DNA of 33,291 nt, from NCBI RefSeq assembly GCF_905480005.1, contig NZ_CAJQOO010000111.1, forward strand, positions 1-33,291, read 5' to 3'. The DNA comes from an uncultured Maricaulis sp. Lineage in GTDB: Bacteria > Pseudomonadota > Alphaproteobacteria > Caulobacterales > Maricaulaceae. The position numbers were made by a program, and so were the translations under genes. The notes beneath the pieces were generated by a model that was not told the origin of the DNA, ran no database searches, and saw only the letters and a program-made list of their open reading frames with translations. This document shows, one piece after another, positions 1 through 33,291 of the stretch. Each line of letters starts with the position of its first letter. The first letter of the stretch is position 1.

Positions 1-1683
1 GACGATTTCTCGCTCCGCAACCGTTCAAGAATTTCGAAGCGTATTCTTCGTGGTCGTAAGCAATGGAAAGACGAGAAACTCAAAGAATTTAACCGACGGC
101 GCGCCTACAACGTGTCATCTCGTTTGTATTGGCTAGCGCAGAACGGGTGCATTCTTGGGTTTGATGTTGATGTCGCTACAGCAAAATACCGCAAGCATAT
201 TCCCGACTGGAGTCCCGAAGCCGCTGATGCAGCTGTCGAGGGAATGGATGGCGGCGGCGGTTGGGTTAAAGAGGATGACGACGCGTCACTGCTGCTAAAA
301 CTCCCAGCCGACCAAGTAATTCCCAAAGCGCTCGAATTGATGAAGCAGCGACCGTCTAGGTTGACCGAGCGAAAGCCGTTCATCGGGCTCCGAAAGGAGC
401 AGCCACAGTTGGCCCCAGACGCCTTGATGCATGAGGCTGGTAATAACAACTTCCCTCACTGGGCATGGGAACAGTTTCTGGGCTGGTCAGAAAAAGATGA
501 TCCTAATCCGTTACCGGATGACGTGGTTTCGAAAGCGGTATTGCTGCTTCCACCTCAAGAAATCGTCGCGATGGCGCACACAGTCACAAGATGGATCGAG
601 GATCACTCATCAAGCCTGATGTCCACGGATGCCGGATTGTTCGACGATGTGTGGAACTTGTGCCTGGATTCACTTTCGTCGGAACCTGAACCAATGTCCG
701 GGGGTATTGTTCGTGGTTCTGCAGCACCCGAGTGGATGACGGAAGCTCTGAATGCTCCAACGGGGCGCCTGGCGGAGGCACTGTTCGGAGGCCCAGATAC
801 TAAAGACCGCAAGCCTCAACAAGGTTTCCCAGAAGGCTGGCAGCGCAAAGTTGAGCGACTTCTCGCACTCGAAGGAGATGCTCGACGATTTGCGATCACA
901 ACATTCACCCAGCGGCTGAATTGGTTCTACTACGTCGCTCCTGAATGGACCGATCAACATCTGTTGCGTCTTATGAAATCCGACGACGCGGTAGATGATC
1001 ACGATGCGGCATGGGCTGGCTTTCTATCGAATGGAAAAATGCCAACCGTCGAGCTGTTCAAACAACTCAAGCCAGAACTTCTTCGGCTTCCGAGTCCGGT
1101 CGCAAAGCGCCGTGAAGGTTTTCATCTGGAGGTTCTTGCAGCGTTCCTTCTCATCGGCTGGGCCCCAGCTGACGATGAACCTCAATTCATCACGGACGAT
1201 GAGCTGGCCACTACGATCCTAAATGGAAGTGATCGATTCCGTACGCAGATGCTCTGGTTGTTGGAGCGATGGAGTAAGGAAGATCCGGCGAGGTGGGGTG
1301 CCGCCATTCAGCACTTGTTCGCGGAGGTTTGGCCTCGTCAGAAGAAGGCACGAACTCCTGAAGTCGCCAAGCGCATGGTCGAGCTACTATTTTCACAAAC
1401 TGACAGTTTCAGTGATCTCGCCTCGCAAATCCTTCCTCTTCTGACATCCTTCGACAGCGAGGATGTCATGCTTCCCCGTGTCACCAAACTTGGCGACCCC
1501 ATCATCAAAAACCATCCTGACGCTGTTATAGAGCTGCTCGAAGCAATTTTGCCCGATAATCCCGATCGCTGGCCCTATGGAGCACCGGAAATTTTGGATG
1601 CTCTACAGGATGGAGACTTGATGGCTGAGAGTCGAACAAAGTTACTTAGACTACAGCGCGTGAGAGCCGGGGCCTTCGTCTAG
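1..1683 (+). CDS. C-terminal part of a large island-borne protein, possibly SIR2-family with DUF4020-like C-terminus (5' end outside window)
   Basis: The reading frame is open from base 1 to the TAG at 1681-1683, so about 560 C-terminal residues are visible and the true start lies to the left. An internal GTG at 112 has no convincing ribosome binding site and is probably not the start. The protein is soluble, acidic, rich in Trp and Leu, and looks helical and repeat-like, with no membrane segment. The final 60 residues (…ILPDNPDRWPYGAPEILDAL…) recall the C-terminal DUF4020 domain found in large SIR2-type proteins; that match is from memory and tentative. Base composition is clearly more AT-rich than the genes after 1948, and the gene sits just inside a tRNA-derived attachment scar, so it is probably horizontally acquired. 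A defence role is inference only. It could equally be an unrelated helical-repeat protein. Confidence 0.75.
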   Translation, partial: DDFSLRNRSRISKRILRGRKQWKDEKLKEFNRRRAYNVSSRLYWLAQNGCILGFDVDVATAKYRKHIPDWSPEAADAAVEGMDGGGGWVKEDDDASLLLKLPADQVIPKALELMKQRPSRLTERKPFIGLRKEQPQLAPDALMHEAGNNNFPHWAWEQFLGWSEKDDPNPLPDDVVSKAVLLLPPQEIVAMAHTVTRWIEDHSSSLMSTDAGLFDDVWNLCLDSLSSEPEPMSGGIVRGSAAPEWMTEALNAPTGRLAEALFGGPDTKDRKPQQGFPEGWQRKVERLLALEGDARRFAITTFTQRLNWFYYVAPEWTDQHLLRLMKSDDAVDDHDAAWAGFLSNGKMPTVELFKQLKPELLRLPSPVAKRREGFHLEVLAAFLLIGWAPADDEPQFITDDELATTILNGSDRFRTQMLWLLERWSKEDPARWGAAIQHLFAEVWPRQKKARTPEVAKRMVELLFSQTDSFSDLASQILPLLTSFDSEDVMLPRVTKLGDPIIKNHPDAVIELLEAILPDNPDRWPYGAPEILDALQDGDLMAESRTKLLRLQRVRAGAFV

Positions 1684-1827
1684 TGGCCGAAGGCGATGGC
1701 TGGTCAGGGGCATCAAGCAGCTTTAACGGGGTCGGAATTTGGTCGAATTGAGCACAATATCGTGCACAAAATACAATCGCACGATTAAATATTGATTTAA
1801 AACAGTATAATAGAGACTCCTGTATAC
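1684..1827. other. AT-rich island terminus without a gene
   Basis: This 144-bp stretch between the last island gene and the tRNA scar is strikingly AT-rich against the rest of the window. No coding frame is credible. It contains an inverted repeat (ATCGTGC at 1759-1765 and GCACGAT at 1779-1785, 13-nt spacer) close to the recombination point. That could be a terminator stem for the gene at 1-1683 or an arm site for integrase or excisionase binding. Confidence 0.5.
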
Positions 1828-1884
1828 GACTTAAAATCTGCCGGCCGCAAGGCCGTGCCGGTTCAAGTCCGGCCGCCCGCACCA
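1828..1884 (+). tRNA. 3' fragment of tRNA-Leu(UAA): attachment-site (att) scar of a genomic island
   Basis: The segment reads as the 3' half of a leucine tRNA. It has the anticodon loop CTTAAAA (anticodon TAA), the 3' anticodon strand TCTGC, a long class II variable arm with stem GGCC/GGCC, the T arm GCCGG-TTCAAGT-CCGGC, the acceptor strand CGCCCGC, discriminator A and CCA. The 5' half (an expected GCGGGCG acceptor strand and the D arm) is missing: the bases before 1828 are AT-rich and do not complete the anticodon stem. This is not a functional tRNA. It is the pattern left when a tyrosine-recombinase element integrates in the anticodon-loop-to-3'-end part of a tRNA gene and rebuilds the intact gene at its other end. 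The intact tRNA-Leu should lie left of the window. Confidence 0.8.
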
Positions 1885-1947
1885 ATTGTGATCTCATTTG
1901 CCTTTGATCTCACCGCCGCTCGCCATGGGCAGGCCCCGTCTGTTTTC

Positions 1948-2664
1948 TCACTTCGGGCGGCGGCGCCTCGCCATAATCCACAGGCGGTGAACGGTGAGGT
2001 AAACCCCGGCGATACCGAACAGTATGGCGATGATCGAGGTCATCTTGATCCACCAGGAATTGAAATTCTCCCGGCTCGACCAGTCCATGATGTGCACGCC
2101 CCAGAAGAAGTCATAGACGCGCCAGGCCGAGGTGCGCACCGCGCGCAACTCGCCGGTCTGGCTGTTGATGTAGAATGTTGTCGGCGGCGTTGTTTCGCCC
2201 GCGGCGAACTCGATCCGCCAGGCGGGAATGGAGAGGCCGGCTTCGCGTGGTGGATCGGTCAGCCAATCAATCGCCGTGATTTCGCCCAGCCCGTTCTGAC
2301 GGGTCGTCGCAATCTCGCGGGCCAGCGCTTCGCCAACCGGAGACAGGTCGTCGCCCGTGCGGGCGTCGATCATGAGCGGGCCGTCAGTGGTTTCAAGTCG
2401 CCAGACCGGCGAACCGGCCAGCCAGCCAGTGCGGGCGGAGGTCACTTCGCCATCCTGCGCGGCGATGATGGTCGCCAGCGGCACGGCCTCATTCGTCCAG
2501 TCCAGTACGCTTTCGGCCGGGTCATGCCGCAAATGCTCGCCGCGTATCACTTCGATCGGAATGATCACCATGATGAGGCCGGAGATCAGCCACAGCATGA
2601 CCTGCACGCCAAAGGCCGCGCCCAGCCAGAGATGGATCTGGCTCATCAGTCGAAAGAGTTTCAT
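1948..2664 (-). CDS. PepSY-type membrane protein, third gene of putative copper operon
   Basis: The product is a 238-residue protein that starts MKLFRLMSQIHLWLG, has a hydrophobic membrane segment at about residues 10-35 (FGVQVMLWLISGLIMVIIP), a periplasmic domain of about 150 residues, and a second membrane segment near the C-terminus (TSIIAILFGIAGVYLTVH) before a basic RRRRPK tail. This is the layout of small PepSY-associated membrane proteins, which often sit beside TonB-dependent metal receptors. The ATG at 2664 is preferred over an in-frame ATG at 2709, because an AAGGGGA-type site lies about a dozen bases upstream and the PepSY helix then starts near the N-terminus. It is downstream of the TonB receptor on the same strand, 239 bp away. 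The role in metal (copper or iron) uptake or reduction is inferred from family and position. Confidence 0.8.
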   Translation of the reverse strand: MKLFRLMSQIHLWLGAAFGVQVMLWLISGLIMVIIPIEVIRGEHLRHDPAESVLDWTNEAVPLATIIAAQDGEVTSARTGWLAGSPVWRLETTDGPLMIDARTGDDLSPVGEALAREIATTRQNGLGEITAIDWLTDPPREAGLSIPAWRIEFAAGETTPPTTFYINSQTGELRAVRTSAWRVYDFFWGVHIMDWSSRENFNSWWIKMTSIIAILFGIAGVYLTVHRLWIMARRRRPK

Positions 2665-2864
2665 GGTGTGCGGTGTCCCCTTGGTCTCAGCTCGGGAGCA
2701 TTCAGTCATTCTGTGTCGTGATCAATCCCTGGCATCGTCCGGACTACTTGAGACCCCAGCCGGCCATGAGTCGCCAGGGGACCGTCCGCGATCACCCTCT
2801 CCGCGCCGCCGAGCCGTCACGTTCAGCGGCCGGGTCGGCAAGCCGGTCAGCCTCCGGTCCGGAT

Positions 2865-2894
2865 GGGCCACGCCAAGCTTCGTCAGCGTGGCCC
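2865..2894 (-). terminator. Perfect 9-bp stem-loop after the TonB receptor gene
   Basis: GGGCCACGC (2865-2873) and GCGTGGCCC (2886-2894) form a perfect 9-bp stem with a 12-base loop, ten bases beyond the receptor stop codon. There is no T-run, so it may be an mRNA-stabilising or Rho-assisted structure separating receptor from PepSY expression rather than a classical terminator. Confidence 0.5.
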
Positions 2895-2903
2895 TGATCC
2901 CGG

Positions 2904-5021
2904 CTAGCCGCGGACCGTCAGGCGAAGCCCGATTGAACGCCCATTGCCCGGAAGGCGCTCGCCCAGACCGATTTGCGAGCCCGCATTTCGGTTGACCCCG
3001 GCGAGATGGTCCCGCCAGGTCTGGTCGAGCAGGTTCTCGACTCCGACAGCCAGCGCGACTCCGGGGCGCATGTCCCAGCGACCATAGAGGTTCATCAGGA
3101 CTTGTCCGGGCGTTTCCGTCTCGTCATTGGAGCGGGAGACATTGTCCTGGCGCGCGGTCGCCAGGCTTTCCAGTGTGACCGTCCAGCGCGCAGCGTCATA
3201 GCTGGCACCCAGGCGGATATGGGGTGGAGCGATGCGGTAGAGGTTGTCATCGATATCGCGACGCTTGCCGCGGACCCAGCTGACCGAGCCGTCGAGGCGC
3301 CAGCGGGAATCGATCTGATAGCCGAAGTCGGCATCCAGCCCGTACAGCTCTGCCTCGACATTGGCGAAGCGCAGCGGGGTGGTGTCCCCATTCATGCCGG
3401 CGACCATCTCAACCGGTGTATCGGTCACGCCCGGCGTGGCGTCGAAGGGCACGCCCTGGATATAGTCTTCAATGCGCCGGATGAAGACGGTCGGCCGTGC
3501 GTAGACGTGGTCATTGGCCCAGTCGAGCCCGGCTTCGGCAATCCAGGCCGTCTCGGGCACGAGCCCGGTGTCGCCCACATAGGTATTGCCGTCCGCCAGA
3601 CCGCCGCTGGCCGCAGTCGGCAGCCAGGCAAAGCGTTCCAGATAGCCCGGCGCCCGGGTCTTGCGGGCGAGTGTCAGGCGCAGGCGGGAGGTGTCCGTCA
3701 GCGGGCGCCAGAGGCGGGCAACGGCGTCCAGCGTGCTGCCCTGCCAGTCGCGGTCGGCATTATTGGCGGCCATGGCGAGCATGCCCGGCATGGCGGGAAC
3801 GGCACTGCCAGTCGAGGCGAGGCCTGAGCGGGCCTCGTGGTGATCGACGCGCAGACCCAACTCGCCTTGCCATCCACCGCTCATTTCGCCAGTCCATTCC
3901 ACGAAGCCGCCGGTGCGGCTGATGGCAATGTCGGGCAGGTTGCGGAGAAAGAAATTCGGGTTCATCGGATTGGTGATCGTGACATCATGATCCGTGTCGA
4001 CCCGGTCAAGGCCGGCGCGCAATTCGCCTCCCATTGCCGGGACGGTGAGGCTGGCAGCAAGCGTGTGGCTCTCGGCATAGGCGAAGGTCTCCCGCCATCT
4101 CATGGGCGAGGCCGGGGCCGGTCGAAGGCTGAAATTATTCATGGCATGGCCGACATCACTCCAGCCCGCCGACAGGTCGAGCCGAGCCGCATCAAACGTG
4201 CCGGTATAGGCAATTCGCCCCGTGTCGGTGTCGATAAAGCGGATATCCATTGCGAAGGGCGGGTTGCCGGTCGGGCCGGTTTCATTGCGGCGCAGATCGA
4301 CGGTCAGCTCGTGCGGGCCGGCTTGCCAGCCAGCGCCAAGCCCGAAAACGCGCCGCTCATGCTCGCTGCCGCCGATGCGTCCCAGCGGCGTGTCGCGATC
4401 TCCGCCGGTTTCCAGAGAGCCGAGAACGTGCAGGCGGATCGTGTCATTGGCCAGCCCGACCAGCCCGCCAGCCGTCGTGCTGTCATCCACCGAACGGGTT
4501 GCCAGTGAGAGGTCATGGCTGAGGCTGAACTGCGGGGTGTCGGCAAATCTGCCGGATTTGAGGGAGACATCGAAACCGCCGCCCAGGCCGGGCCCGTTGC
4601 TGACCGGGCTGACGCCGCGGGCGATCTCTATGCGGTCGACCAGGACTGACGGCGCATAGTGGAGCGGCGGGTCCATCAGGTTCGGACCACCCGAGGCAAT
4701 GGCCTGGTTATTGATGCGAATGGCGAGCCGGGTCCCGAACAGGCCCCGATACTGCAACTGGCCAGACAGGGCGCCATTGCTGACCGCTGCTGCTCCGGGC
4801 AGGCGCGCGATGATCTGCGTCGTGTCCGGACCGGCGACGATGGGCTGCGCTGCCGGGTCGAGCTGATCCCGTGCCGGAGTGTCGAGCTGTGGCGCGCTGA
4901 CCGTGATGACATCAATAAGGGGGGGCTGAGAGGATTGGGCGAGGGCGGTCGGCGCCAGCCATGAAAGACTGGCCGACAGCGCGATCAAGGCGCAGCTGTG
5001 CTGCAAACAGGTAGGGGGCAT
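2904..5021 (-). CDS. TonB-dependent outer-membrane receptor, probably for copper
   Basis: A 705-residue TonB-dependent receptor. The N-terminal signal peptide ends near LAPTALAQS. It is followed by a TonB-box-like segment (PLIDVITVSAP) and a plug domain (…TQIIARLPGAAAVSNGALSGQLQYRGLFGTRLAIRIN… to about residue 170, ending GGGFDVSLKSGRF). A 22-strand barrel with typical alternating strands runs to the end. The plug motif NLMDPPLHY resembles the RMDPP motif of OprC/NosA-type copper receptors, and an extracellular loop around residues 410-425 is Met-rich (PAMPGMLAMAANN), which would suit Cu ligands. ATG 5021 is chosen over the in-frame GTG at 5051 because GGAG lies 7 bases before it. The neighbours are DUF2946 upstream and PepSY downstream. 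Copper specificity is inference; other substrates are possible. Confidence 0.9.
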   Translation of the reverse strand: MPPTCLQHSCALIALSASLSWLAPTALAQSSQPPLIDVITVSAPQLDTPARDQLDPAAQPIVAGPDTTQIIARLPGAAAVSNGALSGQLQYRGLFGTRLAIRINNQAIASGGPNLMDPPLHYAPSVLVDRIEIARGVSPVSNGPGLGGGFDVSLKSGRFADTPQFSLSHDLSLATRSVDDSTTAGGLVGLANDTIRLHVLGSLETGGDRDTPLGRIGGSEHERRVFGLGAGWQAGPHELTVDLRRNETGPTGNPPFAMDIRFIDTDTGRIAYTGTFDAARLDLSAGWSDVGHAMNNFSLRPAPASPMRWRETFAYAESHTLAASLTVPAMGGELRAGLDRVDTDHDVTITNPMNPNFFLRNLPDIAISRTGGFVEWTGEMSGGWQGELGLRVDHHEARSGLASTGSAVPAMPGMLAMAANNADRDWQGSTLDAVARLWRPLTDTSRLRLTLARKTRAPGYLERFAWLPTAASGGLADGNTYVGDTGLVPETAWIAEAGLDWANDHVYARPTVFIRRIEDYIQGVPFDATPGVTDTPVEMVAGMNGDTTPLRFANVEAELYGLDADFGYQIDSRWRLDGSVSWVRGKRRDIDDNLYRIAPPHIRLGASYDAARWTVTLESLATARQDNVSRSNDETETPGQVLMNLYGRWDMRPGVALAVGVENLLDQTWRDHLAGVNRNAGSQIGLGERLPGNGRSIGLRLTVRG

Positions 5022-5089
5022 GGAAACGCTCCAGGGCGCACGCCGGTACACTCCGGGTGGGCCATTGATTCAATCAGGGTGAGGCAGAA

Positions 5090-5497
5090 TCAGAGCGTTG
5101 CAGGCGGTCCGCGCGCCGGGGGGAGGGCATGGGCCCTGGTCGGCGCTGTTTGAGCCAGATACGGACCGCCAGCGCTATCCGTTTGCGCGATCCGCGGCGG
5201 GAGGCTGGTCGTTTGCGGCAGGGCTGCCAGGGCGACAGCGGCGCCAAACGCGCAATGCTGGGCCGTGTTGCCGGATGCGTCGCCACCAGGCGTTTCGCTC
5301 AAATCGCCGCTTTCAAGATCAAGCCAGCGTGTGATCGAACCCTGGGCCGTACACAGGACCACGGCAAGCTGGCCGTCATGCCCGCGATCGAGCATGTAGC
5401 CGCGCGGAATGGCGGATTGCTGGAGGACAGCAATCATCGCCAGGGCAAACAGCCACGGAGCGAGCAGGCCGCGCATATGTCGCAGATCGGACATCAT
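5090..5497 (-). CDS. DUF2946-like protein, first gene of the putative copper operon
   Basis: A 135-residue protein from the double ATG at 5497/5494 (MMSDLRHMRGLLAPW). It has one N-terminal hydrophobic segment (LLAPWLFALAMIAVLQQ) that acts as signal or anchor, then a small exported domain with conserved-looking Cys and His (VVLCTAQGSI near residue 60, HCAFGAAVALAALP near residue 90) and a low-complexity Pro/Ala tail. This matches the DUF2946 layout, a family often encoded next to TonB-dependent copper receptors. A longer form from ATG 5533 is possible but adds a non-hydrophobic leader. It is 68 bp upstream of the receptor on the same strand, so it is probably the promoter-proximal gene. Its biochemical role is not known to me. 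Confidence 0.7.
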   Translation of the reverse strand: MMSDLRHMRGLLAPWLFALAMIAVLQQSAIPRGYMLDRGHDGQLAVVLCTAQGSITRWLDLESGDLSETPGGDASGNTAQHCAFGAAVALAALPQTTSLPPRIAQTDSAGGPYLAQTAPTRAHALPPARGPPATL

Positions 5498-5586
5498 GGC
5501 CTGCCGATAGCACCGGCTCGGCCATCGCACCATGAGGCAAAATATCCCGGCTGGGCACGGGGCGCAGGGATGGCTAGTTTGAGCGC

Positions 5587-6207
5587 ATGTCGCACCGCGC
5601 CGTCCATGATCACCTTCTCGCCGCGTCGGAGCCGCTCTTTCCGGACTTGCACGCCGCAATCCGGAAGCTCGGCCCGATGGAGTTGCCGCGGCGCGATGAC
5701 TTGCCCTTTCCGGCCTATCTCTGCCGCGCCATTGCCGGTCAGCAGATATCGGTCAAGGCGGCGCAGAGTATCTGGGCCCGCGTCGAGGACAGTTCCGGTG
5801 ATGTCGACCTGCTTGATCATTTCTGTGCAGGCAATACCGACACCCTCCGCGCTTGCGGCCTGTCCGGTGCCAAGACGCGGACGATTATCACGATTGCCGA
5901 GACGCACCGGACCGTCGGTCTGGATACCGGTCTTCTCAAAAGCCTGCCGATCGACCAGCGCACGGCGCGGCTGACCGAGATCTGGGGGGTCGGTCAGTGG
6001 ACGGCTGACATGATGAATATCTTCTATTTCGGCGAGGGCGATGTCTGGCCGGATGGCGATGTGGCCGCCCGCAAGACGCTCGAGCGACTGACCTCGAAAC
6101 GACGCAAGACCGTGCGCACTGCCGGTCTGTTCAAACCCTATCGCTCCTGGCTGGCCTACTATATGTGGGCGCATGTTGACGCGCCGCCGGACGGAGAGCC
6201 CGGCTGA
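5587..6207 (+). CDS. DNA-3-methyladenine glycosylase II (AlkA/HhH-GPD family)
   Basis: A 206-residue base-excision-repair glycosylase that removes alkylated purines. Visible features are the conserved AIAGQQISVKAAQSIWAR helix (residues 48-65), a helix-hairpin-helix (LTEIWGVGQWTADMM, residues 129-143) and the catalytic aspartate Asp158 in WPDGDVAARK, followed by the usual C-terminal helices (SWLAYYMWAH). The length fits the short bacterial AlkA-like form without the N-terminal AlkA beta domain or an Ada fusion. ATG 5587 is used. It is divergent from the DUF2946 gene, with about 90 bp between them. Confidence 0.9.
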   Translation: MSHRAVHDHLLAASEPLFPDLHAAIRKLGPMELPRRDDLPFPAYLCRAIAGQQISVKAAQSIWARVEDSSGDVDLLDHFCAGNTDTLRACGLSGAKTRTIITIAETHRTVGLDTGLLKSLPIDQRTARLTEIWGVGQWTADMMNIFYFGEGDVWPDGDVAARKTLERLTSKRRKTVRTAGLFKPYRSWLAYYMWAHVDAPPDGEPG

Positions 6208-6300
6208 CCGGCACAGGTGGGACGCAAGGTCGCACCGTCCCTCTGAGCTTGCCACCAAACGGCCTTATCTTGGCCCGGTTCGTGGGGTTTTTTGGCCCCC

Positions 6301-6456
6301 ATGACACGACGAATTCTTATTGATGCAGGGCTTTTTGTCGGCGGGTGGACGTTGGGCTGGATGCTGACCAGCGACGCGCTGATCGGACTGCTCTTCGCCC
6401 TGATCCTCTCCGGTGCAGGCGAGGGCGTGCAGGCCGCTGCCAGTCATGATGAGTAA
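6301..6456 (+). CDS. Small hydrophobic protein, 51 aa
   Basis: An ATG at 6301 opens a 51-codon frame ending TAA at 6454-6456. The product has a basic N-terminus (MTRR) and two short hydrophobic stretches (ILIDAGLFVGGWTLGWML and ALIGLLFALILSGAG) joined by a short polar turn, then a polar tail, so it could be a two-helix membrane hairpin. The ribosome binding site is weak. It lies between the glycosylase and the flavin oxidoreductase on the same strand. I do not recognise a family. It could be a chance frame, but the amphipathic pattern and hydrophobic composition favour a real peptide. Confidence 0.45.
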   Translation: MTRRILIDAGLFVGGWTLGWMLTSDALIGLLFALILSGAGEGVQAAASHDE

Positions 6457-6580
6457 CGCGCTTCACCGCGCGCTCGACATCCCATACCGCTCTCTCTAAC
6501 GTTCGACGCGAACCCTGTTCAATCGCGGATCGCCACCAGAAGCGATCGCGAGCCTGGTCGATATATTAGAGGGGAATCCC

Positions 6581-7543
6581 ATGGCCGAACCCGACATTCT
6601 CAAGGGCAAGCTGCGCCTGCCTGTTATTGGCGCGCCGCTTTTCATCATTTCCAATCCGGACCTCGTCCTGGCCCAGTGCAAGGCCGGCATTGTCGGCTCC
6701 TTTCCGTCGCTGAATGCGCGCCCGGTCAGCCAGCTCGACGAGTGGCTGGACCAGATCACTTCGGAACTGGAGAGTTACAACCGCGCCAATCCGGACAATC
6801 CGGCGGCGCCTTTTGCGGTCAACCAGATCGTCCACCGCTCCAATAACCGCCTCCAGGAAGACCTGGAGCTGTGCGAGAAGTACAAGGTCCCGGTCGTGAT
6901 CACCTCGCTGGGGGCCCAGGCCGAGGTCAATCAGGCCGTTCAGAGCTGGGGCGGGATCACGCTGCACGATGTCATCAATCAGCGCTTCGCCCACAAGGCG
7001 ATCGAAAAGGGCGCGACCGGTCTGATCTGTGTCTCGTCGGGAGCGGGCGGACATGCGGGCGCCCTGTCGCCCTTCGGCTTCATCGCCGAGACGCGGTCCT
7101 GGTTTGATGGTCCGATCCTGTGTTCCGGCGCCATCTCGACCGGTGGCGGTGTCCTCGCGGCCCAGGCGATGGGCGCGGATTATGCCTATATCGGCTCGGC
7201 CTTCATCGCGACCGCGGAAGCGCGCGCGGAAGAGGCCTACAAGCAGGGTATCGTCGACAGCAACGCCGAAGACATTGTCTACACAAACCTCTTCACCGGC
7301 GTGCATGGCAATTATCTCAAAAAGTCCATCATCGATGCCGGCCTCGACCCGGACGCGCTTCCAGAGAGCGATCCCTCGGCGATGAATTTCGGATCGGGCG
7401 GCGGTTCCAAGGCCAAGGCCTGGAAGGATATCTGGGGGTCTGGCCAGGGCATCGGCTCGGTCAAGCAGGTGCGTCCGGCAGCCGATTATATCGATCAGCT
7501 CAAGGCCGAGTATGACGCCGCGAAGGCGCGTGTTTGCGGATAG
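6581..7543 (+). CDS. Nitronate monooxygenase / NAD(P)H-dependent flavin oxidoreductase family
   Basis: A 320-residue TIM-barrel FMN enzyme of the 2-nitropropane dioxygenase family. The diagnostic parts are the N-terminal LPVIGAPLFIISNPDLVLAQ strand, a central substrate and flavin segment (GLICVSSGAGGHAGALSPFGF, residues 147-167) with the catalytic-type His in GGHAG, and the phosphate-binding stretch CSGAISTGGGVLAAQAMGADYAYIGSAF. The oxidase or monooxygenase substrate (alkyl nitronate or propionate-3-nitronate) cannot be read from sequence, and some relatives are enoyl-ACP reductases or quinone reductases. AGAGGGGA six bases before ATG 6581 supports the start. The gene ends at a stem-loop shared with the convergent HAD gene. 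Confidence 0.9.
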   Translation: MAEPDILKGKLRLPVIGAPLFIISNPDLVLAQCKAGIVGSFPSLNARPVSQLDEWLDQITSELESYNRANPDNPAAPFAVNQIVHRSNNRLQEDLELCEKYKVPVVITSLGAQAEVNQAVQSWGGITLHDVINQRFAHKAIEKGATGLICVSSGAGGHAGALSPFGFIAETRSWFDGPILCSGAISTGGGVLAAQAMGADYAYIGSAFIATAEARAEEAYKQGIVDSNAEDIVYTNLFTGVHGNYLKKSIIDAGLDPDALPESDPSAMNFGSGGGSKAKAWKDIWGSGQGIGSVKQVRPAADYIDQLKAEYDAAKARVCG

Positions 7544-7555
7544 GGTATGCCGACC

Positions 7556-7578
7556 GGCCCTGCCCTGAGGGCGGGGCC
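7556..7578. terminator. GC-rich stem-loop between convergent genes
   Basis: GGCCCTGCCC (7556-7565) pairs with GGGCGGGGCC (7569-7578) over ten positions with one G-T wobble and a 3-base loop. It lies between the convergent nitronate monooxygenase-like and HAD genes. No T-run follows on either strand, so it is a terminator-like structure rather than a canonical intrinsic terminator. Confidence 0.5.
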
Positions 7579-7584
7579 GCGCGG

Positions 7585-8244
7585 TCAGGCGCGCTGAGAC
7601 GTGCGTGCGGACTCGCCCAGACTGGTGAGAATGTCCGAAGGCGCGCTGTAGCAGTGATCCGGTGACTGGGCGTTCAGAATGTCGGGCGTCGCGAAGCCCC
7701 AATACACCGCGCCTGCCGCGCAGCCGGCCTCGCGGGCCGCATCAATATCGCGAACTTCGTCGCCGACACAGAGTGTGCGCTCGGGCGTTGTCCCGGCGCG
7801 CTTGATTACCTTGCGGAAGATTCCGGCCTTGCCGAACAATGCGGCACCGCAGGCAAATTGATCAAATCGGGCAGCGAGGGTGTCGCCCAGCACGGCCTTT
7901 ACAGCCGTCTCGCCATTCGATGACACAACCGCCAGGGAGACGCCCTGATCCGACAGGGCCCCGATCATGTCGCGAATGCCGTCAAACAGGTGGATCTGGT
8001 GGACATTCTCTGCCGCGCGAGCGCGCACATCGGCGGCGATGAAGGGGATTTTCCAGGCCGGGATGGCAAGCTCGTCCATGATCGCCTTGGGCGTCAGTCC
8101 GCGCAGGGCTTCCGCCTTCTCCTCGCAGATCGGGTCTAGGCCGTGCTTGTCGACGACTTCGCCGAGCGCGCCACGAAACCAGGTCAGGCTGTCAGCCAGG
8201 GTTCCGTCGAAATCAAAGATGACCAGGTCATAGCGCTGGGCCAC
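7585..8244 (-). CDS. HAD-superfamily hydrolase, phosphoglycolate-phosphatase-like
   Basis: A 219-residue haloacid dehalogenase-type phosphatase. Motif I is DFDGTLADS at residues 9-17 (nucleophile Asp9, acid/base Asp11). Motif II is the VVSSNGE strand, motif III the conserved Lys in FGKAGIFRKVI, and motif IV GDEVRDIDAAREAG. A helical cap lies between motifs I and II. I start at GTG 8244 (VAQRYDLVIFDFDG), because GAGGGG lies eight bases upstream and places motif I at the usual distance from the N-terminus. The frame stays open 48 codons further upstream but without a better site. Substrate specificity (phosphoglycolate or another small phosphate ester) is not determinable. An inverted repeat TGTCACA/TGTGACA sits 43 bp upstream. 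Confidence 0.88.
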   Translation of the reverse strand: MAQRYDLVIFDFDGTLADSLTWFRGALGEVVDKHGLDPICEEKAEALRGLTPKAIMDELAIPAWKIPFIAADVRARAAENVHQIHLFDGIRDMIGALSDQGVSLAVVSSNGETAVKAVLGDTLAARFDQFACGAALFGKAGIFRKVIKRAGTTPERTLCVGDEVRDIDAAREAGCAAGAVYWGFATPDILNAQSPDHCYSAPSDILTSLGESARTSQRA

Positions 8245-8286
8245 GTCTTTATCCCCTCGTCCAGCGGTCTCCCCAACCGCGATGAT

Positions 8287-8314
8287 TGTCACAGGCTCGG
8301 TGATTCTTGTGACA
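8287..8314. promoter_or_regulatory. Inverted repeat upstream of the HAD gene, candidate operator
   Basis: TGTCACA (8287-8293) and TGTGACA (8308-8314) form perfect 7-base arms with a 14-base spacer in the 106 bp between the ald terminator and the HAD start. The centre-to-centre spacing of 21 bases is two helical turns, which suits a dimeric regulator. The binding protein is unknown. Confidence 0.35.
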
Positions 8315-8350
8315 CTTGCACGCTGTAACGGCCCAATGTGCAAAAGCAAA

Positions 8351-8378
8351 GGGGCGGACACCTGGCAGTGCCCGCCCC
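8351..8378 (-). terminator. Intrinsic terminator of alanine dehydrogenase
   Basis: On the minus strand a GC-rich stem, GGGGCGG plus CAC paired with GTG plus CCGCCCC (10 of 11 positions), with a 6-base loop, is followed by the T-rich TTTGCTTTTG. It lies 28 bp after the ald stop codon. Confidence 0.75.
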
Positions 8379-8405
8379 GATGAAGCATGTTTGCAGCGTT
8401 TGAGG

Positions 8406-9521
8406 TCAGGCGTTGAGCCAGCCCGGCTTGACGCAGGGCAGGGCGAGATCGTCGGCGACCAGCTGATGGCAGACTTCGCCCTCGGCCGTGGTCAGGCCCT
8501 CGCGCAGATGCGGGTTCTCATTGATGGCCTTCTTCGTACCCTTGTTCGCGATCTCCAGGCCGAGCGGCAGGGTCGCATTGTTCAGGGCGAATGTGGACGT
8601 GCGGGCATAGGCGCCCGGCATGTTGGCGACGCAATAATGGACAACCCCGTCAATGATATAGGTCGGGTCATCATGCGTGGTGGCCTTGGAGGTCTCGAAA
8701 CAGCCGCCCTGGTCGATGGCGATGTCGACGAGCACGGCGCCGTCCTTCATCTCCTTGAGCATCTCCCTGGTCACCAGTTTCGGCGCCGCAGCACCGGGGA
8801 TCAGCACGGCGCCGATGACGACATCGGCCTCGCGCACGGCCTGCTCGAGGGCGGCCTGGGTTGAGTAGGCCGTCTTCACGGCGCCGGAGAATTGCTCGTC
8901 GAGCTCGGCGAGGCGGCGATTGGAGCGATCGAAGACGGTGACATCGGCGCGCGCCCCGATTGCCATCTCGGCAGCATGGGTGCCGGCGACGCCGCCGCCG
9001 ATGATCACGACCTTGGCCGGCAGCACACCGGGGACGCCGCCCAGCATGGTGCCGCGACCGCCCTCGGATTTCATCAGGCAATGCGCTGCAACCGAGACCG
9101 ACATCCGTCCGGCGACCTGGCTCATCGGCGTGAGCAGGGGCAGGCGTCCGTCGCGGTCGGTGACCGTTTCATAGGCGATCGAGACACACCCCGACTTGCG
9201 CAGACCTTCGGCCTGTACCGGGTCAGCAGCGAGGTGGAGATAGGTATAGAGCGTATGGTGCGGCTTCAGCATCGCCGTTTCCGACGGCTGGGGCTCCTTC
9301 ACCTTGACGATCATTTCGGCGGCTTCGAAGACCGCAGCGGCGTCGGGCAGAATGGTCGCGCCGGCTGCCACATAATCCTCATTGGTGAAATCAATGCCTT
9401 CACCGGCGGCGGTTTCGACGAACACCTCGTGGCCGTGGCGCACAAATTCAGCGACGCTGTTCGGCGTCAGCCCGACCCGGTATTCGCGAACTTTGATTTC
9501 CTTGGGAACCCCGATACGCAT
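8406..9521 (-). CDS. ald: Alanine dehydrogenase
   Basis: A 371-residue enzyme for NAD-dependent reversible deamination of L-alanine to pyruvate and ammonia. It starts with the family signature MRIGVPKEIKVREYRVGLTP, has the substrate region LKPHHTLYTYLHLAADP with the catalytic His, the NAD-binding Rossmann motif VVIIGGGVAGTHAAEMA (around residues 170-186), and the C-terminal YCVANMPGAYARTST segment typical of Ald. ATG 9521 is correct: GAGGG sits six bases before it, while the in-frame ATG two codons upstream directly abuts that site. An Lrp/AsnC regulator is divergently encoded and a palindrome lies between them, so alanine-inducible control by an AldR-type regulator is likely. Confidence 0.97.
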   Translation of the reverse strand: MRIGVPKEIKVREYRVGLTPNSVAEFVRHGHEVFVETAAGEGIDFTNEDYVAAGATILPDAAAVFEAAEMIVKVKEPQPSETAMLKPHHTLYTYLHLAADPVQAEGLRKSGCVSIAYETVTDRDGRLPLLTPMSQVAGRMSVSVAAHCLMKSEGGRGTMLGGVPGVLPAKVVIIGGGVAGTHAAEMAIGARADVTVFDRSNRRLAELDEQFSGAVKTAYSTQAALEQAVREADVVIGAVLIPGAAAPKLVTREMLKEMKDGAVLVDIAIDQGGCFETSKATTHDDPTYIIDGVVHYCVANMPGAYARTSTFALNNATLPLGLEIANKGTKKAINENPHLREGLTTAEGEVCHQLVADDLALPCVKPGWLNA

Positions 9522-9597
9522 GATCATCCCTCACGGGTTGGGCAGTGCGGCGCTTCTTCGATACTTTTTGCGTCAGAAGCCGTCTGCGTGATTAAAT

Positions 9598-9603
9598 TTG
9601 ACA
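9598..9603 (+). promoter_or_regulatory. Possible -35 element (TTGACA) for the Lrp regulator
   Basis: A consensus TTGACA lies upstream of the candidate operator. The expected -10 position (9621-9626, TGAATT) is a poor match and falls inside the palindrome, so the promoter is tentative. Repression by a protein bound at 9613-9640 would follow naturally. Confidence 0.3.
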
Positions 9604-9612
9604 AGGCGGAGT

Positions 9613-9640
9613 GATTGTTGTGAATTATCGTGCAACAATC
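9613..9640. promoter_or_regulatory. Candidate AldR/Lrp operator between ald and its regulator
   Basis: GATTGTTG (9613-9620) and CAACAATC (9633-9640) are perfect 8-base arms separated by an AT-rich 12-base spacer. It lies 91 bp upstream of the ald start and 86 bp upstream of the regulator start. Its size and symmetry fit the site of an Lrp-family dimer. Binding is inferred. Confidence 0.55.
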
Positions 9641-9726
9641 GACGTTGAGGGCGACGTATATACCAAGCCCTCGCGATAATCCAGAATGATCTGCGGATTT
9701 TGCCGCGATGTCCGGGAGGGTGTGTC

Positions 9727-10209
9727 TTGCGCCTTGATAGTGTTGATATCTCCATCCTCAATGAGCTTCAGGAGCATGGCCGCCTGACCAATGCCGAGCT
9801 CGCCGAGCGGGTCGGCCTGTCCGCGTCCGCCTGCCACCGGCGGGTCAAGGCGCTGGAGGGCGCCGGGATTATCGACCGCTATGTGGCGATCCTCTCCGAG
9901 CAGGCACTGGGACGCGGCATCACCGTCTACGTCCAGGTCACGCTGGACAATCAAAAGCGCGATACGCTGGTCGGGTTTGAAGAGGCCGTCGAGCATGTGC
10001 CCGAAGTCATGGAATGCTATCTGATGAGCGGCGATGCCGATTATCTGGTTCGCGTCCTGGTCCGCGATGCCAATGATTATGAGCGCGTGCATCGTGAAGT
10101 CCTGTCCAGCCTGCCGGGCGTGACCCGTCTGGTCTCCAGCTTCAGTATTCGCCGGGTCTTCTCGCGCACCGCGATGCCGGTGCCGGATGAGGTGCTTGTC
10201 GCAGGATAG
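9727..10209 (+). CDS. Lrp/AsnC-family transcriptional regulator, probable AldR
   Basis: A 160-residue regulator. The N-terminal winged HTH (LDSVDISILNELQEHGRLTNAELAERVGLSASACHRRVKALE) is followed by an AsnC-type ligand-binding RAM domain (GRGITVYVQVTLDN… to VSSFSIRRVF) with the effector-loop motif MSGDADYLVRVLV. The start is TTG 9727: GGGAGGG precedes it by six bases, and translation from there gives MRLDSVDISIL, the normal Lrp N-terminus. The upstream in-frame TTG at 9700 has no such site. It is divergent from ald with a palindrome between, so it probably activates ald in response to alanine and controls itself. No other target is visible. Confidence 0.92.
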   Translation: MRLDSVDISILNELQEHGRLTNAELAERVGLSASACHRRVKALEGAGIIDRYVAILSEQALGRGITVYVQVTLDNQKRDTLVGFEEAVEHVPEVMECYLMSGDADYLVRVLVRDANDYERVHREVLSSLPGVTRLVSSFSIRRVFSRTAMPVPDEVLVAG

Positions 10210-10246
10210 GCTTGCCTGTCGCGCGGGCCGGGACTAAGTCGGCGCC

Positions 10247-10708
10247 ATGACTGATGATCGCTATGACAATCTGGGCCAGCTGGGGGCGTCGACCCCGCTG
10301 CCCGATAATCCCGAAACCGCCGAGCTCGAGCGTGTCGCCAATCCCTGTGATGCGCCCTACATGACGCGATTCGTGTGCCCGGAATTCACCTCGCTCTGCC
10401 CGGTGACCGGGGCGCCGGATTTCGCGCATCTGGTGATCGATTATGTGCCGCGTGACTGGATCGTGGAGAGCAAGTCTCTCAAACTCTATCTGGGCAGTTT
10501 CCGCAATCATGGTGCCTTCCATGAAGCCTGTACCACCGGGATCGGCCAGAAACTGGTCGAAGTTCTGGATCCGGTCTGGCTGAGAATTGGCGGCTATTGG
10601 TATCCGCGTGGTGGCATCCCCATCGATGTCTTCTTCGCCACCGGTGAGCCGCCCAAGGGCGTCTGGCTCCCGGATCAGGACGTGCCGGGTTATCGCGGGC
10701 GCGGCTGA
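10247..10708 (+). CDS. queF: NADPH-dependent 7-cyano-7-deazaguanine reductase (preQ1 synthase)
   Basis: A 153-residue short-form (YkvM-type) QueF that reduces preQ0 to preQ1 in queuosine biosynthesis. It carries the active-site stretch [14 protein letters not shown] with the catalytic Cys51 and Asp58, the QueF motif ESKSLKLYL (residues 74-82), and [12 protein letters not shown] with the His92-Glu93 pair. The length matches the unimodular family. It is on the same strand as the Lrp gene, 37 bp downstream. No other queuosine genes are near, so the clustering is incidental. Confidence 0.97.
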
Positions 10709-10731
10709 CCGGCCGGGCCTTTGAAGCGGCG

Positions 10732-11358
10732 TCAGCGACCCCAGAAATCGACCCGCGCCGGCGGTCGGGCGCGTTCAACCGGTTCGTCCGAGACGGTCCC
10801 GATATAGATGAAGCCCGCGATCCGTTCGCCCGAACGCAGGTTCAGCGTGTCCTTTACCTGGGGGTCAAAGGCATACCACTCGGTCAGCCATTGTGCGCCA
10901 AACCCCAGGGCCGAGGCCGCAATCAGCATATTCTGACAGACAGCGCCGGATGACAGGATTTGCTCCCATTCCGGAACCTTGTGCTTTTCGAGCACGTTCG
11001 AGATCACGGCCACAACAAGTGGGGCGCGCGTCAGCCGATTGGCCTCGAATTTGACCTGGGATTCGGTTGCGTCCGGATTGGCGGCCGCGAAGACCTTGCC
11101 GAGGACCTGACCGAAATCAGCGCGCGCCGCGCCGTCAAACACAATGAAGCGCCAGGGGGCCAGCTTGCCATGATCCGGGACGCGGGCAGCGATGCCGAGA
11201 AGCTGCTCCAGCTGCGCCGGCGAAGGGCCGGGCTCGGCCATGGTAATGGCAGTCGCGGAACGGCGCCGGGTCAGAAGTGCGATCGTCTCTGCGCTTGCAT
11301 GGCTCGGTGCCAGGCGTTCGCCGGGTGCTGGAAATGACGGAAGTGGGGTATCATTCAT
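10732..11358 (-). CDS. Nitroreductase-family protein (YdjA-like)
   Basis: A 208-residue FMN-dependent nitroreductase-fold protein. The FMN-binding N-terminal RRRSATAITMAEPGPS and VPDHGKLAPWRFIVF (the DHGKLAPWRF stretch is typical of the short YdjA/TdsD-type group) and the C-terminal GIGxxW-like AASALGFGAQWLTEW and GERIAGFIYIGT segments are all visible. ATG 11358 (MNDTPLPSF) is used; an open frame continues upstream but reads into the regulator's promoter region. The physiological substrate is unknown. It converges on queF and is divergent from the TetR gene. Confidence 0.92.
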   Translation of the reverse strand: MNDTPLPSFPAPGERLAPSHASAETIALLTRRRSATAITMAEPGPSPAQLEQLLGIAARVPDHGKLAPWRFIVFDGAARADFGQVLGKVFAAANPDATESQVKFEANRLTRAPLVVAVISNVLEKHKVPEWEQILSSGAVCQNMLIAASALGFGAQWLTEWYAFDPQVKDTLNLRSGERIAGFIYIGTVSDEPVERARPPARVDFWGR

Positions 11359-11392
11359 TATGAAGGGCAACCTGCTGACTGCTAGACTATCT

Positions 11393-11422
11393 TTGACCTG
11401 AATGGTCCGTGGTCGGTATACC
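11393..11422 (+). promoter_or_regulatory. Sigma-70-type promoter for the TetR gene
   Basis: TTGACC (11393-11398) and TATACC (11417-11422) are separated by 18 bases, 50 bp upstream of the regulator start codon. Confidence 0.5.
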
Positions 11423-11472
11423 TGTGTTCGGGGACTGCACTCATATCGAGTTGTTGGGGAAACGTAACAAGT

Positions 11473-12120
11473 ATGAACGCTGAAATCGCCGTCGAAGATG
11501 ACACACCGGCCGATCGCCGTCGCCGCAAGGTGCGCGAAGCCATAATTGATGCGGCCGAGGCGATATTCACCTCGGAGGGCGAAGAAGGTATTTCCATGCG
11601 CCGCCTTGCCGAGGCCATCGATTACTCGCCCGCGGCCATTTACAAGTATTTCGCCTCCAAGGACGAACTCTTCACATCCATCCGCGAGATGTTCTTCGAG
11701 CGGCTGCTCGCCCGGATTCACGCGGCGATGGATGAGGGCGGCGAAACCGCCATCCTTTGCGCCCGCTGCATGCGGGCCTATATCGAGACCGGCATGGAAG
11801 AGCCCAATCACTACATGATGGCGTTCTCGACATCAGTGACGGCCAAGCCGCATCTGCATGATGAAAAGGAAGTCGCATTCGAGGCCGAGGAAAAACTGGT
11901 GCAAATGATTGCTGCCGGGCAGGCCGAGGGCGCTTTCCGGAGCGTCGATCCGAAAGTGGCCTCGAAAGCGGTGTGGGCCAGCCTGCATGGTCTGACCATG
12001 TTGATTGTGTGCCTGGACGACTTTCCCAATGGCATGCCGGGGTCGGAACATGTGTCTCTGGATGCGGTGATTGACCTGCAAATGGACATGATCATGCGGG
12101 GCCTGATCAAAAACGAATAA
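11473..12120 (+). CDS. TetR/AcrR-family repressor, probably of the RND efflux operon
   Basis: A 215-residue regulator. The N-terminal HTH domain spans about residues 18-65 (REAIIDAAEAIFTSEGEEGISMRRLAEAI…), with the recognition helix in YSPAAIYKYFASKDELF. The C-terminal two-thirds is the helical ligand and dimer domain, ending in a WASLHGLTMLIV stretch like the TetR_C WHG-type domain. It is encoded 91 bp upstream of an RND adaptor gene on the same strand, with inverted repeats in between, which is the usual arrangement for a local efflux repressor. The inducing compound is unknown. Confidence 0.92.
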   Translation: MNAEIAVEDDTPADRRRRKVREAIIDAAEAIFTSEGEEGISMRRLAEAIDYSPAAIYKYFASKDELFTSIREMFFERLLARIHAAMDEGGETAILCARCMRAYIETGMEEPNHYMMAFSTSVTAKPHLHDEKEVAFEAEEKLVQMIAAGQAEGAFRSVDPKVASKAVWASLHGLTMLIVCLDDFPNGMPGSEHVSLDAVIDLQMDMIMRGLIKNE

Positions 12121-12137
12121 TTTGTATTCATAAATTT

Positions 12138-12170
12138 GTAAACGCCGTTCACTTCTCAAACGGTATTTAC
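12138..12170. promoter_or_regulatory. Candidate TetR operator upstream of the efflux operon
   Basis: GTAAACGCCGTTC (12138-12150) and AAACGGTATTTAC (12158-12170) form an imperfect inverted repeat (10 of 13 positions) around a 7-base spacer in the TetR-adaptor intergenic space. A possible -10 (TACTAT, 12174-12179) lies just downstream, so bound repressor could occlude the promoter. Confidence 0.5.
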
Positions 12171-12180
12171 TGTACTATAT

Positions 12181-12203
12181 CCTCGTCACGCGACAGGACG
12201 AGG
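12181..12203 (+). promoter_or_regulatory. Stem-loop that covers the adaptor's ribosome binding site
   Basis: CCTCGTC (12181-12187) is the perfect complement of GACGAGG (12197-12203), with a 9-base loop. The 3' arm includes the GAGGG Shine-Dalgarno site of the adaptor gene at 12212. In mRNA this hairpin would mask the site; in DNA it could be a second operator. Confidence 0.4.
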
Positions 12204-12211
12204 GTGTTCTC

Positions 12212-13348
12212 ATGTCATTATACAAGCGGCGCATGGGCGCTGGCAGCGCAGTTGGACTGGCCGCTATCCTGGTCGCCCTGATGGTCTTCGGCGTCACGAC
12301 GCTGAGGGCTGACGCCAATTTCACCGCAGCGGCGCCGGCGCCATTGAGCGTTTCCGTCCTGCGCGCGGACTATGATCCGGACGCACGGATTGCCGAATTC
12401 TTCCCCGGCCTGATCACCGCTCGCCGTGAAAGCGCACTGGGCTTCGAGCGCGCAGGCCGGATTGATCGCATCAATGTGGATGTCGGCGACCGCGTACAGG
12501 CCGGTGACCTTCTGGCCCGTCTCGATGTGCGTGCGGTGGAGGCCCAGATCGCCGCGGCGGACGCCCAGACAGCCGAGGCGGCAGCCCAGACTGCGCTGGC
12601 CAGTGAAACAGAAAGCCGCCAGTCCCAATTGCTCGAACGGGGTCATATCTCCCAGCAACGCTTCGATGAGGTGCGAACCTCGACGCGGGCGGCGCTCGCC
12701 CGTCAAAACGCTGCCGCCGCGGCGGCTGATGCGCTGCGTGTCCAGCTCGACCTCTCGGTCATCACGGCGCCTTTCGATGGTGTGGTGACGGCCCGGCGGG
12801 CCGATGAGGGGGCGATCGCCTCGCCCGGCCAGCCCTTGCTGGAGCTGGCCGAACTCGATTCCCTGGAAGTCCGCGTCGGCCTGCCCCAGTCCGTCGCGGC
12901 CGGCTATGCGCGCGACGATATCGTCGCCTTCCAGGTCGACAGCCAGATTGCGCCGGTTGCCGCGCGTTTCCGCGCCTCGTCCAGCGTCGTGGATCGCCAG
13001 ACCCGCACGGTCACAGCGGTCTTTGATCTGGAAGCCGGTCAGGCGGTTGCCGCTGGCCAGATCGTCCGCCTGGCGGTCGAGACCCCCATCATTGCCGAAG
13101 GCTTCTGGGTTCCCACAGCGGCGCTGGCCGAAGGCCGCCGCGGCTTGTGGTCAATCTATGTTCTCACACCGCAAGACGATGCCTACACACTCCAGCCGCG
13201 GGTTGTTGAAACGGTGCGGATCGAGGCCGAACGCGTCTTTGTGCGCGGCGCTGTTGATGATGGTGAGCTCCTGCTGGCCTCCGGCCTGCAACGCATTACA
13301 CCCGGCCAGCGGGTGGTCCCTGCCGTACAGGAAAGCCGGGCGCAATGA
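12212..13348 (+). CDS. RND efflux periplasmic adaptor (membrane fusion protein, HlyD/AcrA type)
   Basis: A 378-residue adaptor. It has an N-terminal membrane anchor (AVGLAAILVALMVFGVTTL), a lipoyl half-motif (ESALGFERAGRIDRINVDVGDRVQAGDLLARLD, about residues 73-106), an Ala/Gln-rich alpha-hairpin coiled coil (about 106-170), the second lipoyl half (LDLSVITAPFDGVVTARRADEGAIASPGQPLLELAEL) and beta-barrel/membrane-proximal domains. The start has GAGGG eight bases upstream. It links the inner-membrane pump encoded next to an outer-membrane channel; no TolC-like gene is present here, so a channel from elsewhere must be used. Its stop overlaps the pump start by 4 bp (ATGA). Confidence 0.94.
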   Translation: MSLYKRRMGAGSAVGLAAILVALMVFGVTTLRADANFTAAAPAPLSVSVLRADYDPDARIAEFFPGLITARRESALGFERAGRIDRINVDVGDRVQAGDLLARLDVRAVEAQIAAADAQTAEAAAQTALASETESRQSQLLERGHISQQRFDEVRTSTRAALARQNAAAAAADALRVQLDLSVITAPFDGVVTARRADEGAIASPGQPLLELAELDSLEVRVGLPQSVAAGYARDDIVAFQVDSQIAPVAARFRASSSVVDRQTRTVTAVFDLEAGQAVAAGQIVRLAVETPIIAEGFWVPTAALAEGRRGLWSIYVLTPQDDAYTLQPRVVETVRIEAERVFVRGAVDDGELLLASGLQRITPGQRVVPAVQESRAQ

Positions 13349-16300
13349 GCACGCTCTTCTATCGCTATTCGCGGCTCACCGCCCTCGCTGTCATCCTGCT
13401 GATCGCGGCCGGTTTCGGAGCCTTGCTCTCGCTCGGCCGCCAGGAAGACCCGTCGCTGACCGAGCGTTTCGGGCTGGTTGTCACGGCTTTCCCCGGGGCG
13501 TCGGCCGAACGGGTCGAGGCTCTGGTCACCGAGCCGCTCGAGAACGCCATTCATGAATTGGCGGAGATCAATACGACCAGTTCAAATTCGCGCTCCGGCA
13601 TTTCGGTCATCCAGCTGCAGATCCGGGAAGATCTCAATGCGACCCAGGTCAATCAGGCCTGGACGCAGATCCGCGAACAGGTCGAGAGCGTCCGGCCCAG
13701 CCTGCCGCCGGGCGTGATCGCCCCGGATGTGCGCCGCCAATATCTCGGCGCCGCGACCATGATTGTCTCGCTCAACTGGGGTGAGAGCGGCGATGAAAAC
13801 CTCGCCATCCTGTCCCGCCTGGCGATCGATCTGGAATCGCAATTGCGCAATATGAGCGGGACCGAGGAGACGGCGATTTTCGGTGAGGTCGAGGAGGAGA
13901 TCCGAATCCTTGCCGATCCGGATACGCTTGCCGCTGTCGGCCTGACCATGGCTGACCTCGCGCGTCTCACCGCCAGTGCCGACGCCAAATCGCCCGCCGG
14001 CGAATTGCGCGCTGGCGGAACAGATCTCAATGTCGAGATTGCCGGCGAATTCGACGGGCTGGACCGCATCCGCGCGATCGCGCTGGGTGAGGGCCCCGAT
14101 GGTGACTTCATTCGCGTCGGTGATGTCGCCGAGGTCGAGAAAGGCGCCCGCACCCCGGCCGAAGCGATCGCGACGACCCATGGACGACGCTCTGTCTTTG
14201 TGGCGGCCTATCTTCAGCCGGAGCTGCGCGTCGATACCTGGTCAGCGTCGGCCGATGCCGTGGTCGCCGATTTTGCCGCTTCGGTGCCCGGTGTGCAGGT
14301 CGAAACGATTTTTCGCCAGGCCGACTATGTCGATACGCGCCTGAGCGGGCTGGCGCGGGATCTGGGCTATTCGGCGCTGATCGTCTTCGCCGTGCTTTTC
14401 CTGATGATGGGCTGGCGCGCCGCCCTGATCGTCGGTTCGGCCCTGCCGCTCACAGTGCTGGCTGTGCTCTTGCTGACCCGCATCTATGACGAGCCGCTGC
14501 ACCAGATGTCGGTCACCGGGCTGGTCGTTGCGCTCGGACTCCTGATCGACAACGCGATTGTCGTGGTCGACGAATACCGCCTGATGCGGGCCCGGGGCTC
14601 GCAGCCCCTGGAGGCCCTCGACAAGGCCATCCGCCACCTCTTCGCGCCACTCCTGGCGTCGACGCTGACGACGGTTTTCGCCTTCGCGCCGATCGCCCTG
14701 ATGCCGGGCGCGGCTGGCGAGTTCATCTCCATGATCGGGATTTCCGTGATCTTCGCGGTGGTCTCCTCCTTCCTCCTTGCCATGACCGTGGTCGGTGCCT
14801 TCGCCGCCTGGTTCGATGATCCGGCCATTGCCGGTGGTCCCCGCCGTTTCTGGCGGCACGGGATCGGTGCAGGCCCGCTGGCCGGTCTCTACAGGGGTGT
14901 TCTCGACGCGGTGACACATCGCCCCTGGACCGGACTGGTCGGCGGTGTCCTTCTGCCGATTGCCGGTTTCCTGGCCGCATCGACCCTGCCAATGCAATTC
15001 TTCCCGCCGACCGATCGGGACATGTTCCAGCTGTCGCTCGAATTGCCTTCGTCGACCTCGATCGCGGAAACCCGTCGCCAGACCGAACGGGCGAGCGCCC
15101 TGATCGAATCCTATGAGGGTGTCGAGCGGGTCTCCTGGGTGATCGGCGAGAGTGCCCCGCGGACGTATTACAACGTGGTCGGCAACCAGTCCGGTGTGTC
15201 GAGCTATGCCGCCGGCTTCGTCCACACTGTCTCGCCCGAGGCGACGGCGCGCATCCTGCCGGACCTGCAGCGGCGTGTGATGTCGGAGTTTCCCGAAGCG
15301 CGGCTCTTGACCCTGCCATTCGAGCAGGGGCCACCCATCCCCGCGCCGATCGAGCTGGTCCTGGTCGGACCCGAGCTCTCCGAACTCAACCGGCTGGGCA
15401 ATGAGATCCGCTCTGTCTTGGCGCAGACCCCCACTGTTACCCACACGCTGGCCCTGCTGGAAATGGGTGAGCCGGTGGCGCGCATCATGGCCGATGAGGC
15501 GGCCGCAGAACTCGCCGGAATTCGTCTCGACGATCTCGCCAACCGGTTGCGAGGCGAATTGGACGGCGTTGTGGGCGGAAGCGTGCTGGAAGGTGTCCAG
15601 GAATTGCCGGTTCGGGTCATTGCCCGTGACTCGCGGCGTTCCAGCCTGTCAGCCGTTTCCGCCTCTCCTTTCGCCACGCAAGGGAGCGATATCCTGTCCT
15701 CCCCGATGGCGGCGCTTGGTGATGTCGTTCTGGCCCCGCAAGTCGCGCGCATCCCGCATGAAGACGGGCGCCGGGTGAACACGATCTATGGCTATCTCGA
15801 TCCCTACACCTTGCCCGCCCCGGCACTTGAACATTTCTTCTCGGCCCTCGACGAGGCCGATATCATCCTGCCTCCGGGCTATGAATTGCAGGTAGCGGGT
15901 GAGGCTGCCGAGCGCGGCAGTGCGATGGCGGGACTGTTCGGGACGGCGCTGCCACTCCTGGTCCTGATGATCGGCTCGGTGGTGCTCGCCTTCAATTCCT
16001 TCCGTTTCGCCGGCCTGATCTTCGTTGTCGCCTTCCTCTCGGTCGGTCTCGCCATGTTCGGGGTCTGGGCGTTCGGAACACCGCTGGGCTTCAATGCGAT
16101 CGTCGGCGCGATGGGATTGATGGGTTTGTCGATCAATGGTGCCATTGTCGTGTTGTCGGCCCTGCGCGCCAATCCGGCCGCGCTTGCCCTTGAGGCCGGC
16201 GCCGTCCAGGCAACGGTGATGGACGCGACCCGGCATATCGTCTCCACGACGCTGACCACGATTGGCGGCTTCATTCCGCTGATCCTGTCCGGCGACAGTT

Positions 16301-16500
16301 TCTGGCTGCCCTTCGCCGCCGCAATGGTGGGGGGGGTGGCCGGATCCGCGCTCCTGGCTTTGGTGTTCGCCCCGGCGGCTTTCACGCTGATGACGCGGCT
16401 TTCGCTCAAGAAGCAGCGATTGCTGGCGGCAATTCATCGCGATCGGGAGCGGTCGGCCGGGAATGCGGCGGACTTGCCCGGCCTGCCCGAACACGCCTAG
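13345..16500 (+). CDS. RND-family efflux pump, inner-membrane permease subunit
   Basis: A 1051-residue proton-driven exporter of the AcrB superfamily. It has one N-terminal transmembrane helix, two large periplasmic porter loops (about residues 35-330 and 560-855) and two sets of transmembrane helices. TM4 reads GLLIDNAIVVVDEYR: one Asp of the AcrB Asp407-Asp408 pair is kept and the second is Asn. The TM10 region reads MGLSINGAIVVLSAL, without the Lys equivalent to AcrB Lys940. The relay therefore differs from AcrB, as in other divergent RND groups. Start ATG 13345 overlaps the adaptor stop, so translation is coupled. Substrates are unknown; regulation is probably by the TetR protein at 11473. 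Confidence 0.95.
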   Translation: MSTLFYRYSRLTALAVILLIAAGFGALLSLGRQEDPSLTERFGLVVTAFPGASAERVEALVTEPLENAIHELAEINTTSSNSRSGISVIQLQIREDLNATQVNQAWTQIREQVESVRPSLPPGVIAPDVRRQYLGAATMIVSLNWGESGDENLAILSRLAIDLESQLRNMSGTEETAIFGEVEEEIRILADPDTLAAVGLTMADLARLTASADAKSPAGELRAGGTDLNVEIAGEFDGLDRIRAIALGEGPDGDFIRVGDVAEVEKGARTPAEAIATTHGRRSVFVAAYLQPELRVDTWSASADAVVADFAASVPGVQVETIFRQADYVDTRLSGLARDLGYSALIVFAVLFLMMGWRAALIVGSALPLTVLAVLLLTRIYDEPLHQMSVTGLVVALGLLIDNAIVVVDEYRLMRARGSQPLEALDKAIRHLFAPLLASTLTTVFAFAPIALMPGAAGEFISMIGISVIFAVVSSFLLAMTVVGAFAAWFDDPAIAGGPRRFWRHGIGAGPLAGLYRGVLDAVTHRPWTGLVGGVLLPIAGFLAASTLPMQFFPPTDRDMFQLSLELPSSTSIAETRRQTERASALIESYEGVERVSWVIGESAPRTYYNVVGNQSGVSSYAAGFVHTVSPEATARILPDLQRRVMSEFPEARLLTLPFEQGPPIPAPIELVLVGPELSELNRLGNEIRSVLAQTPTVTHTLALLEMGEPVARIMADEAAAELAGIRLDDLANRLRGELDGVVGGSVLEGVQELPVRVIARDSRRSSLSAVSASPFATQGSDILSSPMAALGDVVLAPQVARIPHEDGRRVNTIYGYLDPYTLPAPALEHFFSALDEADIILPPGYELQVAGEAAERGSAMAGLFGTALPLLVLMIGSVVLAFNSFRFAGLIFVVAFLSVGLAMFGVWAFGTPLGFNAIVGAMGLMGLSINGAIVVLSALRANPAALALEAGAVQATVMDATRHIVSTTLTTIGGFIPLILSGDSFWLPFAAAMVGGVAGSALLALVFAPAAFTLMTRLSLKKQRLLAAIHRDRERSAGNAADLPGLPEHA

Positions 16501-16536
16501 CCCTTGTGAGGCGTTGGACAGTGATGATGGTGCACC

Positions 16537-17142
16537 ATGACGAGCTCACGCGGGCCCTGGCAGGTTAATGACAGTCGCGAAATCTATCGCAATCCCTGGA
16601 TCAGCCTGACCGAGCATGCGGTCAGGCAGCCCGATGGCGAGCCCGGCGTCTATGGCGTTGTCGGCTTCGCCAATCTCGCGCTCGCCATTCTGCCGCTGTT
16701 TGAGGATGGTCGACTGATCCTGGTCGGCCAGCACCGGTTTCCGCTGGATCGCTATAGTTGGGAAATCCCGGAGGGTGGCGGCCCGATCGGGACCGATCCC
16801 CGGGATGGTGCGGCCCGCGAGCTGCGCGAGGAGACCGGCTATTCAGCCCGGCACTGGCAGGAAATCCTGCGGATGGACTTGTCCAACTCGGTCACGGATG
16901 AAGCGGCAATCGGTTATATTGCCACCGGACTGACCCCCGGCGAGGCCGAGCCGGACGGGACGGAAGAACTGGTCACGCGGGACATACACTTTCTTGATGC
17001 CCTCGATGAGGTGAGTTCGGGCAAGATAAGTGACGCCTTGACGGTAGCGATGCTGCTGCGGGCATACTACATGGCTCGGGAAGGCGCGCTGGACAGAGAC
17101 CTGGCCGTTGCCATGCTGGACAAGGGTGCGAGGAGATCGTGA
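16537..17142 (+). CDS. NUDIX hydrolase, ADP-ribose-pyrophosphatase-like
   Basis: A 201-residue NUDIX protein. The catalytic box runs GGPIGTDPRDGAARELREETG at about residues 85-105, preceded by WEIPEG as in ADP-ribose and nucleotide-sugar pyrophosphatases. The RELREE glutamates that bind metal are present, but the Glu that normally closes the GX5E part is Thr. ATG 16537 is used. The stop codon overlaps the start of cysE (TGATG), indicating one transcript. It probably hydrolyses ADP-ribose or a similar nucleoside diphosphate derivative; exact substrate unknown. Confidence 0.92.
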   Translation: MTSSRGPWQVNDSREIYRNPWISLTEHAVRQPDGEPGVYGVVGFANLALAILPLFEDGRLILVGQHRFPLDRYSWEIPEGGGPIGTDPRDGAARELREETGYSARHWQEILRMDLSNSVTDEAAIGYIATGLTPGEAEPDGTEELVTRDIHFLDALDEVSSGKISDALTVAMLLRAYYMAREGALDRDLAVAMLDKGARRS

Positions 17143-17966
17143 TGCCACTCAGCCAAGTTGAGACCCCCATCGAGGCCCGCAAGGGTGTGGATTCCATCTG
17201 GGCGCGGTTGCGTGTTGAAGCGGCCTCGGCAGCAGCAGAAGAGCCGATCCTCGCCAGTTTCCTGAACGCAGCCATCCTGCGTCATGCCAAATTCGCGGAC
17301 GCGCTGGGCTATCGCATCGCCGCCAAACTGGCCGATGCCCAGCTTGATGCCATGCTGGCACGGGATGTCGCCGAGGAGGCCCTGGCTGGCGACCCGGACA
17401 TCGTCCAGCAGGCCGCCGCCGACATGATCGCCATTGATGAGCGCGACCCGGCCTGCCTGAGCCTTTTGCAGCCCTTCCTCTATTTCAAGGGTTATCATGC
17501 CCTGCAGGCGCATCGCGTCGCCCACTGGCTGTGGAAAGAGGGGCGCCAGACCCTGGCCTTCCACCTGCAAAGCCGCGTCGGTGAACGCTTTGGCCTCGAC
17601 ATTCATCCGGCAGCCCGGATCGGACGCGGCGTGATGATCGATCATGCGACCTCGGTCGTGATCGGGGAAACCGCTGTGATCGGGGATGATTGTTCAATCC
17701 TGCATGAAGTCACTCTGGGCGGTACCGGCGCTGCCCATGAGGATCGTCATCCGAAAATCGGCAAGGGCGTCCTGATCGGCGCTGGCGCGCGCGTCCTCGG
17801 CAATATCGTTGTCGGCGACGGGGCCCGCATCGCGGCTGGCTCCGTTGTCCTGGAAGCTGTCCCGCCGGGCTGCACCGTGGCGGGTGTTCCGGCCAGGATT
17901 GTCGGCAATTGCTGCGATGAGCCCGCCAAGAGCATGGACCAGAGCTTGCCGCAGGGGTCCGGCTGA
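17142..17966 (+). CDS. cysE: Serine O-acetyltransferase
   Basis: A 274-residue CysE that transfers acetyl from acetyl-CoA to L-serine, the first step of cysteine synthesis. The N-terminal helical domain (DSIWARLRVEAAS… DPACLSLLQPFLYFKGYHALQAHRVAHWLW) carries the family motif around FLYFKGYHALQ. The C-terminal left-handed beta-helix of hexapeptide repeats has the active-site motifs GLDIHPAARIGRGVMIDHATSVVIGE (His in DIHP and DHAT) and VTLGGTG. ATG 17142 is preferred over GTG 17139, because AGGAG lies six bases before it and it overlaps the NUDIX stop by one base. Feedback inhibition by cysteine is typical of the family. Confidence 0.97.
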   Translation: MPLSQVETPIEARKGVDSIWARLRVEAASAAAEEPILASFLNAAILRHAKFADALGYRIAAKLADAQLDAMLARDVAEEALAGDPDIVQQAAADMIAIDERDPACLSLLQPFLYFKGYHALQAHRVAHWLWKEGRQTLAFHLQSRVGERFGLDIHPAARIGRGVMIDHATSVVIGETAVIGDDCSILHEVTLGGTGAAHEDRHPKIGKGVLIGAGARVLGNIVVGDGARIAAGSVVLEAVPPGCTVAGVPARIVGNCCDEPAKSMDQSLPQGSG

Positions 17967-18079
17967 TGCGGCGACGCGCCGTTTGAGTGCAGGCGCGAGG
18001 GCAGCATGATACTGGACGCGCACCCCCGTCATGGGGTTAGTAGGCGCCAACTTCGAATCCCCGACCGGAGAATGATCCC

Positions 18080-18304
18080 GTGAACAAGAACATGACCATG
18101 CTGGAAGCGGCGAAGCTTCAGCTTTTCCTGCAGACCAAGCTCAACCCGGAGATGGTCGTGCAGTGCCGCAACCGTCCGGACGAGTGCGCCGAAATCCATA
18201 TCGGGGATGAGTGCCTCGGTGTCGTTTCCAAGATTATCGATGAGGGCGAGACGTCCTACTCCTTCGAGATCACCATCCTGGACATCGACCTGGAAGAGCA
18301 GTGA
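18080..18304 (+). CDS. DUF3126 family protein
   Basis: A 74-residue acidic soluble protein. The C-terminal half (AEIHIGDECLGVVSKIIDEGETSYSFEITILDIDLEEQ) matches the DUF3126 family of small alphaproteobacterial proteins, which often follow cysE. The start is GTG 18080 with GGAG about nine bases upstream; an internal ATG at 18092 is possible. Its final codons overlap the GTG start of the ABC ATPase gene by 4 bp (GTGA), so the two are translationally coupled. No function is known to me. The Cys residues (VQCRN, DECAE, DECLG) are notable for so small a protein. Confidence 0.85.
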   Translation: MNKNMTMLEAAKLQLFLQTKLNPEMVVQCRNRPDECAEIHIGDECLGVVSKIIDEGETSYSFEITILDIDLEEQ

Positions 18305-19080
18305 GCTCAGCTACGTCTCCCGTTCTTGATATCCGCGCGGTCCGCAAGACCTATCATGGCGGTGTCGAGGCGGTACGGGGCGTATCGCTTGAACTCGCGG
18401 CCGGCCAGCTGCTCGTCCTCGCGGGTGCCTCGGGCTGCGGCAAGACCACATTGTTGAAAATGATCAACCGCCTGGAGGAGCCTTCAGGCGGTTCGATTTT
18501 GTTCGGGGGCGAGGATGTTTCCGACCTGGACGGTGTTGCGCTCCGGCGCCGCATTGGCTGGGTCATGCAGGGAGACGGGCTCTTCCCGCACATGAGCGTG
18601 CGCCGGAATGTCGGCCTGATCCCGCGTCTCGCCGGTCAGGACCCGGCGCGGGTCGAATTGCGTGTGCGTGAAATGCTCGAACTGGTCCGGCTCGACCCGT
18701 CCGAATACGGGGATCGCATGCCGGCTGAACTCTCCGGCGGTCAGCGTCAGCGGGTCGGCTTTGCCCGCGCCCTGGCCGGGAGCCCCGAACTCGTCCTGAT
18801 GGACGAGCCTTTCAGCGCCCTCGACCCGATCACCCGCGACGCCCTGCAGCAGGACTTCAAGACCCTCCAGGCCGAGCTCGGCTTTGCCGCAGTCATGGTC
18901 ACCCACGACATGGCCGAGGCGCTTATCATGGCGCAGGACGTGGCGGTGATGCGTGCCGGACAAATCGTTCAGACCGGTAGTCCGAAAGCGCTGATGAGCG
19001 CTCCGGCCGATGACTATGTGGCCGGACTGCTCGATACCCCGCGTCGGCAAATGCGCGCTATTGCGGAGTTGGCGGGATGA
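18301..19080 (+). CDS. Osmoprotectant/glycine betaine-type ABC transporter ATP-binding protein
   Basis: A 259-residue ATPase of the ProV/OpuCA (QAT) type. Walker A is GASGCGKTT (residues 42-50), the Q-loop MQGDGLFPHMSV, the signature LSGGQRQRVGFARAL, Walker B LVLMDEP and the H-loop VTHDM. It lacks the C-terminal CBS pair of full-length OpuCA/ProV. The GTG start at 18301 overlaps the DUF3126 stop, and its own stop overlaps the permease start (ATGA). Substrate class (quaternary amines such as betaine, choline or carnitine) is inferred from the fused binding protein next to it. Confidence 0.95.
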   Translation: MSSATSPVLDIRAVRKTYHGGVEAVRGVSLELAAGQLLVLAGASGCGKTTLLKMINRLEEPSGGSILFGGEDVSDLDGVALRRRIGWVMQGDGLFPHMSVRRNVGLIPRLAGQDPARVELRVREMLELVRLDPSEYGDRMPAELSGGQRQRVGFARALAGSPELVLMDEPFSALDPITRDALQQDFKTLQAELGFAAVMVTHDMAEALIMAQDVAVMRAGQIVQTGSPKALMSAPADDYVAGLLDTPRRQMRAIAELAG

Positions 19081-20645
19081 ACGCCAATCTTGCCGAACGC
19101 TTTGCGGAACTCCCGCACCTGCTGTCAGGTCATGTCCTGCTGTCGATGAGTGCCATCCTCGTTGGCCTCGCGATCAGCCTGCCGCTTGGCATTCAAGCGG
19201 CCGGTCGGCCGCGTCTGGCCGGCCTCGTGCTGAATGCGGCCAGTATCATCCAGACCATTCCCGGCCTGGCCTTGCTGGCCCTGATGGTTCCCTTGCTGGG
19301 CGGAACCATTGGTTATGCTCCGGCCTTTCTCGCCCTGATGCTCTATTCCATCCTGCCCATTTTGCGGAACACGATCGTCGGATTGCAGGGTGTTGACCCG
19401 GTGGTTCGCGAGGCGGCGCGCGGGATCGGCATGACACCGGGCGAGCGCCTTTGGCAGGTCGAGCTCCCCCTGGCCTTGCCGGTCATTGTTGCGGGATTGC
19501 GGACTGCTGTGGTCTGGGTGGTTGGCGCCGCGACGCTCGCGACGCCAGTGGGCGCATCCAGCCTCGGCAATTACATTTTCGCCGGCCTGCAGACGCGGAA
19601 TTGGCTGTCGGTTCTGTTCGGCTGCCTCTTCGCCGCCGGCCTGGCGATCATTCTCGACCAGATGATCCGCCTGCTCGAAGTGGCGGCGCGGGAGCGCCGG
19701 CGTGGTCTCGCTGCGGGCGTCGGTCTGTCGCTTGCCATTTTGATTACGGCTTCGGTTGCACCGCGCTATATCGCCTTCGAGCCGGCCGGTCGGAACAGCG
19801 CGGTCATCGCTGGCGGCGCCGCGGACCTGACCGACGAAACCATCGTGGTCGGTGCCAAGGCCTTCACCGAGCAATACATTCTCGGCGCCTTGTTGGAGAG
19901 CCGTATGGAGGCGGCGGGGGCTCGCATCGACCGGCGCGACAATCTCGGCTCGACCATCGCCTTCGATGCGCTGCGTACGGGAGAAATCGATGTCTATATC
20001 GACTATTCCGGCACGATCTGGGCAACGGTCATGAACCGTCCCGAGCCGATTCACCGGCACGCCATGCTCGCGGAAATGACCGGCTGGCTGTGGGCTGAAC
20101 ATGGCATTCTCGCGCTCGGCGGGCTTGGTTTCGAGAACGCCTATGGCTTTGCCATGGCGCGCGAGCAAGCCGCGGCGCTGGGGGTCACGAGCCTGGCCGA
20201 TCTTGCTCCGCTCGCGGCGCAGATGACGGTTGGCGGCGACGCGGAAGTCTTCTCGCGGCCGGAATGGGTGATGACCCGCGATCTTTACGGGCTGGGCGCC
20301 ATGCAGACCCGCGCGATGGATGCTGCCTTCATGTATGGGGCGGTCCGGGACGGCCAGGTGGACATGATATCGGCCTATACGACCGACGGTCGGATCGCGG
20401 CCTTTGACCTGATTGTGCTGGATGACCCCGCGGCGGTTCTGCCGCCTTACGATGCGGTCATTCTGCTGTCACCGGACGCGGCCGCCAATCCGGCGCTCGT
20501 GGCGATCCTGGCCGAACTGGTGGGCGCGATCGATGATGAGCTGATGCGCGAGGCCAACCGGCAGGTCGACCTGGACCGACAGACTCCGGACCAGGCGGCG
20601 CAATGGCTGGCGGAAACACTGGAAGCCGGCGGAGCAGACCGATGA
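19077..20645 (+). CDS. Fused ABC permease and glycine-betaine-type substrate-binding protein
   Basis: A 522-residue two-domain protein. Residues 1 to about 235 form an OpuCB-like permease with about six transmembrane helices and the coupling EAARGIGMTPGERLWQVELPLALP loop. Residues about 253-522 form a periplasmic OpuAC-type binding protein, starting ETIVVGAKAFTEQYILGALLESR and containing GSTIAFDALRTGEIDVYIDYSGT, the usual ligand-pocket stretch. The two halves are joined by a last helix, so the binding domain is tethered to the pore. Such fusions are known for osmoprotectant importers. Start and stop both overlap neighbours by 4 bp. The ligand is not decided by sequence. Confidence 0.95.
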   Translation: MNANLAERFAELPHLLSGHVLLSMSAILVGLAISLPLGIQAAGRPRLAGLVLNAASIIQTIPGLALLALMVPLLGGTIGYAPAFLALMLYSILPILRNTIVGLQGVDPVVREAARGIGMTPGERLWQVELPLALPVIVAGLRTAVVWVVGAATLATPVGASSLGNYIFAGLQTRNWLSVLFGCLFAAGLAIILDQMIRLLEVAARERRRGLAAGVGLSLAILITASVAPRYIAFEPAGRNSAVIAGGAADLTDETIVVGAKAFTEQYILGALLESRMEAAGARIDRRDNLGSTIAFDALRTGEIDVYIDYSGTIWATVMNRPEPIHRHAMLAEMTGWLWAEHGILALGGLGFENAYGFAMAREQAAALGVTSLADLAPLAAQMTVGGDAEVFSRPEWVMTRDLYGLGAMQTRAMDAAFMYGAVRDGQVDMISAYTTDGRIAAFDLIVLDDPAAVLPPYDAVILLSPDAAANPALVAILAELVGAIDDELMREANRQVDLDRQTPDQAAQWLAETLEAGGADR

Positions 20646-21139
20646 GTGGATATGCCGGAGGCGGCCGCCTGCAGGACGGCGAGTGGCTGATGCGGGCTTG
20701 CCTTTATCTCAATCGCGAGCTGCCACATGGCGCCGAACCCTATACCGAGATGACCCATCTCAATCGGGTCTGGGCTACCCAGTCAGCCGAGTTTGAGCGT
20801 CTGCTCGAGCTTGTCGATCCAGAGGGCGATATCGATCCGCGCATCATTCCGGTCCTGGCCTTTTTCGACCCGTCGGAAAACTGGCCGCTGGACATCATCC
20901 TCGCGGCGATTGCCGCCCTGGGTGTCTGGCTCTTCCTGCCGGACTGGTACGGGATTGCGGAATATGTCGCCTATCTGGCAATCGGGTGTTTCGTGGCGGT
21001 GCAGTATCTGCGGGCGCAGCGGCTTCGTCAGCGTGCGCGGGCCGAGATCATCCGCCTCGGTCTGGATCCGGACAGGCGCCATCCGCTGACCCTGCGTATT
21101 CTCGTCCGCTACCGCAAACGTCCCGTGACGATCCATTGA
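20642..21139 (+). CDS. Unknown membrane protein coupled to the osmoprotectant ABC genes
   Basis: A 165-residue protein from ATG 20642, which overlaps the permease-fusion stop (ATGA). The N-terminal 80 residues are soluble and acidic (…LMRACLYLNRELPHGAEPYTEM…). Two hydrophobic helices follow (LDIILAAIAALGVWLFL and IAEYVAYLAIGCFVAVQYL, about residues 85-125), then a basic tail (RLRQRARAEIIRLG…RKRPVTIH). I do not recognise a family. Its position as last gene of a four-gene overlapping unit suggests an accessory role in osmoprotectant uptake or osmosensing, but nothing in the sequence proves this. Confidence 0.8.
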   Translation: MSGYAGGGRLQDGEWLMRACLYLNRELPHGAEPYTEMTHLNRVWATQSAEFERLLELVDPEGDIDPRIIPVLAFFDPSENWPLDIILAAIAALGVWLFLPDWYGIAEYVAYLAIGCFVAVQYLRAQRLRQRARAEIIRLGLDPDRRHPLTLRILVRYRKRPVTIH

Positions 21140-21155
21140 GCTGATCACAGACAAA

Positions 21156-21189
21156 AGGCGCGGAGCCAGCCAGCTCCGCGCCTCGTTTT
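21156..21189. terminator. Bidirectional intrinsic terminator
   Basis: AGGCGCGGAGC (21156-21166) and GCTCCGCGCCT (21173-21183) form a perfect 11-bp stem with a 6-base loop. TTTT follows on the plus strand (21186-21189) and an A-run (21153-21156) precedes it, serving phoH on the minus strand. It ends both the ABC operon and phoH. Confidence 0.88.
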
Positions 21190-21230
21190 ACGTGGATTGT
21201 TGCGTCTTTTTGGTCGTCGGTCCGTTTGGC

Positions 21231-21992
21231 TCAGAGCACGGTCAGCATGGTGGCGACGAGCGGGTGGCGGACAATATCCTCGGCGGCGAGACGGCAGACC
21301 GCGATATCATCGAGATCCTCCATCTTGTCGGCAATCTGGCCAAGACCTGACATTTCCGGCAGCAGGTCGGACTGGGCCGGGTCGCCGGTGACAACCATGG
21401 TCGAGTTCCAGCCCAGCCGCGTCAGCAGCATTTTGAGTTGGCCGTAGGTGCAGTTTTGGGCCTCGTCGACCACAACGAAGGCATTGTTGAGGGTGCGGCC
21501 GCGCATATAGCCGATCGGGGCGATCTCGATCAGGCCTTCGGCCATCATGGCCTTGAGTTTTTTCGGGCTGAGCCGGTCGGCAAGGGCGTCGTAGAGCGGA
21601 CGCAGATAAGGCGCCAGCTTCTCTTCCATGGCGCCGGGCAGGAAGCCGATCGACTCGCCGGCCTCGACTGCCGGGCGGGAAAGGACGATGCGGCTGACCG
21701 AGCCGGCCTCCAGGGCCTCGACACCCTTGGCGACGGCAAGGAAGGTCTTGCCCGTTCCCGCAGGCCCGAGGGCCAGTACCAGATTGTGATCATCGACCGC
21801 CTTCATCAGCTTGGCCTGCCCGTCAGAGCGCGGCTTCACATTCTTGATGAAGCGCTGATCACGCATGGGCTCCCTTGTGTCGGGTGACCAATTGGTCCCG
21901 GGGAAGAGGGCCCGCACCTTTGTCTCTTCTGATTGATAATGTGCCGTATTGAACTCGGCACGCTGGCGACGCTTGACGTTACGCTTACCCAT
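21231..21992 (-). CDS. PhoH-family ATPase
   Basis: A 253-residue PhoH-like P-loop protein. Walker A is ALGPAGTGKTFLA (about residues 73-85) and Walker B is NAFVVVDEAQN, followed by the helicase-like MLLTRLGWNSTMVVTGDPAQSDL segment. The basic N-terminus (MGKRNVKRRQR) may bind RNA. ATG 21992 is chosen because GGAGG lies eight bases upstream; the frame is open for 19 more codons but crosses a terminator-like hairpin. PhoH proteins are ATPases linked to RNA metabolism and phosphate stress; the exact role here is unknown. Expression may be controlled by the leader hairpin at 22013-22040. Confidence 0.93.
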   Translation of the reverse strand: MGKRNVKRRQRAEFNTAHYQSEETKVRALFPGTNWSPDTREPMRDQRFIKNVKPRSDGQAKLMKAVDDHNLVLALGPAGTGKTFLAVAKGVEALEAGSVSRIVLSRPAVEAGESIGFLPGAMEEKLAPYLRPLYDALADRLSPKKLKAMMAEGLIEIAPIGYMRGRTLNNAFVVVDEAQNCTYGQLKMLLTRLGWNSTMVVTGDPAQSDLLPEMSGLGQIADKMEDLDDIAVCRLAAEDIVRHPLVATMLTVL

Positions 21993-22012
21993 GGCTGGAA
22001 CCTCCACACATG

Positions 22013-22040
22013 AAAAACCCCTCGGCCGGAAGGCGAGGGG
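22013..22040 (-). promoter_or_regulatory. Terminator-like hairpin in the phoH leader (possible attenuator)
   Basis: On the minus strand CCCCTCG (22040-22034) pairs with CGAGGGG (22024-22018) around a 9-base loop and is directly followed by TTTTT (22017-22013). This is a classical intrinsic terminator shape, yet it stands only 20 bases upstream of the phoH start codon, just before its GGAGG site. It is either a terminator for an upstream RNA or an attenuator of phoH. Confidence 0.6.
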
Positions 22041-22291
22041 CGAAGACACATTGCAACGAAAACGATTCGATGGACTCGAAGGGCAGGGATCCGGATGAAC
22101 CGGATGATCCTGGCGGGCTTGGACGCAGACTGGTCATACCGTCTACCCGGGCCTCCCTTGGAGTTGCCGAAACGATGCAGGACCGGATGGGCAGGTCTCG
22201 AATCGCGGTTACAGTGTCAGTCTAACCCGGTGAAGAAGTTCTGAACGAGCCTGTCGCGAATATTTCACGCAAATAAAATTGGGAGACGCTG
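22041..22291. other. Divergent intergenic region with structured non-coding sequence
   Basis: About 250 bp between phoH (minus) and the gamma-carbonic anhydrase gene (plus) holds no credible gene. It contains a strong inverted repeat (ATCCGG 22089-22094, CCGGAT 22100-22105) formed by two direct copies of CCGGATGA. It is unusually long for a divergent promoter region and ends with a terminator on the minus strand, so it could encode a small RNA or a long phoH leader. No known RNA family was recognised. Confidence 0.4.
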
Positions 22292-22822
22292 ATGGCGATC
22301 TATGCATTGGGCGATTCGACGCCAACCCTTCCGGGAGAAGACGCGTATTGGGTGGCCGAGAGTGCCGAAGTCATGGGCCGCGTCATCCTCGAAGCCGGAG
22401 CCAGTGTCTGGTACGGCGCCATCATTCGCGGCGATAATGATCCGATCACGATCGGTGAGAATTCCAATGTCCAGGACGGAGCCGTTCTGCACACCGATGA
22501 GGGGGTTCCGCTGACCGTCGGCAAAGGGGTCACCATCGGACACCAGGCCATGTTGCATGGCTGTACGATCGGCGATGGCTGCCTGATCGGGATTGGCTCG
22601 ACGATTCTCAATGGCGCGAAAATCGGGAAGAATTGCATCATCGGCGCTCATGCGCTGATCACCGAGGGCAAGGAAATTCCCGACAATTCCCTTGTCGTCG
22701 GGTCGCCCGGGCGTGTGCTCAAGACGCTCGGCGAGGACATGGCGGAGGTGTTGCGCTGGTCGGCCGACCACTACGTCGCCAACTGGAAGAAACACAAGAC
22801 CGGTCTGCGCCGAATCGACTGA
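22292..22822 (+). CDS. Gamma-class carbonic anhydrase family protein
   Basis: A 176-residue left-handed beta-helix protein of hexapeptide repeats with a C-terminal helix ([19 protein letters not shown]). The three zinc-ligand histidines are present at His67 (VLHTDEG), His84 (IGHQAM) and His89 (LHGC), with the spacing of the Cam/YrdA group, and the [24 protein letters not shown] stretch is typical. Many relatives have weak or no hydratase activity, so the enzymatic role is uncertain. GGGAG precedes ATG 22292 by six bases. The last two codons and the stop are part of a 9-bp tandem repeat. Confidence 0.94.
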
Positions 22823-22840
22823 ATCGACTGAATCGACTGA
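22814..22840 (+). repeat. Three tandem copies of a 9-bp unit carrying in-frame stop codons
   Basis: The unit ATCGACTGA occurs three times in a row (22814-22822, 22823-22831, 22832-22840). Being a multiple of three, each copy reads Ile-Asp-stop in the frame of the carbonic-anhydrase-like gene, so the gene ends at the first of three consecutive in-frame stops. Confidence 0.95.
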
Positions 22841-22885
22841 ACCGGCGGCTCCGGCCCGCGCCGGTAATCAGGGCCAGATACGACA

Positions 22886-22915
22886 CCGCCCGTCTTCCGG
22901 CAGGAAAACGGGCGG
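22886..22915. terminator. Strong stem-loop between convergent genes
   Basis: CCGCCCGT (22886-22893) pairs with ACGGGCGG (22908-22915), and inside the loop TTCC pairs with GGAA, giving about 12 bp with one internal mismatch. It lies between the convergent carbonic-anhydrase-like and GYF genes. There is no T-run. Confidence 0.6.
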
Positions 22916-22947
22916 TCAGTCATCGTGCAAGCTGTCGGCGGAGCGTC

Positions 22948-23448
22948 CTAGTGGGCGCGGCTCCACAATTCGCGGATATTCTGGTCGGCTTCGCGACCCA
23001 GATTGAACCAGGCGGCGCGGTCATGCGAGGCATCGATGACCAGCAGCTTGTCTTCGCGTGCCAGAATGTGACTGAGCTCATTGCGCAAGACCGCCGATGT
23101 GGTCGGGCCGCGCAGCAGCCAGGTATTGCCGGTGATGGCTTCCAGATCGCCATAGGCTTTCAGCGCATTGCGGAATTCGGTGCCATTCTCGGACTGGATC
23201 TCGGCGATGACCACGAAATTGGCCGGCCGGGCCCCCGGTGTGACCCGCTTTTCGGGTTCCGGTGATGTCTTTGATTCCCCTAGCCATTCGCGGAAGTCAT
23301 CGATGTCCGTGGCTTGCTGCCACAGCCCATCGCGTTCCGGGCAGACCTGAGAATGCGCGGCAATCCGCCCTTCACCGACGAAGGCGCGCATTTGTTGAGG
23401 GGTATAGGGGCCGTAAACACGACCCTCGACTTTTACAAACCAGGACAT
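22948..23448 (-). CDS. GYF-domain (GYF_2/DUF4339-like) protein
   Basis: A 166-residue protein. Residues 1 to about 50 (MSWFVKVEGRVYGPYTPQQMRAFVGEGRIAAHSQV…GLWQQA) form a GYF_2 domain, a short module for protein-protein contacts with the GPYT and final W signature. After a Pro/Glu linker, about 85 residues (ANFVVIAEIQSENGTEFRNALKAYGDLEAI…LVIDASHDRAAWFN) form an alpha/beta domain I do not recognise. ATG 23448 puts the GYF fold at the N-terminus. ATG 23472 (MPRDDGIAM) has a somewhat better AGAGA site and cannot be excluded. No signal peptide or membrane segment. Function unknown. Confidence 0.82.
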   Translation of the reverse strand: MSWFVKVEGRVYGPYTPQQMRAFVGEGRIAAHSQVCPERDGLWQQATDIDDFREWLGESKTSPEPEKRVTPGARPANFVVIAEIQSENGTEFRNALKAYGDLEAITGNTWLLRGPTTSAVLRNELSHILAREDKLLVIDASHDRAAWFNLGREADQNIRELWSRAH

Positions 23449-23587
23449 TGCGATTCCGTCATCGCGAGGCATTTCAGATCTCTTTTGCACTTTGCTTCGT
23501 AGCGCCTAACACGAGGATACGGCAAGAATCGGGCCGCATTGGCGGAATTCCCCGGAAAGGCGGACAAATTATCGATCGGTGACTCGT

Positions 23588-24211
23588 TCAGGCTGCTTCA
23601 TGGCCGCTCGCGTCGGCCTCAGGCGGATCGAACACGACCGCGAACCCGTTGTCCAGAATGCGAGCCACACGTCCTGACATCTCCCCGACACGCAGGGCTT
23701 CGCCAACCCGCGGTCGCTCGAGGCATTCAAAGGCCGCACCGGTCACCGAGACATCGACGACATTGGCCTGGATGACCACACCATCGGACAGCAGGATCTT
23801 GGCCCGGCCACGTCCCGGCTTGCGCGGGGCCGTGCGGTCCTCATCCAGACCGAGGCGGTCCTTGTTGAAGCGCCAGGTGATTGCGTCGGCCAGCTTGTCA
23901 CGCTTGCGCAGCGGAGCGTTGAAGCGGATCGAGATTTCGTCACCGGCCTGGCGCACGATCTGACCTTCAATACGGCCGATCGATGTGACCATCAAAACCA
24001 CACGCGTGCCGTCAACCATCCGCATGCGGGACACAATGCGGGCTCCGCCGGGTGAGATGTCGATCAGGCGACAGGCATGCTCGCCGCCGGCCTCGGACCA
24101 GAGACGGCCATGCAATTGCAGGGGGACGCGCGCGTGTCGGCGGCGCTCCTGGGCGCCGCGGGCAGCGATCTTGATTTTGCGACGGTCGAGCCGGCCGTAT
24201 TCGTCATGCAT
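23588..24211 (-). CDS. Tandem PilZ-domain protein, likely c-di-GMP receptor
   Basis: A 207-residue protein with two PilZ modules. In the first, the RxxxR motif is at residues 24-28 (RRHAR) and DxSxxG at 51-56 (DISPGG). In the second, RxxxR is at 130-134 (RKPGR) and DxSxxG at 153-158 (DVSVTG). Both therefore retain the residues that bind cyclic di-GMP. The two are joined by a charged linker (RFNKDRLGLDEDRTAP). ATG 24211 is selected because AGGAG lies nine bases upstream; an in-frame GTG at 24235 lacks such a site. In holdfast-forming bacteria c-di-GMP controls surface attachment, so a regulatory role there is plausible but not shown. Confidence 0.9.
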   Translation of the reverse strand: MHDEYGRLDRRKIKIAARGAQERRRHARVPLQLHGRLWSEAGGEHACRLIDISPGGARIVSRMRMVDGTRVVLMVTSIGRIEGQIVRQAGDEISIRFNAPLRKRDKLADAITWRFNKDRLGLDEDRTAPRKPGRGRAKILLSDGVVIQANVVDVSVTGAAFECLERPRVGEALRVGEMSGRVARILDNGFAVVFDPPEADASGHEAA

Positions 24212-24255
24212 AGCGATGAGCTCCTGCGAGCCCACACTCTTAGGTCAAAGGCGTT

Positions 24256-24295
24256 AAAAAGGTTTTGCGATCACTGATCGTTTGCGACCTTTTTT
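24256..24295 (-). terminator. Terminator-like structure at the end of the PAS gene
   Basis: AAAAAGGT (24256-24263) is complementary to ACCTTTTTT (24287-24295), with an inner palindrome CGATCA-C-TGATCG that contains the PAS gene's stop codon. Flanking A and T runs would make it work on both strands. It separates the PAS gene from the PilZ gene. Confidence 0.5.
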
Positions 24296-24831
24296 ACACC
24301 TGAGCGATCATCCACGGCGAGGCCCGGGAAGATATGCCCCGGCATGGCCGGCGGGTGGATCTCCCGCAGTGATGTCCGCACGACGGGACGGCCCTTGAAG
24401 GCGTCCGTCGTATCGAGCGGCTGGAACAGGCCCAGCGTGCGGTCGATCGTGCAGGAGGGGCCGCGCAATGGCAGGAATGAAATCTCGACCGGCAATTGAT
24501 GCATGTCGAGCGAGTTGGCGCGGGCGATGACCGACGCCGGCGCGCAGCCGGTAATCGACGCTTCCAGCACGGCCTGGACATGGGTGCGGTCATGGCCGCG
24601 CCACAGGGACAGGAAGTTCTGTTCCCGGAATTCGCGCTGATAGAGATCGCACAAATGTGTGCCGGCGAGTCGGAAGATATGGTGTTGCGGATCGGCACGC
24701 CACAGGATGAAGACATAGCCGAGCAGGCCCGCAATATCCTGCGGTTCGATATCGGCACGATGCGGGGCTGCGCCGCCCTGGCGTCGGGTCTGCCAATAGG
24801 CATGCAGGGCCTTTGATTGCGCGTGGCGCAT
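24271..24831 (-). CDS. PAS_5-type PAS-domain protein
   Basis: A 186-residue single-domain protein of the PAS_5 type common in alphaproteobacteria. It starts with the HAYWQTRRQGGAAPHRADIEPQDIAGLL motif, followed by the FILWRADPQHHIFRLAGTHLCDLYQREF core and LSLWRGHDR. No output domain is fused. Start ATG 24831 is preferred: GGAG lies seven bases upstream and the PAS_5 motif then begins a dozen residues in. The frame is open to 24978 with other ATGs. Its ligand and partner are unknown. It is divergent from the secreted-protein gene at 25038, and the two 5' regions share about 200 bp. Confidence 0.85.
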   Translation of the reverse strand: MRHAQSKALHAYWQTRRQGGAAPHRADIEPQDIAGLLGYVFILWRADPQHHIFRLAGTHLCDLYQREFREQNFLSLWRGHDRTHVQAVLEASITGCAPASVIARANSLDMHQLPVEISFLPLRGPSCTIDRTLGLFQPLDTTDAFKGRPVVRTSLREIHPPAMPGHIFPGLAVDDRSGVKKVANDQ

Positions 24832-24990
24832 GAACGTCTCCACTCTTCTCATCGCTTCGCGGCGTGACACACCGGTCATCGCCAAGGCCTGTCCCGCTTC
24901 AAGAACGGGGCCATACGCCTGAGGCGGGAATGCGCGGATTGCGGCTTCTTCAGCGAGGCGAAACCGGCGTTCCGGCACGCGACGGGGAAT

Positions 24991-25006
24991 TGGCCCTGCC
25001 TTTGCA
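24991..25006 (+). promoter_or_regulatory. Sigma-54 (-24/-12) promoter for the secreted NVNV protein
   Basis: TGGCCCTGCCTTTGCA matches the consensus TGGCACG-N4-TTGCA at all but two positions and has the required GG-N10-GC spacing. Transcription would begin near 25017, placing the AAGGAG site (25025-25030) and ATG 25038 in a short leader of about 20 bases. Confidence 0.6.
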
Positions 25007-25037
25007 AGGACGGGGGCAATACGTAAGGAGCACGACC

Positions 25038-25934
25038 ATGCGCGTTTCAGCCCGGCACGCCTTTTTGATCCCAGCGAGCGCTGCGTTCGCCCTGTTTGCT
25101 GCCCCGGCTTCGGCCGGAGCTGTCGGTGGACCGGGTGATGGCTGCTGCACGCCGCCGCCTCCGCCGCCTTCCTGCTGTACGCATGGTGGCGGCCATACGG
25201 TCAATGTCCCGAACATCAATATCCATGGCGGCAACATCAATGTCGGCGTGAATGTCTCGACCCGGGTCAATGTGAACACCAATGTCAATGTCAACGCATC
25301 GGCCAATGCCAATGCGGGCGCCAACGCCCGTGCCGGCGCGGGTGCGGGGTCGGTCACCTATATCGGTGGAGGCTCCTACACGCCGATGACGACGGCTCCG
25401 GCCGCGACCGCGATCACCGGTCTCAATGTGGTCGGCGTCGAGGAAGAGTACGAGTACGAGTATTACGAGGAAGAGCGGACCCGTTGGGTCGAGGAATGGC
25501 GCGTCGTGCGCGCCGTTTGTGTTGATGACAATGGCACGCCGCACCCGGCTTCGCGTGTCGATGCCGAGGACCGGGTTGGCGCGGCCTATGATGGCGAGCT
25601 GTTCCGCTGTGTCGCCGGTACCGCCATGCAGACAACGATCGGCTGGGTCATTGACGGTGTCTATAACTGGGACGAGGCCCCGACCATCATGTGCCGCAAG
25701 GGCGAGGCCCTGCGTCATACCGCTGGCGGCAATCTGCGCTGCGAAACCCAGATCCCGCGCCGTAATTGCAATGAGCGCTCGCTCCTGCGTGTGCACGGCC
25801 CCGGCGTGAAGCTCGTCTTCATGCGACGCGAGGAGCGCTATACCGAGCGTGTCCGCCGCGAGGTCGAGCGCGAGAGCAGCCGCACGGTCTCCATGACCCT
25901 CATGCTGGATGGCGGCGTCGGCGGCTATCGCTGA
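25038..25934 (+). CDS. Secreted protein with Asn/Val-repeat tract and Cys-rich C-terminal domain (unrecognised)
   Basis: A 298-residue exported protein. The signal peptide ends near residue 27 (FAAPASAGA). Then come a CC-Pro6-CC segment (36-47), an alternating Asn/Val tract (about 54-100: NVPNINIHGGNINVG, VNVNTNVNVNASANAN) that could form stacked beta or amyloid-like structure, a Gly/Thr/Ala linker, a Tyr/Glu tract (EEEYEYEYYEEE, 135-146), and a compact domain with five Cys (161, 191, 219, 235, 244) plus a charged helix-strand end. AAGGAG lies seven bases before ATG 25038. No family recognised. It has its own sigma-54-like promoter and a strong terminator, so it is monocistronic. It lies about 1 kb beyond the hfaABD operon; a surface or holdfast role is inference. 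Confidence 0.85.
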   Translation: MRVSARHAFLIPASAAFALFAAPASAGAVGGPGDGCCTPPPPPPSCCTHGGGHTVNVPNINIHGGNINVGVNVSTRVNVNTNVNVNASANANAGANARAGAGAGSVTYIGGGSYTPMTTAPAATAITGLNVVGVEEEYEYEYYEEERTRWVEEWRVVRAVCVDDNGTPHPASRVDAEDRVGAAYDGELFRCVAGTAMQTTIGWVIDGVYNWDEAPTIMCRKGEALRHTAGGNLRCETQIPRRNCNERSLLRVHGPGVKLVFMRREERYTERVRREVERESSRTVSMTLMLDGGVGGYR

Positions 25935-25966
25935 TCCGCATTCGAAGACAACATCATCCACTGACT

Positions 25967-25999
25967 GCCCCGACCTGATCCAGGTCGGGGCATTTTTTT
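25967..25999 (+). terminator. Intrinsic terminator of the secreted-protein gene
   Basis: GCCCCGACCTG (25967-25977) and CAGGTCGGGGC (25981-25991) form a perfect 11-bp stem with a 3-base loop, followed by seven T (25993-25999). Confidence 0.95.
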
Positions 26000-26468
26000 G
26001 TCCCCGGGCAAACACCAGTATCGCCACGACGCGTTCGCCTGGCGGTTTGGGCCGTTGAGGGGTGCGAGTTGCCTTGCCGGTGCCTTGCTATGGACGTGTA
26101 TGTGGGTGGCGCCGGGGGCACCTCGCACACGGAGATTTGCTCGAGGCCGTTTCCGGCCCCGTCTCGAAACCGATGGGGTGAAGCAGTCGAGCTTTGTGCT
26201 GCCGTCCCATCGATGGCCACGCCGGGTTGGTCTGGCGGTGATTCCAGGCAACCGGACGCGCTCCGTCCTCCCAACGCCCCCGGATCACCAATCCGGGCCT
26301 CGAGTGACGCGGGACAGGGGGATTATGGGATGGGTGAGAAGGGGGGCGGACAAGTTTTGTGATTTTTTTTCTGGCAACGCCGCTTTCCCTCTCCCTTGGG
26401 AGAGGGTCAGGGTGAGGGGTAAATCCCGGAGAGAGCAGGAGGGTTCCCCCTTCATTCAGCCGCAATCC
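26000..26468. other. Gene-free intergenic region with repeat-like hairpins
   Basis: This stretch of about 470 bp has open frames on both strands, but none shows a ribosome binding site, family resemblance or normal composition. It holds the inverted repeat CCCGGAT/ATCCGGG (26279-26297), a run of eight T near 26363-26370, and the hairpin repeat at 26383-26420. It reads like a collection of dispersed intergenic repeats. Confidence 0.6.
26383..26420. repeat. Dispersed intergenic hairpin repeat (CCCTCTCCC-TT-GGGAGAGGG type)
   Basis: CCCTCTCCC (26387-26395) and GGGAGAGGG (26398-26406) form a perfect 9-bp hairpin, followed by TCAGGGTGAGGGG. I recognise this motif as a widespread short intergenic repeat in proteobacterial genomes. 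The copy number here is unknown. Confidence 0.6.
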
Positions 26469-26735
26469 TCAAAGCGGAAAGTCACGCTCCGGATCAATAC
26501 CGGCTGATTCGAGATATTTCCGCATTGCGCGGACTTCGTCCTTCGGCAGGCTGTGATGGGCGTGGTGGAAGTTGGCGGTGTGGCCGTTCAGCGTGACCGA
26601 GAATTTGGCACCGCTGCGTTCGTGCAGCTCGGCACCAAGGTCTTTGAGCAGGCCTTCCAGATCGGCGGCGGCCAGATTGGCCGGCTCGGGATGGGCGAAA
26701 AGGGCATGCAGGGTCTTGCGGTGTTTGTGATTCAT
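26469..26735 (-). CDS. HicA-like mRNA-interferase family protein, orphan
   Basis: An 88-residue protein beginning MNHKHRKTLHALFAHPEP and containing ADLEGLLKDLGAELHERSGAKFSVTLNG and the HHAHHSLPKD stretch, ending RKYLESAGIDPERDF. This is the pattern of the HicA-type proteins annotated as toxins, with a double-stranded-RNA-binding-like fold and a conserved His after the third strand. GGAGG lies eight bases before ATG 26735. No hicB antitoxin is visible: downstream (minus strand) there is only the gene-free region 26000-26468, and upstream is the hfaD terminator. It may be a solitary, tamed member, or its partner may be elsewhere. Confidence 0.75.
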   Translation of the reverse strand: MNHKHRKTLHALFAHPEPANLAAADLEGLLKDLGAELHERSGAKFSVTLNGHTANFHHAHHSLPKDEVRAMRKYLESAGIDPERDFPL

Positions 26736-26852
26736 GTGGGTGTCCTCCGTATTCCCTTCAGGCTACTCCCGCCAGCGCTGCGCCGAGATGTGACGAAAGC
26801 GCCTGCGTCGCTCTGCCTCAGGTCAAGGGGGGAGAGGGGGGGTGCCGCACAG

Positions 26853-26887
26853 AAAAAAGCCCCGATCGCACAACACGCGACCGGGGC
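26853..26887 (-). terminator. Intrinsic terminator of the hfaABD operon
   Basis: On the minus strand GCCCCGGTCGC (26887-26877) pairs with GCGATCGGGGC (26869-26859), 11 positions with one G-T wobble and a 7-base loop, followed by six T (26858-26853). It lies 28 bp after the hfaD stop. Confidence 0.9.
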
Positions 26888-26915
26888 CAAGTTTTCCCAA
26901 GGCTATGGGATGTCT

Positions 26916-28154
26916 TCAGTTGCCCGACTGCGGGTTCACTGTTTGATAGGTGGCGGAATTGCCGATCGCTGTGGCCGCGCCGGACAGGACGCCGCCCGTA
27001 TTCATGCGGCCGGTGACGATCGAGCTGACCGCGGCATTATTGGTCTGATTGGTGTTGCCCCACGCCGTGACCGGGCATTCGGAACAGACATAGGTGGTAG
27101 CGGCATTGCCAAAGGCGGTCGCCGAGACCAGGGCCGAGCCGCCGGCATCGCCGTCCAGATTGGAACGGGCGATCACAGCCGCATTATTGGTCTGGTCGAG
27201 GCCCATGAAGGCATCGGCGCCGATATTCGAAATGATGGCGGAATTGCCGACACCCTCGGCCGACACGCTCAGCACGTCGGCGTCGAAATTGCCGACCAGG
27301 ATTTCCGACTCGGCCGTGACGGCCCCGTCATTGTCCTGCTCGCCCTGGTTATGGGCATAGCCGTTCTCATTCTGCATCCAGACCGAATTGCCGTTTGCTG
27401 AGGAGACCACGGTTTGCGTGCGCGCTGTGCCGCCGGCATCGGTGCGAGCGCGTGCCGTGACGTCGCCGCGATTGTCCTGGTCGACATCAACGACCTGGGA
27501 CGGGCCATTGTAATAGCCCTCCAGCTGCGCCGAATTGCCATTGGCCGCACCGAGCACGGTCGCCGCATATCCCAGCCCGCCATCGGGGGCGAGGACATAT
27601 CCGTCCGCCGTGACATCGGCGCCCGAATCCTGACGCAAGGCCAGATTCGTGTCGCTGCCATAGGTGGTGCCCTGGAAGGCATTGGCCGAGGCCGTCGCCG
27701 AGGTCACCGAGGAGATCGCATAGCTGCCGACTTCCAGCTGCGCCGTCGCATTGACGGTCGAGCCGTCGAGCGCGGTCTGGCTGATCGCGGCATCCATGCC
27801 ATTATCATTGATCACGCTGGCCGAATTGCCCATCGCCGAAGCGGTGGTTACGGCAGTGCCGTCGACCATCATGGCACGCGTTTCCGCGCGGGCGTCAACC
27901 GAACCGGAGAAGGTCTGGTCGGACTGGATGTCATGGCGCTCCACAACGTCGACGGTCAGTGCATTCGCGGCACCGATGGCAGACTGGGACACGGCATCGG
28001 CCTGGTCCGTCTCACCGGTCGTCACGACCGTGATCGCGGCGTCCAGATTGACCTGGCCGTTGAGGATCTCAGTCGTATCGTCCGCGAAGATAGGTGCGCA
28101 CGTGATCGTCGCGGCGCTCATGCCCGCGATCAACATTGCTGCGCGCTTGGACAT
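26916..28154 (-). CDS. hfaD: Holdfast anchor protein HfaD
   Basis: A 412-residue secreted protein; the signal peptide ends near PIFA-DDTTE. The mature part is Asn-, Ala-, Thr- and Ser-rich and built from loosely repeated units: about seven A-x-G-N-S-A-like motifs (AMGNSASV, AANGNSAQL, SANGNSVWM, GVGNSAII, AFGNAATT, AIGNSATY) alternating with Q-x-N-x-x-x-V motifs (DQDNRGDVTARA, EQDNDGAVTAES, DQTNNAAVIARS, NQTNNAAVSSIV). This curlin-like pattern, and the order hfaA-hfaB-hfaD, identify HfaD, which with HfaA anchors the polysaccharide holdfast to the cell envelope in Caulobacter. Start ATG 28154 has GGAG seven bases upstream. Its first 86 bases overlap the end of hfaB in another frame. Confidence 0.88.
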   Translation of the reverse strand: MSKRAAMLIAGMSAATITCAPIFADDTTEILNGQVNLDAAITVVTTGETDQADAVSQSAIGAANALTVDVVERHDIQSDQTFSGSVDARAETRAMMVDGTAVTTASAMGNSASVINDNGMDAAISQTALDGSTVNATAQLEVGSYAISSVTSATASANAFQGTTYGSDTNLALRQDSGADVTADGYVLAPDGGLGYAATVLGAANGNSAQLEGYYNGPSQVVDVDQDNRGDVTARARTDAGGTARTQTVVSSANGNSVWMQNENGYAHNQGEQDNDGAVTAESEILVGNFDADVLSVSAEGVGNSAIISNIGADAFMGLDQTNNAAVIARSNLDGDAGGSALVSATAFGNAATTYVCSECPVTAWGNTNQTNNAAVSSIVTGRMNTGGVLSGAATAIGNSATYQTVNPQSGN

Positions 28155-29073
28155 TGGAGGTCTCCCGTTGACCGTAGGTGTGGGTGGCGCTGACGCCGCC
28201 AGTGATGTTGGAATGGCTGCCTGTCCTGCCGCCGATCGGATCGGAATAGGTGCAGGCTGCGGCCGGGTCGACGCCATACATTTGCGCCGAAATTTCAAGG
28301 ACGGCGCGCTCGATCACCGAACGCACGGCCAGCTGGACCGGCTCGAGCGAGCGGCCACCGCCGGAGATGTCGATCACCGCATCATCCCAGAAGGCAAAGA
28401 CCCCGGCCGAAATCTCGCGGCCGACGATCTGCTTCTGGTAGGAGATGACGTCGACCGTCTCCATCGTGCGCGTCTCGTTGAGGCGCAGATCGAGGCCGAT
28501 ATTCATCACCCACATGCGGCGGTTGAAGACGCCGGTCGGATCGCTGTCGATCCGGTCGCCACCCAGGACATCAATGCCCGAGGAGCGGATATTGTAGTTG
28601 AGCTCGGTAATGCCGCCGACCAGGTGATAGTCGGAGCCCGGCAGCGAGGCGGCATGGATCTGGCGCTGGGTGCCATTGTCGCCGATCAGCGAATTGTTGG
28701 CATAGCGCAATTCCAGTTCCGACACCGAGGTGTCGAAACGCTCGACCAGGCGGACACCGGCCTTGGCAAAGGCCGAGATCGCCATCAGCGAGGCGCCCTG
28801 GGTCACCGCGGCACCACCTTCGAGCGAGGCGCGGCCGGTATAGTCGGCGAGGCGCCCCACGGCGATGCGCGGCGATTGCAGATCATTCTGTCGGGCATAA
28901 TTGGCGAGGCAGACCAGCGCTTCCGAATAGGGGGTCGGATTGGCGGTCACCGGTGCGCCACCGATCGGGGTCGCATAGTTTCCGTCTGCACCCCCGGTGC
29001 GCGCCGTGGTCGCACACCCGGTCAGCGCCAGGGCGCTGGCGAGTGTCGCCATCAAAAGCTTAGTCTTGGTCAT
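28069..29073 (-). CDS. hfaB: Holdfast anchor secretion lipoprotein HfaB (CsgG family)
   Basis: A 334-residue outer-membrane lipoprotein. The lipobox LTGC puts the lipidated Cys at residue 20. The body matches CsgG/HfaB: LVCLANYARQNDLQSPRIAVGRLADYTG, DYHLVGGITELNYNIRSSG, and AVRSVIERAVLEISAQMYGVDP near the end. In Caulobacter HfaB is needed for secretion and stability of HfaA and HfaD and probably forms a CsgG-like pore. ATG 29073 overlaps the hfaA end by 14 bp. The C-terminal tail (about 40 residues, charged, VQARSNVDRGHERRDDHVRTYL) extends past the CsgG-like core and overlaps hfaD by 86 bp. Confidence 0.93.
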   Translation of the reverse strand: MTKTKLLMATLASALALTGCATTARTGGADGNYATPIGGAPVTANPTPYSEALVCLANYARQNDLQSPRIAVGRLADYTGRASLEGGAAVTQGASLMAISAFAKAGVRLVERFDTSVSELELRYANNSLIGDNGTQRQIHAASLPGSDYHLVGGITELNYNIRSSGIDVLGGDRIDSDPTGVFNRRMWVMNIGLDLRLNETRTMETVDVISYQKQIVGREISAGVFAFWDDAVIDISGGGRSLEPVQLAVRSVIERAVLEISAQMYGVDPAAACTYSDPIGGRTGSHSNITGGVSATHTYGQRETSNVQARSNVDRGHERRDDHVRTYLRGRYD

Positions 29074-29488
29074 TGTCCGTACTCACATTGCCTTGGGCCT
29101 GTGCGCTGGCGTTGATGTCGCCATTATTGATTTGGTTGGAATTCACGATGACCGTGTTCCACTGGCCGCTCACATTGACATTGAGCTGATTGCCAATTGC
29201 GGAGGCGTTTGCGCCGACGCCGCCGCCAAACAGGCCGGTCTGGGTGGAAACCCCGACACCGGTCTGGATGATTCCGTCAATGATCACGCGATTGCCGGCG
29301 CTCGAGCGGGCTGCCGCTCCGGCGCTGGCGGTGGCGCCCGACCAGGGCTGGCTCGCCTGGGCCGATGTGCCACCATAGGGCTGCTCCCAGCCGGCCGTCG
29401 TCTGAACCTGCTGAGCCTGGGCCGCTGCCGAAAGGGCTGCGAGGGCAAAAGCGGCACCGATCGCGGTGGGGAAGCTGCGCGTTTTCAT
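29060..29488 (-). CDS. hfaA: Holdfast anchor protein HfaA (curlin-like)
   Basis: A 142-residue secreted protein with a signal peptide ending AAAQA-QQVQT and a mature part of Gly/Ala/Asn/Gln-rich repeats (SSAGNRVIIDGIIQTGVGVST, ASAIGNQLNVNVSGQWN, NSNQINNGDINASAQAQGN) like CsgA/curlin. HfaA forms surface polymers that hold the adhesive holdfast to the stalk or pole in Caulobacterales. ATG 29488 is used, with AGGA upstream and the hydrophobic leader directly after a basic start. It is first in the operon and preceded by a near-perfect sigma-54 promoter. Confidence 0.9.
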   Translation of the reverse strand: MKTRSFPTAIGAAFALAALSAAAQAQQVQTTAGWEQPYGGTSAQASQPWSGATASAGAAARSSAGNRVIIDGIIQTGVGVSTQTGLFGGGVGANASAIGNQLNVNVSGQWNTVIVNSNQINNGDINASAQAQGNVSTDNDQD

Positions 29489-29528
29489 TGTCTCATGTCC
29501 TTTTAGACGCGAATTCTGGGTCTGGAGT

Positions 29529-29544
29529 TGCAACGCGCGTGCCA
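29529..29544 (-). promoter_or_regulatory. Sigma-54 (-24/-12) promoter for hfaABD
   Basis: Read on the minus strand, TGGCACGCGCGTTGCA fits the sigma-54 consensus TGGCACG-N4-TTGCA exactly, with GG-N10-GC spacing. Transcription would start near 29518, about 30 bases before the hfaA ATG at 29488. Activation by an enhancer-binding protein is implied. Confidence 0.75.
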
Positions 29545-29567
29545 GAAAGTGTGCCGTCCTAAGTGCG

Positions 29568-29584
29568 TTCCCCTGCAGGGGGAA
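29568..29584. promoter_or_regulatory. Palindrome upstream of the hfaA sigma-54 promoter, candidate activator site
   Basis: TTCCCC (29568-29573) and GGGGAA (29579-29584) form perfect 6-base arms around 5 bases. The centre lies about 58 bases upstream of the predicted hfaA transcription start, in the range for enhancer-binding proteins. It lies between hfaA and the rhomboid gene and could serve either. Confidence 0.4.
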
Positions 29585-29644
29585 TCGTGTCGCCCTTGAC
29601 GGGTGAATGCCTGAATGGGCCAGTTGGAAGCGGGAGTTGAGACG

Positions 29645-30322
29645 ATGAGTGTGCCGGAGCGGGACGAGTTTGACGGTCCGTGGTCACGCAGGCCGCCGCC
29701 GCGACCGCCGGTCTTCAACGCCATGCCGCCGGCCGTCCTGCTGATTGCGCTCAGCATTGTCAGCGTGTCCCTGCTCGGCCAGGTCTGGCCTGACTTCCAG
29801 CGCTGGGTTTTCAATGCGGGCGTGTTCATTGCCGCCGAGCCGGGCGCCGCTCTTCCGCGTCAGCCATTGGGGCCGGTCGCGCCCTTCTTCCTTCACGTCT
29901 ACATCCATTTCGGCCTGTTCCACATCGCCATGAATCTGGCCATTCTGGTGGCCACGGGGCGAGCGGTTGGCGAGCGCCTGGGCTATGGATTGCGCGGCTC
30001 GGCGGGCTTTCTGCTTCTCTTCTTCACATGCGCGGTGACCGGCGCGGCGTTGGAAGCCATTTTCCATCAAGGCACACCCACGACGATGGGCGGGGCATCG
30101 ACTGCCGTCTCCGGCCTTATCGCGGCTGCCGGCTGGGTGCGGGGTGGTTGGCGCGGGATGGCCCGCCTGGCCTTGCCCTGGATTGCGATCAATATTGTGA
30201 TCGGTCTGGTTGGCGACCTGATGCCGATCCCGATTGCCTGGCTGGGCCATATCGGTGGCACGCTTGGCGGGATAGTGCTGACGCCGCTGGTGATCGCCGT
30301 CTTTGCCGAGGACCGTGCGTGA
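29645..30322 (+). CDS. Rhomboid-family intramembrane serine protease
   Basis: A 225-residue polytopic protein. After a Pro/Arg-rich cytoplasmic N-terminus (residues 1-25) come about six hydrophobic helices. The oxyanion-type HxxxN motif is HIAMN (93-97), the nucleophile is Ser152 in GGASTAV (usual form GxSG/A) and the catalytic His202 is in WLGHIGG. The Ser-His dyad is therefore intact. Rhomboids cleave membrane proteins within the bilayer; no substrate is evident. ATG 29645 is chosen: GGGAG lies upstream and the polar N-terminus follows. It is divergent from hfaA and ends directly against the stop of the convergent GDYXXLXY gene. Confidence 0.93.
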   Translation: MSVPERDEFDGPWSRRPPPRPPVFNAMPPAVLLIALSIVSVSLLGQVWPDFQRWVFNAGVFIAAEPGAALPRQPLGPVAPFFLHVYIHFGLFHIAMNLAILVATGRAVGERLGYGLRGSAGFLLLFFTCAVTGAALEAIFHQGTPTTMGGASTAVSGLIAAAGWVRGGWRGMARLALPWIAINIVIGLVGDLMPIPIAWLGHIGGTLGGIVLTPLVIAVFAEDRA

Positions 30323-30889
30323 TCACCAGATCCGGTCGATCTGACGCTCACCATCGATCTCGAACCCCTTGATCATCAGCTGTCCGGACCCGGTCAGCGA
30401 CACGATGACCCGGACGCGGTCCTCATCCGGGCCGCCGGCGCGCAACATGTCCTGCAGGGCGAGAGCGTCCGTGCGGTCGGCATAATAGCGCTCGATATTG
30501 AAACGGGCGTGCAGGAACCCGTTCTCAAAGGCGACCCGCCCTTCGGCCACCAGACCGGTCCCGGGATGGGCGCTGTGGATGGCGACCGGCCGGGCCAGCC
30601 CGTCCGCCCCGATCTGCAGCGTCACGAAGACCGGCTGATCCCGCTCGAACGTGTCATCACCGGCGAGCGTTTCGGGGTCCAGCATGTTCAGCGGCGTGCG
30701 GATCTGGGCGTAATGGCCGAGGAAAATGTCGCGCGGATCATAGCCGTCCACCGTCATGACCAATTCCGTCCCCTGGCTGCGGGCATTGGCATGGCTGGCC
30801 AGCATGAAGACCAGGAATGCGGACATCAAAGCCGCGACCAGGCCGAGCCGGCGGATCGGGTTTTTCGGAGTGGGGGTGTGTACACTCAT
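30323..30889 (-). CDS. GDYXXLXY-domain-like protein
   Basis: A 188-residue protein with one N-terminal membrane segment (LGLVAALMSAFLVFMLASHA) and an exported domain. The stretch VDGYDPRDIFLGHYAQIRTPLNML aligns with the family motif (…DPRDxxxGDYxxLxY…), though the Asp of GDY is His and the final Tyr is not present, so this is a divergent member. These proteins are typically paired with DUF2157 membrane proteins, as here: its ATG overlaps the DUF2157 stop by 4 bp and a GAGGTGG site lies in the end of that gene. Function unknown. Its stop codon adjoins the convergent rhomboid stop with no gap. Confidence 0.85.
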   Translation of the reverse strand: MSVHTPTPKNPIRRLGLVAALMSAFLVFMLASHANARSQGTELVMTVDGYDPRDIFLGHYAQIRTPLNMLDPETLAGDDTFERDQPVFVTLQIGADGLARPVAIHSAHPGTGLVAEGRVAFENGFLHARFNIERYYADRTDALALQDMLRAGGPDEDRVRVIVSLTGSGQLMIKGFEIDGERQIDRIW

Positions 30890-32196
30890 GACGCCACCTC
30901 CCCATGGTCCGGCTGCACCGGTCGGTGTTTGCGGATCTGCCAGATCACGAAGCTTGCACCGAACAGGATCAAACCGCCCACGAAGAAGAAAAGGGCGGTG
31001 TCGAGCAGGCCTTCGAAGGTCTCGGCATAGACATAAAGGGTTTGCAGCACGAATCCGGTGACCCCGCAGACCCGCAACAGGCCGCGGCCATGTCGGTCAC
31101 CGATCAGGATGAGGGCGGTAAAGGCGGCATAGAGGAGGGCGCCGATGGCCATGCGCAAAAGGATGGGTGCCGGGGACAGGTCGGCGAGGATCAGTGGCAG
31201 GGCCGCGATCGCCAGTCCGGCCGCGATCAGTATGCCACCTTCCCACCGGGTCAGGCGTCCGCGCATGATGCGCCAGCCCGTCAGGGCCAGGATGACGGCC
31301 AGGGCGGGAAGGGCGAGGCCGAGATAGGCGGCACTGGCCGGCGCCTCGCTGCCCGGGCGTCCGCCATCCAGCGGGAATTGTATCAGGAAGGCGGCGACCA
31401 GCGTGATCACCGTCATCCAGCCGGCGACGACGCCGCTGCCCGGAATGGCGCGGTCGCGGAGGACGGAGGCGGCCAGGGCCAGTGCACCAAAGGTCAGGAT
31501 GGCGATCGCCTGCACAGCGGGGTCGCTCATCGGGTGGGCCCGCTCCCACACATAAAGTGCGTGCGCGATCCAGAGGGCCACGGCGATCGTGGTCAGATGC
31601 ATGGACACGTTCGAGCGCAGCCGGATTGCCATCAACGCACCGGCGGCCGCGACCGGCCAATAGCCCCAGATCGACCCCGTGACATAGGGATTGGCTGCTT
31701 CCAGTCCGGCCCAGAGCGCGCCCAGCCCGGTGGCGAGGATGAGGACCGGCCGGGAACCGGTCAGCCAGGCGGTGAGGCCGCCCGCAGCCGCCCAGATCAG
31801 GACCGCGGTATTGCGGAAGGACGTCATGTTGAAGGTTTGCGCGGTCAGCATGATGGCGGCCCCGAACAGGACCACGCCCAGCAGGCTCAGGGCATGGCCC
31901 AGCGCGGCGTGTCCGCTCCGGAAGGCCTGGGCGCCGCCCAGCAGGCTCGCCCACAGGCAGGCAAGCAGCAGGGCGAAACGGGCGAGACGGGGAATCGCAT
32001 CCCAATTGGCGCCGACAAAGGTCAGCGCCGACAAGCCAAGCAGGGCGGCGCCGAGAATCGTCAGGACTCCCAGGGCCGAGGGGCGTGACGGGCCGGGCCC
32101 GATATCGCCCAATATGCTGTCGCGATAGGCGGCATCAATCCATCCGGCACGAATCCAGCGGTCGATATCGCGTCCCAGGCGTTGGCGGTATTGCAT
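30886..32196 (-). CDS. DUF2157-type polytopic membrane protein
   Basis: A 436-residue protein. The cytosolic N-terminus (MQYRQRLGRDIDRWIRAGWIDAAYRDSILGDIG, about 40 residues) is the DUF2157 signature region. It is followed by about a dozen hydrophobic helices and a short polar C-terminus. GGAGGG lies seven bases before ATG 32196. It forms a two-gene operon with the GDYXXLXY-like gene. The pair is widespread, but its function is unknown; envelope transport or stress has been suggested only by context. Confidence 0.9.
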   Translation of the reverse strand: MQYRQRLGRDIDRWIRAGWIDAAYRDSILGDIGPGPSRPSALGVLTILGAALLGLSALTFVGANWDAIPRLARFALLLACLWASLLGGAQAFRSGHAALGHALSLLGVVLFGAAIMLTAQTFNMTSFRNTAVLIWAAAGGLTAWLTGSRPVLILATGLGALWAGLEAANPYVTGSIWGYWPVAAAGALMAIRLRSNVSMHLTTIAVALWIAHALYVWERAHPMSDPAVQAIAILTFGALALAASVLRDRAIPGSGVVAGWMTVITLVAAFLIQFPLDGGRPGSEAPASAAYLGLALPALAVILALTGWRIMRGRLTRWEGGILIAAGLAIAALPLILADLSPAPILLRMAIGALLYAAFTALILIGDRHGRGLLRVCGVTGFVLQTLYVYAETFEGLLDTALFFFVGGLILFGASFVIWQIRKHRPVQPDHGEVAS

Positions 32197-32403
32197 CGGC
32201 GACCCTCCGCAAACCCGGTCCGACGGGCCGGCCGGGCGTTGCCAGCAGAGTGGCGGAGGGGCGGGAGCGTGTCCACGAAAGCCTCATTCACATCCTGACG
32301 GGGCGGGGCAGGGCGGGACCGGACGGGGATCGCCCGGTTCGCCGACTGGGGCGTTCACCCGGTTTGTGGTATGGTGCAACTGTAACCGGATGGGAGGGTG
32401 GCC

Positions 32404-32832
32404 ATGCGAGTCGAGGCCATACTGAATGCCAAGGGGCGTGACGTGATCACGATCCGTGAAATGGCGACCCTGGAAGACGCCTCGCGCCTGCTTGACGCCC
32501 ATGGCATAGGCGCGCTCCTGGCCGAGGATGGCCAGGGGCGTCCGGTCGCGGTCCTGTCCGAGCGCGACATCGTGCGGGAAATGGCCCTGAATGGGGCCGC
32601 CTGCCTGCACCGGCCTGTGGCCCACGCCCTGACCGCCGCCTTCATCACCGCCGGCGCCGATGCCAGCCTCAATGATCTCATGATGCTGATGACCGAGCGG
32701 CGCGTTCGGCATATCCCGATCATTGAGGGCGATGCGCTTCTCGGCCTCATCTCCATCGGGGATCTGGTCAAGGCGAGACTCGCGGATATGGAAGCCGAGG
32801 CCGAAGCGCTGCAGGCTTATATCCGCTCCTGA
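32404..32832 (+). CDS. CBS-domain pair protein
   Basis: A 142-residue soluble protein made of two CBS motifs: about residues 10-60 (TIREMATLEDASRLLDAHGIGALLAED…PVAVLSERDIVREMA) and 80-130 (ITAGADASLNDLMMLMTERRVRHIPIIEGDALLGLISIGDLVKARL). Such pairs bind adenosine nucleotides and regulate partners. The ATG at 32404 has GGGAGGG seven bases upstream; a GTG two codons earlier lies too near that site. No fused partner and no obvious operon. A tandem repeat covers the stop codon. Confidence 0.92.
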   Translation: MRVEAILNAKGRDVITIREMATLEDASRLLDAHGIGALLAEDGQGRPVAVLSERDIVREMALNGAACLHRPVAHALTAAFITAGADASLNDLMMLMTERRVRHIPIIEGDALLGLISIGDLVKARLADMEAEAEALQAYIRS

Positions 32833-32860
32833 GCCCTGGCTCCTGAGTCCTGGCTCCTGG
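32826..32860 (+). repeat. 14-bp tandem repeat overlapping the CBS gene stop codon
   Basis: CTCCTGAGCCCTGG (32826-32839) and CTCCTGAGTCCTGG (32840-32853) are adjacent near-identical copies, followed by a partial third copy (CTCCTGG, 32854-32860). The first copy contains the gene's TGA stop. Confidence 0.9.
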
Positions 32861-33019
32861 GCGCCAGACAGCGATCTGCACACGGTATGACCCTTGTGTG
32901 ACACGGCATTCCGGACAGGCCCTGCATTGCTCTGCAGAAATCTCGTGAAAGGGGGGTTGCGTCCTGCGTGGCGTCCTGTAGAACCCCGCTCACACCGGCG
33001 CTGCCGCAGCGGTTTTCCC

Positions 33020-33047
33020 TTGCGGTCCAGCGTCGTTTGCTTATTAT
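33020..33047 (+). promoter_or_regulatory. Possible upstream rRNA promoter
   Basis: TTGCGG (33020-33025) and TATTAT (33042-33047) are 16 bases apart. The -10 is good, the -35 fair. It lies about 240 bp before the window end and may be the distal rrn promoter. Confidence 0.4.
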
Positions 33048-33166
33048 ACGAGGTCTTGTCGTTTTTCTAAGTCAGGTCGGCGCGTCCAATACGGCGCTCC
33101 GGGCAGTGAAATTTTCGCCGGTTTTCGAGCCACTGAAGATCAACTGCACGACCCTGAAAAACGCGA

Positions 33167-33195
33167 TTGACTTCGAGAATGGGGCGGCCTAAACA
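33167..33195 (+). promoter_or_regulatory. Main rRNA promoter
   Basis: TTGACT (33167-33172) and TAAACA (33190-33195) are separated by exactly 17 bases, with a GC-rich stretch around the expected start site as is usual for stringently controlled rRNA promoters. Confidence 0.6.
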
Positions 33196-33269
33196 CCGCC
33201 CTCCTTGGCCGGGGCGGCAGTGATGTTCAGCTCTGGTTACGGGTTTAGCGACTTCGGTTGTTTTGGCCC

Positions 33270-33284
33270 GGCTCTTTGACATTG
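33270..33284 (+). promoter_or_regulatory. boxA antitermination element of the rRNA leader
   Basis: GGCTCTTTGACATTG matches the rRNA boxA core (TGCTCTTTAACA), and GCTCTTTGACATTG is the form I recognise upstream of 16S rRNA in alphaproteobacteria. It recruits the NusB-NusE antitermination complex. It lies about 75 bp downstream of the predicted main promoter. Confidence 0.8.
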
Positions 33285-33291
33285 TTGTTAT

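Follow-up and report, generated by a model that had tools for sequence, protein, structure and literature searches.

The probable hfaE gene and the hfaABD operon of an uncultured Maricaulis

The window, the whole 33,291-nucleotide stretch of DNA analysed here, is contig C111 of a 3.07-Mb, 94% complete genome of an uncultured Maricaulis sp. (G000). In it, a gene for a secreted, Cys- and Asn-rich protein (P0001) lies next to the holdfast operon hfaABD, and each of the two transcription units is preceded by a putative sigma-54 promoter (Table 1). The start of hfaD was picked by eye within a longer listed ORF (26916-28298).

Table 1 Features of the hfaE and hfaABD region of the window.
Feature	Position	Strand	Remarks
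PAS_5 gene, distantly MopJ-like	24271..24831	-	divergent from hfaE
Degenerate -24/-12-like sequence before PAS gene	24898..24913	-	TGGCCCCGTTCTTGAA; 7.5 bits, last GC changed
Putative sigma-54 (-24/-12) promoter of hfaE	24991..25006	+	TGGCCCTGCCTTTGCA; kept in orthologues
Probable hfaE orthologue	25038..25934	+	ORF of 298 codons (protein P0001)
Intrinsic terminator of hfaE	25966..25992	+	perfect 12-bp stem, then TTTTTTT
hfaD	26916..28154	-	NF037936, 139.6 bits (cut-off 100); convergent with hfaE
hfaB, CsgG-like	28069..29073	-	NF037935, 416.7 bits (cut-off 300)
hfaA	29060..29488	-	NF037934, 63.2 bits (cut-off 50); start chosen by eye
Putative sigma-54 promoter of hfa operon	29529..29544	-	TGGCACGCGCGTTGCA

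An earlier reading of this stretch, made from the sequence alone, had assigned the P0001 gene a strong terminator, a signal peptide and a -24/-12 match at the right distance for transcription. All three hold on direct inspection: the 12-bp terminator stem is perfect and is followed by seven T, an A-x-A site is visible by eye at the N-terminus, and the 16-bp element TGGCCCTGCCTTTGCA has its GG and GC correctly spaced and lies 31 nt from the ATG at 25038, with AAGGAG in between. Transcription of hfaE would be expected to start near 25017. The distance of about 4.5 kb given in the same reading is right for the two promoters but not for the genes: hfaE converges on its neighbour hfaD, and about 1 kb separates the ends of the two.

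A second HfaB/CsgG-like gene lies elsewhere in the genome (G000:C130:11069-11833, minus strand; 282.4 bits, below the HfaB cut-off), and extra copies recur in relatives.

Sequence and predicted structure of P0001

P0001 consists of an apparent N-terminal signal peptide, a Cys/Pro/His-rich linker, NVNV repeats and a β-rich C-terminal domain (residues ~136-283) with conserved or invariant cysteines and a GGVG tail. This Cys-containing domain is the best conserved part of the family; the repeats are reduced in some relatives. Close relatives are encoded at 11 named loci, all of them from Maricaulis. At E up to 1, the sole Pfam match was to DUF5406 and fell below the cut-off (15.7 bits, cut-off 25), NCBIfam gave no match, and a P0001 profile found no sequence in the PDB.

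AlphaFold modelling of the full-length protein (mean pLDDT 58.0) predicts residues 1-135 to be disordered, with pLDDT below 50, and places the β-rich domain in the remainder, with block means mostly of 75-93 over residues 141-270. The domain modelled alone has a mean of 74.9. Foldseek searches of the PDB with both the full-length and the domain models returned nothing at E up to 0.001. Because of this lack of a significant fold match, the C-terminal domain may represent a new fold, as modelled from a shallow alignment of 12 sequences from one genus.

P0001 resembles HfaA and HfaD in being secreted and Asn-rich, in having the promoter class of the hfaA operon and in occurring in the same genomes. 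It differs from them in matching neither the HfaA (NF037934) nor the HfaD (NF037936) profile, in having its own transcription unit and in its conserved cysteines.

We considered whether P0001 is a curlin-like amyloid subunit that is secreted via HfaB as curlin (CsgA) is via CsgG, and so a second HfaA, a possibility compatible with its being HfaE. The Asn-rich NVNV repeats, the CsgG-like pore encoded nearby by hfaB and the description of HfaA, in the relevant passages of one paper, as curlin-like and HfaB-dependent (PMC6707917) all point in this direction. The composition of P0001 had likewise been called curlin-like from the sequence alone, but Pfam lends this no support: no curlin profile matched at E up to 1, in contrast to what is expected of CsgA, and curlin family membership was rejected. 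Moreover, conservation is strongest in the Cys-containing domain rather than in the repeats, and the N-terminal 135 residues are predicted to be disordered, so that an amyloid role strikes us as doubtful.

P0001 as the probable Maricaulis counterpart of HfaE

The known gene hfaE very probably has its Maricaulis counterpart in the window gene. We infer identity with CCNA_02722 of Caulobacter crescentus from gene position, by counting genes in G178 (locus L052; family f3, 4.14 Mb), a genome that looks Caulobacter-like in size and gene order. There hfaA, hfaB and hfaD are followed by genes for an ABC-F protein and a histidine kinase, three ABC-transporter genes, a small gene, a DUF2336-like gene, a gene for an M16-like peptidase and then the P0001 homologue; the names of the intervening genes were read from translations, not from family searches. 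The homologue is identical to P0001 in 106 of 269 aligned columns (39%, E 9e-42 in a single comparison). It is the 10th gene after hfaB, and since hfaB is CCNA_02712 according to the pertinent passage of PMC12340889, it should correspond to CCNA_02722. It is also the 11th after hfaA, which is CC2628, and should therefore be CC2639. A 2007 list of proteins common to C. crescentus, O. alexandrii and M. maris contains both CC2628 and CC2639 (PMC2241609).

Hershey et al. (2019) named CCNA_02722 hfaE and, in the passages of their paper that deal with it, report that its deletion in C. crescentus causes shedding of the holdfast, an anchoring defect, and describe the product as a hypothetical protein with a signal peptide and no known family (PMC6372794). 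P0001 and C. crescentus HfaE (CCNA_02722/CC2639) thus share their position relative to hfaABD, their secretion, the lack of a known family and the company of holdfast genes. The arrangement is tighter than in L052, where ~12 kb and eight genes separate the hfaE homologue from hfaD, unlike the neighbouring pair of the window. In the literature passages that we draw on, the hfaE phenotype is known only in C. crescentus. What the sequence-only reading took for an unrecognised protein and a new holdfast or surface component accordingly occupies the position of a gene published in 2019 as holdfast-anchoring.

P0001 could instead be some other conserved secreted surface protein of holdfast bacteria, co-regulated with hfaABD and belonging, for instance, to the stalk or envelope, given that orthology to CCNA_02722 rests on gene counting in G178; this is very improbable, as the CCNA and CC numberings both land on the same gene and P0001 fits the published description of hfaE. 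HfaE may need HfaB for its export, and the protein was reportedly also the subject of a 2022 paper in the Journal of Bacteriology.

Co-occurrence and synteny of hfaE with hfaB

In the order, relatives found with the P0001 profile were present in 209 of 398 genomes and HfaB above its cut-off in 199, with 196 genomes having both, 13 hfaE only, 3 strong HfaB only and 186 neither. Strong HfaB thus accompanies hfaE in 196 of 209 genomes and is found in 3 of the 189 others (Fisher p ~1e-92, uncorrected for kinship). The split into strong and weak HfaB was made from E-values and gave 199 strong matches, the same as a separate tally. Among the 13 genomes with hfaE only, 6 have a sub-cut-off HfaB-like match; of the remaining 7, 4 are less than 90% complete, and one, G013, has its hfaE close to the end of a contig. 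The class set (385 genomes) gave 17 with both, none with hfaE only, 3 with strong HfaB only and 365 with neither, so strong HfaB occurs in 17/17 hfaE genomes versus 3/368 others. Sub-cut-off HfaB-like matches without hfaE were seen in 8 genomes of the order and 11 of the class.

Coordinates of both genes were available for 127 of the 196 genomes, with the two on the same contig in 105. They are convergent within 20 kb in 91 of these 105 (84 of the 91 within 8 kb; median 4.5 kb), and 14 depart from the convergent neighbourhood. For G058, the HfaB copy near hfaE was used over a better-scoring distant one. Fourteen hfaE genomes belong to other orders, and in all nine of them that have both genes on one contig these are convergent within 5 kb.

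Taking HfaB to stand for hfaABD, homologues of P0001 are therefore neither equally common in genomes without the operon nor usually remote from it. The link to the holdfast operon drawn by the sequence-only reading is borne out by near-perfect co-occurrence and convergent synteny, and these, together with the conservation of sigma-54-type promoters before hfaE and hfaA described below, give good support to its proposal of a shared surface-attachment regulon. The near-perfect co-occurrence across orders also suggests that HfaE is part of the core anchor rather than an accessory.

Strong HfaB without an hfaE match was noted in G046, G170 and G230 of the order and in G479 and G593 of the class. 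Such genomes may contain a diverged hfaE, may have assembly gaps, or may have anchors that do without hfaE.

Conservation of the putative sigma-54 promoters

A loose pattern fitted to TGGCCCTGCCTTTGCA and allowed up to two mismatches matches the window 49 times versus 45.75 expected, so a bare loose match says little; the hfaE site is the only mismatch-free one. The strict pattern TGGCMCN5TTGCW finds exactly the hfaE and hfaA sites in the window, in agreement with the single other sigma-54 match noticed there originally. Across the 3.07-Mb genome it has 5 matches (3 for a reversed control): before hfaE, hfaA, a flagellin-like gene and a 74-aa ORF, and one apparently inside a long coding frame, the gene kinds being read from translations. 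The match before the 74-aa ORF (L125; G000:C164:10116-10131, minus strand) lies 39 nt upstream of it, and the ORF is possibly a further sigma-54 gene.

Orthologous upstream regions were scored with a -24/-12 weight matrix written from the consensus, on which the site scores rest. In 335 bp upstream of hfaE, 49 of 60 orthologues contain a site at or above 9.5 bits, compared with 175 of 2400 dinucleotide shuffles (7.3%); at 11.0 bits the counts are 35/60 and 62/2400. (L061 of G210, where the position of hfaE was guessed, was excluded from the 60; the start in L052 was set by hand.) Sites at 9.5 bits were found in 21 of 25 genera and are missing from 4, and some of those counted stand at an unusual distance (L057 and L062, for example). 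Of 61 rows, 39 have their best site 46-48 bp ahead of the matched start. CGG often takes the place of TGG in the hfaE site. In the 18 rows from the Maricaulis genus the distance from the best site to the start is invariably 46 or 47 bp, and the GG and GC are kept while the flanks diverge; the exception in score is G010, whose site is weak (6.9 bits). Three of the six f3g21 genomes have no site before hfaE and one has a weak one. This conservation across orthologues indicates that the hfaE promoter is more than a chance match.

The signal upstream of hfaA is stronger: 28 of 35 regions (15 of 21 genera) reach at least 14 bits, against 6 of 1400 shuffles (0.4%), and no opposite strand (0/35) reaches 11.0 bits. 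Four of the 21 genera have no site at 9.5 bits. Four of 39 hfaA regions had been left out, L091 and L108 for want of an hfaA motif and L111 and L112 for runs of N; the misses in L057, L092 and L097 possibly reflect a misplaced search interval. In nine genomes from other alphaproteobacterial orders, compared by raw score, the best hfaA-region site has 17 to 19 bits in 7 and less than 7 in 2, and the best hfaE-region site reaches at least 10 bits in every genome and stands 54 to 134 nt ahead of the first start codon.

The possibility that the -24/-12 sequence has no promoter function, with hfaE read from elsewhere and the match due to chance or serving another protein, draws on the chance frequency of loose matches, the genera without a site and the absence of an activator site among the inverted repeats examined (see below), but sits so poorly with the fixed position and retained GG and GC in Maricaulis and with the excess of hfaA sites over shuffles that we give it little credence. 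The preservation of one sigma-54 promoter type on both hfaE and hfaABD in many related bacteria is possibly a new observation. For C. crescentus, the passages covered by a literature search contained no statement of a sigma-54 promoter of hfaA.

The divergent PAS gene

The neighbour divergent from hfaE encodes a PAS_5 protein, and its start was set at the ATG at 24831, chosen because it is common to relatives. A PAS_5 gene is likewise divergent from hfaE in all three relatives checked (L052, L056, L058). The protein is like MopJ in having a PAS_5 domain, although its weak MopJ score of 42.3 bits is far under the 200-bit cut-off. Scoring of the opposite strand of the hfaE upstream regions, which faces the PAS gene, was meant as a control and came out above background (24/60 at 9.5 bits or more, 18/60 at 11.0 or more). 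This result drew attention to the sites that precede the PAS gene, which come close to the consensus in several genera and are degenerate in Maricaulis. As a good -24/-12 match faces the PAS gene in many genera, this gene may belong to the same regulon.

Candidate activators

The Maricaulis genome has one sigma-54 match. Two of its four best activator loci (L127-L130) show the GAFTGA motif, which in C. crescentus occurs only in FlbD and TacA, according to the passage concerned in PMC10274813. One of the two proteins has a REC-AAA-HTH architecture, reaches 355.6 bits where the FlbD cut-off is 750 and ends in Ala-Gly, as TacA does in the text seen of PMC7010744; it was taken as TacA, and the other, by reading of its sequence, as FlbD. 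Inverted repeats upstream of 32 hfaE and 22 hfaA promoters showed no clear common pattern, and only 3 of 5 Maricaulis sequences retain a TTCCCC-N5-GGGGAA repeat that lies 40 bp before the hfaA site. A 2021 study has PleD acting on holdfast production through the TacA programme; its text, when searched, yielded no mention of "hfa" (PMC7885107).

Co-occurrence with TacA was uninformative as a test of the activator: a TacA-like protein is present in 50 of 51 hfaE genomes (not in G099, and as a fragment only in G034) and in 30 of 30 hfa-less Caulobacterales genomes searched.

A model for coordinated holdfast anchoring

The best explanation of the sequence, co-occurrence, synteny and promoter conservation, to which as a whole we assign a probability of roughly 0.87, is that P0001 is an HfaE orthologue that anchors the holdfast, and that hfaE and hfaABD are both transcribed with sigma-54 and an activator. 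HfaE would anchor holdfast polysaccharide to the cell envelope. Sigma-54 RNA polymerase and an enhancer-binding protein, TacA or FlbD, would transcribe hfaE by itself, and the convergent hfaABD operon would be read from the same promoter class, so that synthesis of all anchor parts coincides at a set stage of the cell cycle. With its signal peptide for export, HfaE would probably be located at the outer surface at the holdfast pole, perhaps reaching it through HfaB, and its disordered Asn-rich N-terminal part and Cys-containing β-domain may tie the holdfast to the HfaABD complex. As the same promoter type is kept on hfaE and hfaABD, anchoring may come on as a single unit during development.

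Considering the span from Maricaulis to Caulobacter-like genomes and other orders, we lean slightly towards a broader view in which holdfast anchoring is an ancestral sigma-54 regulon of Alphaproteobacteria: hfaABD, hfaE and often the PAS gene would each have their own -24/-12 promoter, and a developmental activator would set the timing. If so, the moment of anchor synthesis would be determined by TacA, whose timing depends on c-di-GMP, or by FlbD, whose timing depends on flagellar assembly, apart from the control of polysaccharide synthesis. HfaE is a little-studied part of the anchor that fixes the polysaccharide glue to the envelope, and the conserved promoters offer a testable link from the TacA and FlbD programmes to attachment.

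A separate, minor observation concerns several f3 genomes (L052, L053, L054, L055, L082), in which a conserved CCGCACGGGGCTTGC-like block lies ~60-80 bp before the hfaE promoter site.
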